This document shows, piece after piece, positions 1-64,000 of a stretch of DNA of 64,000 nucleotides. Where the stretch lies: assembly GCF_029238675.1 (NCBI RefSeq), contig NZ_JAQWFR010000002.1, positions 124,001 through 188,000 on the forward strand, read 5' to 3'. The position numbers and the translations under genes are program-made. Position 1 is the first letter of the stretch, and every line of letters starts with the position of its first letter. The notes beneath the pieces are model-generated. The model had not been told where the DNA came from, did not search any database, and saw only the letters and a list, made by a program, of their open reading frames with translations. Origin of the DNA: Oceanicoccus sp. Lineage in GTDB: Bacteria > Pseudomonadota > Gammaproteobacteria > Pseudomonadales > Dasaniaceae.

Positions 1-415
1 GGTGATGGCCGGCTGTTAATGTTGGATACTGTGCCAGTAGTTGTTTTGCGTAGTCGGCCAGTTCCGGCCATGCGGATAATGAACGTTCTAAATCAGTATA
101 AGTTAAGGGATGTTTTTCTACTGAGATGAAATGCAGCTGAGCTGTTTGGTCAGCAGTTTTCTGCCATAGTTGCCAGGCCGCCAAAAAATTTAAGCCAGTG
201 CCAAAGCCTGTTTCACCAATACTAAAATGTTCAAAGGGTTCAAGTTGTTGCCAGCGTTGTTGTAATTGATTGTGTTGTAAAAACACATAGCGGCTTTCTT
301 CCAGACCTTGTTGTAACAGGAAGTATATATCGCCGAAGTCTTTGGCTTCAGGTACATTGTCCTGTTGCCAATTTAATCGAGCAGTCTGTAAATAGTAGGG
401 TGATTTTTCAGACAT
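1..415 (-). CDS. mnmC: MnmC, tRNA 5-methylaminomethyl-2-thiouridine biosynthesis bifunctional protein (partial, N-terminal 138 residues)
   Basis: Only the first 138 codons are present; the gene runs off the left edge of the window. The start is ATG at 415-413. The product begins MSEKSPYYLQTARLNW and carries the SAM-binding motif GETGFGTGLNFL at residues 67-78, typical of the N-terminal methyltransferase domain of MnmC. In the family this domain methylates nm5s2U34 to mnm5s2U34, and an FAD-dependent C-terminal domain (outside the window) removes the carboxymethyl group of cmnm5s2U. It lies 48 bp downstream of the MaoC-like gene on the same strand and may be co-transcribed with it. The identity rests on this motif and the N-terminal context. 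Confidence 0.88.
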   Translation of the reverse strand, partial: MSEKSPYYLQTARLNWQQDNVPEAKDFGDIYFLLQQGLEESRYVFLQHNQLQQRWQQLEPFEHFSIGETGFGTGLNFLAAWQLWQKTADQTAQLHFISVEKHPLTYTDLERSLSAWPELADYAKQLLAQYPTLTAGHH

Positions 416-463
416 ATTGTCCAGATAGATTGTTACCGTTCATTCTAAAAGTCTTATAACCCA

Positions 464-937
464 CTAGCCAATGCTAATGGGTGGTAATTCAGGTTTTGGC
501 AAAGATAGTTTTTCGGTCGGGGCGATAACCTCAGCGCTGCCTTTGGCAACGGTTGTGCCATCCTGATTAATAGCCACCGTATCCAGGGTGACATAGTTCT
601 TGCGGTCATTCTTATTGGTGACTTCCAGATTAACAGTGATGGTGTCGCCAACCTTAACCGGGGCCCGGAAGGAAAGATTCTGACCCAGGTAAACCGTGCC
701 CGGCCCGGGCAGTTCAAGGGCCAGTGCTGCGGAAATAATCGAGCCAGTCCATGCGCCGTGGCCAATACGCTCTTTAAACATGGTAGTGGCGGCAAACTCC
801 GCATCCAGGTGCACGGGGTTAACGTCGCCAGAAACGGTGGCGAATAGCACCAGATCGTCTTCGGTCAGGGTTTTACTATAGGTCGCGGTCTGGCCAATGC
901 TGATTTCGTCGTAGGTAATATTGTCAATGGTGTTCAC
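464..937 (-). CDS. MaoC-like (R)-specific enoyl-CoA hydratase
   Basis: This 157-residue single hot-dog-fold protein has the length of a bacterial PhaJ/MaoC hydratase. The hydratase-2 signature is visible: D38 and H43 in SGDVNPVHLD, followed by the ERIGHGAWTGS segment. The family hydrates trans-2-enoyl-CoA to (R)-3-hydroxyacyl-CoA, linking beta-oxidation to polyester or fatty acid synthesis. The start is GTG at 937, preceded by GAGGAAT at good spacing. hrpA lies divergently and mnmC downstream. No phaC is visible in the window, so a role in polyhydroxyalkanoate supply is not shown. Confidence 0.85.
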   Translation of the reverse strand: MNTIDNITYDEISIGQTATYSKTLTEDDLVLFATVSGDVNPVHLDAEFAATTMFKERIGHGAWTGSIISAALALELPGPGTVYLGQNLSFRAPVKVGDTITVNLEVTNKNDRKNYVTLDTVAINQDGTTVAKGSAEVIAPTEKLSLPKPELPPISIG

Positions 938-1127
938 GGTAATTCCTCATACTGTCTAAATGGAAGCTGATTTTTGGCGGCCATTGTAAACCATTTTCTC
1001 AGTCAATATGGATCATCTTTGCCTATGGCTCCAGTTGGCTGCTGTTGGCGTCAGGTGTGCGGGAATGACGTTTTGATTGTATTAGCGTTATAATGTCGCC
1101 TTCACCCTAAGGCGTTTATCAGTACTC

Positions 1128-4100
1128 GTGGACCAATCGCAACACTCCATTCTCAACAAGCTAACACCAATGGTTAGCCAGTGCATGCTGGTTGACCGCC
1201 ATCCTGTGCAGAGAAAATTACAGCAATTGGACAAACAGCTGGCTGAAGGCAAGTCGATTACGGATGCCGTGCAATCACTGCAAAGCCGCATTGCAAAATC
1301 CATTGCCCTGGTAGAGCAACGTCAGCAGCAAGTGCCCAGCATAAACTTTCCAGACCTTCCTATTGCTGATAAGCGCGATGAAATTGCCCAAGCTATCAGC
1401 CAGCATCAGGTGGTTGTTATTGCGGGTGAAACCGGCTCTGGTAAAACCACCCAGTTACCAAAGATTTGCCTTGAGCTGGGTAGGGGTGTGAACGGTTTAA
1501 TCGGCCATACCCAGCCCCGCCGTTTGGCTGCGCGCACGGTGGCGCAGCGAATTGCTGATGAACTGGAAACACCATTAGGTGAAGGCGTAGGTTATCAGGT
1601 TCGCTTTACCGACCATGTTTCGGAAAACTCCCATATTAAATTAATGACCGATGGTATTTTGCTGGCGGAAATCCAGCGGGATAAATACCTGAATCGCTAT
1701 GACACGCTGATTATTGATGAGGCCCATGAGCGCAGTTTAAATATTGATTTTTTATTGGGGTTTCTAAAACAGCTACTGCCGAAGCGTCCGGATTTAAAAG
1801 TGATTATTACCTCGGCGACCATTGATCTGGAAAGTTTTTCCAAACACTTTAACGATGCGCCAATTATTGAGGTGTCAGGTCGTACCTATCCTGTTGAAAC
1901 CTTATACCGACCGTTAGATGACCTGTCTGCCGAGGGTGATTTAATCACCGGTATTGAAATGGCGATCAGCGAGTTAATGAGTGTCGAGGGTAGCGCCAAA
2001 GGTGATGTGTTAGTTTTTCTCAGTGGTGAAGGGGATATTCGCGAGGTTGCCCGGCACTTACGCCAATTACAAAAAGATGAAAGGGCATGGCAGCACTGTG
2101 AAATACTGCCCTTATATGCGCGCCTAAGTAATGCCGAACAAAATAAAGTGTTTAATATCACGGGGCGTCGTGGTCGGCGAATTATCCTGGCCACCAATGT
2201 GGCAGAGACCTCTTTAACAGTACCGGGTATTCGCTATGTGGTTGACCCGGGCTATGCGCGTATTAGTCGCTATAGTTACCGCACCAAAGTACAGCGCCTG
2301 CCTATTGAGCCTATTTCACAGGCCAGCGCCAACCAGCGAAAGGGGCGTTGTGGCCGTGTGGCTGAAGGCGTCTGTATTCGCCTGTATGAAGAAGCGGATT
2401 TTAACAATCGCCCCGAGTTTACCGACCCTGAAATTAAACGCACTAACCTGGCCTCGGTGATTCTGCAAATGCTGGGTATGCGCATGGGAGCAGTGGATAA
2501 ATTCCCCTTTGTAGACCCCCCTGACCATCGCATGATCAGTGATGGTTTTAAGTTATTGGAAGAACTGGGCGCTGTCGATAAAAAACGCCAGCTTACCTCC
2601 GCCGGCAGAACTTTAACCCGTTTTCAGGTTGACCCCCGTTTAGCGCGGATGATTATTGCTGCGGAAAAACTGGATTGCCTTGAAGAAATTCTGGTGATTG
2701 TTAGTGCCTTGAGTATTCAGGATCCACGAGAACGACCCGCAGACAAACAACAGGCCTCCGATGAAAAACACCGTCGCTTCTGGCATAAAGAATCGGATTT
2801 TTTATCCTATGTAAACCTCTGGAATTATTACGAAGAAAAACGCCAGGAGCTGAGCCAGGGGCAGTTGCGCAAACTCTGCCAGCGTGAGTTTTTGGCTTAT
2901 ATGCGGATGCGGGAATGGCGGGAGATTCATCATCAATTACGCCTGGCTTGCCGCGACTTAAAATATAAGCTCAACAAAGAACCGGCAAATTATGAATCTG
3001 TGCATAAAGCCTTATTGTCTGGCCTGTTAAGTCATATCGCCAATCTGGATGATGATCGACAATATCTTGGGGCGCGTAACAGAAAACTGCGTATTTTCCC
3101 CGCCTCGGCTTTATTTAAGAAAAATCCCAAATGGATTGTCGCCGCTGAAATTGCTGAAACCTCCCAGGTCTACGCCCGTTGCTGTGCGCAGATACAGCCC
3201 GAGTGGCTATTGGGTATTAACGACCCCCTGTTTAAACGCAGTTATAGCGAACCCCATTGGCAACAAAAAGCGGGCAGAGTGATGGCCTATGAGCGACTTA
3301 GCCTTTACGGCTTAATAATTCGTGAAAAAACCCGCGTTCATTACGGGCCTATAGAGCCCAGGCTTTCCCGCGAGATATTAATTCGTGCCGGCTTGGTAGA
3401 AGGCAATATTCCTAAAACCCTACCCACCAGCAAAGCGTCTTTTTTTAGCCATAACCAACAGTTGGTTAAGGATATTGAAGACTTGGAAGCCAAATCCCGC
3501 CGCCGGGATATTTTGGTGGATGACCAACAGCTGTTCCAGTTTTACGATGAGCGTATTGGCCTGGATGTTATCACCCTGAAACACTTTGAAAAGTGGCGCA
3601 AAGGGGCGGAGCATAAACAAGCCAAACTGTTATATATTGATAAAGAGCGTCTAATGCAACATGGCGCGGCCCATATCAATGAGATGCAATTTCCCGCCCG
3701 GTTAAGCGTCGGTGATTTGGTGTTTGGTCTCAGTTATCGCTTTGAACCTAACCACCGGGCTGACGGTGTAACTGTTACCATTCCTATTGGTTTGCTTAAC
3801 CGAATCCCTCGTCATCGTTTTGAATGGTTGGTGCCGGGTATGCTCAGGGATAAATGCATTGCGCTGGTAAAACTATTACCCAAAAATTTGCGCAAGCAGG
3901 TTGTGCCCGTACCTGAATATGTCGACAAGGCATTGGCGCAGATTAGCCCCGATGATTCACCTTTACTGGAAGTGTTAACGCGCCAACTAAAGCAGGTTGC
4001 TGGAGTTGTTATTCCCATGGAGTCCTGGTTGCCGGACCAACTGGATGATTTCTACCGCATGAATTACCGCGTCGTTGATGCCGATGGAAAACCGTTGGGG

Positions 4101-5075
4101 CAGGGGCGCAACCTGGAAAAACTGTTAGCCAATTTTAAAGGTCAGGTAACAGAAACCCTGCAAGAACAAACCCAGCAGCGCTTTCAAACCGACAATATTA
4201 AACAGTGGGATTTTGGCGAGCTGCCCACGGAATATCAATTTAACCAGGCGGGTGTGACAGTCACCAGCTATCCGGCTTTGGTGGATTGTAAAAACAGTGT
4301 TGCGATTGAGCTAAAAGACTTTCCCGAGCAGGCCGAGTTGGAAAGCCAGCGGGGTTTGGTGCGGCTATTTATGTTGCAAATGCCCCAGCAGTTAAAATAC
4401 CTGCGTAAGGAATTACTCCGTGGCAATACCATTAGCCTGCAATTAGCCGGTATTTCCCAGCAGCGAGATGAGTGGCTGGATGACCTGTTGTTCTCGGTGT
4501 TTCATCGTGTATTTATTGCCGATAAACCGTTGCCACGCTCTGACGAGGCTTTTCAGCAGCGCCTGCAGGCGGAAAAGAAAAATCTGGTAGAAGAAGCTAG
4601 TCGTGCCGCTGAAGTACTCTCAGAAATTGCAGCTATCTATACCGCTATCCGTAAACAATTAAAAAGCGCCAATGAGCTGTCCTGGGCTTTGGCCATTGGC
4701 GATATACAACAGCAGCTATCACTGTTATTTGCACCGGGTTTTATCAAAGACACCCCCTGGCAATATCTGCAGCAATATCCACGCTATCTAACCGCTATTG
4801 ATCAACGGTTAGAAAAACTCCGTGGACATTTTCAACGTGATAAGCAATTGCTGGTGGGTTTAAGAGAGCTGAGTGAACCCCTTTATGCGCAGTGGAAAAA
4901 TAATCATGATGCTGAAATGCGCAGTGAGCAACTACTGGCATTTCGTTGGTTGCTGGAGGAATACCGAGTCTCACTGTTCGCGCAAAAGCTGGGGACCTTA
5001 CAGCCCGTTTCAGAGAAGCGTTTGAAGGCTATGTGGCAGGAAGTAAAAACTTCTTTACTGGATGTCAGTAGCTAA
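1128..5075 (+). CDS. hrpA: ATP-dependent RNA helicase HrpA (DEAH box)
   Basis: This 1315-residue protein is about the length of E. coli HrpA (1300). The Walker A GETGSGKT is at residues 100-107, the DEAH box at 197-200 and SAT (motif III) at 229-231. The helicase C-terminal domain, HA2 and the long C-terminal DUF3418-type region follow. DEAH/RHA helicases unwind RNA from the 3' end; HrpA has been linked to mRNA processing and to resolving stalled ribosomes. The start is GTG at 1128 and no better upstream ATG is visible. A GC-rich hairpin with a short T run follows the stop. Confidence 0.95.
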   Translation: MDQSQHSILNKLTPMVSQCMLVDRHPVQRKLQQLDKQLAEGKSITDAVQSLQSRIAKSIALVEQRQQQVPSINFPDLPIADKRDEIAQAISQHQVVVIAGETGSGKTTQLPKICLELGRGVNGLIGHTQPRRLAARTVAQRIADELETPLGEGVGYQVRFTDHVSENSHIKLMTDGILLAEIQRDKYLNRYDTLIIDEAHERSLNIDFLLGFLKQLLPKRPDLKVIITSATIDLESFSKHFNDAPIIEVSGRTYPVETLYRPLDDLSAEGDLITGIEMAISELMSVEGSAKGDVLVFLSGEGDIREVARHLRQLQKDERAWQHCEILPLYARLSNAEQNKVFNITGRRGRRIILATNVAETSLTVPGIRYVVDPGYARISRYSYRTKVQRLPIEPISQASANQRKGRCGRVAEGVCIRLYEEADFNNRPEFTDPEIKRTNLASVILQMLGMRMGAVDKFPFVDPPDHRMISDGFKLLEELGAVDKKRQLTSAGRTLTRFQVDPRLARMIIAAEKLDCLEEILVIVSALSIQDPRERPADKQQASDEKHRRFWHKESDFLSYVNLWNYYEEKRQELSQGQLRKLCQREFLAYMRMREWREIHHQLRLACRDLKYKLNKEPANYESVHKALLSGLLSHIANLDDDRQYLGARNRKLRIFPASALFKKNPKWIVAAEIAETSQVYARCCAQIQPEWLLGINDPLFKRSYSEPHWQQKAGRVMAYERLSLYGLIIREKTRVHYGPIEPRLSREILIRAGLVEGNIPKTLPTSKASFFSHNQQLVKDIEDLEAKSRRRDILVDDQQLFQFYDERIGLDVITLKHFEKWRKGAEHKQAKLLYIDKERLMQHGAAHINEMQFPARLSVGDLVFGLSYRFEPNHRADGVTVTIPIGLLNRIPRHRFEWLVPGMLRDKCIALVKLLPKNLRKQVVPVPEYVDKALAQISPDDSPLLEVLTRQLKQVAGVVIPMESWLPDQLDDFYRMNYRVVDADGKPLGQGRNLEKLLANFKGQVTETLQEQTQQRFQTDNIKQWDFGELPTEYQFNQAGVTVTSYPALVDCKNSVAIELKDFPEQAELESQRGLVRLFMLQMPQQLKYLRKELLRGNTISLQLAGISQQRDEWLDDLLFSVFHRVFIADKPLPRSDEAFQQRLQAEKKNLVEEASRAAEVLSEIAAIYTAIRKQLKSANELSWALAIGDIQQQLSLLFAPGFIKDTPWQYLQQYPRYLTAIDQRLEKLRGHFQRDKQLLVGLRELSEPLYAQWKNNHDAEMRSEQLLAFRWLLEEYRVSLFAQKLGTLQPVSEKRLKAMWQEVKTSLLDVSS

Positions 5076-5078
5076 ATT

Positions 5079-5107
5079 AACGTCATCCCCGCGGGAATGA
5101 CGTTTTT
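5079..5107 (+). terminator. hairpin with T run after hrpA, built from repeat family B ends
   Basis: The arms CGTCATcCCCGC and GCGGGaATGACG pair, and the right arm is followed by TTTTT. The position fits a terminator for hrpA. The sequence is two outer ends of the family B repeat placed back to back, so termination may be a secondary use of a repeat remnant. Confidence 0.5.
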
Positions 5108-5131
5108 AAAATAACTGCTAAAATAAACCGT

Positions 5132-6040
5132 ATGAAAAAACAACTTAAATACGAATCTATCACAGTACCTTTGCCCTCGACGGATCAGGCCCACCTTACC
5201 CGTTTTTATAGGGATAAGAGAAATCTGGGTACTCCTGTGTTTATGTTGCACTCAACACTGCAAGATGGCAGTACTTTCTTTAGTGATAAAGGCACCGGTC
5301 TTGCCTGTTATCTGGCACGGCAAGGCTATGATGTTTTTGTGGGGGATATGCGCGGCAAGGGTAAAAGCTGGCCGCAGGTAAATGCCTCGTCGGTCTTTGG
5401 TTCGCATCAAGCGATTAATGAAGACATCCCTGCGATGGCACACAAAATCAAAATGCTGCGAGGCCATATTCCGCAGATTTGGGTAGGCCATGGTTGGGGT
5501 AGCGTTTTGATGGCCAGTTATTATGCTCGCTATGGTGATAGCTTGTGTTCTGTGGCAAAAATGGCGCATTTTGCGGCCCGGCGCCAAATCCTTTCCGGCA
5601 ATTCTGCAAAAACATTTTTTATCAATTTTCTATGGCGCAAGTTGGGTAAGTTGCTGATCTCAATCAATGGTTATATACCAGCGAAGAAAATGCATCTAGG
5701 GGCGAGCAATGAATCCAGGGCCCATTACCAGGATTACCTGAGATGGTCGAGCAGCGACCAGTGGGTTGATGCTGAAGATGGTTTTAGCTATGGCGAGGCC
5801 ATTCGCCAACAGCAACTACCACCAAGTTTCTATTTTGCCGCCAGTTCAGACAAAGCCTATGGCGACCCGGATGATGTGCGGGAATTTATGAAAGAACTGG
5901 GCCCGCATGATGGTCGTTTAATGGTCTTAAGTCGCCGTGGCGGCAATGCCAGGGACTACAACCACCTTAATATGGTGCGCCATAAAGACTGCGATACCGA
6001 CCATTTCCCCCTCCTGTTAGACTGGCTGCAGCAGGCCTAG
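5132..6040 (+). CDS. alpha/beta-hydrolase-fold protein with glycine at the nucleophile position
   Basis: This 302-residue protein has an alpha/beta-hydrolase layout: a core strand leading to VFMLHSTLQDGS near residues 37-47, GDMRGKGKS at 71-79, and a nucleophile-elbow region IWVGHGWGS. The elbow consensus is G-x-S-x-G, but here it reads G-H-G-W-G (residues 119-123), with codon GGT where Ser, Asp or Cys is expected. A late His occurs in DTDHFPLLLDWL. No signal peptide is seen, so it is probably cytosolic. Either it is not a classical serine hydrolase or it uses a different nucleophile; the substrate is unknown. It lies 56 bp after hrpA, beyond the hairpin. Confidence 0.75.
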   Translation: MKKQLKYESITVPLPSTDQAHLTRFYRDKRNLGTPVFMLHSTLQDGSTFFSDKGTGLACYLARQGYDVFVGDMRGKGKSWPQVNASSVFGSHQAINEDIPAMAHKIKMLRGHIPQIWVGHGWGSVLMASYYARYGDSLCSVAKMAHFAARRQILSGNSAKTFFINFLWRKLGKLLISINGYIPAKKMHLGASNESRAHYQDYLRWSSSDQWVDAEDGFSYGEAIRQQQLPPSFYFAASSDKAYGDPDDVREFMKELGPHDGRLMVLSRRGGNARDYNHLNMVRHKDCDTDHFPLLLDWLQQA

Positions 6041-6076
6041 CTATAGTTTTGGTGGAATATATTTCACCCTACGTGG

Positions 6077-6094
6077 GGTGGATCGCGATCCACC
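6077..6094. repeat. repeat family A palindrome, copy 1
   Basis: GGTGGATCGCGATCCACC is a perfect 18-bp palindrome, preceded by TACGTGG. It shares the arms GGTGGAT and ATCCACC with copies near 9474, 25095, 35738, 41077 and 41342. Here the centre is CGCG rather than T-NN-A. Confidence 0.75.
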
Positions 6095-6159
6095 ATCATC
6101 CCTGGCACCGTAGAAAGTGAGATTTATTGATATTTTATGATCAATGATGAACTTGTTAG

Positions 6160-6175
6160 TATGACCTGAGTCATA
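6160..6175. promoter_or_regulatory. dyad TATGAC-CTGA-GTCATA, possible operator of the hvf locus
   Basis: Perfect 6-bp arms with a 4-bp spacer sit about 180 bp upstream of hvfA. The size suits a dimeric regulator. No regulator gene is adjacent and I do not recognise the site, so the assignment is tentative. Confidence 0.3.
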
Positions 6176-6353
6176 GCCCTCACAGCAATTGTGGTTGCCT
6201 GCATTGGGAATCCGCTTATTGTTGGCGACACCGCTGATACTAGCTACACTAGGAGTGCATGTATTATTTGCACATTATTTAAGATGGAAGCTGGACTAAC
6301 AGGCTAAGACCTGCAGCAAACTTAATTTAACCCCCGGGCAATTGGAGATCCCT

Positions 6354-6686
6354 ATGTCTAAGTCCTCAAACAAAACCCAAATCGCAGCCGCTTTAGGTGC
6401 TGCATTCCTTGCAACTTCAGTTGCTCCCATCGCGTCTGCTGACGTTAACCCATTTTCAGCTACCCAGCTAAATGCCGGTTATGATCTGGCCAACTATGGC
6501 GACCACGAAGGTAAATGTGGCGAAGGTAAATGTGGTGGCGATAAAGCCGACAAAGAAGGCAAGTGCGGTGAAGGCAAGTGCGGCGGTGATAAAGCCGACA
6601 AAGAAGGCAAGTGTGGTGAAGGTAAATGCGGCGGTGATAAGGCTGGCAAAGAAGGTAAATGTGGTGAAGGTAAGTGTGGTGGCTAA
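6354..6686 (+). CDS. hvfA: HvfA/bufferin-type copper-binding RiPP precursor peptide with EGKCG repeats
   Basis: The product is 110 residues, starting at ATG 6354 (GGAG at 6344-6347). A TTG twelve bases upstream would overlap the ribosome binding site and is rejected. The N-terminus is a Sec signal peptide with probable cleavage after Ala29 (IASA|DVNPF). The rest is hydrophilic: three full copies of the 16-residue unit EGKCGEGKCGGDKADK plus a final EGKCGEGKCGG, giving eight cysteines at 55, 60, 71, 76, 87, 92, 103 and 108. EGKCGEGKCG repeats next to DUF692 and DUF2063 genes define the HvfA/BufA2 class of RiPPs. In that class cysteines become oxazolone/thioamide or thiooxazole groups that bind copper. 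The two expected maturation genes follow immediately; the usual DoxX-like partner is not seen. Confidence 0.87.
   Translation: MSKSSNKTQIAAALGAAFLATSVAPIASADVNPFSATQLNAGYDLANYGDHEGKCGEGKCGGDKADKEGKCGEGKCGGDKADKEGKCGEGKCGGDKAGKEGKCGEGKCGG
6507..6683 (+). repeat. 48-bp tandem repeat coding for the RiPP core
   Basis: Three full copies of a 48-bp unit plus a 33-bp partial copy code for residues 52-110 of hvfA. The copies differ at synonymous positions (GGCAAG/GGTAAA, TGC/TGT). This suggests the array is old enough to have drifted, with selection for the peptide. Unit gain or loss would change the number of Cys pairs in steps of two. Confidence 0.85.
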
Positions 6687-6727
6687 GCATTATGCTTAAC
6701 CTATCGCTTATCATTTCCTGAAAACAT

Positions 6728-6830
6728 CGTCATTCCCGCGAAGGCGGGAATCTAGCCTGCCTGCTTATGCTGTTATTTCCGCTAAAGCGGAAATTGACAG
6801 CACTGGATTCCCGCCTTCGCGGGAATGACG
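6728..6830. mobile_element. family B MITE-like palindromic element, full copy 1 (between hvfA and hvfB)
   Basis: A 103-bp element with terminal inverted repeats CGTCATTCCCGCG and CGCGGGAATGACG, extended inward by AAGGCGGGAATC and its complement. A second internal hairpin is TTTCCGCTAAAGCGGAAA. It is closely similar to the copies at 44446-44550 and 62141-62245 and has no coding capacity. This GTCATTCCCGCG-type repeat is common in many proteobacterial genomes. Here it separates the RiPP precursor from its maturation genes. Confidence 0.85.
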
Positions 6831-6866
6831 TGTGTTCTAGTACTGACGTTTATTGATCATTCTTCC

Positions 6867-7712
6867 ATGCATAAAACTTTAAAACCCAATACAGCAGGTC
6901 TTGGCTTACGCAGAGCCCTGATGGATCCATTGGCAGATTTACCCGACGGTGCCCTCGACTTTATGGAAGTCGCTCCAGAAAACTGGATTAACCTGGGTGG
7001 TCGGCTCAAAAAACAATTTCGACAATTCTCTGAACGCTATCCTATTCACCTGCACGGTTTATCCCTCAATATTGGCGGCGTAGCCCCGTTGGATGAAGAG
7101 CTGCTGCAAGCTATCAAAGCGTTTATGGATGAGCATCACTGTCCTATTTACACTGAGCATCTCACCTACTGTGGTGACGATGGTCATCTTTACGATTTAA
7201 TGCCAATTCCCTTTACTGAAGAAGCGGTGAAGCATGTAGCTGCCAGGGTAAAACGGGTACAAGATGTTTTGGGCCAGCGCATTGCCCTGGAAAATGCCTC
7301 TTATTATTGTGCGCCGGACCAGCAGATGTCCGAGAGCGAATTTATTAATGCAGTGCTGGCGGAGGCAGATTGTGATTTATTATTAGATGTTAATAATATC
7401 TATGTGAACAGTATTAATCACCACTATGACCCCTACCAGTTTTTAGCCAGCCTGCCATTACACAAAGCCCGTTATATTCATATAGCAGGGCATTATGATG
7501 AAGCGGAAGATTTACGGGTAGATACCCACGGTGCCGATGTGATTGACCCGGTATGGGATATTCTCAGGGCTGCCTACCAGCATTGTGGCCCCTTACCCAC
7601 CTTGTTAGAACGCGACTTTAACTTTCCTGCGGTTGAGGAATTATTAGCCGAAGTGGACATGATTCGCTCATATCAAACCGCCTTTAATCCCAGTGAAAAG
7701 GTGGCACAGTAA
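6867..7712 (+). CDS. hvfB: DUF692 family multinuclear-iron RiPP maturation enzyme (HvfB/BufB, MbnB-like)
   Basis: This 281-residue TIM-barrel protein is of the DUF692 family, whose characterised members (MbnB, HvfB/BufB) use a di- or tri-iron centre and O2 to convert precursor cysteines to oxazolone/thioamide or thiooxazole groups. Candidate metal-ligand segments are HLHGLSLNIGG, YTEHLTYCG, LENASYY, LLLDVNNIYVN, IHIAGHYD, DTHGADV and LLERDFNFP, all in family order. An upstream in-frame ATG at 6825 lies inside the family B repeat, so ATG 6867 (MHKTLKPN) is preferred, although no strong ribosome binding site precedes it. hvfC follows after one base. Confidence 0.88.
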   Translation: MHKTLKPNTAGLGLRRALMDPLADLPDGALDFMEVAPENWINLGGRLKKQFRQFSERYPIHLHGLSLNIGGVAPLDEELLQAIKAFMDEHHCPIYTEHLTYCGDDGHLYDLMPIPFTEEAVKHVAARVKRVQDVLGQRIALENASYYCAPDQQMSESEFINAVLAEADCDLLLDVNNIYVNSINHHYDPYQFLASLPLHKARYIHIAGHYDEAEDLRVDTHGADVIDPVWDILRAAYQHCGPLPTLLERDFNFPAVEELLAEVDMIRSYQTAFNPSEKVAQ

Positions 7713-7713
7713 G

Positions 7714-8463
7714 ATGAGTTTAGACTCAGTGCAGCGCCAACTGGCCTCCCATATTCGCAACCCTGAAAAAGTGGCTGGACCTCAAGGGGTTGAGCCTCGC
7801 CGCCTAAAGATCTATCAGGACCTGTTTTACAAAAATATTGAAAACTTTATCGCCAACGGTTTCCCTATATTACGCAGCCTTGTTGACGACGAAGCCTGGC
7901 ATGCCATGGTCAGGGATTTTATGGTTCATCACCAGTGTCATACTCCTTACTTTTTGGAAATCAGCCAGGAGTTTTTGCTGTATTTGCAAAACCAGCGTCA
8001 GTGGCAAGCTGGTGACCCGGTGTTTATGCAGGAGCTGGCTCATTATGAATGGGTAGAGCTGGCATTGGATGTGGCGGACGAAGACCTGGCCAACTTTGAG
8101 GGTGACCCGCAAGGGGATTTGCTAACGGCTTTGCCCGAAGTATCGCCCCTGGCCTGGTCACTGGCTTACCAGTTTCCCGTGCACCAAATCGGTGTGCAGT
8201 TCCAACCCACTCAGCCCGGTGAGCAGCCCACGTTCCTTGTTGTCTACCGCAACCGGGACGATAAGGTGGGCTTTATGGAAGCTAATTCGGTGACGGCCAG
8301 ACTGCTGGAATTACTACAGTCAGACGAGGCGGTATCTGGCCAGCAAGTTCTGGAGCAAATAGCTCAGGAAATACAGCATCCCGAGCCGCAACAAGTTGTA
8401 GCCGGTGGCTTGGTTATTCTTCAGGAGCTGCTCTCTCTCGATATTATTTTGGGCACAAAATAA
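7714..8463 (+). CDS. hvfC: DUF2063 family RiPP maturation partner (HvfC/BufC)
   Basis: This 249-residue protein starts at ATG 7714, one base after the hvfB stop, so translation is probably coupled. A GTG at 7693 inside hvfB is less likely. The N-terminus (MSLDSVQRQLASHIRNPE, then RRLKIYQDLFYKNIENFI) is the DUF2063 putative DNA-binding-like domain found next to DUF692 enzymes. A second alpha/beta region carries the FLVVYRNRDDKVGFMEAN segment. In this class the protein forms a complex with the DUF692 enzyme and recruits the precursor peptide. The precise role here is inferred from family and position. Confidence 0.85.
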   Translation: MSLDSVQRQLASHIRNPEKVAGPQGVEPRRLKIYQDLFYKNIENFIANGFPILRSLVDDEAWHAMVRDFMVHHQCHTPYFLEISQEFLLYLQNQRQWQAGDPVFMQELAHYEWVELALDVADEDLANFEGDPQGDLLTALPEVSPLAWSLAYQFPVHQIGVQFQPTQPGEQPTFLVVYRNRDDKVGFMEANSVTARLLELLQSDEAVSGQQVLEQIAQEIQHPEPQQVVAGGLVILQELLSLDIILGTK

Positions 8464-8621
8464 TCATATAGCCCTCCTGATGTTAAATCCGGCTCTTTTT
8501 CTCGGGCTATAGCCCATAGAATACTGGAAACTCGGTTTTGTTTAGATTATTGTTGCCTGCTTAGCGGGGAAAGGGCCGTTGCCAGGTCCATAAGACTATA
8601 AATATCGGATAAAAAGAATAG

Positions 8622-9467
8622 ATGATTGGCACAGGGGTATTTTACAAGACCAGGGCGCAGGGCTTAACGGCCATGTTACCTTTACTGCTGTCTTTATTAT
8701 TGCTGCTTTCAACGGTCGCCACCGCCGAAGCTCAAACTCCGCAAGAGGATGGAGATGCCCGCTTCTGGGAAGTGTGGAATGCCTATATCGTTGAGTTAGT
8801 GGAGCAGGAATTATCCACCCCGGACCCCTGGGAGCCACTCAACCGCAAGATTTTCGCCTTTAATGATTTCGCCGACCGCTATGCATTAACCCCTGTAGCC
8901 AAAACCTATCAGTTTATTACCCCTGACCCGCTGGAAGCCGGTATTGGTAATATGTTTTCCAACCTGTTTGAAATTACCACCATCCTTAATGACCTGTTGC
9001 AGCTTAAGTTTGGCCAGGCTGCCTCGGATGCCGGGCGATTTTTATTAAACTCCACGGTTGGTCTGTTGGGGCTATTTGATGTGGCCACACCGGTCGGCTT
9101 AGAGAAGCATGAAGAGGACTTTGGCCAAACACTGGGTTATTGGGGCATGGGCTCAGGTCCCTATATCGTCGTGCCTATTATTGGTTCTTATACCCTGCGT
9201 GATGGTGTGGGTGCCTATATCGATAGTTACAGTGACTATGTCACTGATCTCAACCATATCCCCACCCGCAATCAACTATGGTTGATGAGGAATATCGACA
9301 ATCGAGCAAGGCTATTTGCTGCTGAGGAATTGATTACCGGTGATCGCTACACTTTTATTCGCGACGCCTATTTGCAGCGCCGGGAATATTTGGTCAACGA
9401 TGGTGTGGTGGTGGATAGTTTCGGTGAAGAAGACTGGGATGACGAAGACGACTGGAACGAAGAGTAG
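8622..9467 (+). CDS. mlaA: MlaA (VacJ) family protein, no lipobox
   Basis: This 281-residue protein has the MlaA signature DPWEPLNRKIFAFND (about residues 67-81) followed by the doughnut-forming helices and GSYTLRDGVG. MlaA sits in the outer membrane with OmpC/F and removes misplaced phospholipids from the outer leaflet, passing them to MlaC. The N-terminus has a long hydrophobic stretch ending in ATAEAQ, with no Cys for lipidation. It therefore reads as a signal peptidase I substrate or an uncleaved anchor. ATG at 8673 (MLPLLL) is an alternative start and would give a more normal signal peptide. The C-terminus is very acidic (EEDWDDEDDWNEE). No other mla genes are adjacent. Confidence 0.87.
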   Translation: MIGTGVFYKTRAQGLTAMLPLLLSLLLLLSTVATAEAQTPQEDGDARFWEVWNAYIVELVEQELSTPDPWEPLNRKIFAFNDFADRYALTPVAKTYQFITPDPLEAGIGNMFSNLFEITTILNDLLQLKFGQAASDAGRFLLNSTVGLLGLFDVATPVGLEKHEEDFGQTLGYWGMGSGPYIVVPIIGSYTLRDGVGAYIDSYSDYVTDLNHIPTRNQLWLMRNIDNRARLFAAEELITGDRYTFIRDAYLQRREYLVNDGVVVDSFGEEDWDDEDDWNEE

Positions 9468-9473
9468 GGGGCG

Positions 9474-9491
9474 GGTGGATTAAAATCCACC
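9474..9491. repeat. repeat family A palindrome, copy 2
   Basis: GGTGGATT-AA-AATCCACC lies immediately after the mlaA stop. A related inverted repeat, GGATTACGCTACGCTAATCC, follows at 9501-9520. Either hairpin could serve as a 3' end for mlaA, though neither has a T run. Confidence 0.75.
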
Positions 9492-9500
9492 ATCCCTGCC

Positions 9501-9520
9501 GGATTACGCTACGCTAATCC
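9501..9520. repeat. GGATTA-N8-TAATCC inverted repeat
   Basis: The arms GGATTA and TAATCC flank CGCTACGC. This is similar to dispersed GGATTAGCGTAGCG repeats seen in many gammaproteobacteria. It sits next to family A copy 2, in the gap between the convergent mlaA and PilZ genes. Confidence 0.55.
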
Positions 9521-9527
9521 AACCTAC

Positions 9528-9845
9528 CTAATCACGGATTTCTTTAATCGACAGCCCAATACTAAACTGCCCATCCTCTGTTGGCTCAATCCTGGATACT
9601 TCTGCGGTGGCATTAAAGGGCAGATGGGTTTCACCCTGCTGGGCAATAGAGACTTCCAATTTAGACCCTGGCTCAAAAGACTGTTCTGACCGCACGTACA
9701 TACCCGCACCACTCAGGTCTTTACAGATACCCTCATAGTCTTGCCCATTCTGGCGCATCGTCAGCTGAGAATTAATCTTCATGCGAATAAAATCGCGTTT
9801 TTCGTTATAGCTTCTCTCACTACAGTTTTTTTCATTGATCGACAT
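9528..9845 (-). CDS. PilZ domain protein
   Basis: A 105-residue product from ATG 9845, preceded by AAGGGTG. An upstream extension of 35 codons is open but Cys-rich and unlike the family. The PilZ c-di-GMP motifs are visible: R-x3-R in KRDFIRM and (D/N)-x-S-x2-G in KDLSGAGMYV. Single-domain PilZ proteins bind c-di-GMP and act through a partner. Its close divergent neighbour is the HsbR/HsbA-like signalling pair, and a diguanylate cyclase lies at 26.7 kb. The target is unknown. Confidence 0.85.
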   Translation of the reverse strand: MSINEKNCSERSYNEKRDFIRMKINSQLTMRQNGQDYEGICKDLSGAGMYVRSEQSFEPGSKLEVSIAQQGETHLPFNATAEVSRIEPTEDGQFSIGLSIKEIRD

Positions 9846-10028
9846 AAAAACACCCTTATCGCATATCCCGTTGCATTTATAGTACGACAGCCAAGCCGCG
9901 TCAATCCACAGCATTGAGCACTGGTTTATATTTTGGCAAATTTCTTTCATTGTCAGCGCTTTTAGGTTGCACAGCCTGCTGCTTAAGAGTAGTGTTCTGC
10001 GGCAACAATAAACACCCGTGATAGAGCA

Positions 10029-11204
10029 ATGACTACTGCAGTCCCGTCTATTTTATTGATTGATACTAACGCCAGTGAGCGTGAAGCCTATGCCGCCTAT
10101 CTTAAGCAGCAGGGTTATAGCGTTTATGGCACTGCCGACCTTCAGCAAGCCTACGGCATTGTTGAACAACATAGTCCCCAGCTTGTCCTCTGTGACTTAA
10201 ATGTTCCAACACTGAGCGAGCAAACGATATTACAAGCCATCCAGTCAAATTTTACCCATTGCCCGGTCATCGTGATGTCCAGCGGCGGGGTAATGGCGGA
10301 TGTGTTGGCGGCTTTGCGCCACGGTGTCAGTGATTTTCTGGTTCGCCCCCTGGCCGATATGGAGGTACTGGCTCACGCGGCTAAGCGGGCTCTGGAACAG
10401 AGCCAGTTACGCCAGCAAAACCAGGACTACCGCGAGCAGTTGGAGCGCACAAACCAGGAACTACAAGCCAGCCTGCAACTGCTTGAGCAGGACCAGCTTG
10501 CCGGCAAGCAGGTGCAGCGCAAAATGCTACCTGCTAATAACAAGCAGTTTGGCAATATCACCTTTAGTCGCCGCATCGTACCCTCAGTTTATATCAGCGG
10601 TGATTTTATCGACTACTTTACCGTGGGTGATGACTATGTGGTGTTCTTTATCGCCGACGTCTCTGGCCATGGGGCATCTTCGGCCTTCCTGACGGTGTTA
10701 TTAAAAAATATGTTTGCCCGCAAGCGCAGCGACTTTTTTCACCGGGATGACAATACCATCCTGTCACCGGTGGGTATGTTGGATGTTGCCAATCGCAACC
10801 TGCTCAATACCAGTATCGGCAAGCATGCAACTCTGTGTGTGGGGGTGATAAACCTCAAAGATAATAGTCTGCTCTACAGTGTTGCTGGCCATCTGCCATT
10901 GCCGATTATGGCGGCAGGGGGAGAAGCCAATTATTTACACTGTGAAGGTATGCCAGTTGGCTTGTTTGAGCATGCGCACTATTCAGAAAACACGCTATTA
11001 TTACCAGAGAATTTTGTTATGACCTTTTTTTCTGATGGTATATTAGAGGTTGTTGAGGCAGAGGGTGTTATCGCCCAGGAGCAGTTCCTGTTAGATAAAT
11101 TGCAAACTGCCCCCGATAGTATTGACAGTATTGTTGATGCATTGGGATTGAACGAATTAGTAGAGGCACCGGATGATATCGCTGTGTTATTGATATCCCG
11201 TTAA
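10029..11204 (+). CDS. response regulator with PP2C (SpoIIE-type) phosphatase output, HsbR-like
   Basis: This 391-residue protein has a receiver domain (about 1-120), with phospho-acceptor Asp56 in LVLCDLNVP. A Gln/Glu/Leu-rich coiled coil spans about 125-165, and a SpoIIE/PP2C phosphatase domain runs to the end (ISGDFIDYF, IADVSGHG, FFSDGILEV carry the metal-binding Asp residues). Such proteins dephosphorylate a STAS anti-sigma antagonist, which is encoded next (11224). Pseudomonas HsbR also has a C-terminal kinase domain; this protein ends after the phosphatase, so the kinase would have to be encoded elsewhere. Confidence 0.88.
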   Translation: MTTAVPSILLIDTNASEREAYAAYLKQQGYSVYGTADLQQAYGIVEQHSPQLVLCDLNVPTLSEQTILQAIQSNFTHCPVIVMSSGGVMADVLAALRHGVSDFLVRPLADMEVLAHAAKRALEQSQLRQQNQDYREQLERTNQELQASLQLLEQDQLAGKQVQRKMLPANNKQFGNITFSRRIVPSVYISGDFIDYFTVGDDYVVFFIADVSGHGASSAFLTVLLKNMFARKRSDFFHRDDNTILSPVGMLDVANRNLLNTSIGKHATLCVGVINLKDNSLLYSVAGHLPLPIMAAGGEANYLHCEGMPVGLFEHAHYSENTLLLPENFVMTFFSDGILEVVEAEGVIAQEQFLLDKLQTAPDSIDSIVDALGLNELVEAPDDIAVLLISR

Positions 11205-11223
11205 AGTAGTAGGTAGTAGCGTC

Positions 11224-11712
11224 ATGCAAGCAGGTAAGATACTGGTAGCACAACATCAAGCGACATTCGTCATCAAGCTGGTTGGCGATGTGCGGCTGAC
11301 TTTGTGTACTACCATTGACGATTATTTTACCCAGATGTTTTCCAGCCCTTCGATTGATGGTGTGGTTATAGACCTGTCAGAAGCTGAAGGTATAGATAGC
11401 ACCTCACTGGGCATGCTGGCCAAATTAGCCGTGCAAGCCAAACAGCTTTATCGCCTGGTACCAATAATCCTTTCCCCCAACCCCAACATTACTCGCCTGT
11501 TAGACAGCATGGGGTTTAACCAAGTGTTTGATATTCACCAGAATCTCGATGACCAGGCCTGTGATAATTTAGGCGAATTACCGATGAAGTCCGCCGATGA
11601 AGCGGGCTGTCGCAGCAAGGTGATAGAAGCCCACCGGATTTTGATGGATCTTAATGAAAGTAATCGGGAAACCTTTTCTTCTTTAGTAACTACCCTGGAA
11701 ACCGCTTTCTAA
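11224..11712 (+). CDS. STAS-domain anti-sigma factor antagonist, HsbA-like
   Basis: A 162-residue protein 19 bp after the phosphatase gene. The STAS core spans about residues 1-105, with the phosphorylation-site motif D58-S59-T60-S61-L-G; Ser59 aligns with Ser58 of SpoIIAA. A C-terminal helical extension (about 120-162) matches the HsbA layout. In Pseudomonas, unphosphorylated HsbA binds the anti-sigma factor FlgM, and the phosphorylated form acts with a diguanylate cyclase; whether this holds here is inference. No FlgM gene is in the window. Confidence 0.85.
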   Translation: MQAGKILVAQHQATFVIKLVGDVRLTLCTTIDDYFTQMFSSPSIDGVVIDLSEAEGIDSTSLGMLAKLAVQAKQLYRLVPIILSPNPNITRLLDSMGFNQVFDIHQNLDDQACDNLGELPMKSADEAGCRSKVIEAHRILMDLNESNRETFSSLVTTLETAF

Positions 11713-11805
11713 TAGTTATCAGTTTTTATAATAGTTAACTTTTGCAGATAGAGCGGTGATAATAGTGCTTCTGATAATAACAGTCTATGCGCTAGCGTTT
11801 AACCT

Positions 11806-12912
11806 ATGGCTTCTCTAACCACAAACCCCGATAGTTTTCGTGATTTATTGCGTAGCGATACCCCCTTTCTTGATGTGCGGGCTGAGCTGGAGTTTGCTGC
11901 TGGAACACTGCCAGGCTCCTTTAACATCCCGATTCTAAATAATGATGAGCGCCATCAGGTGGGGACCTGTTATAAACAGCAAGGGCAGGCGCAGGCGATA
12001 GAGTTGGGGCATCAACTGGTTAGTGGTGATACCAAACAACAGCGTATAGCGCGCTGGTGCCAGTTTGCCAAAGACAACCCAAACGCTCACCTCTATTGCT
12101 GGCGAGGTGGTATGCGTTCCAACCTAACGCAACAGTGGATGCAACAAGCGGGTGTGGATATTCCTCTTATTGAGGGAGGCTACAAAGCCCTGCGCCGGGT
12201 ATTACTGGATGAGATAGAAGCGACCACCCATTCCCCAATGATCATTATCGGCGGCAAAACCGGCACCGCTAAAACTCCGTTGATTAATGAACTGGCTACC
12301 GGTATTGATCTTGAAGGCTTTGCCCATCATCGCGGTTCCAGTTTTGGTCGTCGGGTTGAAGAACCTCCCTGCCAGGTTAATTTTGAAAATCGTTTGGCGA
12401 TTGAGTTGCTAAAAAAGCGGCATGCTTTTAACCATCACCCACTATGTTTTGAAGATGAAAGTCGAATGATTGGGCCAATCAGCTTACCCCATAATTTATG
12501 GCTGGCGATGTGTGAAACCCCTATTGCTGTGGTGGAAATGTCACTGGAATTTCGTGTTCAACGTATTTTGCAGGAATATGTTGTGGAGATGGAGCAGGAG
12601 CACCTGGCTGTAGATACTGAGCAAGGCTATCAAAACTATCGCCAGCATTTATTAGCGAGCTTATACCGTATTCGCAAGCGCCTGGGCTCAGAGCGTTATC
12701 AACAATTAGAAAAAGTCATGAGCGGTGCGCTAGACCAACAACAAAGCAGCGGTGATGTCTCAGCCCATGAAGCATGGATTGAAACCTTGCTGGTCGACTA
12801 CTACGACCCTATGTATGAACACCAACTGCAAAACAAACAGTCCCGCATTCAATTTAGCGGTGATTACCAACAAGTTGCAGCATGGGTTTCTACCCAGCAG
12901 TATACTGATTAA
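11806..12912 (+). CDS. selU: tRNA 2-selenouridine synthase (MnmH/SelU)
   Basis: This 368-residue protein has an N-terminal rhodanese domain with catalytic Cys98 in LYCWRGGMRS, then a P-loop domain with GGKTGTAKT at residues 149-157. That is the full architecture of E. coli YbbB/SelU. The enzyme replaces sulfur with selenium in the wobble 2-thiouridine of tRNA, via a geranylated intermediate, using selenophosphate. It needs SelD, which is encoded at 18055-20289. It converges on the marR gene, with 8 bp between stops. MnmC (at 1-415) modifies the same nucleotide. Confidence 0.95.
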   Translation: MASLTTNPDSFRDLLRSDTPFLDVRAELEFAAGTLPGSFNIPILNNDERHQVGTCYKQQGQAQAIELGHQLVSGDTKQQRIARWCQFAKDNPNAHLYCWRGGMRSNLTQQWMQQAGVDIPLIEGGYKALRRVLLDEIEATTHSPMIIIGGKTGTAKTPLINELATGIDLEGFAHHRGSSFGRRVEEPPCQVNFENRLAIELLKKRHAFNHHPLCFEDESRMIGPISLPHNLWLAMCETPIAVVEMSLEFRVQRILQEYVVEMEQEHLAVDTEQGYQNYRQHLLASLYRIRKRLGSERYQQLEKVMSGALDQQQSSGDVSAHEAWIETLLVDYYDPMYEHQLQNKQSRIQFSGDYQQVAAWVSTQQYTD

Positions 12913-12920
12913 TAGAGCGG

Positions 12921-13382
12921 TTAAAGGGAATTGGCTTTACTCAACAAGAAATTCAGTTGCAGCACTTCGGTCGCTGGTAATCGGCTATCCATCAGGTTTT
13001 GGACCCACTCAGCGTAGGCCTGTGCCATTTCCTGGTGCAATTGCCGGCCACCCATAGTCATACTGATTTCAGTCAGGCGCCGATCTTTGCGATTGCTGCG
13101 TCTCTCCAGCAGATCTTCGTTTGCCATCCGCTCAACGAGTTTAGTGATATTGCCATTGGAAGCCAGTAGCTGGTTGGCTACTTTACCTATGGATTGCCAG
13201 GGATCTTCGCCCTTGGCCAATTGGGACAATAAATCAAAACGGGTAAAGCTTTGATTAAAGTGTTTGCGAAAACGCTGGTTTATTTCCTGCTCGAAGCTTT
13301 TTGAGCAGCGTAGAAGTTGCTGGGTAAACTCAAGGTAAATTTGTTGCCCTTGTGGTAAGTCCTGTTTCGTTCTTGTGTCCAT
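12921..13382 (-). CDS. MarR family transcriptional regulator
   Basis: This 153-residue protein has the MarR winged helix: recognition helix around LLASNGNITKLVERM and wing LLERRSNRKDRRLTEISMT, flanked by long dimerisation helices. It lies downstream of gor on the same strand (178-bp gap), so its own promoter is likely in 13383-13560, an AT-rich stretch. Its target may be gor or the selenium-type operon, but nothing in the sequence proves this. Confidence 0.88.
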   Translation of the reverse strand: MDTRTKQDLPQGQQIYLEFTQQLLRCSKSFEQEINQRFRKHFNQSFTRFDLLSQLAKGEDPWQSIGKVANQLLASNGNITKLVERMANEDLLERRSNRKDRRLTEISMTMGGRQLHQEMAQAYAEWVQNLMDSRLPATEVLQLNFLLSKANSL

Positions 13383-13560
13383 GCTTGCAGTCCATATGGC
13401 CTAATTATCAATTATTAAAATATCCTTACTTACATGTAAATAAAATTCAAAAATCCTTTTCTGCAACCTCTTAGTGCTGATTAGTATAAACCATACCTCA
13501 TAATAGTGATAAAAAACATACCCCATTATACCTACTAACACTTTTATTTAGCTCTATTGT

Positions 13561-14925
13561 TTATTTGACTCTGGGACTACGCATGGTAACAAATTCTTCA
13601 GCGGCGGTTGGGTGAATGCCAATCGTGTTGTCAAAAATCGCTTTCGTGGCGCCAGCTTTCATCGCTACAGCCATACCTTGAATAATTTCACCGGCATCTT
13701 CGCCTGCCATATGAATACCCACTACTCGGTCGGAGGCCGTATCCACAATAAGCTTCATATAGGTACGTTCTGCTCTACCGCCAATGGTATGTTTCATAGC
13801 GCGGAACTCAGAATCGTAAACGGTAATATCTGAATATTTTTTTCTTGCCGCTTCTTCAGATAATCCACAAGTACCAATATTAGGCTGGCAAAAAACAGCG
13901 GTTGGAATAGTGTCGTAATCTACGGTGGTGGCTTCGTTGTTATACAGTGTTTTTGCGAATGCCATACCTTCTGCCAGAGCCACTGGAGTTAGTTCCATAC
14001 CGCCGGTAATATCTCCCAAAGCATAAATGTTAGATTCACTGGTTTGAAAGTTTTCACCGATTTTAATGGTGCCGTTATCGTTAAGTGCCACGTCGACATT
14101 ATCAAAACCTAAATTTTGTAAATGAGGCTTGCGGCCGGTGGCATATAAAATAGCGTCAGCTACTATTGAACTTCCATCTTCCAAAAGTGCTGTTAAACTA
14201 CCGTCAGCCTGTTTTTCTATGGTGGCGATATTACTGTTAAAACGCAGGTCTATGCCGGAAGCGGCAATTTCTTTTGCGGCAAACTCTCTAATATCCTGAT
14301 CAAAACCACGTAAAAACAATGGGCCGCGATAAAGTTGTGTGGTCTGTGCACCAAGGCCATTAAAAATCCCCGCGAATTCTACGGCTATATAACCACCTCC
14401 AACCACTAACATACGTTTAGGGAATTCCTCCAGGTCAAAAACTTCATTAGAGCTAATGGCATATTCGCTGCCTGGAAATTCAGGAATATAGGGCCAGGTG
14501 CCGGTGGCAATCATAATGCGCTCTGCCGTGTATTGCTGGTCATTAACCGCAACAGTGTGATTATCGACAAAGCGTCCACGGCCATCAATAACGGTTACAC
14601 CGGCGCCGCCCAGCATAGTGTCGTAAACCCCGTTTAAGCGGGAGATTTCTTCGATCTTGTTATCACGTAGTGTTGGCCAGTCAAATTCGGGAGCACTGGT
14701 ACTCCAGCCAAAGCCCTGGGCGTCTTTAAATGCATTGCGATACTCTGAGGCATAGACATACAGTTTTTTGGGTACGCAGCCTACATTGACGCAGGTGCCA
14801 CCCATATAACGATCTTCTATAACCGCCACTTTGGCGCCGAAGGAGGCGGCCATGCGGCTGGCCCTAACACCGCCAGAACCGGCACCAATAATAAGCAGGT
14901 CAAAGTCGTATTGATGTGTACTCAC
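13561..14925 (-). CDS. gor: glutathione-disulfide reductase
   Basis: A 454-residue FAD/NAD(P)-disulfide oxidoreductase. The FAD motif is GAGSGG (14-19), the redox pair Cys45 and Cys50 lies in GGTCVNVGCVPKK, the NADPH-binding region GGYIAVEFAG is followed by the phosphate-binding R-x5-R (YRGPLFLRG), and the C-terminal active-site His438 is in GIHPTAAEE. It reduces GSSG with NADPH in the cytosol. It lies 87 bp after the last gene of the selD-transporter operon on the same strand. Glutathione is the main chemical reductant of selenite in proteobacteria, so the position may be functional. Confidence 0.95.
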   Translation of the reverse strand: MSTHQYDFDLLIIGAGSGGVRASRMAASFGAKVAVIEDRYMGGTCVNVGCVPKKLYVYASEYRNAFKDAQGFGWSTSAPEFDWPTLRDNKIEEISRLNGVYDTMLGGAGVTVIDGRGRFVDNHTVAVNDQQYTAERIMIATGTWPYIPEFPGSEYAISSNEVFDLEEFPKRMLVVGGGYIAVEFAGIFNGLGAQTTQLYRGPLFLRGFDQDIREFAAKEIAASGIDLRFNSNIATIEKQADGSLTALLEDGSSIVADAILYATGRKPHLQNLGFDNVDVALNDNGTIKIGENFQTSESNIYALGDITGGMELTPVALAEGMAFAKTLYNNEATTVDYDTIPTAVFCQPNIGTCGLSEEAARKKYSDITVYDSEFRAMKHTIGGRAERTYMKLIVDTASDRVVGIHMAGEDAGEIIQGMAVAMKAGATKAIFDNTIGIHPTAAEEFVTMRSPRVK

Positions 14926-15012
14926 AGTATTTCTCCGTAATGTTTTCAGTTTGTTATTGCGCAGTGGTGAGGATATTAGTGCCTCAAGGCAAAAATATAA
15001 ACTTGTTAATCA

Positions 15013-16500
15013 CTATTTGTTTCTTTGCGCTTGCGGTGTACTCCGCAAATGCAAGCGGTGCCGTAATTGCCGCGAGCCCTGGTCAACAAGGATATTTAAC
15101 AGTGCACTGACAGCAATCAGTATTACTGCAACATCCAGCCGAAAGCTCTCAAACGCGCTATCAATATAAAAACCCAGGGTATGCACGCCAAGTATCCCCA
15201 AAATAGCACTCTCTCTTAAGATGACCTCCCAGCGGTAACAAAGAAAGGCTAAAAATTGCCCGTATATGCGCGGCATAATTTCAAAACAATAACGATGAAA
15301 GCCCTTACTGGCATCCAGTCGCAACGTTATTTGATGGCTATGGCGACTGATTAGGTTGGCGATAATAGCGCCATTATGAATAGCCAGTGCAATAATTGCG
15401 GGCAGCATGGATGGCCCTAACAGAAGTAATAAGGCGAAAGCGATAATCAGTTCAGGGGTTGAGCGCAAAATCACCAAAGCCAGGTGACTGCTAAAACGAA
15501 TCGGTAGAGAAAAGAATTGCCGGGAACTAAAAGGAAACAGACAAAGAGCAATTACGGCGGTGAGCAGTAAGGCAATTTGGGTAACCACCAGAGTGTTGCC
15601 AATACCTGGCCCTATTTCAGTACTGCCTAAATGACTAAGCCAATATAAAATGCCGTTAATATCTTCGCCATTTCGAATCGGCAGGGGGATGATATCGTGG
15701 AGAAAATGACTGGCCAGTGAGAGTTGTAGGCCCTCTTGCCCCCACAAACTAAATAGCGCAACCGCAAAATACAGTGGCAACAATGTGGGCCGCATCCACC
15801 AGCGCAGTGATGCAATCATAATATAGAAAATAAACAGAATACCGGCGGCCTGGCTGTAAAGGCCTTGCATAAAAGCCGTTTCCAAATGAAAACCCAGGGT
15901 AGGCAGACCAATAAAACCTAATACAGTGCTGGAACGTAGGCCGCACTCTAATCGGTATAGGCTATAGCTGCGAAAATGCGGCAACAGTTGTGGCCACTGA
16001 GCATAAAAAAAATGACTAAAACGATCGCTGTGTCTGGGGGCAACGGCTTGGGATTGGTGCTCTTCAATAATTTCAGCAAAAACTTTGGCAAAGATACCGG
16101 TATAGGGCAGGGCAATAGCCAAATAGCCTGCTAGTGGGTGAATACCAATCAGTTGAATAAATAGCAGCCCCCAAAATAATTCATGTACAGAGCGAATGGC
16201 GGCACATAAAGAGCGCAGCCATAACTGGTGAAAGAACAGACTTAAAAAAAGTCCGCCCACCGCCGCTGTGCACACCGCTAAAAAAGCGTAGCTAAATGTT
16301 TGCGCAATAGCGGCAATCAGTTCGTCAAAAGGTAACAGCGTAGGTTGAAAAAATCCTCCCGCCATTGCCGCAAATTCCTGCCATGGGCTGCGGTTGCTGA
16401 TTTCAATATCGGCAAAGGGTAAACATAACAGGGCCGCCGCCAGCAATAACAGAAAACTGCGAATACCTGTGGGCAGATGATAGCGCGGTGCGCTAATCAT
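15013..16500 (-). CDS. ABC transporter permease, two PhnE-like modules in one chain; putative selenium oxyanion or phosphonate transport
   Basis: This 495-residue membrane protein has two binding-protein-dependent permease modules, each with the EAA-like loop (GIHPLAGYLAIALPYTGIFAKVFAE and ILGVHTLGFYIDS regions). PhnE proteins are usually about 260-290 residues, so this is a tandem fusion acting as both halves of the channel. It overlaps the ATPase gene by 8 nt. Family alone would say phosphonate/phosphite. The operon starts with selD, which favours a selenium source, as in the group annotated at NCBI as putative selenate ABC transporter. Substrate unproven. Confidence 0.82.
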   Translation of the reverse strand: MISAPRYHLPTGIRSFLLLLAAALLCLPFADIEISNRSPWQEFAAMAGGFFQPTLLPFDELIAAIAQTFSYAFLAVCTAAVGGLFLSLFFHQLWLRSLCAAIRSVHELFWGLLFIQLIGIHPLAGYLAIALPYTGIFAKVFAEIIEEHQSQAVAPRHSDRFSHFFYAQWPQLLPHFRSYSLYRLECGLRSSTVLGFIGLPTLGFHLETAFMQGLYSQAAGILFIFYIMIASLRWWMRPTLLPLYFAVALFSLWGQEGLQLSLASHFLHDIIPLPIRNGEDINGILYWLSHLGSTEIGPGIGNTLVVTQIALLLTAVIALCLFPFSSRQFFSLPIRFSSHLALVILRSTPELIIAFALLLLLGPSMLPAIIALAIHNGAIIANLISRHSHQITLRLDASKGFHRYCFEIMPRIYGQFLAFLCYRWEVILRESAILGILGVHTLGFYIDSAFESFRLDVAVILIAVSALLNILVDQGSRQLRHRLHLRSTPQAQRNK

Positions 16501-17200
16501 GGTCGTAAAGGGGCTCTAGTTGGTCGGGGGTGATATTATCAGGGTGGTCGTTTAAAACGATTTTTCCCTGTTGAATACCAATAATCCTGTCGGCAAAAGC
16601 CAATGCTTGTTGGGTGTCATGCAGGGCGATCACACAACTTTGGCTATGTTGTTGGCTATGTTGTTCGCTATGTTGTAACAACGCTGAGATAACCGTGTCG
16701 GCCATGGTTTTATCCAGGCTGGAAGCGGGTTCATCGGCAAGGATAATATCAGCCTGGCTGTAAATGGCTCGGGCAATGGCAACCCTTTGTTGTTGCCCGC
16801 CGGATAGTTGGCTAACGGTTTTATAAAGTTGCTGGTCCAGGTTAAAGCTGCCTAACAGCTTGCTTATCGCTTCAACATGTTTAGGACGTGGCCACAGTAA
16901 ATTGATTAAGTTATAGCTTCGTGAGTGTTGGTCCAGTCGGCCCATATAGATATTGTGAAAGACCGAGAGTTTGTCCACCAGCCCCAACTGCTGTGGCACC
17001 CAGCCAACGCGATGATCCGTGTTGCTGAGATGTTGGTAGATCAGTTTCAGTAAGGTTGATTTACCCGCGCCACTTTTCCCCAGCAAGGCAATGCGCTCTC
17101 CTTGATGAAGCTCCAATGTGACCTCATCTAACACCCGTTGCTGCTGATAAAAAACTTCAGCATTTTCAAGGCGGAGTAAAGGTTGTGGCGAGGGGGTCAT
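16493..17200 (-). CDS. ABC transporter ATP-binding protein, PhnC-like
   Basis: This 235-residue ATPase has Walker A GKSGAGKST (41-49), the Q-loop in WVPQQLGL, signature LSGGQQQR, Walker B IILADEP and the switch His in ALHDTQQA. It is most like PhnC of phosphonate-type importers. Near residues 178-188 it contains a HS(E/Q)QHSQQHSQ insertion, coded by a 12-bp unit repeated three times around 16640-16676. That may be a recent microrepeat expansion in a surface loop. It lies 3 bp from the binding-protein gene. Confidence 0.87.
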   Translation of the reverse strand: MTPSPQPLLRLENAEVFYQQQRVLDEVTLELHQGERIALLGKSGAGKSTLLKLIYQHLSNTDHRVGWVPQQLGLVDKLSVFHNIYMGRLDQHSRSYNLINLLWPRPKHVEAISKLLGSFNLDQQLYKTVSQLSGGQQQRVAIARAIYSQADIILADEPASSLDKTMADTVISALLQHSEQHSQQHSQSCVIALHDTQQALAFADRIIGIQQGKIVLNDHPDNITPDQLEPLYDHD

Positions 17201-17203
17201 TGC

Positions 17204-18058
17204 TTAGTCCAGCAAGCCAATGGCGCGGGCGGTATCTTCAATAGCTTGATAATCCTTATTGCTGGCCGGCACAAAAGCTTTTCTGGGGAAGGCGTTAAGT
17301 AATTCCGGGTTTTTCATATCGAGCAGGGCTTGTTTTACTTTTTGTTTAAAGCCTTCTCCCCATCGTTTGTCTACATCGCCCCTGACAGTCCACTGATAAT
17401 CAGGATAATGGGGTGTAGTCCATATAATACTGACTTTATCCAAATCGACTTTCCCTGCGGCTAATTCTTTTAACCAGACCTGGTAATTTAATGCCCCCAA
17501 CTGATAGCTACCACTTTGTACCAACGCAATAGTGCGTGAATGGTTGCCAGAAAACCCGACCCGGCTAAACAGTTGCTCAGGGCTTTGTTGAAATTGCTGT
17601 TGTAAATAATACTCCGGCATCAGGCGTCCCGATGTTGAGCTTTTAGAGCCAAAGGTAAAGGTCATGCCTTTAATGTTTTCGCTAAGCTGTGCACCGTTAA
17701 TAAGCCCAGTGCTGTGGTGGGCTATAAAATAACTTTTAAATTCGGGGTCTTCGGCCCCTTGGGCAATGGCTGCTGATCCCGGCGTTAGGCGTCGGGCTTG
17801 TACGCCGGTTAAACCACCAAACCAGGCCAGTTGTACCTGGTCATTGCGAAAGGCGCTAACGGCGGCGGCATAAGATTTTACCGGAACATATTTTACTGCT
17901 ACGCCCAGTTGTTGTTCCAGATAGTCGGCTACTTTAGAAAAGCGGGCGTTTAACCGGGTTTCATCGGCATCGGGGATCGCGGTAAAGACAAAAGTCTCGG
18001 CGGCGGCAGTGCTGCAGAGTAATAAGGTCAGTAAGGTTTTCGATAGTTTGCTAATCAT
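17204..18058 (-). CDS. periplasmic binding protein, PhnD-like; putative selenium oxyanion-binding protein
   Basis: The product is 284 residues from ATG 18058, which overlaps the selD TGA stop as ATGA, so translation is coupled. An upstream in-frame extension would lie inside selD and is rejected. The signal peptide MISKLSKTLLTLLLCSTAAA is cleaved before ETFVFTAIPD. The body is PhnD-like (AVSAFRNDQVQLAWFGGLTGVQAR, FGSKSSTSGRLMPEYYL). The second segment lines the ligand pocket in phosphonate-binding proteins. Linkage to selD matches the binding-protein group annotated as putative selenate ABC transporter. Substrate inferred, not shown. Confidence 0.83.
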   Translation of the reverse strand: MISKLSKTLLTLLLCSTAAAETFVFTAIPDADETRLNARFSKVADYLEQQLGVAVKYVPVKSYAAAVSAFRNDQVQLAWFGGLTGVQARRLTPGSAAIAQGAEDPEFKSYFIAHHSTGLINGAQLSENIKGMTFTFGSKSSTSGRLMPEYYLQQQFQQSPEQLFSRVGFSGNHSRTIALVQSGSYQLGALNYQVWLKELAAGKVDLDKVSIIWTTPHYPDYQWTVRGDVDKRWGEGFKQKVKQALLDMKNPELLNAFPRKAFVPASNKDYQAIEDTARAIGLLD

Positions 18059-20289
18059 AATTTCTCTACAGTTTGTAAGGTAATATGGTTGCGGTTGTCG
18101 ATGTGGCCAATAATGGCAGCATGGGGACAATCACTGTGTTGTAGTGCTTTCAGGCAGTCGTCAGCTCTGTCGGCATCAATCGCCGCTAATAAACCGCCTG
18201 CAGTTTGTGGATCAAACAGCAGTGGAAAAAAGCTATGGGTTTTAAAGTCATCAGCATTGCTTAGCCCTTGCTGCGCTTTGGCATTATCCGGGTGCAGTGA
18301 GCTTAACCAGCCATTGCCCGCGCATTCGGCGGCGCCATTTAACACGGGTAATTGATCAAGTTCAAGGCTGGCACCGCAGTCTGTGGGTTTTAGCATTTCT
18401 AATAAATGGCCCAGCAAACCAAAGCCGGTAATATCAGTACAGGCGGTGGCACCATGGTGGTAAATAATCTCTGCCGCGTTTTTATTGCTGATGAGCATTT
18501 GCGCAATAGCTTGATCTATCCAGCGGCCCTGTGCCTGTCCCTGCATATTGGCGGCCAGCAAGGTGCCAGTGCCTAATGGCTTGGTGAGTATTAGCGCCTG
18601 GCCTTGCTGGAGATTACCTTTGGTCAGTAGTTGCCCTTTATCAGCCACACCATTTACCGATAGGCCAAAACCCAGTTCAGCGCCTTCACTACTATGCCCA
18701 CCGATTAAAGCCGTGTTCTGTTCGTTAAGACTGTCTACCGCGCCACTCATCATTTGCAACAAAGTATCTTCCGTCAACGTTTCGCTGGCATAAGGAATGG
18801 TTGCTATCGCGAGGGCAGAGTGGGGTGTTGCACCCATGGCGTAAATATCACTGAGGCAATGGTTGGTGGCAATACGTCCAAGCAAGTAAGGGTCATCAAT
18901 AAAGGCGCGAAAATAATCAACGGTTTGCAACCATTGTTTATTAGCCGGTGGTGTAATAACAGCGGCATCATCGGGAGCATTAAGGCCAATGGGGGTGTCA
19001 GGGTTATCGGTAATATTCAGTTGTGCCATCACGCGATTAAGAATTTGATGACCCACCTTGGCGCCGCAACCACCGCAACGCATGGCGACTTCATCTGCTG
19101 GCATTTTGGTGGTTTTAGTTGTATTGGGCAGCTGTTGGTACTGGGCCATAAAGGCTCGATCAATACGATCTTTCCAGCGCCATAACCATTGCCCTGAAAC
19201 GCTCAATGGCCCTCTTGAGGCAATCGCCTGTTTATCCCCGGTCATTAATAAACTGAGAAATTGCCGCTGCGGTCGATAGGGTAATAGTGCCTGTCCCATA
19301 ATAGCCCGGCGCAGGTTGTTGCTTAAATGTTTGCCGGCACGCACGGCATAGACACCACTTTTAGCCAGGGGCTGCTGGCTAAAGTCTGCAATATCTCCGG
19401 CAGCAAATACATTGGGGTGTGAGGTGCTTTGCAGGTATGGGTTAACGCTGATAAACCCCTGTGAATCACAGGCCAGCCCCGTTTGTTGTGGCCACTGCGG
19501 GCTGCCGGCATGAATCGCCCAAATGATTTCGTCGGCCTTGCTGTTCTGGGCGTTATTAAAATTAAGCTGGTATTGCTTGTCGATTTTTTCAGCACTGGCT
19601 ACTGTGTGCTGAACTTTCAGGGTGATGCCTCGCTGCTGCAGTAGCGCTGTCATTTTTTTCCGTGTACGGGGGTTATGGGTTGGCAGTATTTCATTGGTGC
19701 CGCAGTAAAGGGTGAAGTGTGGGCTTTTGCTGCTACCGTTGCGCTGCTGCCATTGGTACTGGCAGGCCAGGGCGACTTCAGCGCTGGCGGCGCCACCGCC
19801 AATAATGGCGACCTTAGATGCTGGCGTTAACTGGGAGGCTGTCTGTTCCCAGCGGGCTAAAAAAACGTCGATGGGTTTAACCGCAATGCCATAATTTTCG
19901 GCACCAGGTATGCTTTGAGTAGCCGGTTGCGAACCAATATTGATGGATAACCAGTCATAGCGAATTGGGCTGCGGTCGTGGCAAAGCACCTGTTGCTGCT
20001 CCAGATCGATATCGCTGACCTGGGATTGGAAGAAGCGAACCTGGGCAAACTGGCATAGCTTGCGCAGATCGATATGGGCTTCATCATACTGGTAGTGGCC
20101 GGCAATCATGCCGGGCATCATGCCGGAGTAGGGGGTATGGCTGTCTTTACTGATAACCGTAACCCGCAGGCCCGGCACAGGGTTCATCCCCAGTTGTTTG
20201 ATCACCGCCAGGTGGCTGTGGCCACCGCCAACCAGTACCAGGTCCTGTACCAGATCAGTAGTGTTAACTTGAGATGTTGTTGAGTCCAT
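18055..20289 (-). CDS. selD: selenide, water dikinase fused to an N-terminal pyridine nucleotide-disulfide oxidoreductase-like domain
   Basis: A 744-residue fusion. Residues 1-390 form an FAD-dependent NDH-2-like flavoprotein (GGGHSH at 21-26, GGGAASAEVALACQ, then AAGDIADF). Residues about 400-744 are SelD, with active-site Cys408 and Lys411 in RCGGCGAKVGHQ and the AIR-synthase-like ATP domain. SelD makes selenophosphate from selenide and ATP. The active site has Cys, not Sec. The flavoprotein domain is thought to help deliver or reduce the selenium source. It heads an operon with an ABC importer, and SelU is close by. No selA, selB or selC is seen, so tRNA selenouridine may be the main product. 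Confidence 0.92.
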   Translation of the reverse strand: MDSTTSQVNTTDLVQDLVLVGGGHSHLAVIKQLGMNPVPGLRVTVISKDSHTPYSGMMPGMIAGHYQYDEAHIDLRKLCQFAQVRFFQSQVSDIDLEQQQVLCHDRSPIRYDWLSINIGSQPATQSIPGAENYGIAVKPIDVFLARWEQTASQLTPASKVAIIGGGAASAEVALACQYQWQQRNGSSKSPHFTLYCGTNEILPTHNPRTRKKMTALLQQRGITLKVQHTVASAEKIDKQYQLNFNNAQNSKADEIIWAIHAGSPQWPQQTGLACDSQGFISVNPYLQSTSHPNVFAAGDIADFSQQPLAKSGVYAVRAGKHLSNNLRRAIMGQALLPYRPQRQFLSLLMTGDKQAIASRGPLSVSGQWLWRWKDRIDRAFMAQYQQLPNTTKTTKMPADEVAMRCGGCGAKVGHQILNRVMAQLNITDNPDTPIGLNAPDDAAVITPPANKQWLQTVDYFRAFIDDPYLLGRIATNHCLSDIYAMGATPHSALAIATIPYASETLTEDTLLQMMSGAVDSLNEQNTALIGGHSSEGAELGFGLSVNGVADKGQLLTKGNLQQGQALILTKPLGTGTLLAANMQGQAQGRWIDQAIAQMLISNKNAAEIIYHHGATACTDITGFGLLGHLLEMLKPTDCGASLELDQLPVLNGAAECAGNGWLSSLHPDNAKAQQGLSNADDFKTHSFFPLLFDPQTAGGLLAAIDADRADDCLKALQHSDCPHAAIIGHIDNRNHITLQTVEKL

Positions 20290-20498
20290 ATACCCTTTAA
20301 AGCTTATTCAGTAAAAAGCTTGTTATTCAGGGGCTTAGCTTAACAGGCTGTAGCCAAATGACACAATTGGTACCTACGGTTGGTGCATGGGGTGATACCT
20401 CATGGTCATCATTCGCAGGTAAAATGCTTGTTATTCTGGTTATTGCTATAATTCACGGCTCACGAGCTAACAATATTAAGAAATGCTGGAGTTTGATT

Positions 20499-22124
20499 AT
20501 GATCGGTCAGATGATGAATTCGCCTTTAACTATTACGTCATTAATGGCGTTTGGCGAGAAGGTCTATGCCAATTCTGAAATAGTGTCGGTAACAGCGGAT
20601 AACCCCTTATTTCGCTACACCTTTGCGGATGCCTTTAAACGTACCCGCCAGCTGGCCAATGCTCTGAACACCCTGGGAGCCAAGCCCGGCGATTGCATTG
20701 GCACCCTGGCCTGGAATGACCACCGTCATTTTGAATTGTATTATGGCGTGAGCTGTTCCGGCATGATTTGCCACACCATGAACCCCCGCCTTTTCCCCGA
20801 GCAAATTGACTACATCATTAACCACGCCGAAGACCAATTTATATTTACAGATATTCTCTTTTTACCGCTGCTTGAGAGCTTAAAAGATCGCTTGAGCACG
20901 GTTAAGGGCATTATCGTACTGACCGACGAGGCCCATATGCCAGACACATCGCTGGAAGATGTGTACTGCTATGAGACGCTTTTAGCCGCCGAGACCGATG
21001 CCTTTAGCTGGCCAGAAATTAATGAATTAGATGCTTCCAGCCTGTGTTATACCTCGGGTACTACTGGTAATCCGAAGGGAGTTCTATACAATCACCGCTC
21101 CACCGTATTGCATGCTTTAACGGGTAACCAGCCGAGCGTTATGGGGCTTGGAGAAAACGATGCCGTGTTGCCCATTGTGCCTATGTTTCATGTCAATGCA
21201 TGGGGCATTCCTTACGGTAGTGTTATCACCGGATCAAAGATGGTTTTCCCCGGCCCCAAGATGGCCGATGGCGAAGCACTAACCACACTGATCAATGAAG
21301 AAAACGTCACCTACTCGGCAGGTGTGCCAACCATATGGTTGGCTTTACTCGACTACCTTAAGCAGTCGGGTAAATCCATAGAGCCACTGAAGCGAGTGAC
21401 GGTAGGTGGTGCCGCTTGCCCACTATCCATCATGGAAGATTTTGATAAGTACGGCGTTTACACTCATGTTGGTTGGGGTATGACCGAAATGAGCCCGCTG
21501 GGTAGCTACAATGGCGAGCTGGACCGCGAAGCATTAGGTGAAGAAGAATTTGCCCGTTTAAGAGTCAAAGCGGGGCGCTGTATCTACGGCGTAGAAATGA
21601 AAATTACGGATGAAGACAATAATGAACAGCCCTGGGATGGTGAAGCTTTTGGTTCATTAAAAGTACGCGGCCCCTGGATTTGCGATAGCTACTTCAAAAT
21701 GAAAGATAGCGATTCCCATGATGCCGATGGTTGGTTTGATACTGGTGATGTTGCCACCATTGACCCTACCGGGATGATGCAAATTACTGACCGCAGCAAA
21801 GATGTTATTAAGTCCGGTGGTGAGTGGATCAGTTCCATCGATCTGGAAAATACCGCTGTTAATCATCCCTCTGTGGTTGAGGCAGCAGTCATTGGTTTAT
21901 ACCACGAGAAGTGGACCGAGCGTCCTTTATTGTTAGTGACTAAACAGCCCGGTGCCGAGTTAAGCAGAGAAGAGATGCTGGCCTGGTTTAAAGGTAAGGT
22001 AGCCACCTGGTGGATACCAGACGATTGTTTATTTGTTGAAGAGCTGCCCCATACCGCTACCGGCAAGCTCAGTAAAAAAGATTTACGTGAGCAATATAAA
22101 GATTACCGATTCCCCACTACTTAA
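20499..22124 (+). CDS. AMP-forming acyl-CoA ligase (AlkK/DmdB-like)
   Basis: A 541-residue ANL-superfamily enzyme from ATG 20499, preceded by TGGAG at 20487-20491. The open frame extends upstream to 20358 but the extra 47 codons look non-coding. Motifs are the AMP-binding loop [15 protein letters not shown], the GWGMTEMSP segment, the hinge [15 protein letters not shown] and the C-terminal catalytic Lys region [12 protein letters not shown]. It activates a carboxylic acid to its CoA thioester. Medium-chain fatty acid ligases and the methylmercaptopropionate ligase DmdB share this architecture. The next gene is DmdC-like, so a paired pathway is likely, but the substrate is open. Confidence 0.85.
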
Positions 22125-22192
22125 GTTGGAGTTGGCGTTAAAACTAAAATTTAAAACATTGAACCTGAAACACCGTTTGGAGAAGTATAGCT

Positions 22193-23968
22193 ATGTCTGA
22201 TTACGTTGCACCCATTAAAGAAATGAGTTTTGTACTCAATGAGCTGGCGGGCTTATCTGAAGTATGTGAACTACCGCGCTTTGAAGATTCCAGCGCAGAT
22301 GTGGTCGATGCCGTTCTTGAAGAAGCCGGCAAATTTGCCGGCGGTGTGCTGGCACCTTTAAATACCGTTGGCGATAACAATGGCGCCCGATGTGTTGATA
22401 ATGCGGTACAGGAAACCGAAGGTTTTGCCGGTGCCTACCAACAGTTTGTTGAAGGTGGCTGGGTGGCCTTGCCCTGTAACCCCGAGTTTGGCGGCATGGG
22501 CTTACCGGAAAGTGTCGGTATGGCCAGTATGGAAATGTGGAATGCGGCCAATATGGGCTTTAGCCTGTGTCCGCTTCTTGGACAGGGTGCGATTGGAGCT
22601 ATCGAAGCTCACGCCAGCGATGCATTAAAAGCGACCTATCTGGAAAAAATGGTTTCTGGTGAATGGACCGGAACCATGAACCTGACTGAACCACAGGCCG
22701 GCTCCGATTTGGCGGTAGTGCGTTCAAAGGCAATCCCCAACGGTGACCACTATCTGGTTAGTGGCACCAAGATTTATATTAGCTGGGGTGACCACCAGAT
22801 GACAGACAATGTGATCCACCTGGTATTGGCCCGTACACCGGATGCCCCGGAAGGGGTTAAAGGTATTTCCCTGTTTATAGTGCCCAAATTTTTAGTCAAT
22901 GAAGACGGCTCTATCGGTGAGCGCAACGACGCTTATGCGGTAGGCGTTGAGCATAAATTAGGCATCCACAGTAGCCCGACCTGTGTAATGAGCTTTGGCG
23001 ATAACGGCGGAGCTGTGGGCTATTTGGTCGGTGAAGAAAATAAAGGCCTGGCCTATATGTTTACCATGATGAACCATGCCCGGTTAAATGTAGGTGTCCA
23101 GGGCGTTGCTATTTCCGATCGCGCTTATCAGCATGCGGTGGTTTATGCTAACGATCGTGTTCAGGGCTTGGCTCCGGGAGACAAAGAGAAAGGTACCATT
23201 ATTCGTCACCCGGATATTCGCCGTATGTTGATGGTGATGCGTTCTATGACGGAAGCTTCCCGTGCAATATGTTATGTGGCTGCTTCAGCCTTTGATATGG
23301 CCCATCATGGTACAGATCAGGAACAGCGCCAATTGGCCAATGCTCGCGGCGAATTATTAACGCCCATTGCCAAGGGGTGGTCCACTGAGATTGCCCAGGA
23401 AGTGACTTCCCTGGGGATACAAATTCACGGCGGTATGGGCTTTGTTGAAGAAACCGGTGCTGCCCAGTATTACCGTGATGCCCGTATTACTACTATCTAT
23501 GAAGGCACTACCGGTATTCAAGCCAATGATTTAATTGGCCGTAAACTGATTCGTGATAAGGGTCAGGAGTTCGCGCGCTTGATTGCCGAAATCCGTGAAA
23601 CGCAGGCGGAAGTAACAGCCAGTGGTGATGACATGGCCGCTATAGCCAAGTCTTTAGCTGAGGGTGCAGACTCTCTGGAGCAGCTAGCCAATTGGGTGGT
23701 TGAGCACCATAGGGACAACCCGCAATTACCTGGCGCAGTTGCGGTTAACTTTATGATGGCTGCGGGTACTGTAATCGGCGGCTGGTTACTGGCCAAAGGT
23801 GCATTAGTCGCCTCAGCTAAGTTGTCAGAAGATGAGAGTTTCTTCGGCGCCAAAATAATTACCGCCAAATTCTATGCCGAACAAATTATGCCAAGGGCAG
23901 CAGCGCACGTAAAAATGGCCGAATCGGGCAGTGCTATGACGATGGCATTAGCAGATGATCAGTTCTAA
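22193..23968 (+). CDS. acyl-CoA dehydrogenase of the large (about 590-residue) DmdC/FadE-like group
   Basis: This 591-residue protein has the acyl-CoA dehydrogenase N-terminal, middle (MNLTEPQAGSDLAVVRSKA) and C-terminal domains, plus the extra C-terminal helical domain of this group. The catalytic base is probably Glu437 in TTIYEGTTGIQAND. It oxidises an acyl-CoA to the enoyl-CoA with FAD. Characterised relatives include 3-methylmercaptopropionyl-CoA dehydrogenase (DmdC), but many members act on fatty acyl-CoAs. It lies 68 bp after the acyl-CoA ligase, with rubredoxin following; electrons normally go to ETF. Confidence 0.88.
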   Translation: MSDYVAPIKEMSFVLNELAGLSEVCELPRFEDSSADVVDAVLEEAGKFAGGVLAPLNTVGDNNGARCVDNAVQETEGFAGAYQQFVEGGWVALPCNPEFGGMGLPESVGMASMEMWNAANMGFSLCPLLGQGAIGAIEAHASDALKATYLEKMVSGEWTGTMNLTEPQAGSDLAVVRSKAIPNGDHYLVSGTKIYISWGDHQMTDNVIHLVLARTPDAPEGVKGISLFIVPKFLVNEDGSIGERNDAYAVGVEHKLGIHSSPTCVMSFGDNGGAVGYLVGEENKGLAYMFTMMNHARLNVGVQGVAISDRAYQHAVVYANDRVQGLAPGDKEKGTIIRHPDIRRMLMVMRSMTEASRAICYVAASAFDMAHHGTDQEQRQLANARGELLTPIAKGWSTEIAQEVTSLGIQIHGGMGFVEETGAAQYYRDARITTIYEGTTGIQANDLIGRKLIRDKGQEFARLIAEIRETQAEVTASGDDMAAIAKSLAEGADSLEQLANWVVEHHRDNPQLPGAVAVNFMMAAGTVIGGWLLAKGALVASAKLSEDESFFGAKIITAKFYAEQIMPRAAAHVKMAESGSAMTMALADDQF

Positions 23969-24000
23969 TTCTAATAATTTAAATCTGGAGTGACTCTGCT

Positions 24001-24174
24001 ATGAGTGATTTTAAAAAGTGGGAGTGTGTGATCTGCGGTTATATCTACGATGAGGCCTTAGGTGCGCCGGATGATGATATTGCTGCGGGTACCAAGTGGG
24101 AGGATGTTCCGGAAGACTGGGAGTGTCCTGACTGTGGTGTTGGTAAGTCGGACTTTGAGATGGTTGAAATCTGA
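24001..24174 (+). CDS. rubredoxin
   Basis: A 57-residue protein with the two iron-binding knuckles C-V-I-C-G-Y (Cys9, Cys12) and C-P-D-C-G (Cys42, Cys45), and the expected DDDIAAGTKWEDVPEDWECP middle. GGAG lies upstream at normal spacing. Rubredoxin is a one-iron electron carrier. In aerobic gammaproteobacteria it serves alkane hydroxylases or oxidative-stress enzymes; no alkB or rubredoxin reductase is nearby. The gene lies 32 bp after the acyl-CoA dehydrogenase and is probably in the same transcript. Confidence 0.93.
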   Translation: MSDFKKWECVICGYIYDEALGAPDDDIAAGTKWEDVPEDWECPDCGVGKSDFEMVEI

Positions 24175-24235
24175 AGTCCCATTGTTAAAACGCCCCGTCC
24201 CGCGAACAAGGTGTACGTTGTATAGCCGCTGCTAA

Positions 24236-24418
24236 TTAGTGGTGATACAAATGTGATTCCAACTCATAAAGCAGGGACCGCAAGTGCTTTAGCTCGCGTT
24301 CCCTAATCTGGCTTAACTCCCGGGTCTTGGTAACTAACAGATCTAATTCATCGGCGGTAATGTGTTGGGTGGCGGCTCGGGCCAGGATTTCCTCAACGTT
24401 GATTTTTTCACTTTGCAT
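24236..24418 (-). CDS. small hypothetical protein, charged helical
   Basis: 60 residues, rich in Glu, Leu and Arg and predicted helical throughout (VEEILARAATQHITADELDLLVTKTRELSQIRERELKHLRSLL). An AAGGGAG ribosome binding site precedes the ATG by about 10 bases, which supports expression. I recognise no family. It is followed by another minus-strand gene group upstream (24558-25470), with a 139-bp gap. Confidence 0.6.
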   Translation of the reverse strand: MQSEKINVEEILARAATQHITADELDLLVTKTRELSQIRERELKHLRSLLYELESHLYHH

Positions 24419-24557
24419 AATGGCTGGCTCCCTTTCTACTGCTTATCTTTAAGTGTAGAAGCTTTGGAGAGAGCCGTGTTAGTAATAACTCGGGTTATTA
24501 GATTGTTGGGCTATTACTACTGGGTGGGGTGAGTAGCTCTATTGCATATAGAGGCGG

Positions 24558-25076
24558 CTAGCTGCCAGACTTTTGATCGTAGCGCTGGCTGAGCACATCG
24601 TAGAACTGCTCGCGCATCTGGGAGACTTCCGTTTTTAGTTGTCTGGCATCGTCTACCTTGTTGTAACGCCCAGGGTACACTTGCTTGCGAAATTGAGCCA
24701 TCTTGGCGGTATAGAGCTTCATCGCCTTCTCCAGCTTTTGCTCGCCCAGCAATAACAGCTTGGACTCTGCAATAGAAATCTCCTCATACACCGCAACCAG
24801 TTCTTCACTGAGACTCTCTAGTTCACGCTCTTGTTTGGCGGACATGCGCTCGACCTTAGGGCCAATCTCCGCAACCAGTGAGGCGTACTTACTAAACACA
24901 TGGCTGACCTTACCCACATGCTGCGCCACCTGTTCCAGTAGCCCAATACGACGTATGGACATCGCCTGTTGCTGCTGTTGCAGTTTATCCTTCAGGGTAT
25001 AAAACACCGCCGCGGCGCCAAAAATGCTACCGAGAATAAAAATAATACTAGTGCCAATAATGTCGAAGTTATCCAT
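24558..25076 (-). CDS. hypothetical membrane-anchored coiled-coil protein
   Basis: 172 residues. An N-terminal transmembrane segment (about 7-27, IGTSIIFILGSIFGAAAVFY) is followed by KDKLQQQQQ and a long amphipathic helical region to the end. It resembles a single-pass inner-membrane protein with a cytoplasmic coiled coil, broadly like YhcB or RmuC-type anchors, but I cannot assign a family. It lies downstream of the SUI1 gene, with family A copy 3 between them. Confidence 0.65.
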   Translation of the reverse strand: MDNFDIIGTSIIFILGSIFGAAAVFYTLKDKLQQQQQAMSIRRIGLLEQVAQHVGKVSHVFSKYASLVAEIGPKVERMSAKQERELESLSEELVAVYEEISIAESKLLLLGEQKLEKAMKLYTAKMAQFRKQVYPGRYNKVDDARQLKTEVSQMREQFYDVLSQRYDQKSGS

Positions 25077-25094
25077 ATCTAACCCGTCTGGTAG

Positions 25095-25112
25095 GGTGGA
25101 TTACAATCCACC
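25095..25112. repeat. repeat family A palindrome, copy 3
   Basis: GGTGGATT-AC-AATCCACC is preceded by GTAG. It lies in the 49-bp gap between the SUI1-domain gene and the coiled-coil gene, where it could form an intercistronic hairpin. Confidence 0.75.
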
Positions 25113-25125
25113 ATTGTCTTAAGCC

Positions 25126-25470
25126 TTAACCGCCACTTAATTTGACGGTATAGCCTTTAGCCTGCAAGGTCTGTTCCAGAACTTTTCTCTGGTCCCCCTG
25201 GATTTCTACTACTCCATTTTTGATGGCACCGCCTGTGCTGCAGCGTTGCTTCAATTCTTTGGCCAGCTTTTTCAATTCTGCACCGGCCAGGGGCAGGCCG
25301 GTGATCAATGTCACTCCCTTACCTTTACGGCCTTTGGTTTCAAGTTGCAGCCTGACAATACCGTCTCCAGCAGGAGCCGCTGCCTGCTTTTTACAGTGGC
25401 ATTCGTCGATAGGGTAGCTGCATTCCGGGCAGTGCCTGCCCTGGTCGGTGGAGTAGACCACTCGGTTCAT
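25126..25470 (-). CDS. yciH: SUI1/eIF1-like translation factor YciH
   Basis: 114 residues. The N-terminal zinc-ribbon-like part has paired Cys (CPECSYPIDECHC, residues about 14-26). The SUI1 domain follows, with KGRKGKGVTLITGLP and the C-terminal part GGAIKNGVVEIQGDQRKVLEQTLQAKGY. YciH affects start-codon fidelity in E. coli. Its 5' leader on this strand contains the ACA/ATA-rich triplet repeat at 25495-25545. Confidence 0.9.
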   Translation of the reverse strand: MNRVVYSTDQGRHCPECSYPIDECHCKKQAAAPAGDGIVRLQLETKGRKGKGVTLITGLPLAGAELKKLAKELKQRCSTGGAIKNGVVEIQGDQRKVLEQTLQAKGYTVKLSGG

Positions 25471-25494
25471 ATAGGTGTCCTGTTAGGTGGCTGT

Positions 25495-25545
25495 GTTGTT
25501 GTTATTGTTGTTGTTATTGTTGTTATTGTTGTTGCTATTGGTGTT
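25495..25545. repeat. imperfect GTT/ATT trinucleotide repeat upstream of yciH
   Basis: About 17 consecutive triplets, mostly GTT with ATT every third or fourth, on the plus strand. On the sense strand of yciH this is a (CAA/AAT)-rich, unstructured leader ending about 25 nt before the ATG. It may be a slippage-prone tract affecting yciH translation or spacing. It also lies about 80 bp upstream of the divergent slyX. Confidence 0.75.
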
Positions 25546-25627
25546 GCGCTTTAGTTTTAAGGCCAGCCGATTATAATGGCCCCCAAGGCCCTAACCAAAT
25601 GATTCATCGTCTTTTTATAAGGTATTG

Positions 25628-25861
25628 ATGCCAGTGACCAGTCCCACAGAACTAGAGCAACTCAAACAGCAGTTATTTGACCTGCAATCCCAAGTAGCCT
25701 TCCAGGAAGATACCCTGCAAGACCTAAATGATATCGTTACCCGGCAGCAGCAACAGATTGAAAACCTCCACGAACTTTGTAAAAGCCAAAAGTCTCAACT
25801 GGAGTTGATGACAGAAGAGATGGGTGGTGCCCAGGTCGATGAGAAACCACCACATTATTGA
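25628..25861 (+). CDS. slyX: SlyX family protein
   Basis: 77 residues from ATG 25628; a TTG just before it is in frame but unlikely. It is a coiled coil (LEQLKQQLFDLQSQVAFQEDTLQDLNDIVTRQQQQIENL) ending in the diagnostic PPHY. The SlyX function is unknown. It is usually near slyD or fkpA, neither of which is present. Confidence 0.9.
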   Translation: MPVTSPTELEQLKQQLFDLQSQVAFQEDTLQDLNDIVTRQQQQIENLHELCKSQKSQLELMTEEMGGAQVDEKPPHY

Positions 25862-26065
25862 GCCCCGTTGATTGAGACTTAGCCAGACTGGTCTACACTG
25901 TCCTGATGCGGTAGGTGTTTGAGTCGTTAATAAAAACAATCGGGCTGTCTGTAGTGCGTTATTGTTTAATAAACAACCTATAAATCTGGACGTAAAGCAG
26001 AGGAATTGCAAAAGGGTACGGTTGGCACGGTCTTATCCGTAAAACCATCCCTTAGAGTGTATTGA

Positions 26066-26677
26066 ATGTCGAATACCGATTTCAACGAAGATATTAGAGA
26101 TGGAATTCAAGAGGTGACCAATGTTGCGGTTGGCGAGGCTGCAGATAAGATCGCACGCAGTTTCTCCACCTTCGTTAATATCCCCATCCCCAGTGTTCAT
26201 TTGTTAGATGCCGTTGATGTCAGTATGGCCCTCAGTGCCATTGAGCAGAATGAGCGAGTGACCGCTGTCACTCAGCCGTTTTTTGGTAGTGGTATTAGCG
26301 GTGAGGCGCTGCTTATTTTTACTGATGCCAGTATGAGTGAGTTATCCCAATTAATGGGTTACCAGTCGATGGTGGGCGATGATCACCAGCAGGTTGAGCA
26401 CGTGCTGGAAATGGCCTCACTGCTGAACGGTTCTTGTATACACGGCATCTGCGCACAGTTGGATATCAGCGTACTGCTAAAACATCCCACTTTATTAGGC
26501 CAGCATAGAGCCCTGAGCGATATACTTCGTCACTCGGACTTTCCCTGGGATCAAACACTGGCCATTGAATTAAATTATGCCTTTGAAGATTACAGCATTA
26601 CCTGTGACTTAATTATTTTGTTTCATGAAGGATCACTGGCGTCCCTGTTCCGGCAGGTGAATTTTTTACTGGATTAG
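26066..26677 (+). CDS. CheC-like (chemotaxis phosphatase family) protein
   Basis: 203 residues. The N-terminal helix carries the CheC phosphatase motif D-x3-E-x2-N (D12, E16, N19 in DGIQEVTNVAVGEAADKI). The second copy (VLEMASLLNGSCIHGI) keeps Glu but has Ser in place of Asn, so at most one active centre is intact. CheC/CheX/FliY proteins dephosphorylate CheY-P. No chemotaxis genes are adjacent. The diguanylate cyclase starts 17 bp downstream, so the pair may form a signalling unit in which this protein acts on a receiver. Confidence 0.72.
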   Translation: MSNTDFNEDIRDGIQEVTNVAVGEAADKIARSFSTFVNIPIPSVHLLDAVDVSMALSAIEQNERVTAVTQPFFGSGISGEALLIFTDASMSELSQLMGYQSMVGDDHQQVEHVLEMASLLNGSCIHGICAQLDISVLLKHPTLLGQHRALSDILRHSDFPWDQTLAIELNYAFEDYSITCDLIILFHEGSLASLFRQVNFLLD

Positions 26678-26694
26678 AAATCACTTGGCAATTT

Positions 26695-27648
26695 ATGGAA
26701 ACACCTAATTTTCAGGATTTGCATTGGCTATTGGATATTATCCAGAGCACGGATATCGGCATTGTGGTAATCGATAAAAATTTTAACATTGAAATTTTTA
26801 ATCGCTTTATGCAGGTGCACAGCGATATTGGCCCGGAAGATGCGATAGAAACCAGCATCTTTGACTTATTTCCCTATCTTGAAGATGACTGGTTTAAGCG
26901 CCGGGTTAACACTGTGTTTGAGTTGGGTATTTCGGTTTATACCACGTGGGAACAGCGTGACAATGTTTTCGATTTCCCCCTCAAGCTGCCCATCCATTAT
27001 GAAACCCAGATGATGTACCAAAACACCACTTTTATTCCGCTGCGCTCTGCCGCGGATGCAGTCGAGAAAGTGGGTATTGTCGTTTACGATGTAACTGACA
27101 ATGCAGTTAACCGCGGCAAGCTGGAGTCAGCCAAAGATGAACTGCTGCGCCTAAGCCGTACCGATAAACTGACTACACTGTGGAATCGTGGTTACTGGGA
27201 AGAGCGGATGATCGATGAGTTTAAGCGTAATCAACGCAGCGCTCATCAAACTGCGTTGGTTATGTTTGATATTGATCATTTTAAAAATATCAATGATACC
27301 TATGGCCATCAGGTAGGTGATGATGCGATTCGCATGGTAGCCAAACTATTTTTAGAAAATTCCCGCGATGTCGATATTTGTGGTCGCTATGGCGGTGAAG
27401 AATTTGTGGTGCTACTGCCTGAAACCGATACAGAAGGCGCCAAAATCTACAGTGAACGCTTGCGCAAAACTATTGAAGAGACCATCGTTCGTTCACAAGG
27501 CGAATCAGTTAATTTCACCATCAGTTTGGGTATTGCCGTTTTAGATGAGCAAACCAAATTACCAACGGACTGGATAGTTAATGCTGATAAAGCACTGTAT
27601 AAATCCAAACAGAGTGGCCGCAACCAAACCCGTGTGTTTGAGGGTTAA
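26695..27648 (+). CDS. diguanylate cyclase, PAS-GGDEF
   Basis: 317 residues. An N-terminal PAS-like sensor (about 10-130, DIGIVVIDKNFNIEIFNRFM) is followed by a GGDEF domain (about 150-315). The active site is GGEEF at 233-237, and an inhibitory I-site RDVD (224-227) lies five residues before it. It makes c-di-GMP from GTP with product inhibition. There are no transmembrane segments, so it is cytosolic. It is coupled to the CheC-like gene. The PilZ protein at 9.5 kb is a possible receptor, though not linked. Confidence 0.92.
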   Translation: METPNFQDLHWLLDIIQSTDIGIVVIDKNFNIEIFNRFMQVHSDIGPEDAIETSIFDLFPYLEDDWFKRRVNTVFELGISVYTTWEQRDNVFDFPLKLPIHYETQMMYQNTTFIPLRSAADAVEKVGIVVYDVTDNAVNRGKLESAKDELLRLSRTDKLTTLWNRGYWEERMIDEFKRNQRSAHQTALVMFDIDHFKNINDTYGHQVGDDAIRMVAKLFLENSRDVDICGRYGGEEFVVLLPETDTEGAKIYSERLRKTIEETIVRSQGESVNFTISLGIAVLDEQTKLPTDWIVNADKALYKSKQSGRNQTRVFEG

Positions 27649-27674
27649 TTCAGCTTCTTTCATTTTCGCCTGCG

Positions 27675-27773
27675 CGCATTGCTGTCCGGGATAATCCTTC
27701 TTGTGTAATCTACCCCCGACTCCTCAGCGGGGATGCTTAACCAACCCATGACCTATATCCCGAACAGCCATGC
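27675..27773. mobile_element. family C MITE-like element, copy 1
   Basis: The ends are CGCATTGCTGTCCGGGATA (left) and TATATCCCGAACAGCCATGC (right), an imperfect terminal inverted repeat enclosing about 60 bp. The left 35 bases closely match the reverse complement of 41260-41294, so this is a dispersed element. No coding capacity. Confidence 0.65.
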
Positions 27774-27872
27774 ACCTTCACCAGAATGACCAGCTGATCA
27801 TTCCTTAAAATGAATTATAAAAAAACAAACTGTTATAAGCTTATATGTTTTATTTATAACTAATTGATTTTA

Positions 27873-27902
27873 TTGGATTTTTAACCCGCTATACAGTATA
27901 GT
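27873..27902 (+). promoter_or_regulatory. possible cysH promoter with dyad over the -10 box
   Basis: TTGGAT (27873-27878) and TATAGT (27897-27902) are 18 bp apart. The odd palindrome CTATAC-A-GTATAG (27889-27901) overlaps the -10 box and could be an operator. The regulator is unknown. Confidence 0.3.
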
Positions 27903-27954
27903 CGCCAACCTTGTTTAGGCCTGATGGGCTCGAATAACATCAATTTAAGACACT

Positions 27955-28593
27955 GTGAGCGGCATGAGTTTAGATCTTGATACATTAAATCAGCAGTTAA
28001 AGGGCCTATCCCCCGTGGAGATCGTCCAATGGGCCACGGGCCTTGGTAAGCAAGTGATTGCCACTACCAGCTTTGCTCCCAATGCTGCCGCTATGCTGAA
28101 TGTGGTGGTTGAGGCGGATAACAGTATTCCTGTGGTTTGGGTCGATAGCGGTTATAACGTCCCCGATACCTACCGCGTGGCTGAAGTGATTATGGATAAG
28201 CTAAAGCCCAATATGCAGATTTATATTCCCCAGTGGACCGCCGAGCGTCGCAACGCGATTATGGGGGGTATACCGCATCCGGATGATGATCCCGAAGTAC
28301 ATGAAGAGTTTACCCGTCAGGTGAAGTTAGAACCGTTTCAAAAAGCGCTAGATGATTTAGCCCCTGAAGTCTGGATTAGTGGCATTCGCCGTGAAGAGAC
28401 AGAGTTCAGAAAAAGCCTGGATATTCTTTCTTACGATAACCGCGGTATTTTAAAAGTAGCGCCGTTTTTCTATTGGAGTGAAGAGCAGGTGCAAGATTAT
28501 ATGGACAGTAATGAGTTACCTAGCTGCCGCCATTATTTTGATCCCACCAAAGTTGAAGACGGCCGCGAGTGCGGTTTGCACACCTCAGCGTAG
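27955..28593 (+). CDS. cysH: phosphoadenylyl-sulfate reductase (thioredoxin)
   Basis: 212 residues from GTG 27955 (ATG 27964 is an alternative). Motifs are TTSFAPNAAAML (P-loop-like SxGK region variant), WVDSGYNVPDTYR, WISGIRREETEFR and the C-terminal catalytic E-C-G-L-H (Cys206). The Cys-Cys pairs that bind 4Fe-4S in APS reductases are absent, so this is a PAPS-type enzyme making sulfite with thioredoxin. No other assimilatory sulfur genes are adjacent. Confidence 0.9.
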   Translation: MSGMSLDLDTLNQQLKGLSPVEIVQWATGLGKQVIATTSFAPNAAAMLNVVVEADNSIPVVWVDSGYNVPDTYRVAEVIMDKLKPNMQIYIPQWTAERRNAIMGGIPHPDDDPEVHEEFTRQVKLEPFQKALDDLAPEVWISGIRREETEFRKSLDILSYDNRGILKVAPFFYWSEEQVQDYMDSNELPSCRHYFDPTKVEDGRECGLHTSA

Positions 28594-28610
28594 CCCGTCA
28601 TACCCAAACC

Positions 28611-28643
28611 CCCGTCATTCCCGCCTTCGCGGGAATGACGGGG
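28611..28643. repeat. family B ends fused as a hairpin, after cysH
   Basis: The arms CCGTCATTCCCGC and GCGGGAATGACGG pair around a short CTTC loop. This is a minimal family B palindrome between the convergent cysH and batD, and could block read-through both ways, though it has no T run. Confidence 0.7.
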
Positions 28644-28649
28644 TGGGGG

Positions 28650-30350
28650 TTAATTTGAATATAGTGGTTTTAAACCAGCAGCCTTGGTGCTTTTGTTTTT
28701 CCCATTTTCCCTGACCAACTTAATCACCGACAACAAACTTTCCCCATGCCAACCACTACTATCCTGCTGATTGCCGTAAAGTACGTTGTCCAACTGCGCT
28801 AAGGCTGTATTTAAAGAGGGGTGGTCACTCTGCGCCTGGATATCTTGCAGGCTTTGAATATTCTGTTCTGGCCAGTAGGCTCTGGCCCAATTTACTAAGG
28901 CTGTACGTACTTCGTGAATATCATTATCCCTACAGGTTTGCGATAACAGCCCAAATGTTTGTTGCTCGGATAAAGATTTTGCTACTACAGAATCCTCCTG
29001 AACAACGTCTATAGTTCCCTTACTTTTTAACTGCCACCAAAGATAAAGCGTAAGCAGCCAAGCCAAAGCAAAGCCCGCGGCAACAACTTGCCAGAGTAAG
29101 TTATCGGCGGTTTGTGAATCCGCAGAGACGGTTGAGACCTTGGCGGCAGTTAGGCTGTGATCCATAGCCAGTGGTGTGCTATTGCCCTGTGTGCCATTTA
29201 GAGCCGGTTTTACCAAGAGTGTGCTTGCAGGAATAACCGCTTCCTGCATTTTATTGCGCTTGGTATCCCACCATTGCAGGCGTATTTCAGGAAGAGTGAT
29301 TTCCCCTTCACGGGTAGGAATAATCGCGGCGCTATCGGCTCTTGAAGAGAGGCTGCCTTTATCCGTGACGGAAGTTTCGCTGCTGCCTTTATCCGGATAA
29401 AACTTGGCGCCCTCAATGGGGCTAAAGCTTAAAGGGGGTAATTGCGAATCTAATAAACCGTCTGCTTCAATTGTGATGGTGCGAGTAATTGAATCGCCAA
29501 CATAAATGTTACCGGGGCTATTGCTCCAGGTTTCGATTAACTTAACTGACTTGGCGGGTAACCATGTATCACCGCTAAAGCTGGGAGGGGGCGCTTTGAC
29601 TTTAATTTTATGTTGCTGGGTCATTTTTCTTATACGCTTACCTTGGCCGGGTAAACTAAATGCCGAGCGACGAGCCATCGCCTCATTGGCACTAAACATC
29701 ATTTCAGGAATAATAAAATCGCCAGTTTCCTGTGGGTAAATCGCATAGCGTAATTCATGGACGCGGTAGGGTGAATTTTGAATACGACGCTGAAAAGAGT
29801 TTTGTCCCAGCTTTTCCATAGCGGCATTATCAAATTCCGGCTCGGTGATATTCATATTATCCAATTGCACCGATTGAAAAATTCGCAGAGTAAAAATAAT
29901 CTGCTGCTGAACATAAACACTACTGGTATCCACTTCCGATTCCAGAAAAACCGGCTCAAGCGTTCCGCCGGGGGTAGGGATGCTGGGTTGTACACTGATT
30001 GAAATGGGCTGGGTGCGTTGGCCGTCCACATTAATAGCAGGAATCTCAAGCCGGCCTTTGCGCTTGGGCATTAGGGTGATTACCCATTCCGTCCACGATT
30101 CTGATTTACCATTGCGAATCATATGGCGACTGCTTTGGCTATTGCCTAAAACATAAAAGCTGGTTTTAACAGGGTTAAGGTCCGGGCCGGTATAGGAGCC
30201 ACCGTCATTAATGCGTATTGTTAGCGTCAGGGTGTCATCAATGGCAATCACACTGCGGTCGATACTGGCTATAGGTACCGCAGCCATAGTGGTTCCGATC
30301 ATAGTAAAGATAATAAAAGTGATGGCTGCTATAGAGCGCTGCATTACCAC
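28650..30350 (-). CDS. batD: BatD family protein
   Basis: 566 residues: a signal peptide (MVMQRSIAAITFIIFTMIGTTMAA), a long periplasmic beta-rich region of repeated Ig-like domains (BatD/DUF7939-type), a transmembrane segment near residues 420-440 (LLWQVVAAGFALAWLLTLYLWW), and a cytoplasmic tail with RTALVNWARAYWP. BatD is the membrane subunit of the Bat (Bacteroides aerotolerance-like) complex. It ends the moxR operon and overlaps the batB/C gene by 7 nt. Confidence 0.87.
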   Translation of the reverse strand: MVMQRSIAAITFIIFTMIGTTMAAVPIASIDRSVIAIDDTLTLTIRINDGGSYTGPDLNPVKTSFYVLGNSQSSRHMIRNGKSESWTEWVITLMPKRKGRLEIPAINVDGQRTQPISISVQPSIPTPGGTLEPVFLESEVDTSSVYVQQQIIFTLRIFQSVQLDNMNITEPEFDNAAMEKLGQNSFQRRIQNSPYRVHELRYAIYPQETGDFIIPEMMFSANEAMARRSAFSLPGQGKRIRKMTQQHKIKVKAPPPSFSGDTWLPAKSVKLIETWSNSPGNIYVGDSITRTITIEADGLLDSQLPPLSFSPIEGAKFYPDKGSSETSVTDKGSLSSRADSAAIIPTREGEITLPEIRLQWWDTKRNKMQEAVIPASTLLVKPALNGTQGNSTPLAMDHSLTAAKVSTVSADSQTADNLLWQVVAAGFALAWLLTLYLWWQLKSKGTIDVVQEDSVVAKSLSEQQTFGLLSQTCRDNDIHEVRTALVNWARAYWPEQNIQSLQDIQAQSDHPSLNTALAQLDNVLYGNQQDSSGWHGESLLSVIKLVRENGKNKSTKAAGLKPLYSN

Positions 30351-32191
30351 TGTGGTTGCTCCCGTTGCGTTTCGCCCTGTTGTTGGCGAACTTTTGATTC
30401 ATGGTTAAATTTGCGACGTAGCAGGCCGGAGGGGTCATCGGGTATTTGGCGTAACCACTGCTCCATAGCTTGCTTTTGTTGCTGGCTTTGCTGATCTTGC
30501 TCTGAGGCTTGAGCTTGCTGCTGCTCGCTTTGCTCTTGTTCCTGTTTTTCTTGCTGTGCCTGCTGCTGTTCTCTTTGCTGTTTTTCTTCTTCAGATTCTT
30601 CGGCGTTTTGTTGTTCGCTATTTTGCTCTGACCCTTGCTTTTCTGACCTTTGCTTTTCCTTATCGCCTTGCTGATTCTGTTCGGATTGCTGGTCGCTTTC
30701 CTGTTGTTCACCGTCTTGATTCTGTTGGTCGCCTTGCTGCTGATCCTGCTGCTCCGAATCCTGTTTTTCCTGATCGGACTCTTCGCCATTATCAGAGGAT
30801 TGTTGCTGTTGTTGTTCTTGTTGTTCCTTAAGCTGCTCCAGTAGCTCTTTATTAAATTGAGCATCTTCCATATCGGGTCTTTGCCCCAAGGCTTTATCAT
30901 AGGCCTCTATGGCTTCATCTAGTTTGCCGGCTTTAGCTAAAGCATTACCACGGTTGTAATGGCTGGTAGCGGTATCTTGCTGGGCAAATTGTTTGGCGGC
31001 ATTGTCAAAATTACCGGCCTGATAGTTGGCGCTGGCTTTCCATTGATTATCTTTAAATAAACCGGCGGCGGTTTTGGCATCGCCATTGTGTAAGGCTTTA
31101 GCCGCTTGCTGGTCAGGGCGTTCCCAGAGGTCTTGCCACTCAAAGGCGTGGCTGGTTTGTGGTTGAGCCAGTATCAACAGTGGTAAAACCAATAACCAAC
31201 CACGACGAAAGGCCAGCAGGGCCAGAGGTAGTAATGCCAGAATCAACAGGGGACCACGATCATGCCACTGATCAAACTCTCTCTCGGTAAGCACGGTATT
31301 ATCTTCTAACTCAGTGGTCAGCTTGGGTAACAGAAAGCCCACATCATTATCGTTTAAACTGATATCGGCATAGCGACCCTTATTATGTTTTGCCAATTCC
31401 TCTAACCGCGAGCGTTGCAATTGCGGCACAATAATATTGCCACCGTCATCTTTAAGAAAGCCGGATTTAGCCGGTATCGGTGCACCATCGGGAGTGCCTA
31501 CCCCCATAATTGATAACTCATAGCCGCTGCGACTAAGCAGGTTATCAATATCATCAACATCGCTTTCAGTAACACCGTCGGTAATTAATAAAACACGGCC
31601 ATTAGTGGCGCCGGCATTTTTAAACAATTGTTTGGCGAGTTTAAGTGCGCCAACAGGGTCGCTGCCAAACACCGGCATCATTCCCGGCGATAGGGCAGGG
31701 GTTAGATTGGCAATCGTTGGGTTATCGTCGGTTAATGGCGATACGATATGGGCATCACCGGAATAAGCGATTAAGGCCGTTAGACCCTCATCACGCTGCG
31801 CTAAAATATCAAGAATCTTATGGCGTGCCCTGACTAAGCGTGAGGGCTTAATGTCTTCCGCCAGCATAGAGAGTGATAGATCCAACACGACAACCAGCGC
31901 ATCCTGTTTTTTATGGATAGGCTGGGGTAGTTTGGTCCAGGTGGGCCCTGCCATGGCAATAGCAGCAATAATCCAGGCCAGTAATAAAAGAAGCCAGGGC
32001 CAGCGCGCGGTTTTTTTACTGCCACCATCAATAAGGTGGTCTAGCAACTGTGGGTTGATTGCCCCGCGCCAATTAACGGCACTACTTTTTTGTCGCCAGA
32101 AAAAAAGCACAAGCATAGTGGCGGGAATGATGGCCAATAACCATTCAGGCCGCAAAAAATGAAACTGATCAATAACTAGCGGTTCAATCAT
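30344..32191 (-). CDS. batB: BatB/BatC fusion: VWA domain plus TPR plus Gln/Glu-rich tail
   Basis: 615 residues. Transmembrane segments lie at about 12-28 and 60-77, and the VWA domain has the MIDAS motif DLSLS (VVLDLSLSMLAEDIKPSRL). Two more hydrophobic stretches near 310-345 precede TPR repeats (HYNRGNALAKAGKLDEAIEAYDKAL). The tail of about 150 residues is almost only Gln, Glu, Ser, Asp and Lys before a final WLRQIPDDPSGLLRRKF motif. BatB and BatC are separate in many bacteria; here they are fused. It overlaps batA by 4 nt (ATGA). The low-complexity tail is probably disordered. Confidence 0.87.
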   Translation of the reverse strand: MIEPLVIDQFHFLRPEWLLAIIPATMLVLFFWRQKSSAVNWRGAINPQLLDHLIDGGSKKTARWPWLLLLLAWIIAAIAMAGPTWTKLPQPIHKKQDALVVVLDLSLSMLAEDIKPSRLVRARHKILDILAQRDEGLTALIAYSGDAHIVSPLTDDNPTIANLTPALSPGMMPVFGSDPVGALKLAKQLFKNAGATNGRVLLITDGVTESDVDDIDNLLSRSGYELSIMGVGTPDGAPIPAKSGFLKDDGGNIIVPQLQRSRLEELAKHNKGRYADISLNDNDVGFLLPKLTTELEDNTVLTEREFDQWHDRGPLLILALLPLALLAFRRGWLLVLPLLILAQPQTSHAFEWQDLWERPDQQAAKALHNGDAKTAAGLFKDNQWKASANYQAGNFDNAAKQFAQQDTATSHYNRGNALAKAGKLDEAIEAYDKALGQRPDMEDAQFNKELLEQLKEQQEQQQQQSSDNGEESDQEKQDSEQQDQQQGDQQNQDGEQQESDQQSEQNQQGDKEKQRSEKQGSEQNSEQQNAEESEEEKQQREQQQAQQEKQEQEQSEQQQAQASEQDQQSQQQKQAMEQWLRQIPDDPSGLLRRKFNHESKVRQQQGETQREQPQW

Positions 32192-33237
32192 GATGACTTC
32201 TGCGCTGATAACGGTTTATTAGTCAGGCTTGACCACCAGAATTGCCATGGCAATAAGCCCAGTGCTAATAAACCACTTAAACCCAAAGCAAAAGCCAGTG
32301 GCCAATAAAATAGGGCTTTTTGTGGTCTAAAGGTTTCCTGCTTGTCTTCTACTGGTTCCAGTTCATCAAGAATGCGGTAGATCTCTAACAGTTGTTCCGG
32401 GTTGCGGGCACGAAAGTATTTGCCGCCAGTTAGATCGGCAATCTCTTGCAGTGTTTTTTCGTCGAGATCAGCAGAAGGGTTCACCCGACGAGAACCAAAG
32501 CTGCTACCAAAAATACCTTTGGTGATCATCTCATCAGCACCCACACCGACGGTGTAAATAACAATATTATTTTCGGCGGCCAGTTTGGCTGCGGGTATGG
32601 GTTTAACTTCACCGCCGTTATTTTGGCCATCTGTGAGTAAAACCATCACATGGCGATCACCGGGGCGGTCGCGTAAGCGTTTGACGGATAAACCAATCGC
32701 ATCGCCTATAGCGGTATTCTGCTCACCGGCAAAACCAATTTGCGCTTCTTTCATAAAGCGTTGCACAGTGGTGCGGTCAAAGGTCAGTGGGGCTTGTACA
32801 TAGGCTTGGCTACCAAATAACACTAAGCCTAAGCGGTCGCCTTTACGACGCTGGATAAAGTCATTAAGGACAGCTTTAACCGCAATAATACGTTCCGCTT
32901 GCTCACCACGGACCACCATATCTTCAATTTTCATACTGCCGGAAAGGTCGACGGCAAGTAATAGGTCACGACCACTGGCGGGTAAGCTAACGGGGTCGCC
33001 TATCCATGTGGGGCCGGAGGCGGCGGCAATTAAACCGCACCAGATTAAAGCCAAAGAACTCAGTCGTAGTTTGCGTTGATTAATAGAGCTGGTGGTTTGT
33101 TGCTCTAAGCCGGATAGCTCACTATAAAAAGGAACTCTAACAGCTGCCTGCTGTTGTCTGGCTTTGGGTAACATCCAAAAGGCCAGCAAGGGAAGGGGTA
33201 ATAGATAAATTACCCAAGGCAATTCAAAAGTCAGCAT
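32188..33237 (-). CDS. batA: BatA family VWA-domain membrane protein
   Basis: 349 residues: an N-terminal aerotolerance-type transmembrane region (about 5-22 and 58-75), a VWA domain with MIDAS DLSGS (LAVDLSGSMKIEDM) and TDG (VLLTDGQNNGGE), and a C-terminal transmembrane segment near 310-330. It works with MoxR AAA ATPases in envelope maturation or stress tolerance. It overlaps DUF4381 by 7 nt. Confidence 0.9.
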   Translation of the reverse strand: MLTFELPWVIYLLPLPLLAFWMLPKARQQQAAVRVPFYSELSGLEQQTTSSINQRKLRLSSLALIWCGLIAAASGPTWIGDPVSLPASGRDLLLAVDLSGSMKIEDMVVRGEQAERIIAVKAVLNDFIQRRKGDRLGLVLFGSQAYVQAPLTFDRTTVQRFMKEAQIGFAGEQNTAIGDAIGLSVKRLRDRPGDRHVMVLLTDGQNNGGEVKPIPAAKLAAENNIVIYTVGVGADEMITKGIFGSSFGSRRVNPSADLDEKTLQEIADLTGGKYFRARNPEQLLEIYRILDELEPVEDKQETFRPQKALFYWPLAFALGLSGLLALGLLPWQFWWSSLTNKPLSAQKSS

Positions 33238-33719
33238 GACGGTTGGGCACTCCGTCGTATATCGTGGTTTTTAATCCATTGTTCGGCGACTTTTTCTAGC
33301 TCTGTGATATTGAGGTCAGTGACGGTTGGAGCATAGGGCCCATCAAGCAAAGCCTTGGCAGCGCCTTGGCTAAAGTCGGTGCTATTGCCGCTGGTATCTA
33401 AAAAGGCTAGCCACTGTTGACCACTTAAGCCAGCAATATCAAAACTTGGTTTGGCAGCTATGGCAGTTTGCTTAAGTAGCCGATTTAACTGCTGCAGATA
33501 ATCTACAGGATTTTGTTGTTCCAGTGTGGCTAGCTGCTGTAGAGCGTATTTACGATAACGGTTGCGCTGGATATGGTTGCGCCAGTAAATAATCAAGGTA
33601 GCTAGCAGGGCAACGATAAGAATCAACAATAGCCACCAACCTGGCGCAGGCGGCCAGGCACTTATTGCTTCCGGTAAATGTATATCACGTAACTGTGTGA
33701 GTGGATCTTGCTCGGGCAT
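33231..33719 (-). CDS. DUF4381 family protein
   Basis: 162 residues: an N-terminal LRDIHLPEAISAWPPAPGWW motif, one transmembrane segment (WWLLLILIVALLATLIIYW, about 29-47) and a cytoplasmic helical domain (LNRLLKQTAIAA, GLSGQQWLAFLD). DUF4381 proteins are constant members of moxR-bat operons. Function unknown. It lies 2 bp from the DUF58 gene. Confidence 0.9.
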   Translation of the reverse strand: MPEQDPLTQLRDIHLPEAISAWPPAPGWWLLLILIVALLATLIIYWRNHIQRNRYRKYALQQLATLEQQNPVDYLQQLNRLLKQTAIAAKPSFDIAGLSGQQWLAFLDTSGNSTDFSQGAAKALLDGPYAPTVTDLNITELEKVAEQWIKNHDIRRSAQPSC

Positions 33720-33721
33720 AA

Positions 33722-34693
33722 CTAACGTTTTACTCCTGTTGCGGTGCCATAATAGCGGAGTAAATGTTGTAGCGGTGCTTGCTCGGTAGAAACTTCGATG
33801 AGAGGAATACCCAGTTTGCCCAGTTGTTGTTTTAGCTCTTGTTGTTTGTCTTCAAAATGTTGCGTGTAGTTTTGTTGGGCTATATGACTGCCGGTATGGA
33901 TTTGGCTGCGTTGGTTGCCATCGGTGACGGTATATTGGCCGGGCGGCGGTAATTGTTTTTCCAGCGGGTCATAAATGTAGAGGGCGGTGATCTCACAGTG
34001 ACGGGATAGCTGATGTAAATGTTTAAGCACGTCTCCATCATTAAAACCGGCGAAGTCGCTAATGATATAAATGGTACTGCCAGGCCTGGCGATACGCCGT
34101 AACTCAATCAATGATTCTTCCAAACGCTGAGCGGAAGATACTTCAAGCTCGCTGTCTTTCGTCAGGGCCTGATTAAATTCCAGCATCAAATGAATCAAGG
34201 CTAAAGCGGATTGCCGGCTGCGGCGGGGACGTATTTCCTGTTGCCGACTATTGCCAAAGACTAAACCACCGACACGGTCGCTATTCTGCAAACCTGACCA
34301 GGCGATTAGGGCGCCAAGATAGCAGGCCATCACTGATTTAAAACAGGTCTTGCTGCCAAAGAACATGGATTGCCGTTGGTCGGTGACCACCAGCATGGGG
34401 CGTTCCCGTTCTTCTTGAAATAGTTTGGTATAAGCTTTGCCGCTGCGAGCTGTGACTCGCCAATCAATGGTGCGAATATCATCACCGGCCTGATAAGCTC
34501 GGACTTCTTCAAAGTCGATACCGCGACCACGGAAATTAGTTTTGTTGGGGCCTGCCAAAAGGCTCAGTGCTTTGCGGCGCTGTTGTAGTTTTAAGTCCTT
34601 GGCGGAAAAACGGGCGCTAATCATATCGTCAAGGTCGATATAAGCACCGCTTAAACGTTGTTCCAATCGGTTTTTATGGGTTGTTATGGCCAT
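33722..34693 (-). CDS. DUF58 domain protein
   Basis: 323 residues with the DUF58 core (GRGIDFEEVRAYQAGDDIRTIDWRVTARSGKAYTK) and a VWA-like fold (LVVTDQRQSMFFGSK). It has no transmembrane segment. DUF58 proteins are partners of MoxR ATPases. It is tightly spaced in the operon, 13 bp after moxR. Confidence 0.9.
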   Translation of the reverse strand: MAITTHKNRLEQRLSGAYIDLDDMISARFSAKDLKLQQRRKALSLLAGPNKTNFRGRGIDFEEVRAYQAGDDIRTIDWRVTARSGKAYTKLFQEERERPMLVVTDQRQSMFFGSKTCFKSVMACYLGALIAWSGLQNSDRVGGLVFGNSRQQEIRPRRSRQSALALIHLMLEFNQALTKDSELEVSSAQRLEESLIELRRIARPGSTIYIISDFAGFNDGDVLKHLHQLSRHCEITALYIYDPLEKQLPPPGQYTVTDGNQRSQIHTGSHIAQQNYTQHFEDKQQELKQQLGKLGIPLIEVSTEQAPLQHLLRYYGTATGVKR

Positions 34694-34706
34694 TGAGCGA
34701 GAGCCT

Positions 34707-35672
34707 CTATGCTACGGGCACTTGTCGTAATAACTCTCCTACCACCTGGTCGGCGCTAATTCCGTTGGCTTCCGCTTCAAAGCTTAGGATCAGCCTGTGG
34801 CGTAATACATCGGCGGCAACTGCTTGTACATCGTCGGGACTGACAAAGTCCCTGTCGTTGATCCATGCGTGGGCGCGGGCGCAACTGTCGAGGGCGATGG
34901 TGCCTCGAGGGCTGGCACCAAATTCTATCCATGCAGCCAGTTCACTGCTGTAGTTACCGGGTTCACGGCTGGCCATAATCAGTTGCACAATATATTCCTC
35001 AACCGCAGGGGCGGCATGCAAAGCAAGAATCTGCTGTCTGGCGGAAAAAATGGTTTGTTGTGGTACTGGTGTAGGTGTTGGAATCGGCTCGGCGTTTTGG
35101 ATGGACTCATCGCGGACTAATTGCAGAATCTTACGCTCGGCATCGACATTGGGGTAATCCACTCGCACATGCATTAAAAAACGATCTAGCTGGGCTTCAG
35201 GTAGTGGGTAGGTACCTTCCTGTTCAATCGGGTTTTGTGTGGCCATCACTAAAAACAGTTCGGGTAAGGGATAGGTGGTTTTGCCTACACTGACTTGCCG
35301 CTCTGCCATGGCCTCTAATAGAGCGGATTGCACCTTGGCAGGGGCACGATTAATTTCATCGGCCAATACCAGGTTATGAAAAATCGGCCCTTGCTGGAAT
35401 TGGAAACTGCCATCTTCGGGGCGGTAGACATCGGTACCGGTCACATCGCCGGGCAGTAAGTCGGGGGTAAACTGAACGCGGTGAAAGTCACCTTCAATAC
35501 CATCAGCCAGGGTTTTGATGGCCTTGGTTTTGGCTAGCCCGGGGGCACCTTCAACCAGTAAGTGGCCGTTGGCTAACAGGGCGATTAATAGGCGCTCAAC
35601 CAGGGCTTGCTGGCCAATAATCTGGCTTTCCAACCAGGTCTTTAAGGTGTTGACTGTGTTTTGTTCACTCAT
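34707..35672 (-). CDS. MoxR family AAA+ ATPase
   Basis: 321 residues with Walker A GAPGLAKT, Walker B LVLADEINRA, the ATQNPIEQEGTYPLPEAQLDRF sensor/arginine region and a C-terminal lid. MoxR ATPases are chaperone-like and act on VWA proteins encoded beside them. It is the first gene of the six-gene bat operon; the promoter should lie within 35673-35760. Confidence 0.93.
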   Translation of the reverse strand: MSEQNTVNTLKTWLESQIIGQQALVERLLIALLANGHLLVEGAPGLAKTKAIKTLADGIEGDFHRVQFTPDLLPGDVTGTDVYRPEDGSFQFQQGPIFHNLVLADEINRAPAKVQSALLEAMAERQVSVGKTTYPLPELFLVMATQNPIEQEGTYPLPEAQLDRFLMHVRVDYPNVDAERKILQLVRDESIQNAEPIPTPTPVPQQTIFSARQQILALHAAPAVEEYIVQLIMASREPGNYSSELAAWIEFGASPRGTIALDSCARAHAWINDRDFVSPDDVQAVAADVLRHRLILSFEAEANGISADQVVGELLRQVPVA

Positions 35673-35737
35673 TATTGCGTTTATCTTCCGTATGTTGGTC
35701 TGGGAATAATATCGTTTCTGGCATTGTTTGCCCGTAG

Positions 35738-35755
35738 GGTGGATTGTAATCCACC
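35738..35755. repeat. repeat family A palindrome, copy 4
   Basis: GGTGGATT-GT-AATCCACC, flanked by CCGTAG and CTGTG, lies in the 290-bp divergent region between moxR and the glutamate dehydrogenase gene. The arms extend to 11 bp including the outer AGG/CCT. Confidence 0.75.
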
Positions 35756-35962
35756 CTGTGTCCCGGGTGGGGTTTTCCCCAAGCTAAGTGTCTTATACGG
35801 GAGATATTTGACTCTTTATGGGGGACAAGTTCCAACCGCGCTGGCTATTGTACAAATTTCTATCAAAATCGGTAGCTTAAGCTAAACTTTTAAAGCAAAT
35901 ATCTGGAATAAACAAGTTCAAAATAAACTCTACTGTACATCGTTTATGAAATAGGAACAGAT

Positions 35963-38900
35963 ATGGTCATTAATCAGGGAAAGGACAGGTTAGTTGCACA
36001 AGTGGTTGCACTAATACACGAGCGGTTGCCCGCGGATGAGGCAAGCTCAGTCACTGAATTTGCCAATCAATATTTTACCGGTTATGCCTGCGAAGATATT
36101 ATGTCGCGGGAGGTGTCGGATATTTCTGCAGCTATTATGGGAAGTTGGGCGTTTATCCAGCGGCATGATATTGCATCTCCCAAGGTGAGGGTATTTAACC
36201 CCGATTATAAAAAGCATGGTTGGCAACTTGGCAGGACGGTGATAGCTGTTCTTGCTCGCAATACTCCCTTTATTACCGAATCCATCCGCGGTGAGTTGAA
36301 CCGTCGTAATATTGTTATCCATACCCTGCATAGCACTATTTTTTCTATGATCAGGGACCAGCAGCACCAGCTTAGTGAGTTGTTACCTGCCCGTTCCGTA
36401 ATGAAAGCGCCAGAGGGCCACCAGCAGAGTGAAGAGGTTTTGCTATATGTTGAAATAGGGCATTGTACTGATCAGGCCGAGCTGGCTGATATTACCGCAA
36501 CGTTAAACAGCATATTGTCAGAGATCTTTTTGGTGGTCGATGATTATGAGGCCATGACCGCCTGTGCCAAACTGGCAATTGCCGATGCTAAAAACCTCCC
36601 TTCAAAGCAAAGTGCTATTAATGATGATGTGCCTGAGTTTATTCAATGGATGATCGATGATCATTTCACCTTTTTGGGTTATGAAAAATTACAGGTGGAT
36701 TACAGTGGTAGTGAACCCAGTGTTTCCCGTGTGGAAGGTTCTGCCTTAGGTCTATTAAGACAGAGGCAATCTCTTGGTGGTACCGATGTCTACAATTCTA
36801 TTAAAGCGGCAGCCACACCTGAGGCACTGATGGAACGCTCCATTATGTTTGCTAAATCATCGGTTCGCTCCCGCGTTCATCGTTTGGTTTACCCTGATTA
36901 TATGATGCTGCGCTGTTTTGATGAACAGGGACGACTGATTGCCAAGCATCGTTTTTTGGGGATGTATACCGCTGATGTATATAACCTCACACCAACACTG
37001 ATTCCATTGATTCGTGGCAAGGTTCAAGCGGTATTGGATCGCTCAGGTCTGGATTTAAATACCCATGAGGGCAAAGATTTAATCAGGTTGTTAGATGTTT
37101 TTCCCCGAGATGAATTATTCCAGGCTAGCGTTGATGAATTGCTGTCCACCACAATGGCGGTGAATAAGATTCAGGAGCGGCGTCAGGTGCGCTTATTTAT
37201 TCGCTATGACGTTTACCGGAAGTTTGTTAACTGCCTGGTGTATATGCCCAGGGATATTTACCATACCCAGCTGAGAATGAAGCTGGAGGCTCTACTCCGT
37301 GATGCCTTTGGTGCCAAAGAATGTGAGTTTACTACCTATTTTTCTGAATCGATTTTATCGCGTACTCATTTTGTGTTGCGGGTTGACCCCAAGCATGAAA
37401 TTACTGTGCATTCTAAATCACTGGAAGAGGAAGTCGTTAAAGTGACTATGTCGTGGAAAGAACATTTAAAAAATCACCTGACAGAAGAATTTGGCGATGA
37501 GCAGGGTTCGCTGCTGATTGATAACTACGGAGATGCCTTTAGCCCAGGTTATATGGATGATTTTGAGCCCCGTGCTGCCATTAATGATATTAGAAAAATT
37601 AACGGACTTAATGGCGACGGTGATATAGCGATGAGTTTTTATCGTCGTCTGGGGGATGCGCAGGAGGCAGTGTACTTTCGATTAATCCATTTAACCAGCC
37701 CCTTGTCTTTATCGGATGTGATGCCGATTTTAGAAAATCTGGGCCTGCGGGTTGAGAGTGAGCACCCCTATGGCATTAAGCGCAAAGACGGACAAAGTAT
37801 CTGGGTGCACGAGTTTAGGTTGACCTATGGCCTGGATACTCATATTGATTTACAGAATGTTACCGAGACCTTTCAGCAAGCTTTTCTCCGTATTTGGTCA
37901 GGGGACGCTGAGAGTGATGCCTTTAATAAACTGATTTTAGGCACTCGTTTGGATTGGCGTGCCATTGCTATGCTGCGGGCTTACTCTCGCTATATGAAGC
38001 AGATTCAGTTTAATTTTAGTGGGGATTATATTGCCGAGACATTGTGCAATCACCTGGTGCTTAGCAACAGTATCGTCGAGTTATTTAATATTCGCTTTTC
38101 CTGCGATTGGACCGGCACTAAAGCAGAAAGGCTAGAGGCTGAACAGGATATGGAGCGGTCCATTATTACTGCATTGGATGGTGTGGAAAACCTCAGCGAA
38201 GACCGAATCATTCGTCAGTATTTAGCCTTGATTAAGGCTACCCTAAGAACCAATTACTTTCAGGAGTGCGCTGAAGGCAAACGTCATAACTACTTCTCGT
38301 TTAAATTATCACCCGGTTTAATTCCCGATGTGCCGTTGCCGGTGCCTATGTTTGAGATTTTCGTCTATTCATCGCGGGTAGAAGGTGTGCATTTGCGCGG
38401 CGGTAAAGTGGCCCGTGGTGGCTTGCGTTGGTCGGATCGTTTAGAAGATTTTCGCACTGAAGTGTTGGGTCTGGTCAAAGCCCAGCAGGTTAAAAACGCG
38501 GTTATTGTACCGATGGGGGCCAAGGGTGGTTTTGTGGCTAAACAGCCACCCACTGAAGGTGGGCGTGAGGCCTTTCAGCAAGAGGGTATTGCTTGCTATA
38601 AAACCTTTATTCAGGGCCTGCTGGATGTTACTGATAATCTGGTCGAGGGTAATGTCGTCCCTCCAAAACAGGTTGTACGTAAAGATGAAGATGATACCTA
38701 TCTGGTGGTTGCGGCTGACAAGGGTACAGCTACCTTTTCTGATATCGCCAATGAGCTATCAACCCATGCCGGCTTCTGGCTGGGGGATGCTTTTGCCTCC
38801 GGTGGCAGTGCTGGTTATGACCATAAAAAAATGGGCATTACCGCAAAAGGTGCCTGGGTCTCGGTGCAGCGTCACTTCCGGGAGTTGGGTATTAATGTTC

Positions 38901-40831
38901 AGGATACTGACTTTACCGTTGTCGGTATTGGCGATATGGGTGGCGATGTCTTTGGCAACGGTATGCTGTTATCTGAACATATCCAGTTAGTGTGCGCCTT
39001 TAACCATATGCATATCTTTATTGACCCCAATCCGGATTCTGCAGCGAGTTTTAAAGAGCGTAAGCGTTTGTTTGAAATGCCGCGTTCCAGTTGGGAGGAT
39101 TATGAAGCGTCGCTAATTTCCAAAGGCGGCGGTATTTTTAAACGGGCAGCCAAGTCCATTGATATCTCCCCGCAAATGCAGCAGCGTTTCGATATTGCCG
39201 AAAGCAAATTAACCCCCACAGCATTGCTGACAGCAGTATTAAAAGCACCGGTTGATCTGCTTTGGAATGGTGGCATCGGTACCTATGTTAAAGCCAGTAG
39301 CGAATCCCATGCGGATGTTGGTGATAAGGCGAATGATGTACTAAGGGTCGATGCTAAAGAGCTTCGCTGCAAGGTCATCGGTGAGGGCGGTAACCTGGGT
39401 GTCACCCAATTATCCCGGGTAGAGTTTGCCTTGCAGGGTGGCCGCTCCAATACCGACTTTATTGACAATGCGGCAGGTGTTGATTGCTCTGACCATGAAG
39501 TGAATATCAAAATTCTACTGAATGAAGTGGTTGCCAATGATGAAATGACTGAGAAGCAACGCAATATTCTATTGGAAGAAATGACCGACAGTGTTGCTGA
39601 TTTGGTATTGGAAAATAACTACCGCCAAACTGGTGCACTCAGTATGGCTGAGAGCGATGCCGTTATGCGCGGTGGTGAATATCGCCGCCTGATCCAGACT
39701 CTGGAATCCAGTGGAAAACTGAATCGCGCGCTTGAGTTTATTCCCGAAGAAGATGTTTTGCAGGAACGAAAGGCTATGGGCAAGGGCTTAACTCGCCCGG
39801 AATTATCGGTGCTGATTTCCTATGTAAAATCGGAGTTAAAAGAGGAGCTGGCAAATACCGATGTGCCTGATGACCAGTATATGTTAGCTGCAGTTGAGAC
39901 CGCTTTCCCGCAGCGTTTGCGGGATGATTTTAATGGCTTGGTGCATAACCACCGCCTACGCAAAGAAATTATTGCTACCCAGTTAGCCAACGATATGGTT
40001 AATCATATGGGCATTACCTTTGTTGAACGTTTGGTTCAATCTACGGGTGCTAACAGCAGCGATATTGTTCGCGCTTATGTTACCGCCAGGGATGTTTTTG
40101 ATATGCCTAATTTGTGGGCACAGATTGAGGCGTTGGATTATAAGGTCAGCTCTGAGGTGCAAACGGAATTAATGTCTGAGTTAATGCGTTTGGTGCGCCG
40201 AGCCAGTCGCTGGTTTATTCGCAATCGCCGTGGTTTGATTGAGCCTGCGGTTGAGGTGGCGAACTTTAAGCAGGCTGTTGGTGATTTGCATGAAGTCCTG
40301 CCAACTATTTTGCGGGGTGACCTCAAGGAAATACGTTACAATATTTGCCAACAGTATATTTCACAGGGAGTCCCCCAGGAATTGGCCAGCGCTATTGCCA
40401 GCGTGCGTGAGCTGTATCCTTTCCTCGGCATTATAGAAGCATCCCAGTCTATGGATGTGGCACCTGCAAAAGTAGCCGACTTATTTTTCTGTCTGGCAGA
40501 TAGGCTGGAACTTGATTGGTTTGCCAAACAAATCTCGGATTTAAAAATTGATAACTACTGGCAAGCGATGGCCAGGGAGACCTATCGCGATGACCTGGAG
40601 TGGCAGTTACGGACGTTAACCGAAGGAGCTATGCGCCATATTTGCCAGAAGGGTGATGTTGAAGCCTGTATCGAACGCTGGATGGAACAGCAGCATTTAT
40701 TGGTTGATCGTTGGCGCATTATGCTGGCAAAATTGCATGCCACAGATGTTCATGAATTTGCCATGTACTCTGTTGCTATACGAGAACTGTTAGATATGGC
40801 GCAGAGTAGTAAGTATGGCGAAGTGGCTTAG
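35963..40831 (+). CDS. gdhB: NAD-specific glutamate dehydrogenase, large (about 180-kDa) type
   Basis: 1622 residues, matching the family length of about 1600. The N-terminal half has the ACT-like regulatory regions, and the catalytic core begins near residue 810 with RGGKVARGGLRWSDRLEDFRTEVLGLVKAQQVKNAVIVPMGAKGG. The nucleotide-binding part follows (VVGIGDMGGDVFGNGML). It deaminates glutamate to 2-oxoglutarate with NAD+. AGGAAC precedes the ATG. The DUF2835 gene follows after 26 bp. It has been studied in Pseudomonas and Janthinobacterium, where it is allosterically regulated. Confidence 0.95.
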   Translation: MVINQGKDRLVAQVVALIHERLPADEASSVTEFANQYFTGYACEDIMSREVSDISAAIMGSWAFIQRHDIASPKVRVFNPDYKKHGWQLGRTVIAVLARNTPFITESIRGELNRRNIVIHTLHSTIFSMIRDQQHQLSELLPARSVMKAPEGHQQSEEVLLYVEIGHCTDQAELADITATLNSILSEIFLVVDDYEAMTACAKLAIADAKNLPSKQSAINDDVPEFIQWMIDDHFTFLGYEKLQVDYSGSEPSVSRVEGSALGLLRQRQSLGGTDVYNSIKAAATPEALMERSIMFAKSSVRSRVHRLVYPDYMMLRCFDEQGRLIAKHRFLGMYTADVYNLTPTLIPLIRGKVQAVLDRSGLDLNTHEGKDLIRLLDVFPRDELFQASVDELLSTTMAVNKIQERRQVRLFIRYDVYRKFVNCLVYMPRDIYHTQLRMKLEALLRDAFGAKECEFTTYFSESILSRTHFVLRVDPKHEITVHSKSLEEEVVKVTMSWKEHLKNHLTEEFGDEQGSLLIDNYGDAFSPGYMDDFEPRAAINDIRKINGLNGDGDIAMSFYRRLGDAQEAVYFRLIHLTSPLSLSDVMPILENLGLRVESEHPYGIKRKDGQSIWVHEFRLTYGLDTHIDLQNVTETFQQAFLRIWSGDAESDAFNKLILGTRLDWRAIAMLRAYSRYMKQIQFNFSGDYIAETLCNHLVLSNSIVELFNIRFSCDWTGTKAERLEAEQDMERSIITALDGVENLSEDRIIRQYLALIKATLRTNYFQECAEGKRHNYFSFKLSPGLIPDVPLPVPMFEIFVYSSRVEGVHLRGGKVARGGLRWSDRLEDFRTEVLGLVKAQQVKNAVIVPMGAKGGFVAKQPPTEGGREAFQQEGIACYKTFIQGLLDVTDNLVEGNVVPPKQVVRKDEDDTYLVVAADKGTATFSDIANELSTHAGFWLGDAFASGGSAGYDHKKMGITAKGAWVSVQRHFRELGINVQDTDFTVVGIGDMGGDVFGNGMLLSEHIQLVCAFNHMHIFIDPNPDSAASFKERKRLFEMPRSSWEDYEASLISKGGGIFKRAAKSIDISPQMQQRFDIAESKLTPTALLTAVLKAPVDLLWNGGIGTYVKASSESHADVGDKANDVLRVDAKELRCKVIGEGGNLGVTQLSRVEFALQGGRSNTDFIDNAAGVDCSDHEVNIKILLNEVVANDEMTEKQRNILLEEMTDSVADLVLENNYRQTGALSMAESDAVMRGGEYRRLIQTLESSGKLNRALEFIPEEDVLQERKAMGKGLTRPELSVLISYVKSELKEELANTDVPDDQYMLAAVETAFPQRLRDDFNGLVHNHRLRKEIIATQLANDMVNHMGITFVERLVQSTGANSSDIVRAYVTARDVFDMPNLWAQIEALDYKVSSEVQTELMSELMRLVRRASRWFIRNRRGLIEPAVEVANFKQAVGDLHEVLPTILRGDLKEIRYNICQQYISQGVPQELASAIASVRELYPFLGIIEASQSMDVAPAKVADLFFCLADRLELDWFAKQISDLKIDNYWQAMARETYRDDLEWQLRTLTEGAMRHICQKGDVEACIERWMEQQHLLVDRWRIMLAKLHATDVHEFAMYSVAIRELLDMAQSSKYGEVA

Positions 40832-40857
40832 CAAGATGGTAGTTAACAATTTAGCTT

Positions 40858-41076
40858 ATGCGTACAGTAATAGTTGATATTTCAATCTCGGCGGATGAGT
40901 TTATCAAACAGTACCAGTTTTCCAGTGCGGTGGTTTCAACCCATAGCCGAGATGGCCGCAGTGTACGTTTCCCCGCTAATATTTTGCAGCGTTTTATTAC
41001 TCACGCTGGTGTGAAAGGCAGCTTTCGTATTCAGTTTGATAACAACGGAAAATTTAGCGGAATCGAAAAACTGTAG
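40858..41076 (+). CDS. DUF2835 family protein
   Basis: 72 residues. It matches the small DUF2835 family (ISADEFIKQYQFSSAVVSTHSRDGRSVRFPANILQRFI, then GSFRIQFDNNGKFSGIEKL), which is common in gammaproteobacteria and has no known function. It is probably co-transcribed with the glutamate dehydrogenase gene. A family A palindrome starts at the stop codon. Confidence 0.85.
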   Translation: MRTVIVDISISADEFIKQYQFSSAVVSTHSRDGRSVRFPANILQRFITHAGVKGSFRIQFDNNGKFSGIEKL

Positions 41077-41094
41077 GATGGATTAGAATCCACC
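41077..41094. repeat. repeat family A palindrome, copy 5 (imperfect)
   Basis: GATGGATT-AG-AATCCACC differs from the consensus by one base in the left arm. It follows the DUF2835 stop directly. Confidence 0.65.
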
Positions 41095-41130
41095 TCAGCT
41101 CTTGCATCTCGTTTACGTTTTCTTTCTATT

Positions 41131-41312
41131 CGTCATTCCCGCGAAGGCGGGAATCCAGCCTGCATGCTTACGCTGTCCGGGATAAATATGGCCTCATTGC
41201 ACCAAAGGCCGCAACCCCCACCTAATACCTTGGCGCCGCTAACCACAAAAACCACCAGCATTACATAAGAAGAATTATCCCGCACAGCAATGCGCCCCCG
41301 CGGGAATGACGT
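41131..41312. mobile_element. composite repeat: family B ends enclosing a family C element
   Basis: The left end CGTCATTCCCGCG (41131) and right end CCGCGGGAATGACG (about 41298-41311) are family B type. Between them lies a family C element with ends near 41165-41185 and 41273-41294. The right part matches the left part of the element at 27675 in inverse orientation. The block may be a nested insertion or a composite variant. No gene is present. Confidence 0.6.
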
Positions 41313-41341
41313 CTTTTTTTAGAAGAGAATTTATGAGAAAG

Positions 41342-41364
41342 CAGTAGATTTTAATCCACTCTAC
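41342..41364. repeat. degenerate repeat family A copy 6
   Basis: CAGTAGATTTTAATCCACTCTACC is a decayed copy of the family A palindrome. It overlaps the last codons of the pyrDK gene, whose C-terminal SGRVD is partly coded by it. Confidence 0.5.
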
Positions 41365-43066
41365 CTGACAAAAACGGCCCATCAACACAAAGCCTTCTAC
41401 CATCCGGTGCATTACAGGCTCCACAAATACCCACGCCACATTTCGTCATATAGTCGATAGCACTATGAATTTGTTCATCGCGACAAAACTCTTTCTGCAC
41501 AGCAACCGCAGCATGTACCATGGGCTCCGGGCCGCAATTATAGAAATACAAATTATCTAACTGCTCTGGTGATAATTCTTGCAAGCGCTTGCGTAGCATC
41601 TCAGTGACTAAGCCGTGATGACCTCGGCTGCCATCATCGGTGGCAATATGCAAGGTACTAATATCTTCACATTCTTGGGTAAAGTACAGGCGGTCAGCAC
41701 TACGGGCACCGACAAAAATTTCAGCTTTGTTTTCACCCTCACCGCCCAGATCGCGGGCAATCTGGTAAACCGCCGCCAAACCGGTGCCGCCACTAACGGC
41801 CATAATTTTAGCGCCTTCAGGGGGTTGCACAGGAATACCATGTGGGCCACGGACATAGGCTTCGGTGCCTACTTCCAGTTTAATTAACCGGTCAGTAAAT
41901 TCACCAAGGTTAATCACCACTAATGAGAAAGGGTCATCGATTAAAGCAGAAAACGGTTTTTCCCCTAAACCGGGAATCCATAAAAAGATAAATTCACCGG
42001 CTTGTACTCCCACCTTTTTATCAAAGGTCAAAATAGAAATATCTTCACTGACTTTTTCATTCTTAACCAAAGTGACAGGGTCAAAGCCCATATCAATATC
42101 ATAACGAATTAATGATTCTGCGTTATCCGTACCGCGCTCAAGGTCAGCTGTTAGAGTGGTGAAGTAGTCAGCTATCTGCTGGGTAGTCATGCCGACTAAA
42201 GCAGAGCCTATACCAAAGATGCTGGCGCCGGCGCCTTTAAAGGAGCGCACATTATCAGCACTGCTAATGCCGCCGCAGCCAATAACGGGGATGCTAACAG
42301 CCTCGGCAATTTCACTGGCGCATTTAAGGGCAATGGGTAGTACACCTTTACCGGACATACCGCCCAAGCCATTACTTAATACCGGCGCGCCATGACTATA
42401 ATGGCTACCAGGCCCCAGGGTATTAATGGCACAGATGGCATCGGCGCCACCTTGTTCCGCAGCTTTGGCAATTTCAGCGATATTAGGCACATTGGGGGTT
42501 AATTTGGGTACAACCGGCACATCAACCGCCGCTTTAACCGCCGCCGTGATTTCCCTGACCAAGTCAGGGTCTTGTCCCATGGCCATACCGTAGCCCTTGG
42601 CATGTGGGCAGGAGAGGTTGAGCTCCAGTCCGTCAGCATGGGGCGCCATAATCCTGGCCACTTCAACATACTCTTCCACGCTGCCACCAAAGATAGAGAC
42701 CAGTAAAAAGCGGTCTTCGGGAATATTCAGCTCAGCCATAAGTTCGGCAGAGCGCTCAGCTCCCGGGTTGGTTAGGCCTACGGCATTGACGAAGTTACCC
42801 GGTGAATACTGGCTTAGAATCGGCTCGCGGTAGCCAGCCCTTGGAGTAGGGCCAATACTTTTGGTGGTCAAAACGCCCACTTCTGGGATTTGATCAAAAA
42901 AGGCCTGAATAATTGGGGCGGAGCAGGTCACAATGCCCGATGGGATAGTAAAGGGCGCAGATAGGCTTTTACCGAGGAATTCTGTTTTCAAGAGATGAAG
43001 TTCCAGTGCTGATGGTTTGGGAGGCGGTATTTTACAGATATCTGGGGGATAACGCACTACCTGCAC
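41351..43066 (-). CDS. dihydroorotate dehydrogenase B fused to its electron-transfer subunit (PyrD-PyrK fusion)
   Basis: 571 residues in two parts. Residues about 25-330 are class 1B dihydroorotate dehydrogenase-like: active-site Cys153 in LNLSCPHAKGYG, and FMN-binding VIGCGGISSADNVRSFKGAGASIFGIG. Residues about 340-571 are a PyrK-type ferredoxin reductase with FAD/NAD regions (DPFSLV, SGGTGLAAVY) and a 2Fe-2S motif at Cys543, 548, 551 and 560. PyrD and PyrK are normally separate. The open frame starts at GTG 43066, inside a repeat hairpin; TTG 42991 (LKTEFLGKSL) is a good alternative and matches the usual family N-terminus. It may oxidise dihydroorotate with NAD+ or reduce another pyrimidine or flavin substrate. 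Confidence 0.8.
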   Translation of the reverse strand: MQVVRYPPDICKIPPPKPSALELHLLKTEFLGKSLSAPFTIPSGIVTCSAPIIQAFFDQIPEVGVLTTKSIGPTPRAGYREPILSQYSPGNFVNAVGLTNPGAERSAELMAELNIPEDRFLLVSIFGGSVEEYVEVARIMAPHADGLELNLSCPHAKGYGMAMGQDPDLVREITAAVKAAVDVPVVPKLTPNVPNIAEIAKAAEQGGADAICAINTLGPGSHYSHGAPVLSNGLGGMSGKGVLPIALKCASEIAEAVSIPVIGCGGISSADNVRSFKGAGASIFGIGSALVGMTTQQIADYFTTLTADLERGTDNAESLIRYDIDMGFDPVTLVKNEKVSEDISILTFDKKVGVQAGEFIFLWIPGLGEKPFSALIDDPFSLVVINLGEFTDRLIKLEVGTEAYVRGPHGIPVQPPEGAKIMAVSGGTGLAAVYQIARDLGGEGENKAEIFVGARSADRLYFTQECEDISTLHIATDDGSRGHHGLVTEMLRKRLQELSPEQLDNLYFYNCGPEPMVHAAVAVQKEFCRDEQIHSAIDYMTKCGVGICGACNAPDGRRLCVDGPFLSGRVD

Positions 43067-43068
43067 TC

Positions 43069-43090
43069 CCGCTTTCGCGGGAGTGGTATG
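43069..43090. repeat. family B-like hairpin overlapping the upstream start of pyrDK
   Basis: ACTCCCGC-TTTC-GCGGGAGT lies at the GTG that opens the pyrDK frame. A stem in the ribosome-binding region would hinder initiation there, which favours the internal start. Confidence 0.6.
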
Positions 43091-43347
43091 TAAGGTGTTT
43101 TAAGTACGGTGTCTCCTATGGTTTTTAGGATAGCGGCTGGTATGCTTTTTGGAGTTCCTTTTGTTTTGCCGGTGCTTGCCTTTTTTACTACAGATAAAAT
43201 AAAGCTCTCCCTTGTGGGCTACGGCCTGGCGGAAAACATGATCTTCAGAGTTTGTGTGGCTGTTTTGCATAATATGATTTCCTTATCATCGGGCTGACCC
43301 GCTAGCGGGCCAGCAGCTTGGTGAATATTGATACATTTAATAAAAAA

Positions 43348-44004
43348 CTATCCGTTCTGTGATCGCTTACGGGCCATAACTACCCCGGACAAGGCGGTAA
43401 TAAACAACCATCCCGCAGCAGGAATGGGTACTTCGGCAACCGGTGTGTAACTTCCAGCACTGCCGGGAGTGCCTATATCTCCTGCGCCATAGCTTAAGTT
43501 GGCTGGTGTTAGGGCATAGCCTCCACTAATGATCTCAATGCTATTGCCGGGAGTACCAAACATCGAGCTGTTGTAGATAAGGCTATCAATCAAGCTGCCA
43601 TTAAATTCCAGGATAATGGCATCACTACTATTACCCAGCGTGAAATCGCTATAAACATAATCTGCGGTATAGCCGCCATTACTACTGCTATCGCCATTTC
43701 GCCCTAATACAAAATAGTCCCGGGGAGGGATCCATAAGGGCATTGCTGTGTTAATAGTGTGTTGATTGGAGCCATTGTCTCTTATATGCAGGCCATTGAG
43801 GTCAATGGGGTTGGAGGTGGTATTAAAAATCTCAAACCATTCTCCATTGCTGTCACTGACGGCGGCCGGGTTGGCCATCATTTCAGTGATAAGCACATTG
43901 CCGGGAAAAATTGCAGCCGGTGAAAAGTGAGAGAAAAGAGCGAGTGAACAAATAGTTAAGATGCGCTTGGATAAGCGTTGAAGTGCTGATAACTGCATAG
44001 TCAT
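43348..44004 (-). CDS. lamin-tail-domain surface protein with PEP-CTERM-like (VPxPA) sorting signal
   Basis: 218 residues: a signal peptide (ILTICSLALFSHFSPAAIF), a lamin tail domain (VLITEMMANPAAVSDSNGEWFEIFNTTSNPIDLNGLHIRD, through residues about 35-160), and a C-terminus with VPIPAAGWLF, a hydrophobic stretch and MARKRSQ. The last is an exosortase recognition signal of the VPxPAAxWLF type. The protein should be exported, cleaved and anchored or secreted by an exosortase, which is not in this window. The adhesive or matrix role is inferred. Confidence 0.83.
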   Translation of the reverse strand: MTMQLSALQRLSKRILTICSLALFSHFSPAAIFPGNVLITEMMANPAAVSDSNGEWFEIFNTTSNPIDLNGLHIRDNGSNQHTINTAMPLWIPPRDYFVLGRNGDSSSNGGYTADYVYSDFTLGNSSDAIILEFNGSLIDSLIYNSSMFGTPGNSIEIISGGYALTPANLSYGAGDIGTPGSAGSYTPVAEVPIPAAGWLFITALSGVVMARKRSQNG

Positions 44005-44244
44005 ATTCCTTATGTGTGGTTAATCCATTAGTGCCTAATCATTAGGCAAGTTGAATATATCAAAAAAAATTTAAAATGCAATCTAAATAGTTTTTAAGTT
44101 TTTCAAGGAGAGTAAGAGCTGATACTCCCCAGACTTTTTAGCAGGGAAAGCTGTATTTTTACCATTTTACTAGCTGTAAAAGTCACTAGTCTCTATGGCC
44201 AGCTACTCGTATTGTAATAAAAAATAACAAGAGATAAGTCTGCT

Positions 44245-44439
44245 ATGCAACGCAATACTGCCGAAGTAAGTTTAGAAACCTTAGTCTCCCTGGCCCGTGA
44301 TGCGGGTATGTCGGTCCATGAAGAATTGCCTGAGCGTTTACAGGGTATGCTGCAATCTCGTCGTGCTAGTGATGGTGCGGCTTATAGGTCGGGTAATAGT
44401 AATGCGTTAGAGCGTTTGATGTCTTCAATAAAAATTTAA
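44245..44439 (+). CDS. small hypothetical protein
   Basis: 64 residues, soluble, with helices MQRNTAEVSLETLVSLARDAG and ELPERLQGMLQSRR, then a Gly/Ser/Asn-rich link and ALERLMSSIKI. AAGAG lies before the ATG. I recognise no family. A full family B element starts 7 bp after the stop. Confidence 0.55.
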   Translation: MQRNTAEVSLETLVSLARDAGMSVHEELPERLQGMLQSRRASDGAAYRSGNSNALERLMSSIKI

Positions 44440-44445
44440 CACCTA

Positions 44446-44550
44446 CTGTCATTCCCGCGAAGGCGGGAATCCAGCCTGCATGTCTATGCTGTTATTTCCA
44501 CTAAAGTGGAAATCTACAGTGCTGGGTTCCCGCCTTCGCGGGAATGACAG
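44446..44550. mobile_element. family B MITE-like palindromic element, full copy 2
   Basis: The ends CTGTCATTCCCGCG and CGCGGGAATGACAG enclose the same internal hairpin as copy 1 with small changes (TTTCCACTAAAGTGGAAA; the compensating changes keep the stem). Compensated mutations suggest the hairpin is or was selected, or was copied from such a variant. Confidence 0.85.
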
Positions 44551-44557
44551 TTGAAAC

Positions 44558-44586
44558 AAAAAAGGCCCGCTCAGCGGGCCTTTTTT
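44558..44586. terminator. strong bidirectional Rho-independent terminator for rmf
   Basis: AAAAAAGGCCCGC-TCA-GCGGGCCTTTTTT: a perfect 7-bp GC stem flanked by A and T runs. It serves rmf on the minus strand and possibly the small gene at 44245 on the plus strand. Confidence 0.9.
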
Positions 44587-44613
44587 GTTGGTAATAATTA
44601 TTGCGGAAAGACG

Positions 44614-44817
44614 TTAATGCATTTCCATTTTGTGTATGCCTGAGACGCCGGTATAGCCATCCCATTGGTCGGTGCGCCCTTCGCGCCAGCCGGTTAACCA
44701 TTGTTGGCGTATATCGCCGTTTTCGTGGGGGCAGGTTTCTTTGTTGCGGCCAGTGGATCCTGCCTGGTAGCCTTTGGAAAATGCTCTTTCAGTCATATCG
44801 CGTTTTTGTCTTCTCAT
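44614..44817 (-). CDS. rmf: ribosome modulation factor RMF
   Basis: 67 residues. Strong match to RMF: MRRQKRDMTERAFSKGYQAGSTGRNKETCP, then QWLTGWREGRTDQ. RMF binds 30S subunits and promotes 100S dimer formation in stationary phase. The E. coli protein has 55 residues; here there are about 12 extra (WDGYTGVSGIHKMEMH). The ATG is preceded by GAGG. The leader lies in a 464-bp divergent region shared with rlmKL. Confidence 0.93.
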   Translation of the reverse strand: MRRQKRDMTERAFSKGYQAGSTGRNKETCPHENGDIRQQWLTGWREGRTDQWDGYTGVSGIHKMEMH

Positions 44818-45281
44818 AGAATAAGCCTCGTTCTATTTAGTATTTTTAACACAGCATATTGAGCACCCATAAAGCCCATTAGTTCCGCCCTTAGGCTGAG
44901 CTATTGGTCGATGTTGGGTGGTTGAAAGGTTGAGCCGATTTTCTTGTTCCTTTTGTTTTCCTTCTGGTTAGGTAAAGCCTGTGAATATTCTTTGTTTATT
45001 GTTAGTAGTGGTGAGGGGCTGGAATTGATAGAATCCCGCGCAACTCACAACCTAATCTAAGCAAAACTACCGAATGATGTCGACTGTTGAATTTTTGGCG
45101 TTTTGCTAAGACTTGATAATGACACTAACACATAGATTTAGTGTTGTTAAATCAATGGCTTATTTTGTGTAAAATGTGAACTATTCCTTGCTGATAGCTC
45201 CTTTGGGTTTGTTTATCTCCATATAGTCTAAGCGCAGTGGGCTGGCTGTATTGTCTCTTTAATTATCGGGTTTTCTACTTC
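44818..45281. other. divergent regulatory region between rmf and rlmKL
   Basis: 464 bp without a convincing gene. It holds promoters for both flanking genes and an ACACTAA-N9-TTAGTGT dyad at 45122-45144. I see no further repeat. Confidence 0.5.
45122..45144. promoter_or_regulatory. ACACTAA-N9-TTAGTGT dyad
   Basis: Perfect 7-bp arms, 9-bp spacer, about 140 bp before rlmKL and 300 bp before rmf. It is a possible operator; the regulator is unknown. Confidence 0.25.
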
Positions 45282-47459
45282 ATGTCTCAACCGCTCAGTT
45301 TTTTTGCTACCTGTCCCAAGGGATTGGAATCTTTATTGTTGGATGAAATCCGGACTATGGGCGCCTCAAAAGTAAAGGAAACCGTAGCCGGGGTGCATTT
45401 TGAGGGTGGTCTGCCATTAGCCTATCGCGCCTGTTTATGGTCTCGTTTGGCGAACAGGGTGCTTATGCCGGTCGCTACAGAGGAGTGTCATAGCGCTGAT
45501 GATCTGTATAAGGCGGTTAAAGCCATTGACTGGAGCCAGCACCTAAGCCTGGATGGCACCTTTGCTATCGATTTTTCAGGCAAGTTGCGTGATATCAACC
45601 ACAGTCATTTCGGTGCTTTAAAAGCCAAAGATGCCATTGCTGACTACTTTATGCAGCGGCATGAGCGTCGTCCCAATGTAGATACCGATACCCCGGACGT
45701 CAGGGTCAATGTCCGTGTTGCCAAAGGCAAAGTCGTAGTCAGCATCGATTTATCCGGTGAAAGCCTGCACAGGCGCGGTTACCGCCTTAGCGGTGGCAGC
45801 GCCCCCCTGAAAGAGAACCTGGCTGCGGCTATCTTATTGCGCGCCGACTGGCCGGGCATTGCTGCCCAGGGTGGTGCCTTATTAGACCCTATGTGTGGTT
45901 CGGGCACCTTGCTGATTGAGGGGGCGTTAATGATGGCCAATATCGCTCCGGGCCTATTTCGCGAACGTTGGGGCTTTGATGGTTGGTTACAACATGATGC
46001 TAAAAGTTGGCTGCAATTAGTCGATGAAGCGGAAGCGTTAGAGCTACAAGCCAAAAGTCGCCAATGGCCTGAGATACGCGGTTATGACGCCAGCCCCAAA
46101 GCGTTAGAGAGTGCCCAGGAAAATATCGACCGTGCCGGTCTTAATGGCAAAGTGAGGGTGCTACGTAAAGAGTTGTCGAAGTTTGTTAAACCGACTCACT
46201 CGGATATTGATAGAGGTTTAGTGGTCACCAATCCTCCCTATGGTGAGCGTTTGGGTGATGAGTCTTCACTAATCCACCTATATCGCCACTTGGGCACACG
46301 CCTTAAAGAGGAATTTAGTGGCTGGAAAGCCAGCGTTTTTACCGGCAACCCTGACCTCGGTAAGCAGATGGGTATTCGCAGTATCAAACAATACCAAATG
46401 TTTAACGGTGCCATTCCCAGTAAATTATTAAATTTTGATATCGGCGAAGCCTCTTTTGTACACGATAGCAGCCGTAAAGTCGGCGCGCCAATTCAAAAGA
46501 AAACACTGGATGATTTAGGGGATGGTGCCAGAATGTTTGCCAACCGCCTGCGTAAAAATAAAAAGAACCTGGGCAAGTGGTTAAAGAAAAATGATATCAG
46601 TTGTTATCGCCTCTATGACGCCGATATGCCGGAATATGCGGTTGCCGTCGATTATTACGAGGGCTGGGTGCATGTGGCTGAGTATGCTGCCCCTGCTAAA
46701 GTGGATGCCGCCGCTGCAGAGCAGCGTCTAAATGATGTGATGCAAGCCATACCCATTGCGTTAGAGGTAGATGCGAAATATGTGGTGTTAAAACAACGCA
46801 ATCGTCAAAAGGGAAGTAGCCAGTACCGCAAGCAAGAAGAAAGTGGTGAGTTATTTGAAGTCAGGGAAGGGCAGGCCAAACTACTGGTTAATATGAAAGA
46901 TTATCTGGATACCGGTTTGTTCCTGGATCACCGCCCTGTGCGTTTAAAAATTGCTGAGCTGGCCAAGGGTAATCGTTTTTTAAATTTGTTTTCTTATACA
47001 TCCACTGCCAGTGTGCATGCCGCTATTGGTGGTGCCACCTTTACCGACAGCGTTGATCTTTCCAGTACCTATCTGGAATGGTCAAAAAAGAATATGGCGC
47101 TCAATGGTTTCAGCGAGACCCAGCATCGGATGATTCGTGCCGATGTACTGGAGTGGTTAAAAACCTGTGAAAACCGCTATGATTTAATTTTATTAGACCC
47201 CCCCACCTTTTCCAATTCCAAGAAAATGGATTCCACGTTGGATATACAGCGGGATCATATTGAAATTATTCAAGATACGATGAAGCTGTTATCCGCGGAT
47301 GGCTTGCTAATCTTTTCCAATAACCAGCGCAAGTTTAGTTTGGATAATGACGCCTTAAGCGAATTTACCGTTGAGGATAAAACGGATTGGTCTTTGGATA
47401 AGGATTTTCAGCGTTCAAAGAAAATTCATCAGTGTTGGTTTATTCGGCATAATAGCTGA
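45282..47459 (+). CDS. rlmL: bifunctional 23S rRNA methyltransferase RlmKL
   Basis: 725 residues from ATG 45282 (MSQPLSFFATCPKGLESLL). The N-terminal THUMP domain and RlmL methyltransferase (NPPYGERLG) make m2G2445. The C-terminal RlmK half (LFSYTSTASVHAA, LLDPPTFSNSKK) makes m7G2069. The fused form is typical of gammaproteobacteria. It converges on the ygiQ-like gene, with 3 bp between the stops. Confidence 0.93.
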   Translation: MSQPLSFFATCPKGLESLLLDEIRTMGASKVKETVAGVHFEGGLPLAYRACLWSRLANRVLMPVATEECHSADDLYKAVKAIDWSQHLSLDGTFAIDFSGKLRDINHSHFGALKAKDAIADYFMQRHERRPNVDTDTPDVRVNVRVAKGKVVVSIDLSGESLHRRGYRLSGGSAPLKENLAAAILLRADWPGIAAQGGALLDPMCGSGTLLIEGALMMANIAPGLFRERWGFDGWLQHDAKSWLQLVDEAEALELQAKSRQWPEIRGYDASPKALESAQENIDRAGLNGKVRVLRKELSKFVKPTHSDIDRGLVVTNPPYGERLGDESSLIHLYRHLGTRLKEEFSGWKASVFTGNPDLGKQMGIRSIKQYQMFNGAIPSKLLNFDIGEASFVHDSSRKVGAPIQKKTLDDLGDGARMFANRLRKNKKNLGKWLKKNDISCYRLYDADMPEYAVAVDYYEGWVHVAEYAAPAKVDAAAAEQRLNDVMQAIPIALEVDAKYVVLKQRNRQKGSSQYRKQEESGELFEVREGQAKLLVNMKDYLDTGLFLDHRPVRLKIAELAKGNRFLNLFSYTSTASVHAAIGGATFTDSVDLSSTYLEWSKKNMALNGFSETQHRMIRADVLEWLKTCENRYDLILLDPPTFSNSKKMDSTLDIQRDHIEIIQDTMKLLSADGLLIFSNNQRKFSLDNDALSEFTVEDKTDWSLDKDFQRSKKIHQCWFIRHNS

Positions 47460-47462
47460 CTG

Positions 47463-49670
47463 TTACCTACGCCGGCGCGAAGTAGAAGAGGTATTTTTCC
47501 GTGACTTGGGGCGGCTAGTACCGGGCTTGTTGCGCTTAACGCGGCTGCCATCGGCTCTTGGCGGCAGACCCGTATGCTGGGTTTGCATGAGTTGGCCCTT
47601 GGGGGGGACCCAGCTTTTGGGTTGGTAGGGCGGGATCAAATGCTTTTTACCGGTGCCAATTAAATCGGCTCGCCCCATCTCTTTCAGGGCTTCACGCAGC
47701 ATTGGCCAGTTATCCGCATCGTGGTAACGCAAAAAGGCTTTATGCAAGCGGCGGTGGCGGTGGCCCCTGGGGGTGATAACGCGCTCGGTATTACGGCCTA
47801 CTTTCTTCAGCGGGTTGCGCTCGGAATAATACATCGCTGTGGCACTGGCCATAGGCGATGGGTAAAACGCCTGTACCTGGTCTGCTCTAAATTCATTGCG
47901 TTTTAGCCACAGTGCCAGGTTCATCATATCTTCATCGGTGGTGCCTGGGTGGGCAGCGATAAAGTAGGGGATTAAATACTGCTTTTTACCCGCCAGTTTG
48001 GAGTATTTTTCAAACATCTTTTTAAAGCGGTCATAGGTGCCCATGCCCGGCTTCATCATTTTAGATAAAGGGCCGCCCTCGGTATGCTCCGGGGCAATTT
48101 TTAAATAGCCGCCAACATGGTGAGTAACCAGTTCTTGAACATACTCCGGTGTTTCTACAGCCAGGTCATAGCGCAAGCCGGAGGCAATTAGAATTTTTTT
48201 AATGCCGGGTAATTCGCGGGCATCTCGATATAAATCCACTAGTGGCATTTGATCGGTATCGAGGCTTTTGCAAATATTCGGATAGACACAGGAGAGGCGT
48301 CGACAGTTTTGCTCGATTTTTTTGCTCTTACAATTTAAACGCCACATATTGGCGGTAGGGCCGCCAAGGTCCGAGATAACGCCGGTAAAGCCCGGGGTTT
48401 TATCGCGGATGTTTTCTATCTCTTGCAGAATAGATTCTTTAGAGCGGCTCTGAATAATACGACCTTCATGTTCGGTAATAGAGCAGAACGTACAACCACC
48501 AAAACAGCCGCGCATAATATTGACGGAGTTTTTGATCATATCAAAGGCGGGAATTTTGGCATCGCCATAGCTGGGGTGAGGCACACGCTGATAGGGCAGG
48601 CCGAACACGCCATCCATTTCATCGGTTTCTAACGGAATGGGTGGGGGGTTTAACCAGACTTCACGTTCACCATGTTGTTGGACTAAGGCGCGGGCATTAC
48701 CGGGGTTGGTTTCCAAATGTAACACCCGTGAAGCATGCGCGTATAACACGGGGTCGCTTTTAACTTTCTCATAAGCCGGTAAACGAATAACACTGGTATC
48801 GCGGTTTAGTTTATTTTTACGGGCGCTTAGCGGGTCAATAATGGTGACGGTTTGTACATCACTTTGCTTGTCTTTGTCACAGTCTTTGCTGCCGCCACTG
48901 TCGCTAACCTCGTAGGGGTTTAAGTGGGGGGTGACTTTACCCGGACTATCTATGGTGGAGGAGTCAATAACTGTCCAGCCATCCGGTACGCGTTTGCGGA
49001 CAAAAGCGGTGCCACGAATATCTCTAATTTGATGGGCGTCTTCGCCATTGGCAATACGGTGAGCAATGTCAATAATTGCACGCTCGGCATTGCCATAAAC
49101 TAACAGATCGGCTTTGGAGTCCATTAATACCGAGCGACGGACTTTATCGCTCCAGTAATCGTAATGGGCAATACGGCGCAAGCTGGCTTCTATCGAACCG
49201 ATAATTACCGGTACGCCTTTAAAAGCTTCCTTACAGCGTTGGGAGTAAACCGCCACAGCGCGGTCAGGGCGCCTGCCACCTTCATCATTGGGAGAGTAGG
49301 CATCGTCATGGCGCAGTTTACGGTCAGCCGTATAGCGGTTGATCATAGAATCCATATTACCGGCGGCTACACCAAAGAAGAGATTGGGTTTACCGAGGCT
49401 TTGAAAGGCATCTTTAGAGCGCCAGTCTGGCTGGGAGATAATACCCACCCGAAAGCCTTGCGCTTCTAACGTTCTACCTATAACTGCCATGCCAAAGCTG
49501 GGATGGTCCACATAGGCATCGCCGGTCACAATGATAATATCGCAGCTATCCCAGCCCAGTTCGTCCATCTCCGCCCGTGACATGGGTAAAAAGGGCGCGG
49601 GCCCATAGCATTCCGCCCAGTATTTGCGGTAGGAGAAAAGGGGTTTGGCGGTTTGCTGGTTTTGCTTCAT
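47463..49670 (-). CDS. YgiQ family radical SAM protein
   Basis: 735 residues: an N-terminal YgiQ domain ([49 protein letters not shown]), a radical SAM core with the C-x3-C-x2-C cluster motif ([18 protein letters not shown], about residue 388), and a C-terminal DUF3362 region ending in a basic, disordered tail ([16 protein letters not shown]). It is a radical SAM enzyme of unknown reaction. Confidence 0.9.
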
Positions 49671-49745
49671 TGGCAGGTAGGGCTAAATGATCGATTGCGG
49701 CGCAGTATACGCGATTTGTGCATTATTTGCGCCTTTAGTCCAACT

Positions 49746-49763
49746 TTGTCATATTGTTGTCAT
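49746..49763 (+). promoter_or_regulatory. Pho box upstream of phoB
   Basis: TTGTCAT-ATTG-TTGTCAT matches the PhoB binding pattern of two 7-bp CTGTCAT repeats 4 bp apart. A -10-like TCTAAT follows at 49774-49779, ten bp on. phoB would be autoregulated. Confidence 0.82.
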
Positions 49764-49812
49764 AAAACCTGTTTCTAATAAGTAGAAATTGTTAAAGAAG
49801 GTCAGCAGTACA

Positions 49813-50538
49813 ATGCAAGATAAAACGATACTCATAGTTGATGATGAGGCGGCGATTCGCGAGATGATCCGTATGTCGCTGGAAATGGCTGGTTACGACT
49901 GCAGTGAGGCAGGGGATATCCAGCAGGCCTATAGCGCTATTGTTGATGATATTCCCGATTTGGTACTGCTGGATTGGATGCTTCCGGGAGGCAGTGGTGT
50001 TGAGCTACTGCGTCGCCTGCGTAAACATGAAATGACTGCCGACCTACCAGTTATTATGCTGACCGCCAAAACCGAAGAAGACAATAAAATCCAGGGCCTG
50101 GACGTAGGCGCTGATGACTATGTCACCAAACCTTTTGCCCCCAGGGAGCTGCTTTCAAGAATTAAAGCGGTGATGCGCAGGGCAGGCCACAGCGAGCAGG
50201 AAAAGCCGATTGAAGTGCTGGGCTTAAAACTGGACCCATCCAGCCACCGTGTTTATGTTAATCAACAGCCTGTTAATATGGGGCCAACTGAATTTAAATT
50301 GCTGCGCTTTTTTATGACCCACCAAGAGCGAGCCTATAGCCGTGGGCAGTTGCTTGACCAGGTCTGGGGCGGTAATGTGTATGTTGAAGAGCGTACGGTC
50401 GATGTCCATATTCGTCGTTTGCGTAAAGCTTTGGAAACAGAGGCTGCGGACTACGGCAATTTAGTGCAAACTGTACGCGGTACGGGTTATCGCTTTTCTG
50501 CAGATGGTTATTCTGCTGAGGCGGCAACTAACCCTTGA
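49813..50538 (+). CDS. phoB: phosphate regulon response regulator PhoB
   Basis: 241 residues from ATG 49813; an upstream TTG at 49789 is in frame but less likely. The receiver domain has Asp10/Asp11, phospho-acceptor Asp54 ([10 protein letters not shown]) and LTAKTEED. The OmpR-type winged helix follows ([47 protein letters not shown]). It binds Pho boxes, three of which are seen in this window. Confidence 0.95.
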
Positions 50539-50588
50539 TCCCTGGTCTTTGACCAGCAACATCTTGAAACCGCTGAGTAAACTAACGC

Positions 50589-51929
50589 ATGCACAATGTC
50601 GATTGGAAAATCGAATGCCGTAATTTGGGTCTTATACTGCTGCTGGCAGGGCTCGTAGGTTGGGCTGTTGGTTTACTGCCGTGGTTGTTGTTCTTTTCTT
50701 CCCTTGCCTATATTGGCTGGACACTGTTTCAATTACAGCGTATTCAATCCTGGCTGTCCCAAAAAGCGGATACTTACCCCCCCGAAAGCAAAGGCCTTTG
50801 GGGCGATGTATTAGATGGTATTTATCGACTGCAACGGCAGGGCCAGGAAGAGCGCTTACGCTTACAGGCCGCAGTAGACTATTTACAGGATTCTTTCGCC
50901 TCGCTGGATGATGGTGCCGTGATGATTGATAAGCGCGGTAATATTGAATGGAGCAATGTAGCGGCGGAGAAATTATTAGGCCTGCGTTACCCCGATGACC
51001 AATCCCAGCAATTAGTAAATTTAATTCGCTCCCCTGAGTTTATTCGTTATTTTGAAGGGGATGAATACAGCAACTCGTTATTGATCGACTCTCCCCACAA
51101 TAGCCACTATCAATTGCAGATCAGTATTTCTTACTTTGGCCGTGGCAGCCGGCTATTGTTTGCCCGTGATGTGACTGAAAATAATCGCCTGCAACAAATG
51201 CGTAAGGATTTTGTGGCCAATGTTTCTCATGAGTTGCGTACACCATTGACGGTGATAAATGGTTATCTTGAAACCCTGTCGGAGAATATCGGCAACCAGG
51301 GCAATGTACAAAGTATCGATATTACCCCCAATGAATTGCGTTGGCGGCGGGCGGTAGACCAGATGCTTAACCAGTCCCGCCGAATGGAGGGCCTGATTAA
51401 AGATTTAATAGCGCTATCAAAACTGGAGTCTATACCGGAAGATAGCAAAGATATGCCGCTAGAGGTTGAGCCCATGCTGCAGGCTATTAGAGAGGAAGTG
51501 CTTACGGCCTTTAAAGGCAAGCGAGAGATTAATCTCGAATGTGACTCTAGCCTGCGCTTGGTAGGCAATAGCGATGAGTTGCGCAGTGCTTTTGCCAATT
51601 TGGTGATGAATGCTGCCAAATACAGCTATGGTGGTGGTGTCATAACCATACGCTGGTATGGCGATACCCGACACTGTTATTTAGAGGTTGAAGATAACGG
51701 GGAAGGGATTGATGATATCCATTTACCGCGCTTAACCGAGCGTTTTTACCGGGTTGATAAAAGTCGTTCCATTGAAACCGGCGGCACCGGTCTTGGCCTG
51801 GCCATCGTAAAACATATTTTACTGCGTCATCAGGCTGAACTTAAGATAAGAAGTACTTTAGGTGAAGGTAGTACCTTTACTTGTGAATTTCCCAGCATGC
51901 GTGCACTTGCGCAGCCCCATACGGCATAA
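50589..51929 (+). CDS. phoR: phosphate regulon sensor histidine kinase PhoR
   Basis: 446 residues: two N-terminal transmembrane segments (about 15-50), a PAS domain (about 95-190, DDGAVMIDKRGNIEWSN), the HisKA domain with His214 in FVANVSHELRTPLTVI, and the HATPase domain (GTGLGLAIVKHIL). It sits 50 bp after phoB. It signals phosphate starvation through contact with the Pst system and PhoU. Confidence 0.95.
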   Translation: MHNVDWKIECRNLGLILLLAGLVGWAVGLLPWLLFFSSLAYIGWTLFQLQRIQSWLSQKADTYPPESKGLWGDVLDGIYRLQRQGQEERLRLQAAVDYLQDSFASLDDGAVMIDKRGNIEWSNVAAEKLLGLRYPDDQSQQLVNLIRSPEFIRYFEGDEYSNSLLIDSPHNSHYQLQISISYFGRGSRLLFARDVTENNRLQQMRKDFVANVSHELRTPLTVINGYLETLSENIGNQGNVQSIDITPNELRWRRAVDQMLNQSRRMEGLIKDLIALSKLESIPEDSKDMPLEVEPMLQAIREEVLTAFKGKREINLECDSSLRLVGNSDELRSAFANLVMNAAKYSYGGGVITIRWYGDTRHCYLEVEDNGEGIDDIHLPRLTERFYRVDKSRSIETGGTGLGLAIVKHILLRHQAELKIRSTLGEGSTFTCEFPSMRALAQPHTA

Positions 51930-51958
51930 GCCCGAATATTTCACTTCCTTCCAAAAAA

Positions 51959-51976
51959 ATGTCATACAAATGTAAC
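51959..51976 (+). promoter_or_regulatory. Pho box upstream of pstS
   Basis: ATGTCAT-ACAA-ATGTAAC: the first repeat is close to consensus, the second degenerate, with the correct 4-bp spacer. A -10-like TATATA lies at 51985-51990. Confidence 0.72.
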
Positions 51977-52039
51977 AATTCATTTATATAGTCACCCCAT
52001 CGATGACGAGCTATTACTTTTAAATCATGGGAGAGACTG

Positions 52040-53029
52040 ATGAAATTAAATAAACAACTAAGAACTACAGCACTTGCAGTGGCTATGGCCGGTGCAAGCC
52101 TTTTATCCGTTAATGCGACAGCGGCTGCCAAAGTCGATGCTGACTTGCCGGTTTATGAAAAGGCCAGCGGTGTATCAGGCAACCTGTCTAGCGTTGGTTC
52201 AGATACTCTGGCTAACCTGATGACGTTATGGGCGGAAGGTTTTAAGCGTTTTTACCCAAACGTTAACATTCAGATTCAGGCTGCCGGTTCTTCAACAGCG
52301 CCACCAGCATTGACTGAGGGTACTTCAAATATCGGCCCTATGAGCCGTAAGATGAAAGATAAAGAGCTGGCTGCTTTTGAAACCAGATACGGTTATAAGC
52401 CAACAGCGGTTCCAGTAGCGATTGATGCTTTGGCGGTTTATGTACACAAAGATAATCCAGTAAAAGGTATGTCTATCCAGGACGTTGATGCGGTTTTCTC
52501 TTCAACTCGCAAGTGTGGCGGCGCTACCGATATCGACACTTGGGGCAAGGCTGGCCTAACCGGTGCCTGGACTAACCGCGACGTTCAGTTATTTGGTCGT
52601 AACTCTGTATCGGGTACTTACGGTTACTTTAAGAAGAAAGCTTTATGTAAAGGCGACTTCAAAAACACTGTAAACGAGCAGCCAGGTTCTGCTTCTGTAG
52701 TTCAGTCTGTAGCGACTTCTATTAACGGTATCGGTTACTCGGGTATTGGCTACAAAACTTCAAGTGTTCGCGCTGTGCCATTAAGTAAAAAGCCTGGCCA
52801 GACACCTATTGCCGCGACTCCAGAGAACGCCGTTACCGGTGAGTACCCTCTATCTCGTTACCTGTACGTTTATATCAACAAAGCGCCTAATAAGCCTTTA
52901 TCGCCTTTAGATCGCGAGTTTATCAAGCTGGTATTGTCTAAAGCCGGTCAGGAAGTTGTGGTAAAAGATGGTTATATCCCGCTTCCAGCAAAGGTTGTTG
53001 CAAAGCAATCGGCTAAGTTAGGTCTTTAA
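52040..53029 (+). CDS. pstS: phosphate-binding protein PstS
   Basis: 329 residues with a signal peptide cleaved near [12 protein letters not shown]. The PstS fold shows [45 protein letters not shown] and [14 protein letters not shown] phosphate-pocket segments. GGGAGAG precedes the ATG. A terminator follows, so high-level pstS expression can be separate from pstCAB. Confidence 0.95.
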
Positions 53030-53065
53030 GCAGGTCTCTTGTTCTAACCCCTCCAGGCTTGTATT

Positions 53066-53093
53066 AACCACGGTATTTACCGTGGTTTTTTTT
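53066..53093 (+). terminator. Rho-independent terminator after pstS
   Basis: AACCACGG-TATTTA-CCGTGGTT followed by six more T residues. Perfect 8-bp stem. Confidence 0.92.
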
Positions 53094-53103
53094 GCCCTCC
53101 TAT

Positions 53104-53118
53104 ACGTCATTCCCGCCC
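53104..53118. repeat. solo family B end unit
   Basis: CGTCATTCCCGCCCC, the same GTCATTCCCGCCCCC unit that is tandemly repeated around 62105. Confidence 0.5.
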
Positions 53119-53188
53119 CCGACAAATAAACTGCCCTCCCTAATACTTAACTCCAGAAGTCCGTATGACATTTGTAGTAAATAGGGGG

Positions 53189-53217
53189 TTGTCACATAAC
53201 TGTAATATTTCTTACAT
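53189..53217 (+). promoter_or_regulatory. three-repeat Pho box upstream of pstC
   Basis: TTGTCAC-ATAA-CTGTAAT-ATTT-CTTACAT: three repeats at 11-bp steps. A -10-like TACAAT at 53217-53222 lies ten bp after the second repeat, putting the start site at about the pstC ATG. Confidence 0.75.
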
Positions 53218-53229
53218 ACAATACGCTCC

Positions 53230-55491
53230 ATGCCAAATACAGATACCCTACAGCCCCAATCCGCAGCCAAGAGCAGCATCTTTGACGACAGCCTTGGTGG
53301 CTGGCGTAAAGCCAAAGATAGACTGGCCAACTTCACCATTACAGCAGGTGGAATGGCGGTTTTGCTCGCTATCTTATTGATTTTCTTCTACTTATTGTAT
53401 GAGATTATACCGCTATTCAAGAGCGCCAGCCTGAAGCCGGTGAGCAGTTATAGTCTGGAAGACAGTAGGGGAGCAGGTTCAGAGCCCCTCTATCTGGCGA
53501 TGGAAGAGCAGGCCGAAGTAGCGGTTCAGCTTAGGTCTAATGGCCAGATAGACTTCTTTGCTGCCAATAGCGGTAAAACAGTCAAACAATTTCAGCTGCC
53601 ATTGACCGCTGAATTAACCGCTTTTAGCCTCCATTCTGAACAACAACCCCTATTAGCGATGGCCACCGGCGGCGATGTCCTGCTGGCCAAGCCAGTCTAC
53701 AAAATCAGCTACCCCAATGATAAGCGTTTGATCACCCCGCAGATTGAGTACCCCTATGGCGAAGAAGGGATTTCAGTCAGTGAGGGCACCATTAATAAAA
53801 TCGCCGTTCGCGATACCGAAGAGCAGCTATTGTTGCTGGCAGAAGTGGATGGCCAGCTGGAAGGTATACGTTTAGTTAAAGAAGAAGATTTTCTTACCGA
53901 AGAAATCCTGCTGGAAGAAGAGATTCTTAATCTGCCTGAAATTGATATCAATATTGAATGGCTGTTAGTAGGCCCGGACCAGCGCTGGGGTTATGTTGTT
54001 AGCAAGCGGGGCGACTATCGGGTTATCAACCTGAATAGCGAAGAGATTGTTGATAGCGGCCGTTTAATTGCTAAAGGCCAAGTCACCAATGTACGTTTTC
54101 TACTAGGTGAAATCTCCCTAATGATTTCCAGCGACCAGGGTGAAATCCAACAGTGGTTTATGGTGCGCGCTGATGGTGAGCCACCACGCTTGCAAAATAT
54201 TCGCAGCTTCCAGGGTAGTGACAGTGCGATTAAGTTAACCGCTCCTGAACACCGTCGCAAAGGCTTTTTAGCGGTTGATAGCGACAATACCTTAGCCGTT
54301 TACCATACGACTTCTGGCCGCCAGTTACTTTCACAATCTATTGCCGATGCCTCATCCAATATTACTCAGCTAGCTATTTCCCCTCGTGCCAAAGCCTTGC
54401 TAACACAAAATGAAAAAGGCGAGTTTAGCTACTGGAAACTGGATAACGAGCACCCTGAAGTTTCCTGGCAAGCCCTATGGGAAAAAGTCTGGTACGAAAG
54501 CTATCCTGAGCCAGATTATATTTGGCAGTCCTCCGCATCCAATAACGACTTTGAAGCCAAGTACAGTTTTACGCCCTTAGCCTTTGGTACCTTAAAAGCT
54601 GCTTTTTATGCAATGTTAATTGCAACACCGTTGGCCTTATGTGGTGCTATCTACACGGCTTACTTTATGACTCCAGTGGTTCGCCGCAAAGTTAAACCGC
54701 TGATTGAATTAATGGAAGCACTACCCACCGTTATTTTAGGTTTCCTTGCGGGTTTATGGTTGGCGCCGTTTATTGAAAAAAATCTTCCCGGTGTGTTTAG
54801 TATCTTTTTACTCATGCCCGTTGGTGTTTTGTTGTTTGGTTTTTGCTGGAGCCGGCTGCCGGACAGCTTAAGGTTGCGAGTTCCCGATGGCTGGCATGCC
54901 GTGTTACTGATTCCTGTGGTAATGTTTATCGCCTGGGCCTGCGTGGCCGCCAGTGGCAATCTGGAACTGTTGTTTTTTGGTGGCGATATGCGTGCCTGGC
55001 TAACCTATGACCTGGGCGTTTCCTATGACCAGCGTAATGCGATGGTAGTCGGTGTAGCGATGGGCTTTGCCGTAGTGCCAACTATCTTCTCTATTGCAGA
55101 AGACGCTATTTTCTCTGTGCCCAAATCATTGAGCTATGGCTCATTGGCATTAGGCGCAACCCCTTGGCAAACACTGGTAGGTGTGGTTATTCCTACCGCC
55201 AGTCCCGGTATCTTTTCCGCCTTAATGATTGGTATGGGCCGAGCCGTAGGTGAAACCATGATTGTATTAATGGCCACGGGTAATACACCGGTAATGGATG
55301 CCAATATCTTTGAGGGTATGCGTACCCTGGCGGCCAATATTGCGGTTGAAATTGGTGAAACAGAAGTAGATAGCTCCCATTATCGGGTTCTATTCCTGGC
55401 CGCGTTTGTCTTATTCCTGTTTACCTTTGTTGTAAACACCATTGCAGAAATTGTGCGTCAAAGTTTACGCAAGAAGTATGGTTCTTTATAA
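53230..55491 (+). CDS. pstC: phosphate ABC transporter permease PstC with large extracytoplasmic insert
   Basis: 753 residues, more than twice the usual PstC. A cytoplasmic N-terminus and TM1 (about 40-65, GGMAVLLAILLIFFYLLYEIIPLF) are followed by about 390 residues rich in beta strands, with propeller-like repeats (AVQLRSNGQIDFFAANSG, AVDSDNTLAVYHTTSG). The permease core follows from about 445, with the EAA-type motif SYGSLALGATPWQTLVGVVIPTASPG. No ribosome binding site precedes the ATG. pstA starts immediately after its stop (TAA-ATG). The inserted domain may sense or contact PstS or the envelope. Confidence 0.9.
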   Translation: MPNTDTLQPQSAAKSSIFDDSLGGWRKAKDRLANFTITAGGMAVLLAILLIFFYLLYEIIPLFKSASLKPVSSYSLEDSRGAGSEPLYLAMEEQAEVAVQLRSNGQIDFFAANSGKTVKQFQLPLTAELTAFSLHSEQQPLLAMATGGDVLLAKPVYKISYPNDKRLITPQIEYPYGEEGISVSEGTINKIAVRDTEEQLLLLAEVDGQLEGIRLVKEEDFLTEEILLEEEILNLPEIDINIEWLLVGPDQRWGYVVSKRGDYRVINLNSEEIVDSGRLIAKGQVTNVRFLLGEISLMISSDQGEIQQWFMVRADGEPPRLQNIRSFQGSDSAIKLTAPEHRRKGFLAVDSDNTLAVYHTTSGRQLLSQSIADASSNITQLAISPRAKALLTQNEKGEFSYWKLDNEHPEVSWQALWEKVWYESYPEPDYIWQSSASNNDFEAKYSFTPLAFGTLKAAFYAMLIATPLALCGAIYTAYFMTPVVRRKVKPLIELMEALPTVILGFLAGLWLAPFIEKNLPGVFSIFLLMPVGVLLFGFCWSRLPDSLRLRVPDGWHAVLLIPVVMFIAWACVAASGNLELLFFGGDMRAWLTYDLGVSYDQRNAMVVGVAMGFAVVPTIFSIAEDAIFSVPKSLSYGSLALGATPWQTLVGVVIPTASPGIFSALMIGMGRAVGETMIVLMATGNTPVMDANIFEGMRTLAANIAVEIGETEVDSSHYRVLFLAAFVLFLFTFVVNTIAEIVRQSLRKKYGSL

Positions 55492-57183
55492 ATGACTTTA
55501 GATAAAGATAAAAAATTGTCCGTTAGAGATTGGGTTCGCAATGGCGACCCCTTTATCTGGATTAATGCCGCCGCAGTCAGTATTAGTGTTGTTGCTGTTA
55601 TCGGTATTCTGGTGCTATTGGCGGTACGTGGCTTTGGTCACTTTTGGCCCTCCAATGTATTGGAAGCCAACTATGCCCAGCCGGGCTTGGCTGCCCAAAG
55701 AATTATGGGTGAAATTGTTGAAACCGAAAGTATCCCCCTTGAGCAATTACTATCGGCCGGTGTAAAAATCGAAACCGATAAAGCTTTTGTTGACCGCACC
55801 CTGATAAAGCAAGGTAATCGCGACGTAACCGGTACAGATTTTGTTTGGGTGATCGAAGATTTTATTGGCGATAGAAAATACCCTGAAGCCATTATGACCA
55901 TTGAGCGCCGTGAGTGGGGTAACTTTTACGGTTATTTACTCGGTGTTAAAGAACAAGGGCAGCCTGTTCAGACCGATGATAATTGGGCTGAATTTCAGCG
56001 CCGCATTGAGCGCGCTTTAGATTTACATGGACAAATAGAAGGGATTGAAAAAGGCGCTATTGGCGCGATTAACTACGAGTTAGAGCGCTTGCGTTTAAGT
56101 GAGCGGGGCCTGGACCTGAATAAAGGTTTAAGCTCAGCTGAGCGGGCCACCCGTATGGCGGACATTAATGCTGATCGCGCGGTACTGGATCAAGAATACA
56201 GTGTGCTGCAAAAGCAATTGGCTGAGTTATACCAGCAAATTAACCGCGATAGCATTACTGCCAAAGCTATAAATGGTGCCGAGGTAGAAATCCAATTAGC
56301 TATGGTGGTTCACGCGAACCAACCGAATGGGATGGGCTTGGGTGAAAAAGCGTTTGCCTATCTTCTCAAGTTTTGGGAATTCCTAACCGACGAACCCCGT
56401 GAAGCTAATACCGAAGGGGGTATCTTCCCGGCAATTTTCGGTACCGTGATGATGGTGTTGTTAATGTCGGTAATGGTGACGCCCTTTGGTGTCGTCGCGG
56501 CGGTCTATTTAAGAGAGTACGCCAAACAAGGTGTACTGACCCGTACTGTAAGAATCGCAGTCAATAACCTCGCTGGTGTTCCCTCGATTGTTTACGGTGT
56601 ATTTGGTTTGGGTTTCTTTATTTACTTTCTTGGTGCAGAGATTGACCGGGTCTTATTTGAAGCGGCTTTACCGGCCCCTACCTTTGGTACTCCCGGTTTA
56701 TTGTGGGCTTCATTAACTTTGGCCTTACTAACCCTACCTGTTGTTATTGTGGCAACAGAAGAAGGTTTGGCCCGTATTCCCCGCGCACTACGTGAAGGCA
56801 GCCTGGCACTGGGTGCCACAAAAGCTGAAACACTTTGGCGAGTGGTTTTACCAATGGCCAGCCCCGCGATGATGACCGGTTTGATTTTGGCTGTAGCCCG
56901 CGCCGCCGGTGAAGTAGCGCCGTTAATGTTAGTGGGTGTTGTAAAACTCGCCCCGTCATTACCCGTTGATGCCAATTACCCTTATTTACACTTAGACCAG
57001 AAATTTATGCATCTGGGCTTCCATATTTACGATGTGGGTTTCCAAAGCCCCAATGTTGAAGCGGCCAGGCCACTGGTTTACGCCACAGCCTTATTGTTAG
57101 TGGTTATTATTGCCTTATTGAACTTTAGCGCGGTAGCCTTACGTAACCATCTGCGTGAAAAGTACAAATCACTGGAAATGTAG
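55492..57183 (+). CDS. pstA: phosphate ABC transporter permease PstA with extracytoplasmic insert
   Basis: 563 residues versus about 290 for a typical PstA. TM1 (about 22-45) is followed by about 270 residues with a coiled coil (LDLHGQIEGIEKGAIGAINYELERLRL ... LDQEYSVLQKQLAELYQQINRD), then the permease core (GGIFPAIFGTVMMVLLMSV, EGSLALGATKAETLWRVVLPMASPA). It pairs with the enlarged PstC, so both permeases carry matching extra domains. The stop codon lies in a short tandem repeat. Confidence 0.9.
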   Translation: MTLDKDKKLSVRDWVRNGDPFIWINAAAVSISVVAVIGILVLLAVRGFGHFWPSNVLEANYAQPGLAAQRIMGEIVETESIPLEQLLSAGVKIETDKAFVDRTLIKQGNRDVTGTDFVWVIEDFIGDRKYPEAIMTIERREWGNFYGYLLGVKEQGQPVQTDDNWAEFQRRIERALDLHGQIEGIEKGAIGAINYELERLRLSERGLDLNKGLSSAERATRMADINADRAVLDQEYSVLQKQLAELYQQINRDSITAKAINGAEVEIQLAMVVHANQPNGMGLGEKAFAYLLKFWEFLTDEPREANTEGGIFPAIFGTVMMVLLMSVMVTPFGVVAAVYLREYAKQGVLTRTVRIAVNNLAGVPSIVYGVFGLGFFIYFLGAEIDRVLFEAALPAPTFGTPGLLWASLTLALLTLPVVIVATEEGLARIPRALREGSLALGATKAETLWRVVLPMASPAMMTGLILAVARAAGEVAPLMLVGVVKLAPSLPVDANYPYLHLDQKFMHLGFHIYDVGFQSPNVEAARPLVYATALLLVVIIALLNFSAVALRNHLREKYKSLEM

Positions 57184-57213
57184 CCTGGAAATGTAGCCGC
57201 TGGAAATATAATA
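57171..57213 (+). repeat. tandem imperfect repeats spanning the pstA stop
   Basis: CTGGAAATGTAG, CCTGGAAATGTAG, CCGCTGGAAATATAATAG: three copies of about 13-15 bp, each with a TAG. Probably slippage duplication of the pstA 3' end. Confidence 0.6.
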
Positions 57214-57228
57214 GAATTTAAACGATTG

Positions 57229-58074
57229 ATGACAAGAGATAAGACTACCGTGAAAACGCATGCAATAGATTTAGAGACCATGGGACGTTCTGGCCAGGCG
57301 CTGGATATTGCCAATGAAGAAATCAGCCTATCAGTAGAAAACCTGAACCTGTTTTATGAAGGTGGCAAGCAGGCACTTCACGATATCAGCCTGGATATTC
57401 CCAAGCAGCGTGTAACTGCATTTATCGGCCCTAGTGGTTGTGGTAAATCTACGCTATTGCGTTGCTTTAACCGCATGAACGATTTGGTTGATGGTTGTGA
57501 GATCGATGGAAAGATCCTGTTGGACCGTGAAGATATTTATCAGCGCGGTGTCGATGCTGCGTCATTGCGTCGTCGCATTGGTATGGTGTTTCAAAAGCCA
57601 AACCCTTTTCCAAAAACTATTTATGAAAATGTGGCCTACGGTTTACGTATTCAGGGCATTAATAAAAAGCGTGTATTAGATGAAGCGGTAGAGAAGTCTC
57701 TGCGTCAGGCAGCGTTATGGGATGAGGTTAAAGATCGCCTGCACGACAGTGCATTAGGTATGTCAGGCGGTCAGCAGCAGCGTTTGGTGATTGCCCGTAC
57801 CGTGGCTATTGAACCGGAAGTGCTATTATTAGATGAGCCTGCATCAGCACTGGACCCCATTTCGACATTAAAAATCGAAGAGCTGATCAATGAGCTAAAA
57901 TCGAAATACACCATTGTGATTGTCACCCACAATATGCAGCAGGCGGCACGGGTTTCCGATTACACTGCCTTTTTATATATGGGCAAGCTGATTGAGTTTG
58001 ATAGTACGGATACATTATTTACTAACCCAGCCCAGAAACAAACCGAAGACTATATAACCGGCCGTTACGGTTAA
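57229..58074 (+). CDS. pstB: phosphate ABC transporter ATPase PstB
   Basis: 281 residues from ATG 57229. GTG 57250, after AGAGATAAG, is an equally possible start. It has Walker [10 protein letters not shown], signature MSGGQQQR, Walker [13 protein letters not shown] and the switch His in [17 protein letters not shown]. It powers PstSCA import and takes part in PhoR signalling. Confidence 0.95.
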
Positions 58075-58091
58075 CGACTAAGGATAAAACC

Positions 58092-58814
58092 ATGATCGAT
58101 AAAGACGTACATAGCCATCATATCTCGCAGCAGTTTAATGCCGAGCTGGATACCGTCAAAACCCATATGCTGGAAATGGGTGGGCTGGTAGAGCAGCAGG
58201 TTCGCGATGCGATTACCGCCCTGATCGAAGGTGATAGCCAGTCGGCGGAAACGGTTAAGGTGAACGATAAGCAAATCAATTCCATGGAAGTGTCGATTGA
58301 TGAAGAGTGCACCCGTATTCTTGCCAGACGGCAGCCGGCTGCCAGTGATTTACGTCTGGTTATTGCTATCAGTAAAGCGGTTATCGATCTTGAGCGTATT
58401 GGTGATGAGGCCGGTAAAATTGCTACCCAGGCCATTCAGTTATCAGAGAGTGGTGAATCCCCACGGGGCTATAAAGAAATTCGCCATATTGGTAACCATG
58501 TAGGCTTTATGGTGCGCGATGCCCTGGATGCGTTTGCCCGCTTTGATGTGGATATGGCCTTGGCCGTAGCCAAAGAAGATAAGTTGGTTGATGAAGAGTA
58601 CGGTACAGCGGTAAGAAGTATTATTACCTTTATGATGGAAGACCCCCGTACCATCAGCCAAATGATGAATGTGATTTGGGCACTGCGCTCACTGGAACGA
58701 GTGGGTGATCATGCCCGCAATATTGCCGAGCATGTGATTTATTTGGTGAAGGGTAGGGATGTTCGTCATTTCGGTATTAAGGAAATGACCGCAGAAGTGC
58801 AGGATAATCAATAG
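58092..58814 (+). CDS. phoU: phosphate signalling regulator PhoU
   Basis: 240 residues with two PhoU three-helix repeats; acidic metal-binding runs include DLERIGDEAGKIA and SLERVGDHARNIAEHVIY. It is a negative regulator linking Pst to PhoR. It lies 17 bp after pstB and converges on the AbgT gene. Confidence 0.95.
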   Translation: MIDKDVHSHHISQQFNAELDTVKTHMLEMGGLVEQQVRDAITALIEGDSQSAETVKVNDKQINSMEVSIDEECTRILARRQPAASDLRLVIAISKAVIDLERIGDEAGKIATQAIQLSESGESPRGYKEIRHIGNHVGFMVRDALDAFARFDVDMALAVAKEDKLVDEEYGTAVRSIITFMMEDPRTISQMMNVIWALRSLERVGDHARNIAEHVIYLVKGRDVRHFGIKEMTAEVQDNQ

Positions 58815-58817
58815 TAG

Positions 58818-60320
58818 CTATTGAGGAATAAAGATTCCTGCCCCCGGCCCTAGCGGCCAGTCCATCACAATCCAGACTAGTAGTAATAGCGACCAGCTTA
58901 GTAAAAACGCCAGCGAGTAGGGCAGCATGGTCGCTATAATCGTTCCAATCCCAGCCTCCTTGTCATAGCGTTGCACAAAGGCAACGACCACCCCAAAGTA
59001 AGGCATTAACGGCGTAATAATATTGGTGGTGCTATCGCCAATTCTAAAAGCCATTTGCGTTGCTTCCGGGCTAATCCCCAGTAATAAAAACATCGGTACA
59101 AAAATAGGCGCAAACAGTGCCCATTTAGCGGATGCGCTACCAATCAGCAGATTAATCATTGCCGCCATCACAATAAAACTCACCAATAAGGTGGGCGCGC
59201 CTAAGCTTAATGATTTTAAAAAGCCTGCGCCGTTAATAGCGGCAATAGCCCCTAGCTGGCTCCAGCTAAAATAACTGACAAACTGTGCGGCAAAAAACAT
59301 TAACACTAAATAGCTAGCCATGGTCACCATGCTCGATTCCATGCCTTTAATAACATCATTCTTATGGCTAAAGCTGCCGCTGACCTTGCCGTAGATATAA
59401 CCGGCAATAGCTGCGTAACTGGCAATAATAATGACGATACCTGTGATAAAGGGTGAGCGTAGGATGGTATTGTCCGCGTCTCGTAGCAAACCGTGGTCGG
59501 GTAATAAGCCCCAAAGTAATAAGCCGATAACAATCAGGCTAAACCAGCCGGTTGCACGCAAGGCGGCCTTTTCTTGCGGGAGTAGGGTAGTACTAACAGA
59601 TGAGTCATGGTTTGTTGTGTAACTGCCAAGACGGGGTTCAACAATTTTTTCTGTAACCCAGGTGCCGACCAGACTAATGACAACGGTTGAGATAATAAGA
59701 AAATAATAATTACCTGCCGCGTTTACTTCGTAATCACTTTGAATTAAGGCCGCCGCCTCGGTGGATATGCCAGCTAATATGGCATCGACAGGGCCGATAA
59801 GAATATTGGCACTGAAGCCCCCGGATACCCCGGCAAAAGCGGCAGCAATACCGGCCAGGGGATGACGTCCTGCTGAGACAAACACCAAAGCTGCTAAAGG
59901 TATTATTACGACATAGCCAGTATCCATCGCCAAACTGGAAAGCACGCTGGTTAACACCACAAATAAACTGAGCAACTGTCTGGGAGCTTTTAATACCGTA
60001 GCTTTTAACACGGCCCCAATTAACCCGGAATGTTCAGCAACGCCAATACCCATAATAGCGACTAACACACTGCCTACCGGGGCAAAATGGGTAAAGTTGG
60101 TGACGGTTTTAGTGAGGATAAGGTGCAAGCCTTCTTTGCTCAGCAAGTTCACGCTATTGATCGTGTCACCGCTAATTGGGTGTACGGCCGATAGGTCCAG
60201 CCAGCTACTGATGGCGGAGATCACTAGAATGATCGCGCATAAAGCCATAAATAAAATGGTGGGGTTGGGCAGTTTATTACCTGCCTGTTCAACACGCTGC
60301 AGCAAAGAGTTAAGTAGCAT
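58818..60320 (-). CDS. AbgT family transporter
   Basis: 500 residues, about 11-13 transmembrane segments, with AbgT motifs (NKLPNPTILFMALCAIILVISA, GVSGGFSANILIGPVDAILAGIS, GSASAKWALFAPIFVPM). Family members import p-aminobenzoyl-glutamate or export sulfonamides by proton-driven antiport. No abgAB peptidase genes are adjacent, so direction and substrate are open. Confidence 0.9.
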   Translation of the reverse strand: MLLNSLLQRVEQAGNKLPNPTILFMALCAIILVISAISSWLDLSAVHPISGDTINSVNLLSKEGLHLILTKTVTNFTHFAPVGSVLVAIMGIGVAEHSGLIGAVLKATVLKAPRQLLSLFVVLTSVLSSLAMDTGYVVIIPLAALVFVSAGRHPLAGIAAAFAGVSGGFSANILIGPVDAILAGISTEAAALIQSDYEVNAAGNYYFLIISTVVISLVGTWVTEKIVEPRLGSYTTNHDSSVSTTLLPQEKAALRATGWFSLIVIGLLLWGLLPDHGLLRDADNTILRSPFITGIVIIIASYAAIAGYIYGKVSGSFSHKNDVIKGMESSMVTMASYLVLMFFAAQFVSYFSWSQLGAIAAINGAGFLKSLSLGAPTLLVSFIVMAAMINLLIGSASAKWALFAPIFVPMFLLLGISPEATQMAFRIGDSTTNIITPLMPYFGVVVAFVQRYDKEAGIGTIIATMLPYSLAFLLSWSLLLLVWIVMDWPLGPGAGIFIPQ

Positions 60321-60356
60321 GGGTAGGGCTCAGTGGTGTGTTTTGATGAAGTGGAT

Positions 60357-60378
60357 TCCCGTCTTCGCGGGAATGACG
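60357..60378. repeat. partial family B repeat
   Basis: TTCCCGTCTTCGCGGGAATGACG between cinA and the AbgT gene. One arm has lost its outer part. Confidence 0.55.
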
Positions 60379-60388
60379 AAATAGTTGG

Positions 60389-61660
60389 TTATCTTGAATA
60401 ATGCCTTAAGTAATGAGGCTCTTCTTCGATGCCCAATAGGTCGCGGCGGATTAAATCCAGCGTTGTCGCCATCACCATTTTTTGAAACCATTGCCGGGAG
60501 GCGTTAAAGCGCAGTCTGCGGGTATTAAGTTTGTACCTGTTGCCCCATGCGATCCATACGGTGCCTACGGGTTTTTCTTCGCTGCCGCCATCGGGGCCTG
60601 CTATACCGGATACGGCAATTGCATAATCAGCGCCGCTGTTTACCATCGCGCCATTCGCCATGGCAACTACTACCGGCTCACTGACAGCGCCTTGCTCAAG
60701 CAATACTGCGTTATCAACGCCGACCATAACGGCTTTCATGGAGTTGGAGTAGGTAACAAAGCCGGCTTCAAATACTGACGATGCGCCTGCAATTTCCGTA
60801 ATCGACGCAGCGATTAAGCCACCGGTGCAGGACTCTGCTGTAGTTATTTGAGCGTTTTTCTCTTTTAACAGCAGAATAACAGCCTCAGCCAGAGTGGTGC
60901 TTTGCGGCCCGATAATATAATCGCCTATCAGTGCGCTTAAGCGTAGATAGCATTGCTGTTGCAGTTGTGAGTGGTTGGCATCGTGAATAGTTAATTTGAT
61001 TTCCAGTAAAGGCATACCGGACCTAAAGCCCAGTTCCACTTCTTCGGGCCAATCACTCAATTGATTATTAACCAGTTGCTGCAAAGTAGACTCACCAAGA
61101 CCGAAGGTCTGGAAACGGATGGTAGATGGCTCTTTATTGTTAGGGAAGCGCTGGCAGATCATATCGACTATGGTCTGCTCCATCATAGGCTTTAGTTCGT
61201 TGGGTACGCCGGGGGTGCAAATAATTAAGCAGTCGTTGTGGTTAATTGAAAAACCAACCGCACTGCCAACAGGGTTGGGGATGACTTCAACGCCAGCGGG
61301 CAACAGGGCTTGTTTAAGGTTGGCATCATTGAGTGCCAGCCTGTGCCGCTGGCACCAGTTAATCAGGTGCTCTTTGGCAATAATATTTTCTTCTATCACC
61401 TGCCCTGTCAGTTCACTGAGGATTTGTGCCGTAAGATCATCAATGGTGGGCCCTAAACCGCCATTTACAATAAGCACATCGCTGGCTTGAGATTGTTGCT
61501 TCATTTCTGCCAATAATTCAGCGCTGTCATCGCCAACGGTAACCTTTCTGGCAATGCCATAGCCTTTGGCGGCTAATTGTTGGGCAATCATGGCCGAGTT
61601 AGAGTCAACTGTATGGCCTGACATTAGTTCATTGCCGGTGAGGAGTAATTGTATTTTCAT
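60389..61660 (-). CDS. cinA: CinA family protein with nicotinamide-nucleotide amidohydrolase domain
   Basis: 423 residues: an N-terminal MoCF/COG1058 domain (LLTGNELMSGHTVDSNSAMIAQQL, VNGGLGPTIDDLT) and a C-terminal PncC domain (TTAESCTGGLIAASITEIAGASSVFEAGFVTYSN, GIAGPDGGSEEKPVGTVWIAW). It deamidates NMN in NAD salvage; the N-terminal part is an ADP-ribose or FAD pyrophosphatase in related proteins. Confidence 0.92.
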   Translation of the reverse strand: MKIQLLLTGNELMSGHTVDSNSAMIAQQLAAKGYGIARKVTVGDDSAELLAEMKQQSQASDVLIVNGGLGPTIDDLTAQILSELTGQVIEENIIAKEHLINWCQRHRLALNDANLKQALLPAGVEVIPNPVGSAVGFSINHNDCLIICTPGVPNELKPMMEQTIVDMICQRFPNNKEPSTIRFQTFGLGESTLQQLVNNQLSDWPEEVELGFRSGMPLLEIKLTIHDANHSQLQQQCYLRLSALIGDYIIGPQSTTLAEAVILLLKEKNAQITTAESCTGGLIAASITEIAGASSVFEAGFVTYSNSMKAVMVGVDNAVLLEQGAVSEPVVVAMANGAMVNSGADYAIAVSGIAGPDGGSEEKPVGTVWIAWGNRYKLNTRRLRFNASRQWFQKMVMATTLDLIRRDLLGIEEEPHYLRHYSR

Positions 61661-61768
61661 AAGAGACTTCTGGAATTTTAGTTGTTGTCTGTTTGCAGCG
61701 TTGTTAATCTAGTGTCTTATTGAGCATCGCCACTGATTGCCGATAATACACCATAAACAGGATAGCTT

Positions 61769-62242
61769 ATGACTGATATTTCCGAGCTGGATTTCCATGA
61801 TTTCCACCTTCAGGAATTGCCACGCCGGCTGGCGGCAGGCCATGGTCAGTTAGCAGCTGTGGCTGCCCGCGAACTCCCTGCTATTTGTTTCCGAATTAAA
61901 GACACCGATAATGCTTATACCTTACAGCCCCAGCCTGACACTATTGCGATAGTGGCTGGCACCGAGGCTGAAACAGTGGTTGAGCTTGATGACTCTGAAT
62001 GGCAAGGGTTGATAAGGGGTGGACCTATACCGGCTGTGTTAGGTGATGCGGACCTGTCTATACGATGGGAGTCAGTATTAAAAGCGATGGTTTACGGAGA
62101 AGATGTCATTCCCGCCCCCCACCGTCATTCCCGCCCCCCCCCGTCATTCCCGCGAAGGCGGGAATCCAATGCTGTAGATTTCCGCTTTAGCGGAAATAAC
62201 AGCATAAGCGTGCAGGCTGGATTCCCGCCTTCGCGGGAATGA
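61769..62242 (+). pseudogene. truncated gene: SCP2-like N-terminal domain, 3' end replaced by repeat cluster
   Basis: 157 codons are open, but from about codon 113 (after KAMVYGEDV) the frame is family B repeat DNA, reading IPAPHRHSRPPPSFPRRRES and so on. The upstream part (PRRLAAGHGQLAAVAARELPAICFRI, YTLQPQPDTIAIVAG, VVELDDSEWQGLIRGGPIPAVL, WESVLKAMVYG) resembles the SCP2-like N-terminal region found in some phytanoyl-CoA dioxygenase-family proteins. The catalytic part would be missing. The ribosome binding site region looks intact. It is called a remnant because of the repeat-coded tail; expression of a short fusion protein cannot be excluded. Confidence 0.6.
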
Positions 62243-62303
62243 CGGGGGGGGGCGGGAATTGACGGTGAGGGGGGCGGGAATGACGAGAGGGGTTCGGGAA
62301 TGA
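62105..62303. repeat. nested inverted repeat built from a family B element with amplified ends
   Basis: A full family B element (62141-62245) is flanked on the left by two extra GTCATTCCCGCCCCC units of about 19 bp. On the right are the mirror-image units, approximately two intact (one with an extra T) and one decayed (TTCGGGAATGA). C9 (62134-62142) mirrors G9 (62244-62252). The whole could fold into a cruciform of about 200 bp. Confidence 0.8.
62141..62245. mobile_element. family B MITE-like palindromic element, full copy 3 (inverse interior)
   Basis: 105 bp, ends CCGTCATTCCCGCG and CGCGGGAATGACGG. The inner sequence is the reverse complement of copies 1 and 2, with the hairpin TTTCCGCTTTAGCGGAAA, so copies occur in both orientations. 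Confidence 0.85.
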
Positions 62304-62331
62304 GATATTATTTAACCAGGGGTTTATAGCA

Positions 62332-63138
62332 ATGAAATTAATGAAAGTCTTATCGGTTCTACTAATCGTGATTGCGGTGGGTGTTTTTTATGTCGTGAGT
62401 AATATTAACACCGTAGTTAAGGATGCCATCGTACAGGTGGGTTCTGATACGTTAAAAACAACGGTGACCCTGGACAGTGTAGATATTCTATTATTAAGTA
62501 GCCGGGCTCGGCTTTCCGGTTTGGTGATTGCCAACCCTGCTGGCTTTAGCGCACCGTCATTATTTGAAATGGATAATATAGTGGTCGACCTGGATGTGAT
62601 GTCACTGCTGGATAGAGTGATTGATATCCAGGAAATAAGCATCGATGGCGCCAGGGTAACGGCGGAGCAAAAGGGCGCAACAACCAATGTACAAGCCTTA
62701 CTGAAAAGCCTTGAGAGTGGGGCTTCTCCCTCGACACCCGTACCGGAACAGCCTGCCGAAGAACCTTCAGCTCCAGTTGATGTGCTGATCAAGGTAGGGC
62801 AATTTGACTTTGTTAATAGCGCCACTGAATTGGTGACGGAGAAGTGGGGAGCGAAAGACGTATCGATACCGGCTATTAAGTTAAGCAATATTGGTGGCGA
62901 ATCCGGTGTACCTCCTGAGGGTCTGGCCAATGCCATTATCAAACCCTTGCTGAAGCAATTAAATAAAGCACTTAAGGATCGGCTGCAGGAATTACTGGAA
63001 GATGAAGCCAAAGCTAAAGCGAAAGAAAAGCTGAAAGAAAAGGAAGACGAGCTAAAAGCAAAAATAGATAAGAAGCTGGAGGAAAAAATAGGCGACAAGG
63101 ATACCGTTGATGCTCTTAAGTCACTATTTTCTAAATAA
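62332..63138 (+). CDS. AsmA-like periplasmic protein, membrane-anchored
   Basis: 268 residues: an N-terminal membrane anchor (VLSVLLIVIAVGVFYVVSNI), then an AsmA/TamB-type beta region (TTVTLDSVDILLLSSRARLSGLVIANPAGFSAPSLFEMDNIVVDLDVMSLL). A Pro-rich linker (about 135-150) leads to a highly charged C-terminal helix of Lys/Glu/Ala (KAKAKEKLKEKEDELKAKIDKKLEEKI). AsmA-like proteins help move lipids to the outer membrane; the short form here is of unknown role. Confidence 0.7.
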   Translation: MKLMKVLSVLLIVIAVGVFYVVSNINTVVKDAIVQVGSDTLKTTVTLDSVDILLLSSRARLSGLVIANPAGFSAPSLFEMDNIVVDLDVMSLLDRVIDIQEISIDGARVTAEQKGATTNVQALLKSLESGASPSTPVPEQPAEEPSAPVDVLIKVGQFDFVNSATELVTEKWGAKDVSIPAIKLSNIGGESGVPPEGLANAIIKPLLKQLNKALKDRLQELLEDEAKAKAKEKLKEKEDELKAKIDKKLEEKIGDKDTVDALKSLFSK

Positions 63139-63243
63139 CAACTTTAACGCTTCTATAGAGGCTCGGGGCAGTAGTAATGTAGCGCTGCCTTGCTACCTTT
63201 GTTGCAAAATCTTGCTGTAAATAGCTGAATAAGGGAGAGTGAT

Positions 63244-63450
63244 ATGGGTGAAATCAGACGTGTCGTGCAACCAATTGAAGTCAACTATATTTGCGACCAG
63301 TGCGAGCACGGCATGATGCATAAAGTAGGCGAGATGGATGAAAGCACCGGTGATATTCCACATAAGTGTGTGATCTGCGGCCACCAGCAAACTTTTCAGT
63401 GGGTCAGTTACCCCCGTATCGATTATACCGATGAAGGCGCCAGCCTTTAA
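63244..63450 (+). CDS. small zinc-ribbon protein
   Basis: 68 residues with two C-x2-C pairs (CDQC and CVIC) 32 residues apart, plus His residues between, forming a likely zinc ribbon. AGGGAG precedes the ATG. The family is unknown to me. A bidirectional terminator follows. Confidence 0.75.
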   Translation: MGEIRRVVQPIEVNYICDQCEHGMMHKVGEMDESTGDIPHKCVICGHQQTFQWVSYPRIDYTDEGASL

Positions 63451-63502
63451 TCACTGCTAACCGCCATAAAGCCAGCGGTCTGTTCATGATAAGTTTAAAG
63501 GC

Positions 63503-63534
63503 AAAAAAAAACCGCATATTTCAATGCGGTTTTT
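63503..63534. terminator. bidirectional Rho-independent terminator
   Basis: AAAAACCGCAT-ATTTCA-ATGCGGTTTTT, between the zinc-ribbon gene and gltA, which converge. Confidence 0.88.
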
Positions 63535-63550
63535 GTCAGCCATTTGGTTG

Positions 63551-64000
63551 CTAGCGCTTGCTGAGTTCAGTGAAATCACGCTGCGTAGGCCCAGTGTAAA
63601 GCTGGCGAGGTCGACCGATACGAGAGTTATCGGCAATCATTTCATTCCAGTGTGCAATCCAGCCTGGTGTTCTACCAAGGGCAAAAATCACAGTAAACAT
63701 GCTGGTGGGAATGCCCATAGCTTTGAGGATAATACCTGAGTAGAAATCAACATTCGGGTAAAGCTTCTTGGAGATAAAGTAATCATCTTCCAGGGCAATC
63801 TGCTCTAAACGCTTGGCAATCTTAAGTAGAGGGTCATTATCCAGACCTAGTTCACTCAGTACTTCATCAGCGGTTTGTTTCATAACTTTGGCGCGAGGAT
63901 CAAAGTTTTTATAAACACGGTGACCAAAGCCCATTAAACGGAAAGGATCGTTCTTGTCCTTGGCTTTAGCAACAAACTCATCAATACGACTTTCATCGCC
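63551..64000 (-). CDS. gltA: citrate synthase (partial, C-terminal 149 residues)
   Basis: Cut by the right edge of the window. The fragment has the citrate synthase catalytic region [16 protein letters not shown] (active-site His) and the Asp in [18 protein letters not shown], and ends [19 protein letters not shown]-like ([18 protein letters not shown]). It condenses oxaloacetate and acetyl-CoA in the TCA cycle. This is the hexameric type I proteobacterial GltA. Confidence 0.95.

Follow-up and report, generated by a model that had tools for sequence, protein, structure and literature searches.

In a window of 64,000 nucleotides (the whole stretch of DNA analysed here) from a marine bacterium, Oceanicoccus sp., a PhnDCE-like importer, of a type usually annotated as a phosphonate transporter, is encoded in one operon with an NDH-SelD fusion gene. 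We consider it quite probable that the selD, substrate-binding protein (SBP), phnC and phnE genes together specify an importer dedicated to an oxyanion of selenium, most likely selenite, and linked to an enzyme of its own for reduction and activation. Selenium import is proposed because relatives of this importer often adjoin selenium-using genes. The selenium link of its family, TIGR04553, is not in itself new, as NCBIfam already names the family a putative selenate importer.

In the mechanism that we infer, which extends to the importer's affinity, the way the selenium is reduced and the role of the system in the cell, the periplasmic protein would close over SeO3(2-)/HSeO3(-) in a small pocket, where Ser-Thr-Ser, His, Tyr and Asp would surround three oxygens and a Tyr cap would lie over the fourth position, and the fused permease and ATPase would carry the selenite inward. 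The last reduction, towards selenide, would probably fall to the oxidoreductase domain of the SelD fusion, SelD would produce selenophosphate and, in this genome, SelU would place the selenium in the wobble uridine of tRNA.

Layout of the locus and identities of its genes

The preliminary description of this DNA had named selU, marR, gor, a permease, an ATPase, a binding protein and an NDH-SelD fusion, and profile matches confirmed each of them in position and identity:

11806..12912, plus strand: selU/mnmH, tRNA 2-selenouridine synthase (NF008751, 492 bits, cut-off 361)
12921..13382, minus strand: MarR-family regulator (PF12802)
13561..14925, minus strand: gor, glutathione reductase (NF004776, 635 bits, cut-off 480)
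15013..16500, minus strand: tandem-fused PhnE-like permease, 495 aa, two permease units
16493..17200, minus strand: PhnC-like ABC transporter ATPase (PF00005; TIGR02315, 178 bits, below the cut-off of 266)
17204..18058, minus strand: PhnD-fold periplasmic binding protein, 284 aa, TIGR04553, proposed selenite binder
18055..20289, minus strand: NDH-SelD fusion, 744 aa, first gene of the operon, with an N-terminal FAD/NAD(P)H oxidoreductase and a C-terminal selenide, water dikinase (selenophosphate synthetase)

The two halves of the fusion protein match TIGR03169 (473 bits, cut-off 310) and the selD profile TIGR00476 (291 bits, cut-off 125), and its stretch CGGCGAKVG aligns to the N-terminal SSGCAAKVG of the selenide, water dikinase 2yye; the Cys and Lys of this CGGCGAK region we take to be catalytic. 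Assignment to the non-selenium look-alike TIGR04369 ('fusion_not_SelD') was rejected at 518.6 bits against a cut-off of 700. The binding protein is a member of TIGR04553, with 397 bits against a cut-off of 250, and the selU translation contains a rhodanese domain (PF00581) and the sequence YCWRGG, which fits YCxRGG, presumably the active-site motif.

The ATGA coupling described between selD and the binding protein gene proved exact, with the ATG of the latter at 18058-18056 and the TGA of selD at 18057-18055. Further along the operon, the ATPase gene overlaps the start of the permease gene by 8 nt, and the tandem fusion of the permease is borne out by TIGR01097 (PhnE), which matches in two stretches (204 bits, cut-off 217). 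As had also been described, gor lies on the same strand as the importer and selU converges from the other side. The selU gene is thereby outside the operon, on the opposite strand and 2.1 kb from the permease gene, and marR is convergent with it across an 8-nt gap. Because gor starts 87 nt past the permease and marR a further 178 nt past gor, the operon membership of these two genes is left unsupported; promoter-like matches (16 found, 14.3 expected) and terminator-like matches (14 found, 11.2 expected) occur there about as often as by chance.

The lack of Sec machinery noted for this stretch extends to the host assembly (2.32 Mb, 92.7% complete), in which there was no match to SelA, no tRNA-Sec reaching the gathering score of 47 (the best had 41.4), no match to the C-P lyase protein PhnJ and, over 300 bits, none to the selenoneine protein SenB, which 13 of the 229 genomes sampled from the class do have. 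Among the selenium-using pathways searched, selU is the only one found in this genome.

Selenium genes in the genomes and neighbourhoods of relatives

We surveyed the importer family with profile cut-offs in two samples, 229 genomes of the class (the host among them) and 229 of the phylum. In the class sample, TIGR04553 exceeds its cut-off in 10 genomes, and SelD is found in all 10, compared with 49 of 229 overall (Fisher p 9e-8); for one of these (G209) the SelD piece beside the binding protein is a contig-end fragment below cut-off, and the passing piece lies on another contig. The phylum sample has 20 importer genomes, 19 of them with SelD, compared with 59 of 229 overall (Fisher p 9e-12), and in the remaining genome the binding protein has lost its Tyr cap. 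The SelD link of the family is thus far above background in both samples, and the association on which the preliminary description had staked its selenium reading held when examined within this one phylum. No such link was seen for related binding proteins below the cut-off (best protein 150-240 bits), where only 4 of 17 class genomes have SelD. The lack of phn lyase genes that the selenium reading had been expected to bring was also seen, PhnJ being absent from all 10 importer genomes of the class sample (the host included) and present in 6 of 229 class genomes overall.

The use to which the selenium is put appears to vary. All 10 importer genomes of the class sample have at least one of SelU (7 genomes), SenB (5) and SelA (3); two have SenB and neither SelU nor SelA, and G209 has SelA only. 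SelU, which had been presented as the end use, therefore fits this genome and is too narrow for the family, because some importer genomes have SenB or SelA and no SelU; as the importer's sole purpose we rejected it. Moreover, 39 of the 49 SelD genomes in the class sample are without the importer, which is therefore not needed for selenium use.

We then considered the neighbourhoods of 79 relatives, namely the best 80 of 288 found minus one whose contig is 100% identical to the window locus; they represent a small number of genera and cannot be counted as independent, and 15 of the 79 loci are shorter than 16 kb. In 48 of the 79, selD, selU, senA or senB is present in the locus (SelD in 46, SelU in 25, SenB in 18 and SenA in 5), the neighbours being selD-selU or the selenoneine genes senA/senB. 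In the other 31 none of the four was found in the fetched locus, a count to be read with the 15 short loci in mind. Where SelD is missing locally (33 relatives), it occurs elsewhere in the genome for 32, and the genome of the remaining relative (L080) gave no SelD match. An ATPase match is present in 78 of these 79 loci, and the permease halves form a single open frame in 75, three of the other four ending with the contig. In some loci, zwf and HexR genes adjoin the importer, an arrangement in which we see no selenium meaning.

Three plasmid matches (H1, H12 and H17) were examined in detail. A Sphaerotilus plasmid encodes a divergent member (38% identity) in the order selU-ATPase-permease-SBP-selD, and on two Rhodobacterales plasmids the importer lies among genes without selenium annotation. 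The best plasmid matches listed include none from cyanobacteria. Phage records gave no match, and no relative was found in viral contigs.

The same neighbourhoods bear on the most extensive reading of the locus, in which MarR-regulated import, reduction by Gor and glutathione, SelD and SelU would all be encoded as one module within 8.5 kb. Glutathione-dependent selenite reduction is established chemistry, and the genes are physically adjacent here, with gor close behind the permease on the same strand. Gor is, however, a general housekeeping enzyme, selU is convergent and outside the operon, and neither Gor nor MarR adjoins the importer in any of the 79 relatives (from the best 80 of 288), which argues against both the former as a part of the system and the latter as its regulator. 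The fused oxidoreductase, moreover, already offers a reductant and is more likely to serve as one than Gor; an oxidoreductase fused to SelD has been proposed in this role before (PMC2432076). We therefore regard the complete module as very improbable: the path from selenium importer through SelD to SelU is the part of the original interpretation that is supported, and the inclusion of Gor and MarR is not.

The binding pocket and the choice of ligand

An AlphaFold2 model of the binding protein, from an alignment built with 24 of the 79 relatives (from the best 80 of 288), has a mean pLDDT of 92.2 and finds its best structural match in 7s6g (Z 29.4), a picocyanobacterial PhnD1. The PhnD1 group (PDB 7s6g, 5lq5, 5lq8) itself exceeds the TIGR04553 cut-off, with 334 and 297 bits, and in our tree PhnD1 nests inside the TIGR04553 clade (support 100/99). 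This tree has 75 rows (22 random picks from the 79 relatives, the loci L003-L031 and L130-L145, three proteins from plasmids and four stretches from PDB entries), in which 5lq5 is a long branch of odd composition; neither the tree nor the pocket comparison includes L001, L002 and L032, which duplicate the window locus, or loci fetched again at greater length. The pocket, composed of Tyr, STS, His and an Asp-Tyr cap with supporting Asp, Asn, Thr and Ser, matches that of the PhnD1 group, being identical at 11 of 11 positions with 7s6g and at 9 of 11 with 5lq5. Two genomes (G038 and G107) deviate from the pattern at some positions.

Selenite and phosphite are alike in shape, each a pyramid with three oxygens. 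By homology the pocket would hold three oxygens, so that selenite should fit it better than selenate, and phosphite could still be accommodated; on this ground we lean towards selenite as such as the transported species. In published PhnD1 structures a Tyr cap lies over the ligand (phosphite, phosphate or methylphosphonate), which is gripped through three oxygens (PMC10284923, PMC5700983). It is conceivable, within the selenium-oxyanion reading, that the system is specific for selenium and imports selenate, which would be reduced to selenite inside the cell. This would agree with the curated NCBIfam name, which says selenate where the pocket argues for selenite, in a family whose importer genomes include some with selenoneine genes. 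The homologous pocket, however, appears to prefer a three-oxygen ligand and leaves little room at the fourth position, and PhnD1 is reported to favour phosphite roughly 6- to 50-fold over tetrahedral phosphate (PMC10284923), by analogy with which a poor fit, like that of phosphate, would be expected for tetrahedral selenate. Selenate import thus seems to us unlikely.

The close likeness to PhnD1 also raises the question of whether this is instead an importer of phosphorus (phosphite, phosphate or methylphosphonate), whose link to selenium would be incidental or would arise from a requirement common to both, such as phosphate to make selenophosphate. PhnD1 is the best match in both sequence and structure, the 7s6g pocket is identical, and reported PhnD1 dissociation constants for phosphite are nanomolar to low-micromolar (PMC10284923, PMC5700983), with values of 0.67-4.3 uM for Synechococcus PhnD1, which binds phosphate and methylphosphonate more weakly (PMC10284923). 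Furthermore, pocket residues are largely unchanged in relatives from genomes without SelD, so that selenium and phosphorus cannot be told apart by the pocket, which was rejected as a selenium signature, and for 31 of the 79 relatives (from the best 80 of 288) none of SelD, SelU, SenA and SenB was found in the fetched locus. Positions that do separate the SelD from the SelD-less groups include A27, I28, P59, V60, W79, Q100 and W195 (window protein numbering), and the 7s6g PhnD1 has all seven. Against phosphorus import stand the presence of SelD in all 10 importer genomes of the class sample and in 19 of the 20 of the phylum sample, the selenium genes in the loci of 48 of 79 relatives (from the best 80 of 288), a separate operon in Sphaerotilus that includes both selU and selD, and the lack of PhnJ in the 10 class importer genomes. 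In addition, phnD1 is reported to be unresponsive to phosphorus limitation, and the phnD1 host strains tested are reported to be unable to grow on phosphite or methylphosphonate. It seems reasonable, then, to treat a phosphorus importer as an improbable explanation, and the earlier preference for selenium over phosphonate is upheld by SelD co-occurrence, selenium-gene neighbours and the missing lyase.

Selenium import could tentatively be extended to the whole TIGR04553 clade, including PhnD1C1E1 of Prochlorococcus and marine Synechococcus, as dedicated selenite importers, although here we would put the chances at somewhat below even. Since phosphite mimics selenite, phosphite binding by PhnD1 would then be fortuitous. 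The ligands reported for PhnD1 are phosphite, phosphate and methylphosphonate, its proposed role is that of a constitutive phosphate importer, and the string 'selen' is absent from the main text of one PhnD1 paper (PMC10284923). If the clade-wide reading is true, PhnD1 would be a selenium gene, and not a phosphorus gene, ocean-wide; the reading of phnD1 in marine surveys would change; and there would be an explanation for the published paradox of why cells unable to use phosphite have a phosphite-binding importer that is constitutive.

Comparison with known transport systems

Two reviews, from 2022 and 2026 (PMC9312934, PMC13188914), state that selenium uptake has yet to be assigned to any specific, high-affinity system, and a 2024 study of Methanococcus mutants reports that none of five candidate transporters was required (PMC11097638). 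A conserved importer that occurs with SelD across three selenium uses makes the question of specific selenium uptake directly testable, and for PhnD1 homologues over the TIGR04553 cut-off, purification and crystallisation have already been accomplished, under a phosphorus label. Among the papers listed in our literature searches there was none on the TIGR04553 family, nor on selenite binding by a PhnD protein.

The phosphite and hypophosphite binding proteins PtxB and HtxB share the fold of the window protein (Z 23.5-27.7 and 21.7-25.7) at 23-27% identity. PtxB has the same STS-H motif, but a Q in place of the ligand Asp, and its rows form a separate clade in our tree, beyond a 100/98 branch that places the window protein outside the PtxABC group. 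Escherichia coli PhnDCE is an importer of the same type and fold (PhnD Z 21.5-22.1), from which the present system differs in that the C-P lyase protein PhnJ has no match in this genome; the binding protein falls outside the E. coli-type PhnD equivalog (TIGR03431, 134.8 bits, cut-off 261).

An 'ABC transporter-related ATPase' was listed as an orphan-selD candidate by Peng et al. 2016 (PMC5029168), the available part of which proposes neither a substrate nor a binding protein for it; this ATPase may be that of the present system. Selenium transport has likewise been proposed for YedE/YedF from a genomic link with SelD (PMC5322559), YedE being a membrane protein related to sulfur transporters, whereas the system described here is an ABC importer with a binding protein.

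Gene order of the locus and the family label of its importer

The host assembly (2.32 Mb in 30 contigs, 92.7% complete) carries the gene layout claimed in the preliminary description, in which selD is followed by a PhnD-type importer, gor and marR with a convergent selU, and gene calls and profile matches bear this layout out.

20289-18055, minus strand: NDH-SelD fusion, first in the minus-strand gene order
18058-17204, minus strand: PhnD-type binding protein, second in order
17200-16493, minus strand: ABC ATPase, third in order
16500-15013, minus strand: permease of two fused PhnE-like halves, fourth in order
14925-13561, minus strand: gor, downstream of the permease gene
13382-12921, minus strand: MarR-type gene, downstream of gor
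11806-12912, plus strand: selU, convergent with the minus-strand genes

The claimed ATGA coupling of selD to the binding protein gene is an exact overlap, and from SelD to the permease each gene either overlaps the next or lies within a few bases of it; gor and marR, set off by gaps of 87 nt after the permease gene and 178 nt after gor, are only possible members of the transcript. Promoter-like and terminator-like matches in the locus region were no more frequent than chance. Just ahead of selU and, like it, on the plus strand (10029-11712), a response-regulator/PP2C-type phosphatase gene and then a STAS-domain gene were recognised by reading only. An acyl-CoA ligase gene (20358-22124, plus strand) scores 788 bits, just below the 3-(methylthio)propionyl-CoA ligase cut-off of 822, and the open frame after it (22193-23968, plus strand) resembles, by reading, an acyl-CoA dehydrogenase; the two could be DMSP demethylation genes adjoining the selenium operon.

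The binding protein does not reach the phosphonate equivalog PhnD model (135 bits against a cut-off of 261) and scores 397 bits, above the 250-bit cut-off of TIGR04553, the NCBIfam family named putative selenate importer. Because the family already carries such a name in the database, the selenium-importer idea is not new as a hypothesis. Literature searches by family name and accession, and for selenite with PhnD-type proteins, returned no study of the TIGR04553 family among the matches listed; in the passages concerned, such a label is used in passing in one table row (PMC9426549) and in a table row and one sentence (PMC13077682). According to excerpts of reviews from 2022 and 2026, no specific high-affinity transporter for selenium had been identified (PMC9312934, PMC13188914), and an excerpt of a 2024 study of Methanococcus describes five candidate transporters, none of which was required (PMC11097638). 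A passage of a 2016 survey lists an ‘ABC transporter-related ATPase’ in the vicinity of orphan selD genes (PMC5029168); this may have been the first glimpse of the present importer system.

Co-occurrence of the importer with selenium genes

That the window importer is a selenium importer is well supported, and the underlying observation is real. In a survey of the kind that the preliminary description proposed as a check, the importer co-occurs with SelD and, in the class sample, is found apart from the phn lyase. TIGR04553 scored above cut-off in 10 of 229 genomes sampled from the class, in 20 of 229 taken from the phylum (the two samples having four importer genomes in common) and in none of 14 control genomes. 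SelD was above cut-off in 10/10 class importer genomes against 49/229 overall (p 9e-8) and in 19/20 phylum importer genomes against 59/229 (p 9e-12), both p values ignoring shared ancestry and the class positives spanning nine families of the sample. PhnJ, the C-P lyase marker, was present in 0/10 class importer genomes (6/229 class genomes), SelU in 7/10 (35/229), SenB in 5/10 (13/229) and SelA in 3/10 (8/229), and every one of the 10 had at least one of SelU, SenB and SelA. The binding protein lies within 10 kb of SelD in six of the 10 class importer genomes (G209 counted via a SelD fragment) and in eight of the 20 from the phylum. The reverse link fails, the importer being absent from 39 of the 49 SelD genomes of the class sample. 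Where the best protein fell below cut-off, at 150-240 bits (17 class genomes), SelD was present in four. The sole phylum importer genome without SelD, G361, has a binding protein (locus L145) in which the capping Tyr, the ligand Asp and the cap-supporting Asn are all changed, perhaps reflecting a change of substrate.

Among the genomes scanned for SelD, the SelD genes of G134, G237, G329 and G457 contain a single in-frame TGA and may encode a selenocysteine-containing SelD, and G154, G218 and G392 have two SelD genes each, one stand-alone and one fused to NDH, with the importer nearer the fusion. Three class genomes (G123, G131 and G090, the last only 76% complete) have an orphan SelD with no SelU, SelA or SenB above cut-off; G183, an assembly 87% complete, has SelU and SenB above cut-off and SelD not above it.

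Gene neighbourhoods were compared in 79 relatives (from the best 80 of 288), with 61-73% identity over the best segment. The locus contained an ATPase match in 78 relatives and, in 77, the first half of the permease; SelD was present in 46 loci, SelU in 25, SenB in 18 and SenA in five, the selenoneine enzymes SenA and SenB being assigned by NCBIfam above cut-off in representative loci. None of these four genes occurred in the fetched stretch of 31/79 relatives, 15/79 stretches being shorter than 16 kb, and relatives without a local SelD had one elsewhere in the genome in 32 of 33 cases. A divergent member on a Sphaerotilus plasmid (38% identity; 307 bits, above the TIGR04553 cut-off) has the order selU-ATPase-permease-binding protein-selD. 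Counting against a selenium link, on the two Rhodobacterales plasmids examined none of the genes near the importer is annotated as a selenium gene. The link with selenoneine genes is an addition to the NCBIfam hypothesis, as is the kinship with PhnD1 described below.

A HexR regulator gene stands near the importer in nine loci and a glucose-6-phosphate dehydrogenase gene in 11; their representatives, L065 and L067, have 0/4 selenium genes in the locus and SelD elsewhere. In L118, a locus of G209, the gene directly after the importer encodes a DsbD-like membrane reductase that falls short of the cut-offs of its NCBIfam models.

Kinship with PhnD1 and the predicted ligand

The closest solved proteins are picocyanobacterial PhnD1 (7s6g, 5lq5, 5lq8), and both PhnD1 sequences score above the TIGR04553 cut-off (334 and 297 bits). 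The AlphaFold2 model of the window binding protein (mean pLDDT 92.2) has 7s6g as its best structural match (Z 29.4, rmsd 4.5 over 264 residues). In a maximum-likelihood tree PhnD1 is nested inside the clade, joined to the main group by a 100/99 branch; outside both branch the Sphaerotilus protein and a group including the selD-adjacent G275, G420 and G424, this bracketing resting on a weaker fork (94/77) and the root, with 5lq5 long-branched. A 100/98 branch sets PtxB, together with half of the lower-scoring relatives, apart from all of these.

The PhnD1 paper names 11 pocket residues, and at every one of them the window protein has the same residue as 7s6g (D30, Y63, T84, S140, S141, T142, S143, H173, N191, D220 and Y221); 5lq5 shares 9/11. 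Leaving aside the variable T84 and S140, the pattern is kept in 79/79 relatives and in 19/25 other members above cut-off; three of the six exceptions differ by Asp to Asn only.

Selenite, SeO3(2-), has a pyramidal three-oxygen shape like phosphite, and a lone pair takes up its fourth position. The PhnD1 pocket, as described in part of that paper, binds its ligand by three oxygens and has a tyrosine as a cap over the fourth position, and the Asp to Asn change also occurs in some PhnD1 (PMC10284923). Given this arrangement and the shape of selenite, the ligand of the window binding protein is predicted to be selenite, not selenate. Synechococcus PhnD1 binds phosphite with a Kd of 0.67-4.3 uM and phosphate with 7.4-88 uM (PMC10284923). 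Much the same pocket is found in relatives from SelD-less genomes and therefore fits phosphite as well; the genome evidence, rather than the pocket, points to selenium.

PhnD1, by its family, its place in the tree and its identical pocket, may itself be a selenite importer; for the window importer, the kinship favours selenite as the ligand and opens its proposed selenium role to a quick test. According to passages of the PhnD1 paper, phnD1C1E1 is a core transporter of picocyanobacteria, and WH8102 and MITS9220, tested there, as well as MED4 and MIT9313, as cited there, do not grow on phosphite or methylphosphonate (PMC10284923). In the portions concerned, the phnD1C1E1 genes are described as unresponsive to P limitation, and the word stem ‘selen’ is absent from the main text of the PhnD1 paper. 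In passages of a 2005 survey, Prochlorococcus marinus and Synechococcus are recorded as having the NDH-SelD fusion, and cyanobacteria as having ybbB (PMC1273633); passages of a 2016 survey list three Prochlorococcus genomes that have SelD and no known selenium use (PMC5029168).

A proposed route from import to use

Selenite would be bound in the periplasm by the binding protein and, as the family suggests, carried inward by the fused permease and ATPase. It would then be reduced, probably by the NAD(P)H oxidoreductase half of the SelD fusion, a reductant role already proposed in print for this domain (PMC2432076, in the passage concerned), after which SelD would activate the selenium and SelU would use it. 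The reduction by Gor put forward in the preliminary description is chemically possible and finds no comparative support, Gor occurring in 0/79 relatives' loci, and MarR, suggested as a part of the system, is likewise in 0/79. The proposed passage from import through SelD to SelU stands in its SelD link (10/10 and 19/20) and is too narrow in its last step, SelU being present in 7/10 class importer genomes and the others having SenB or SelA. With none of SelA, SenB and tRNA-Sec above cut-off in the 92.7% complete host genome, SelU is, among the selenium sinks looked for, the only one found there.
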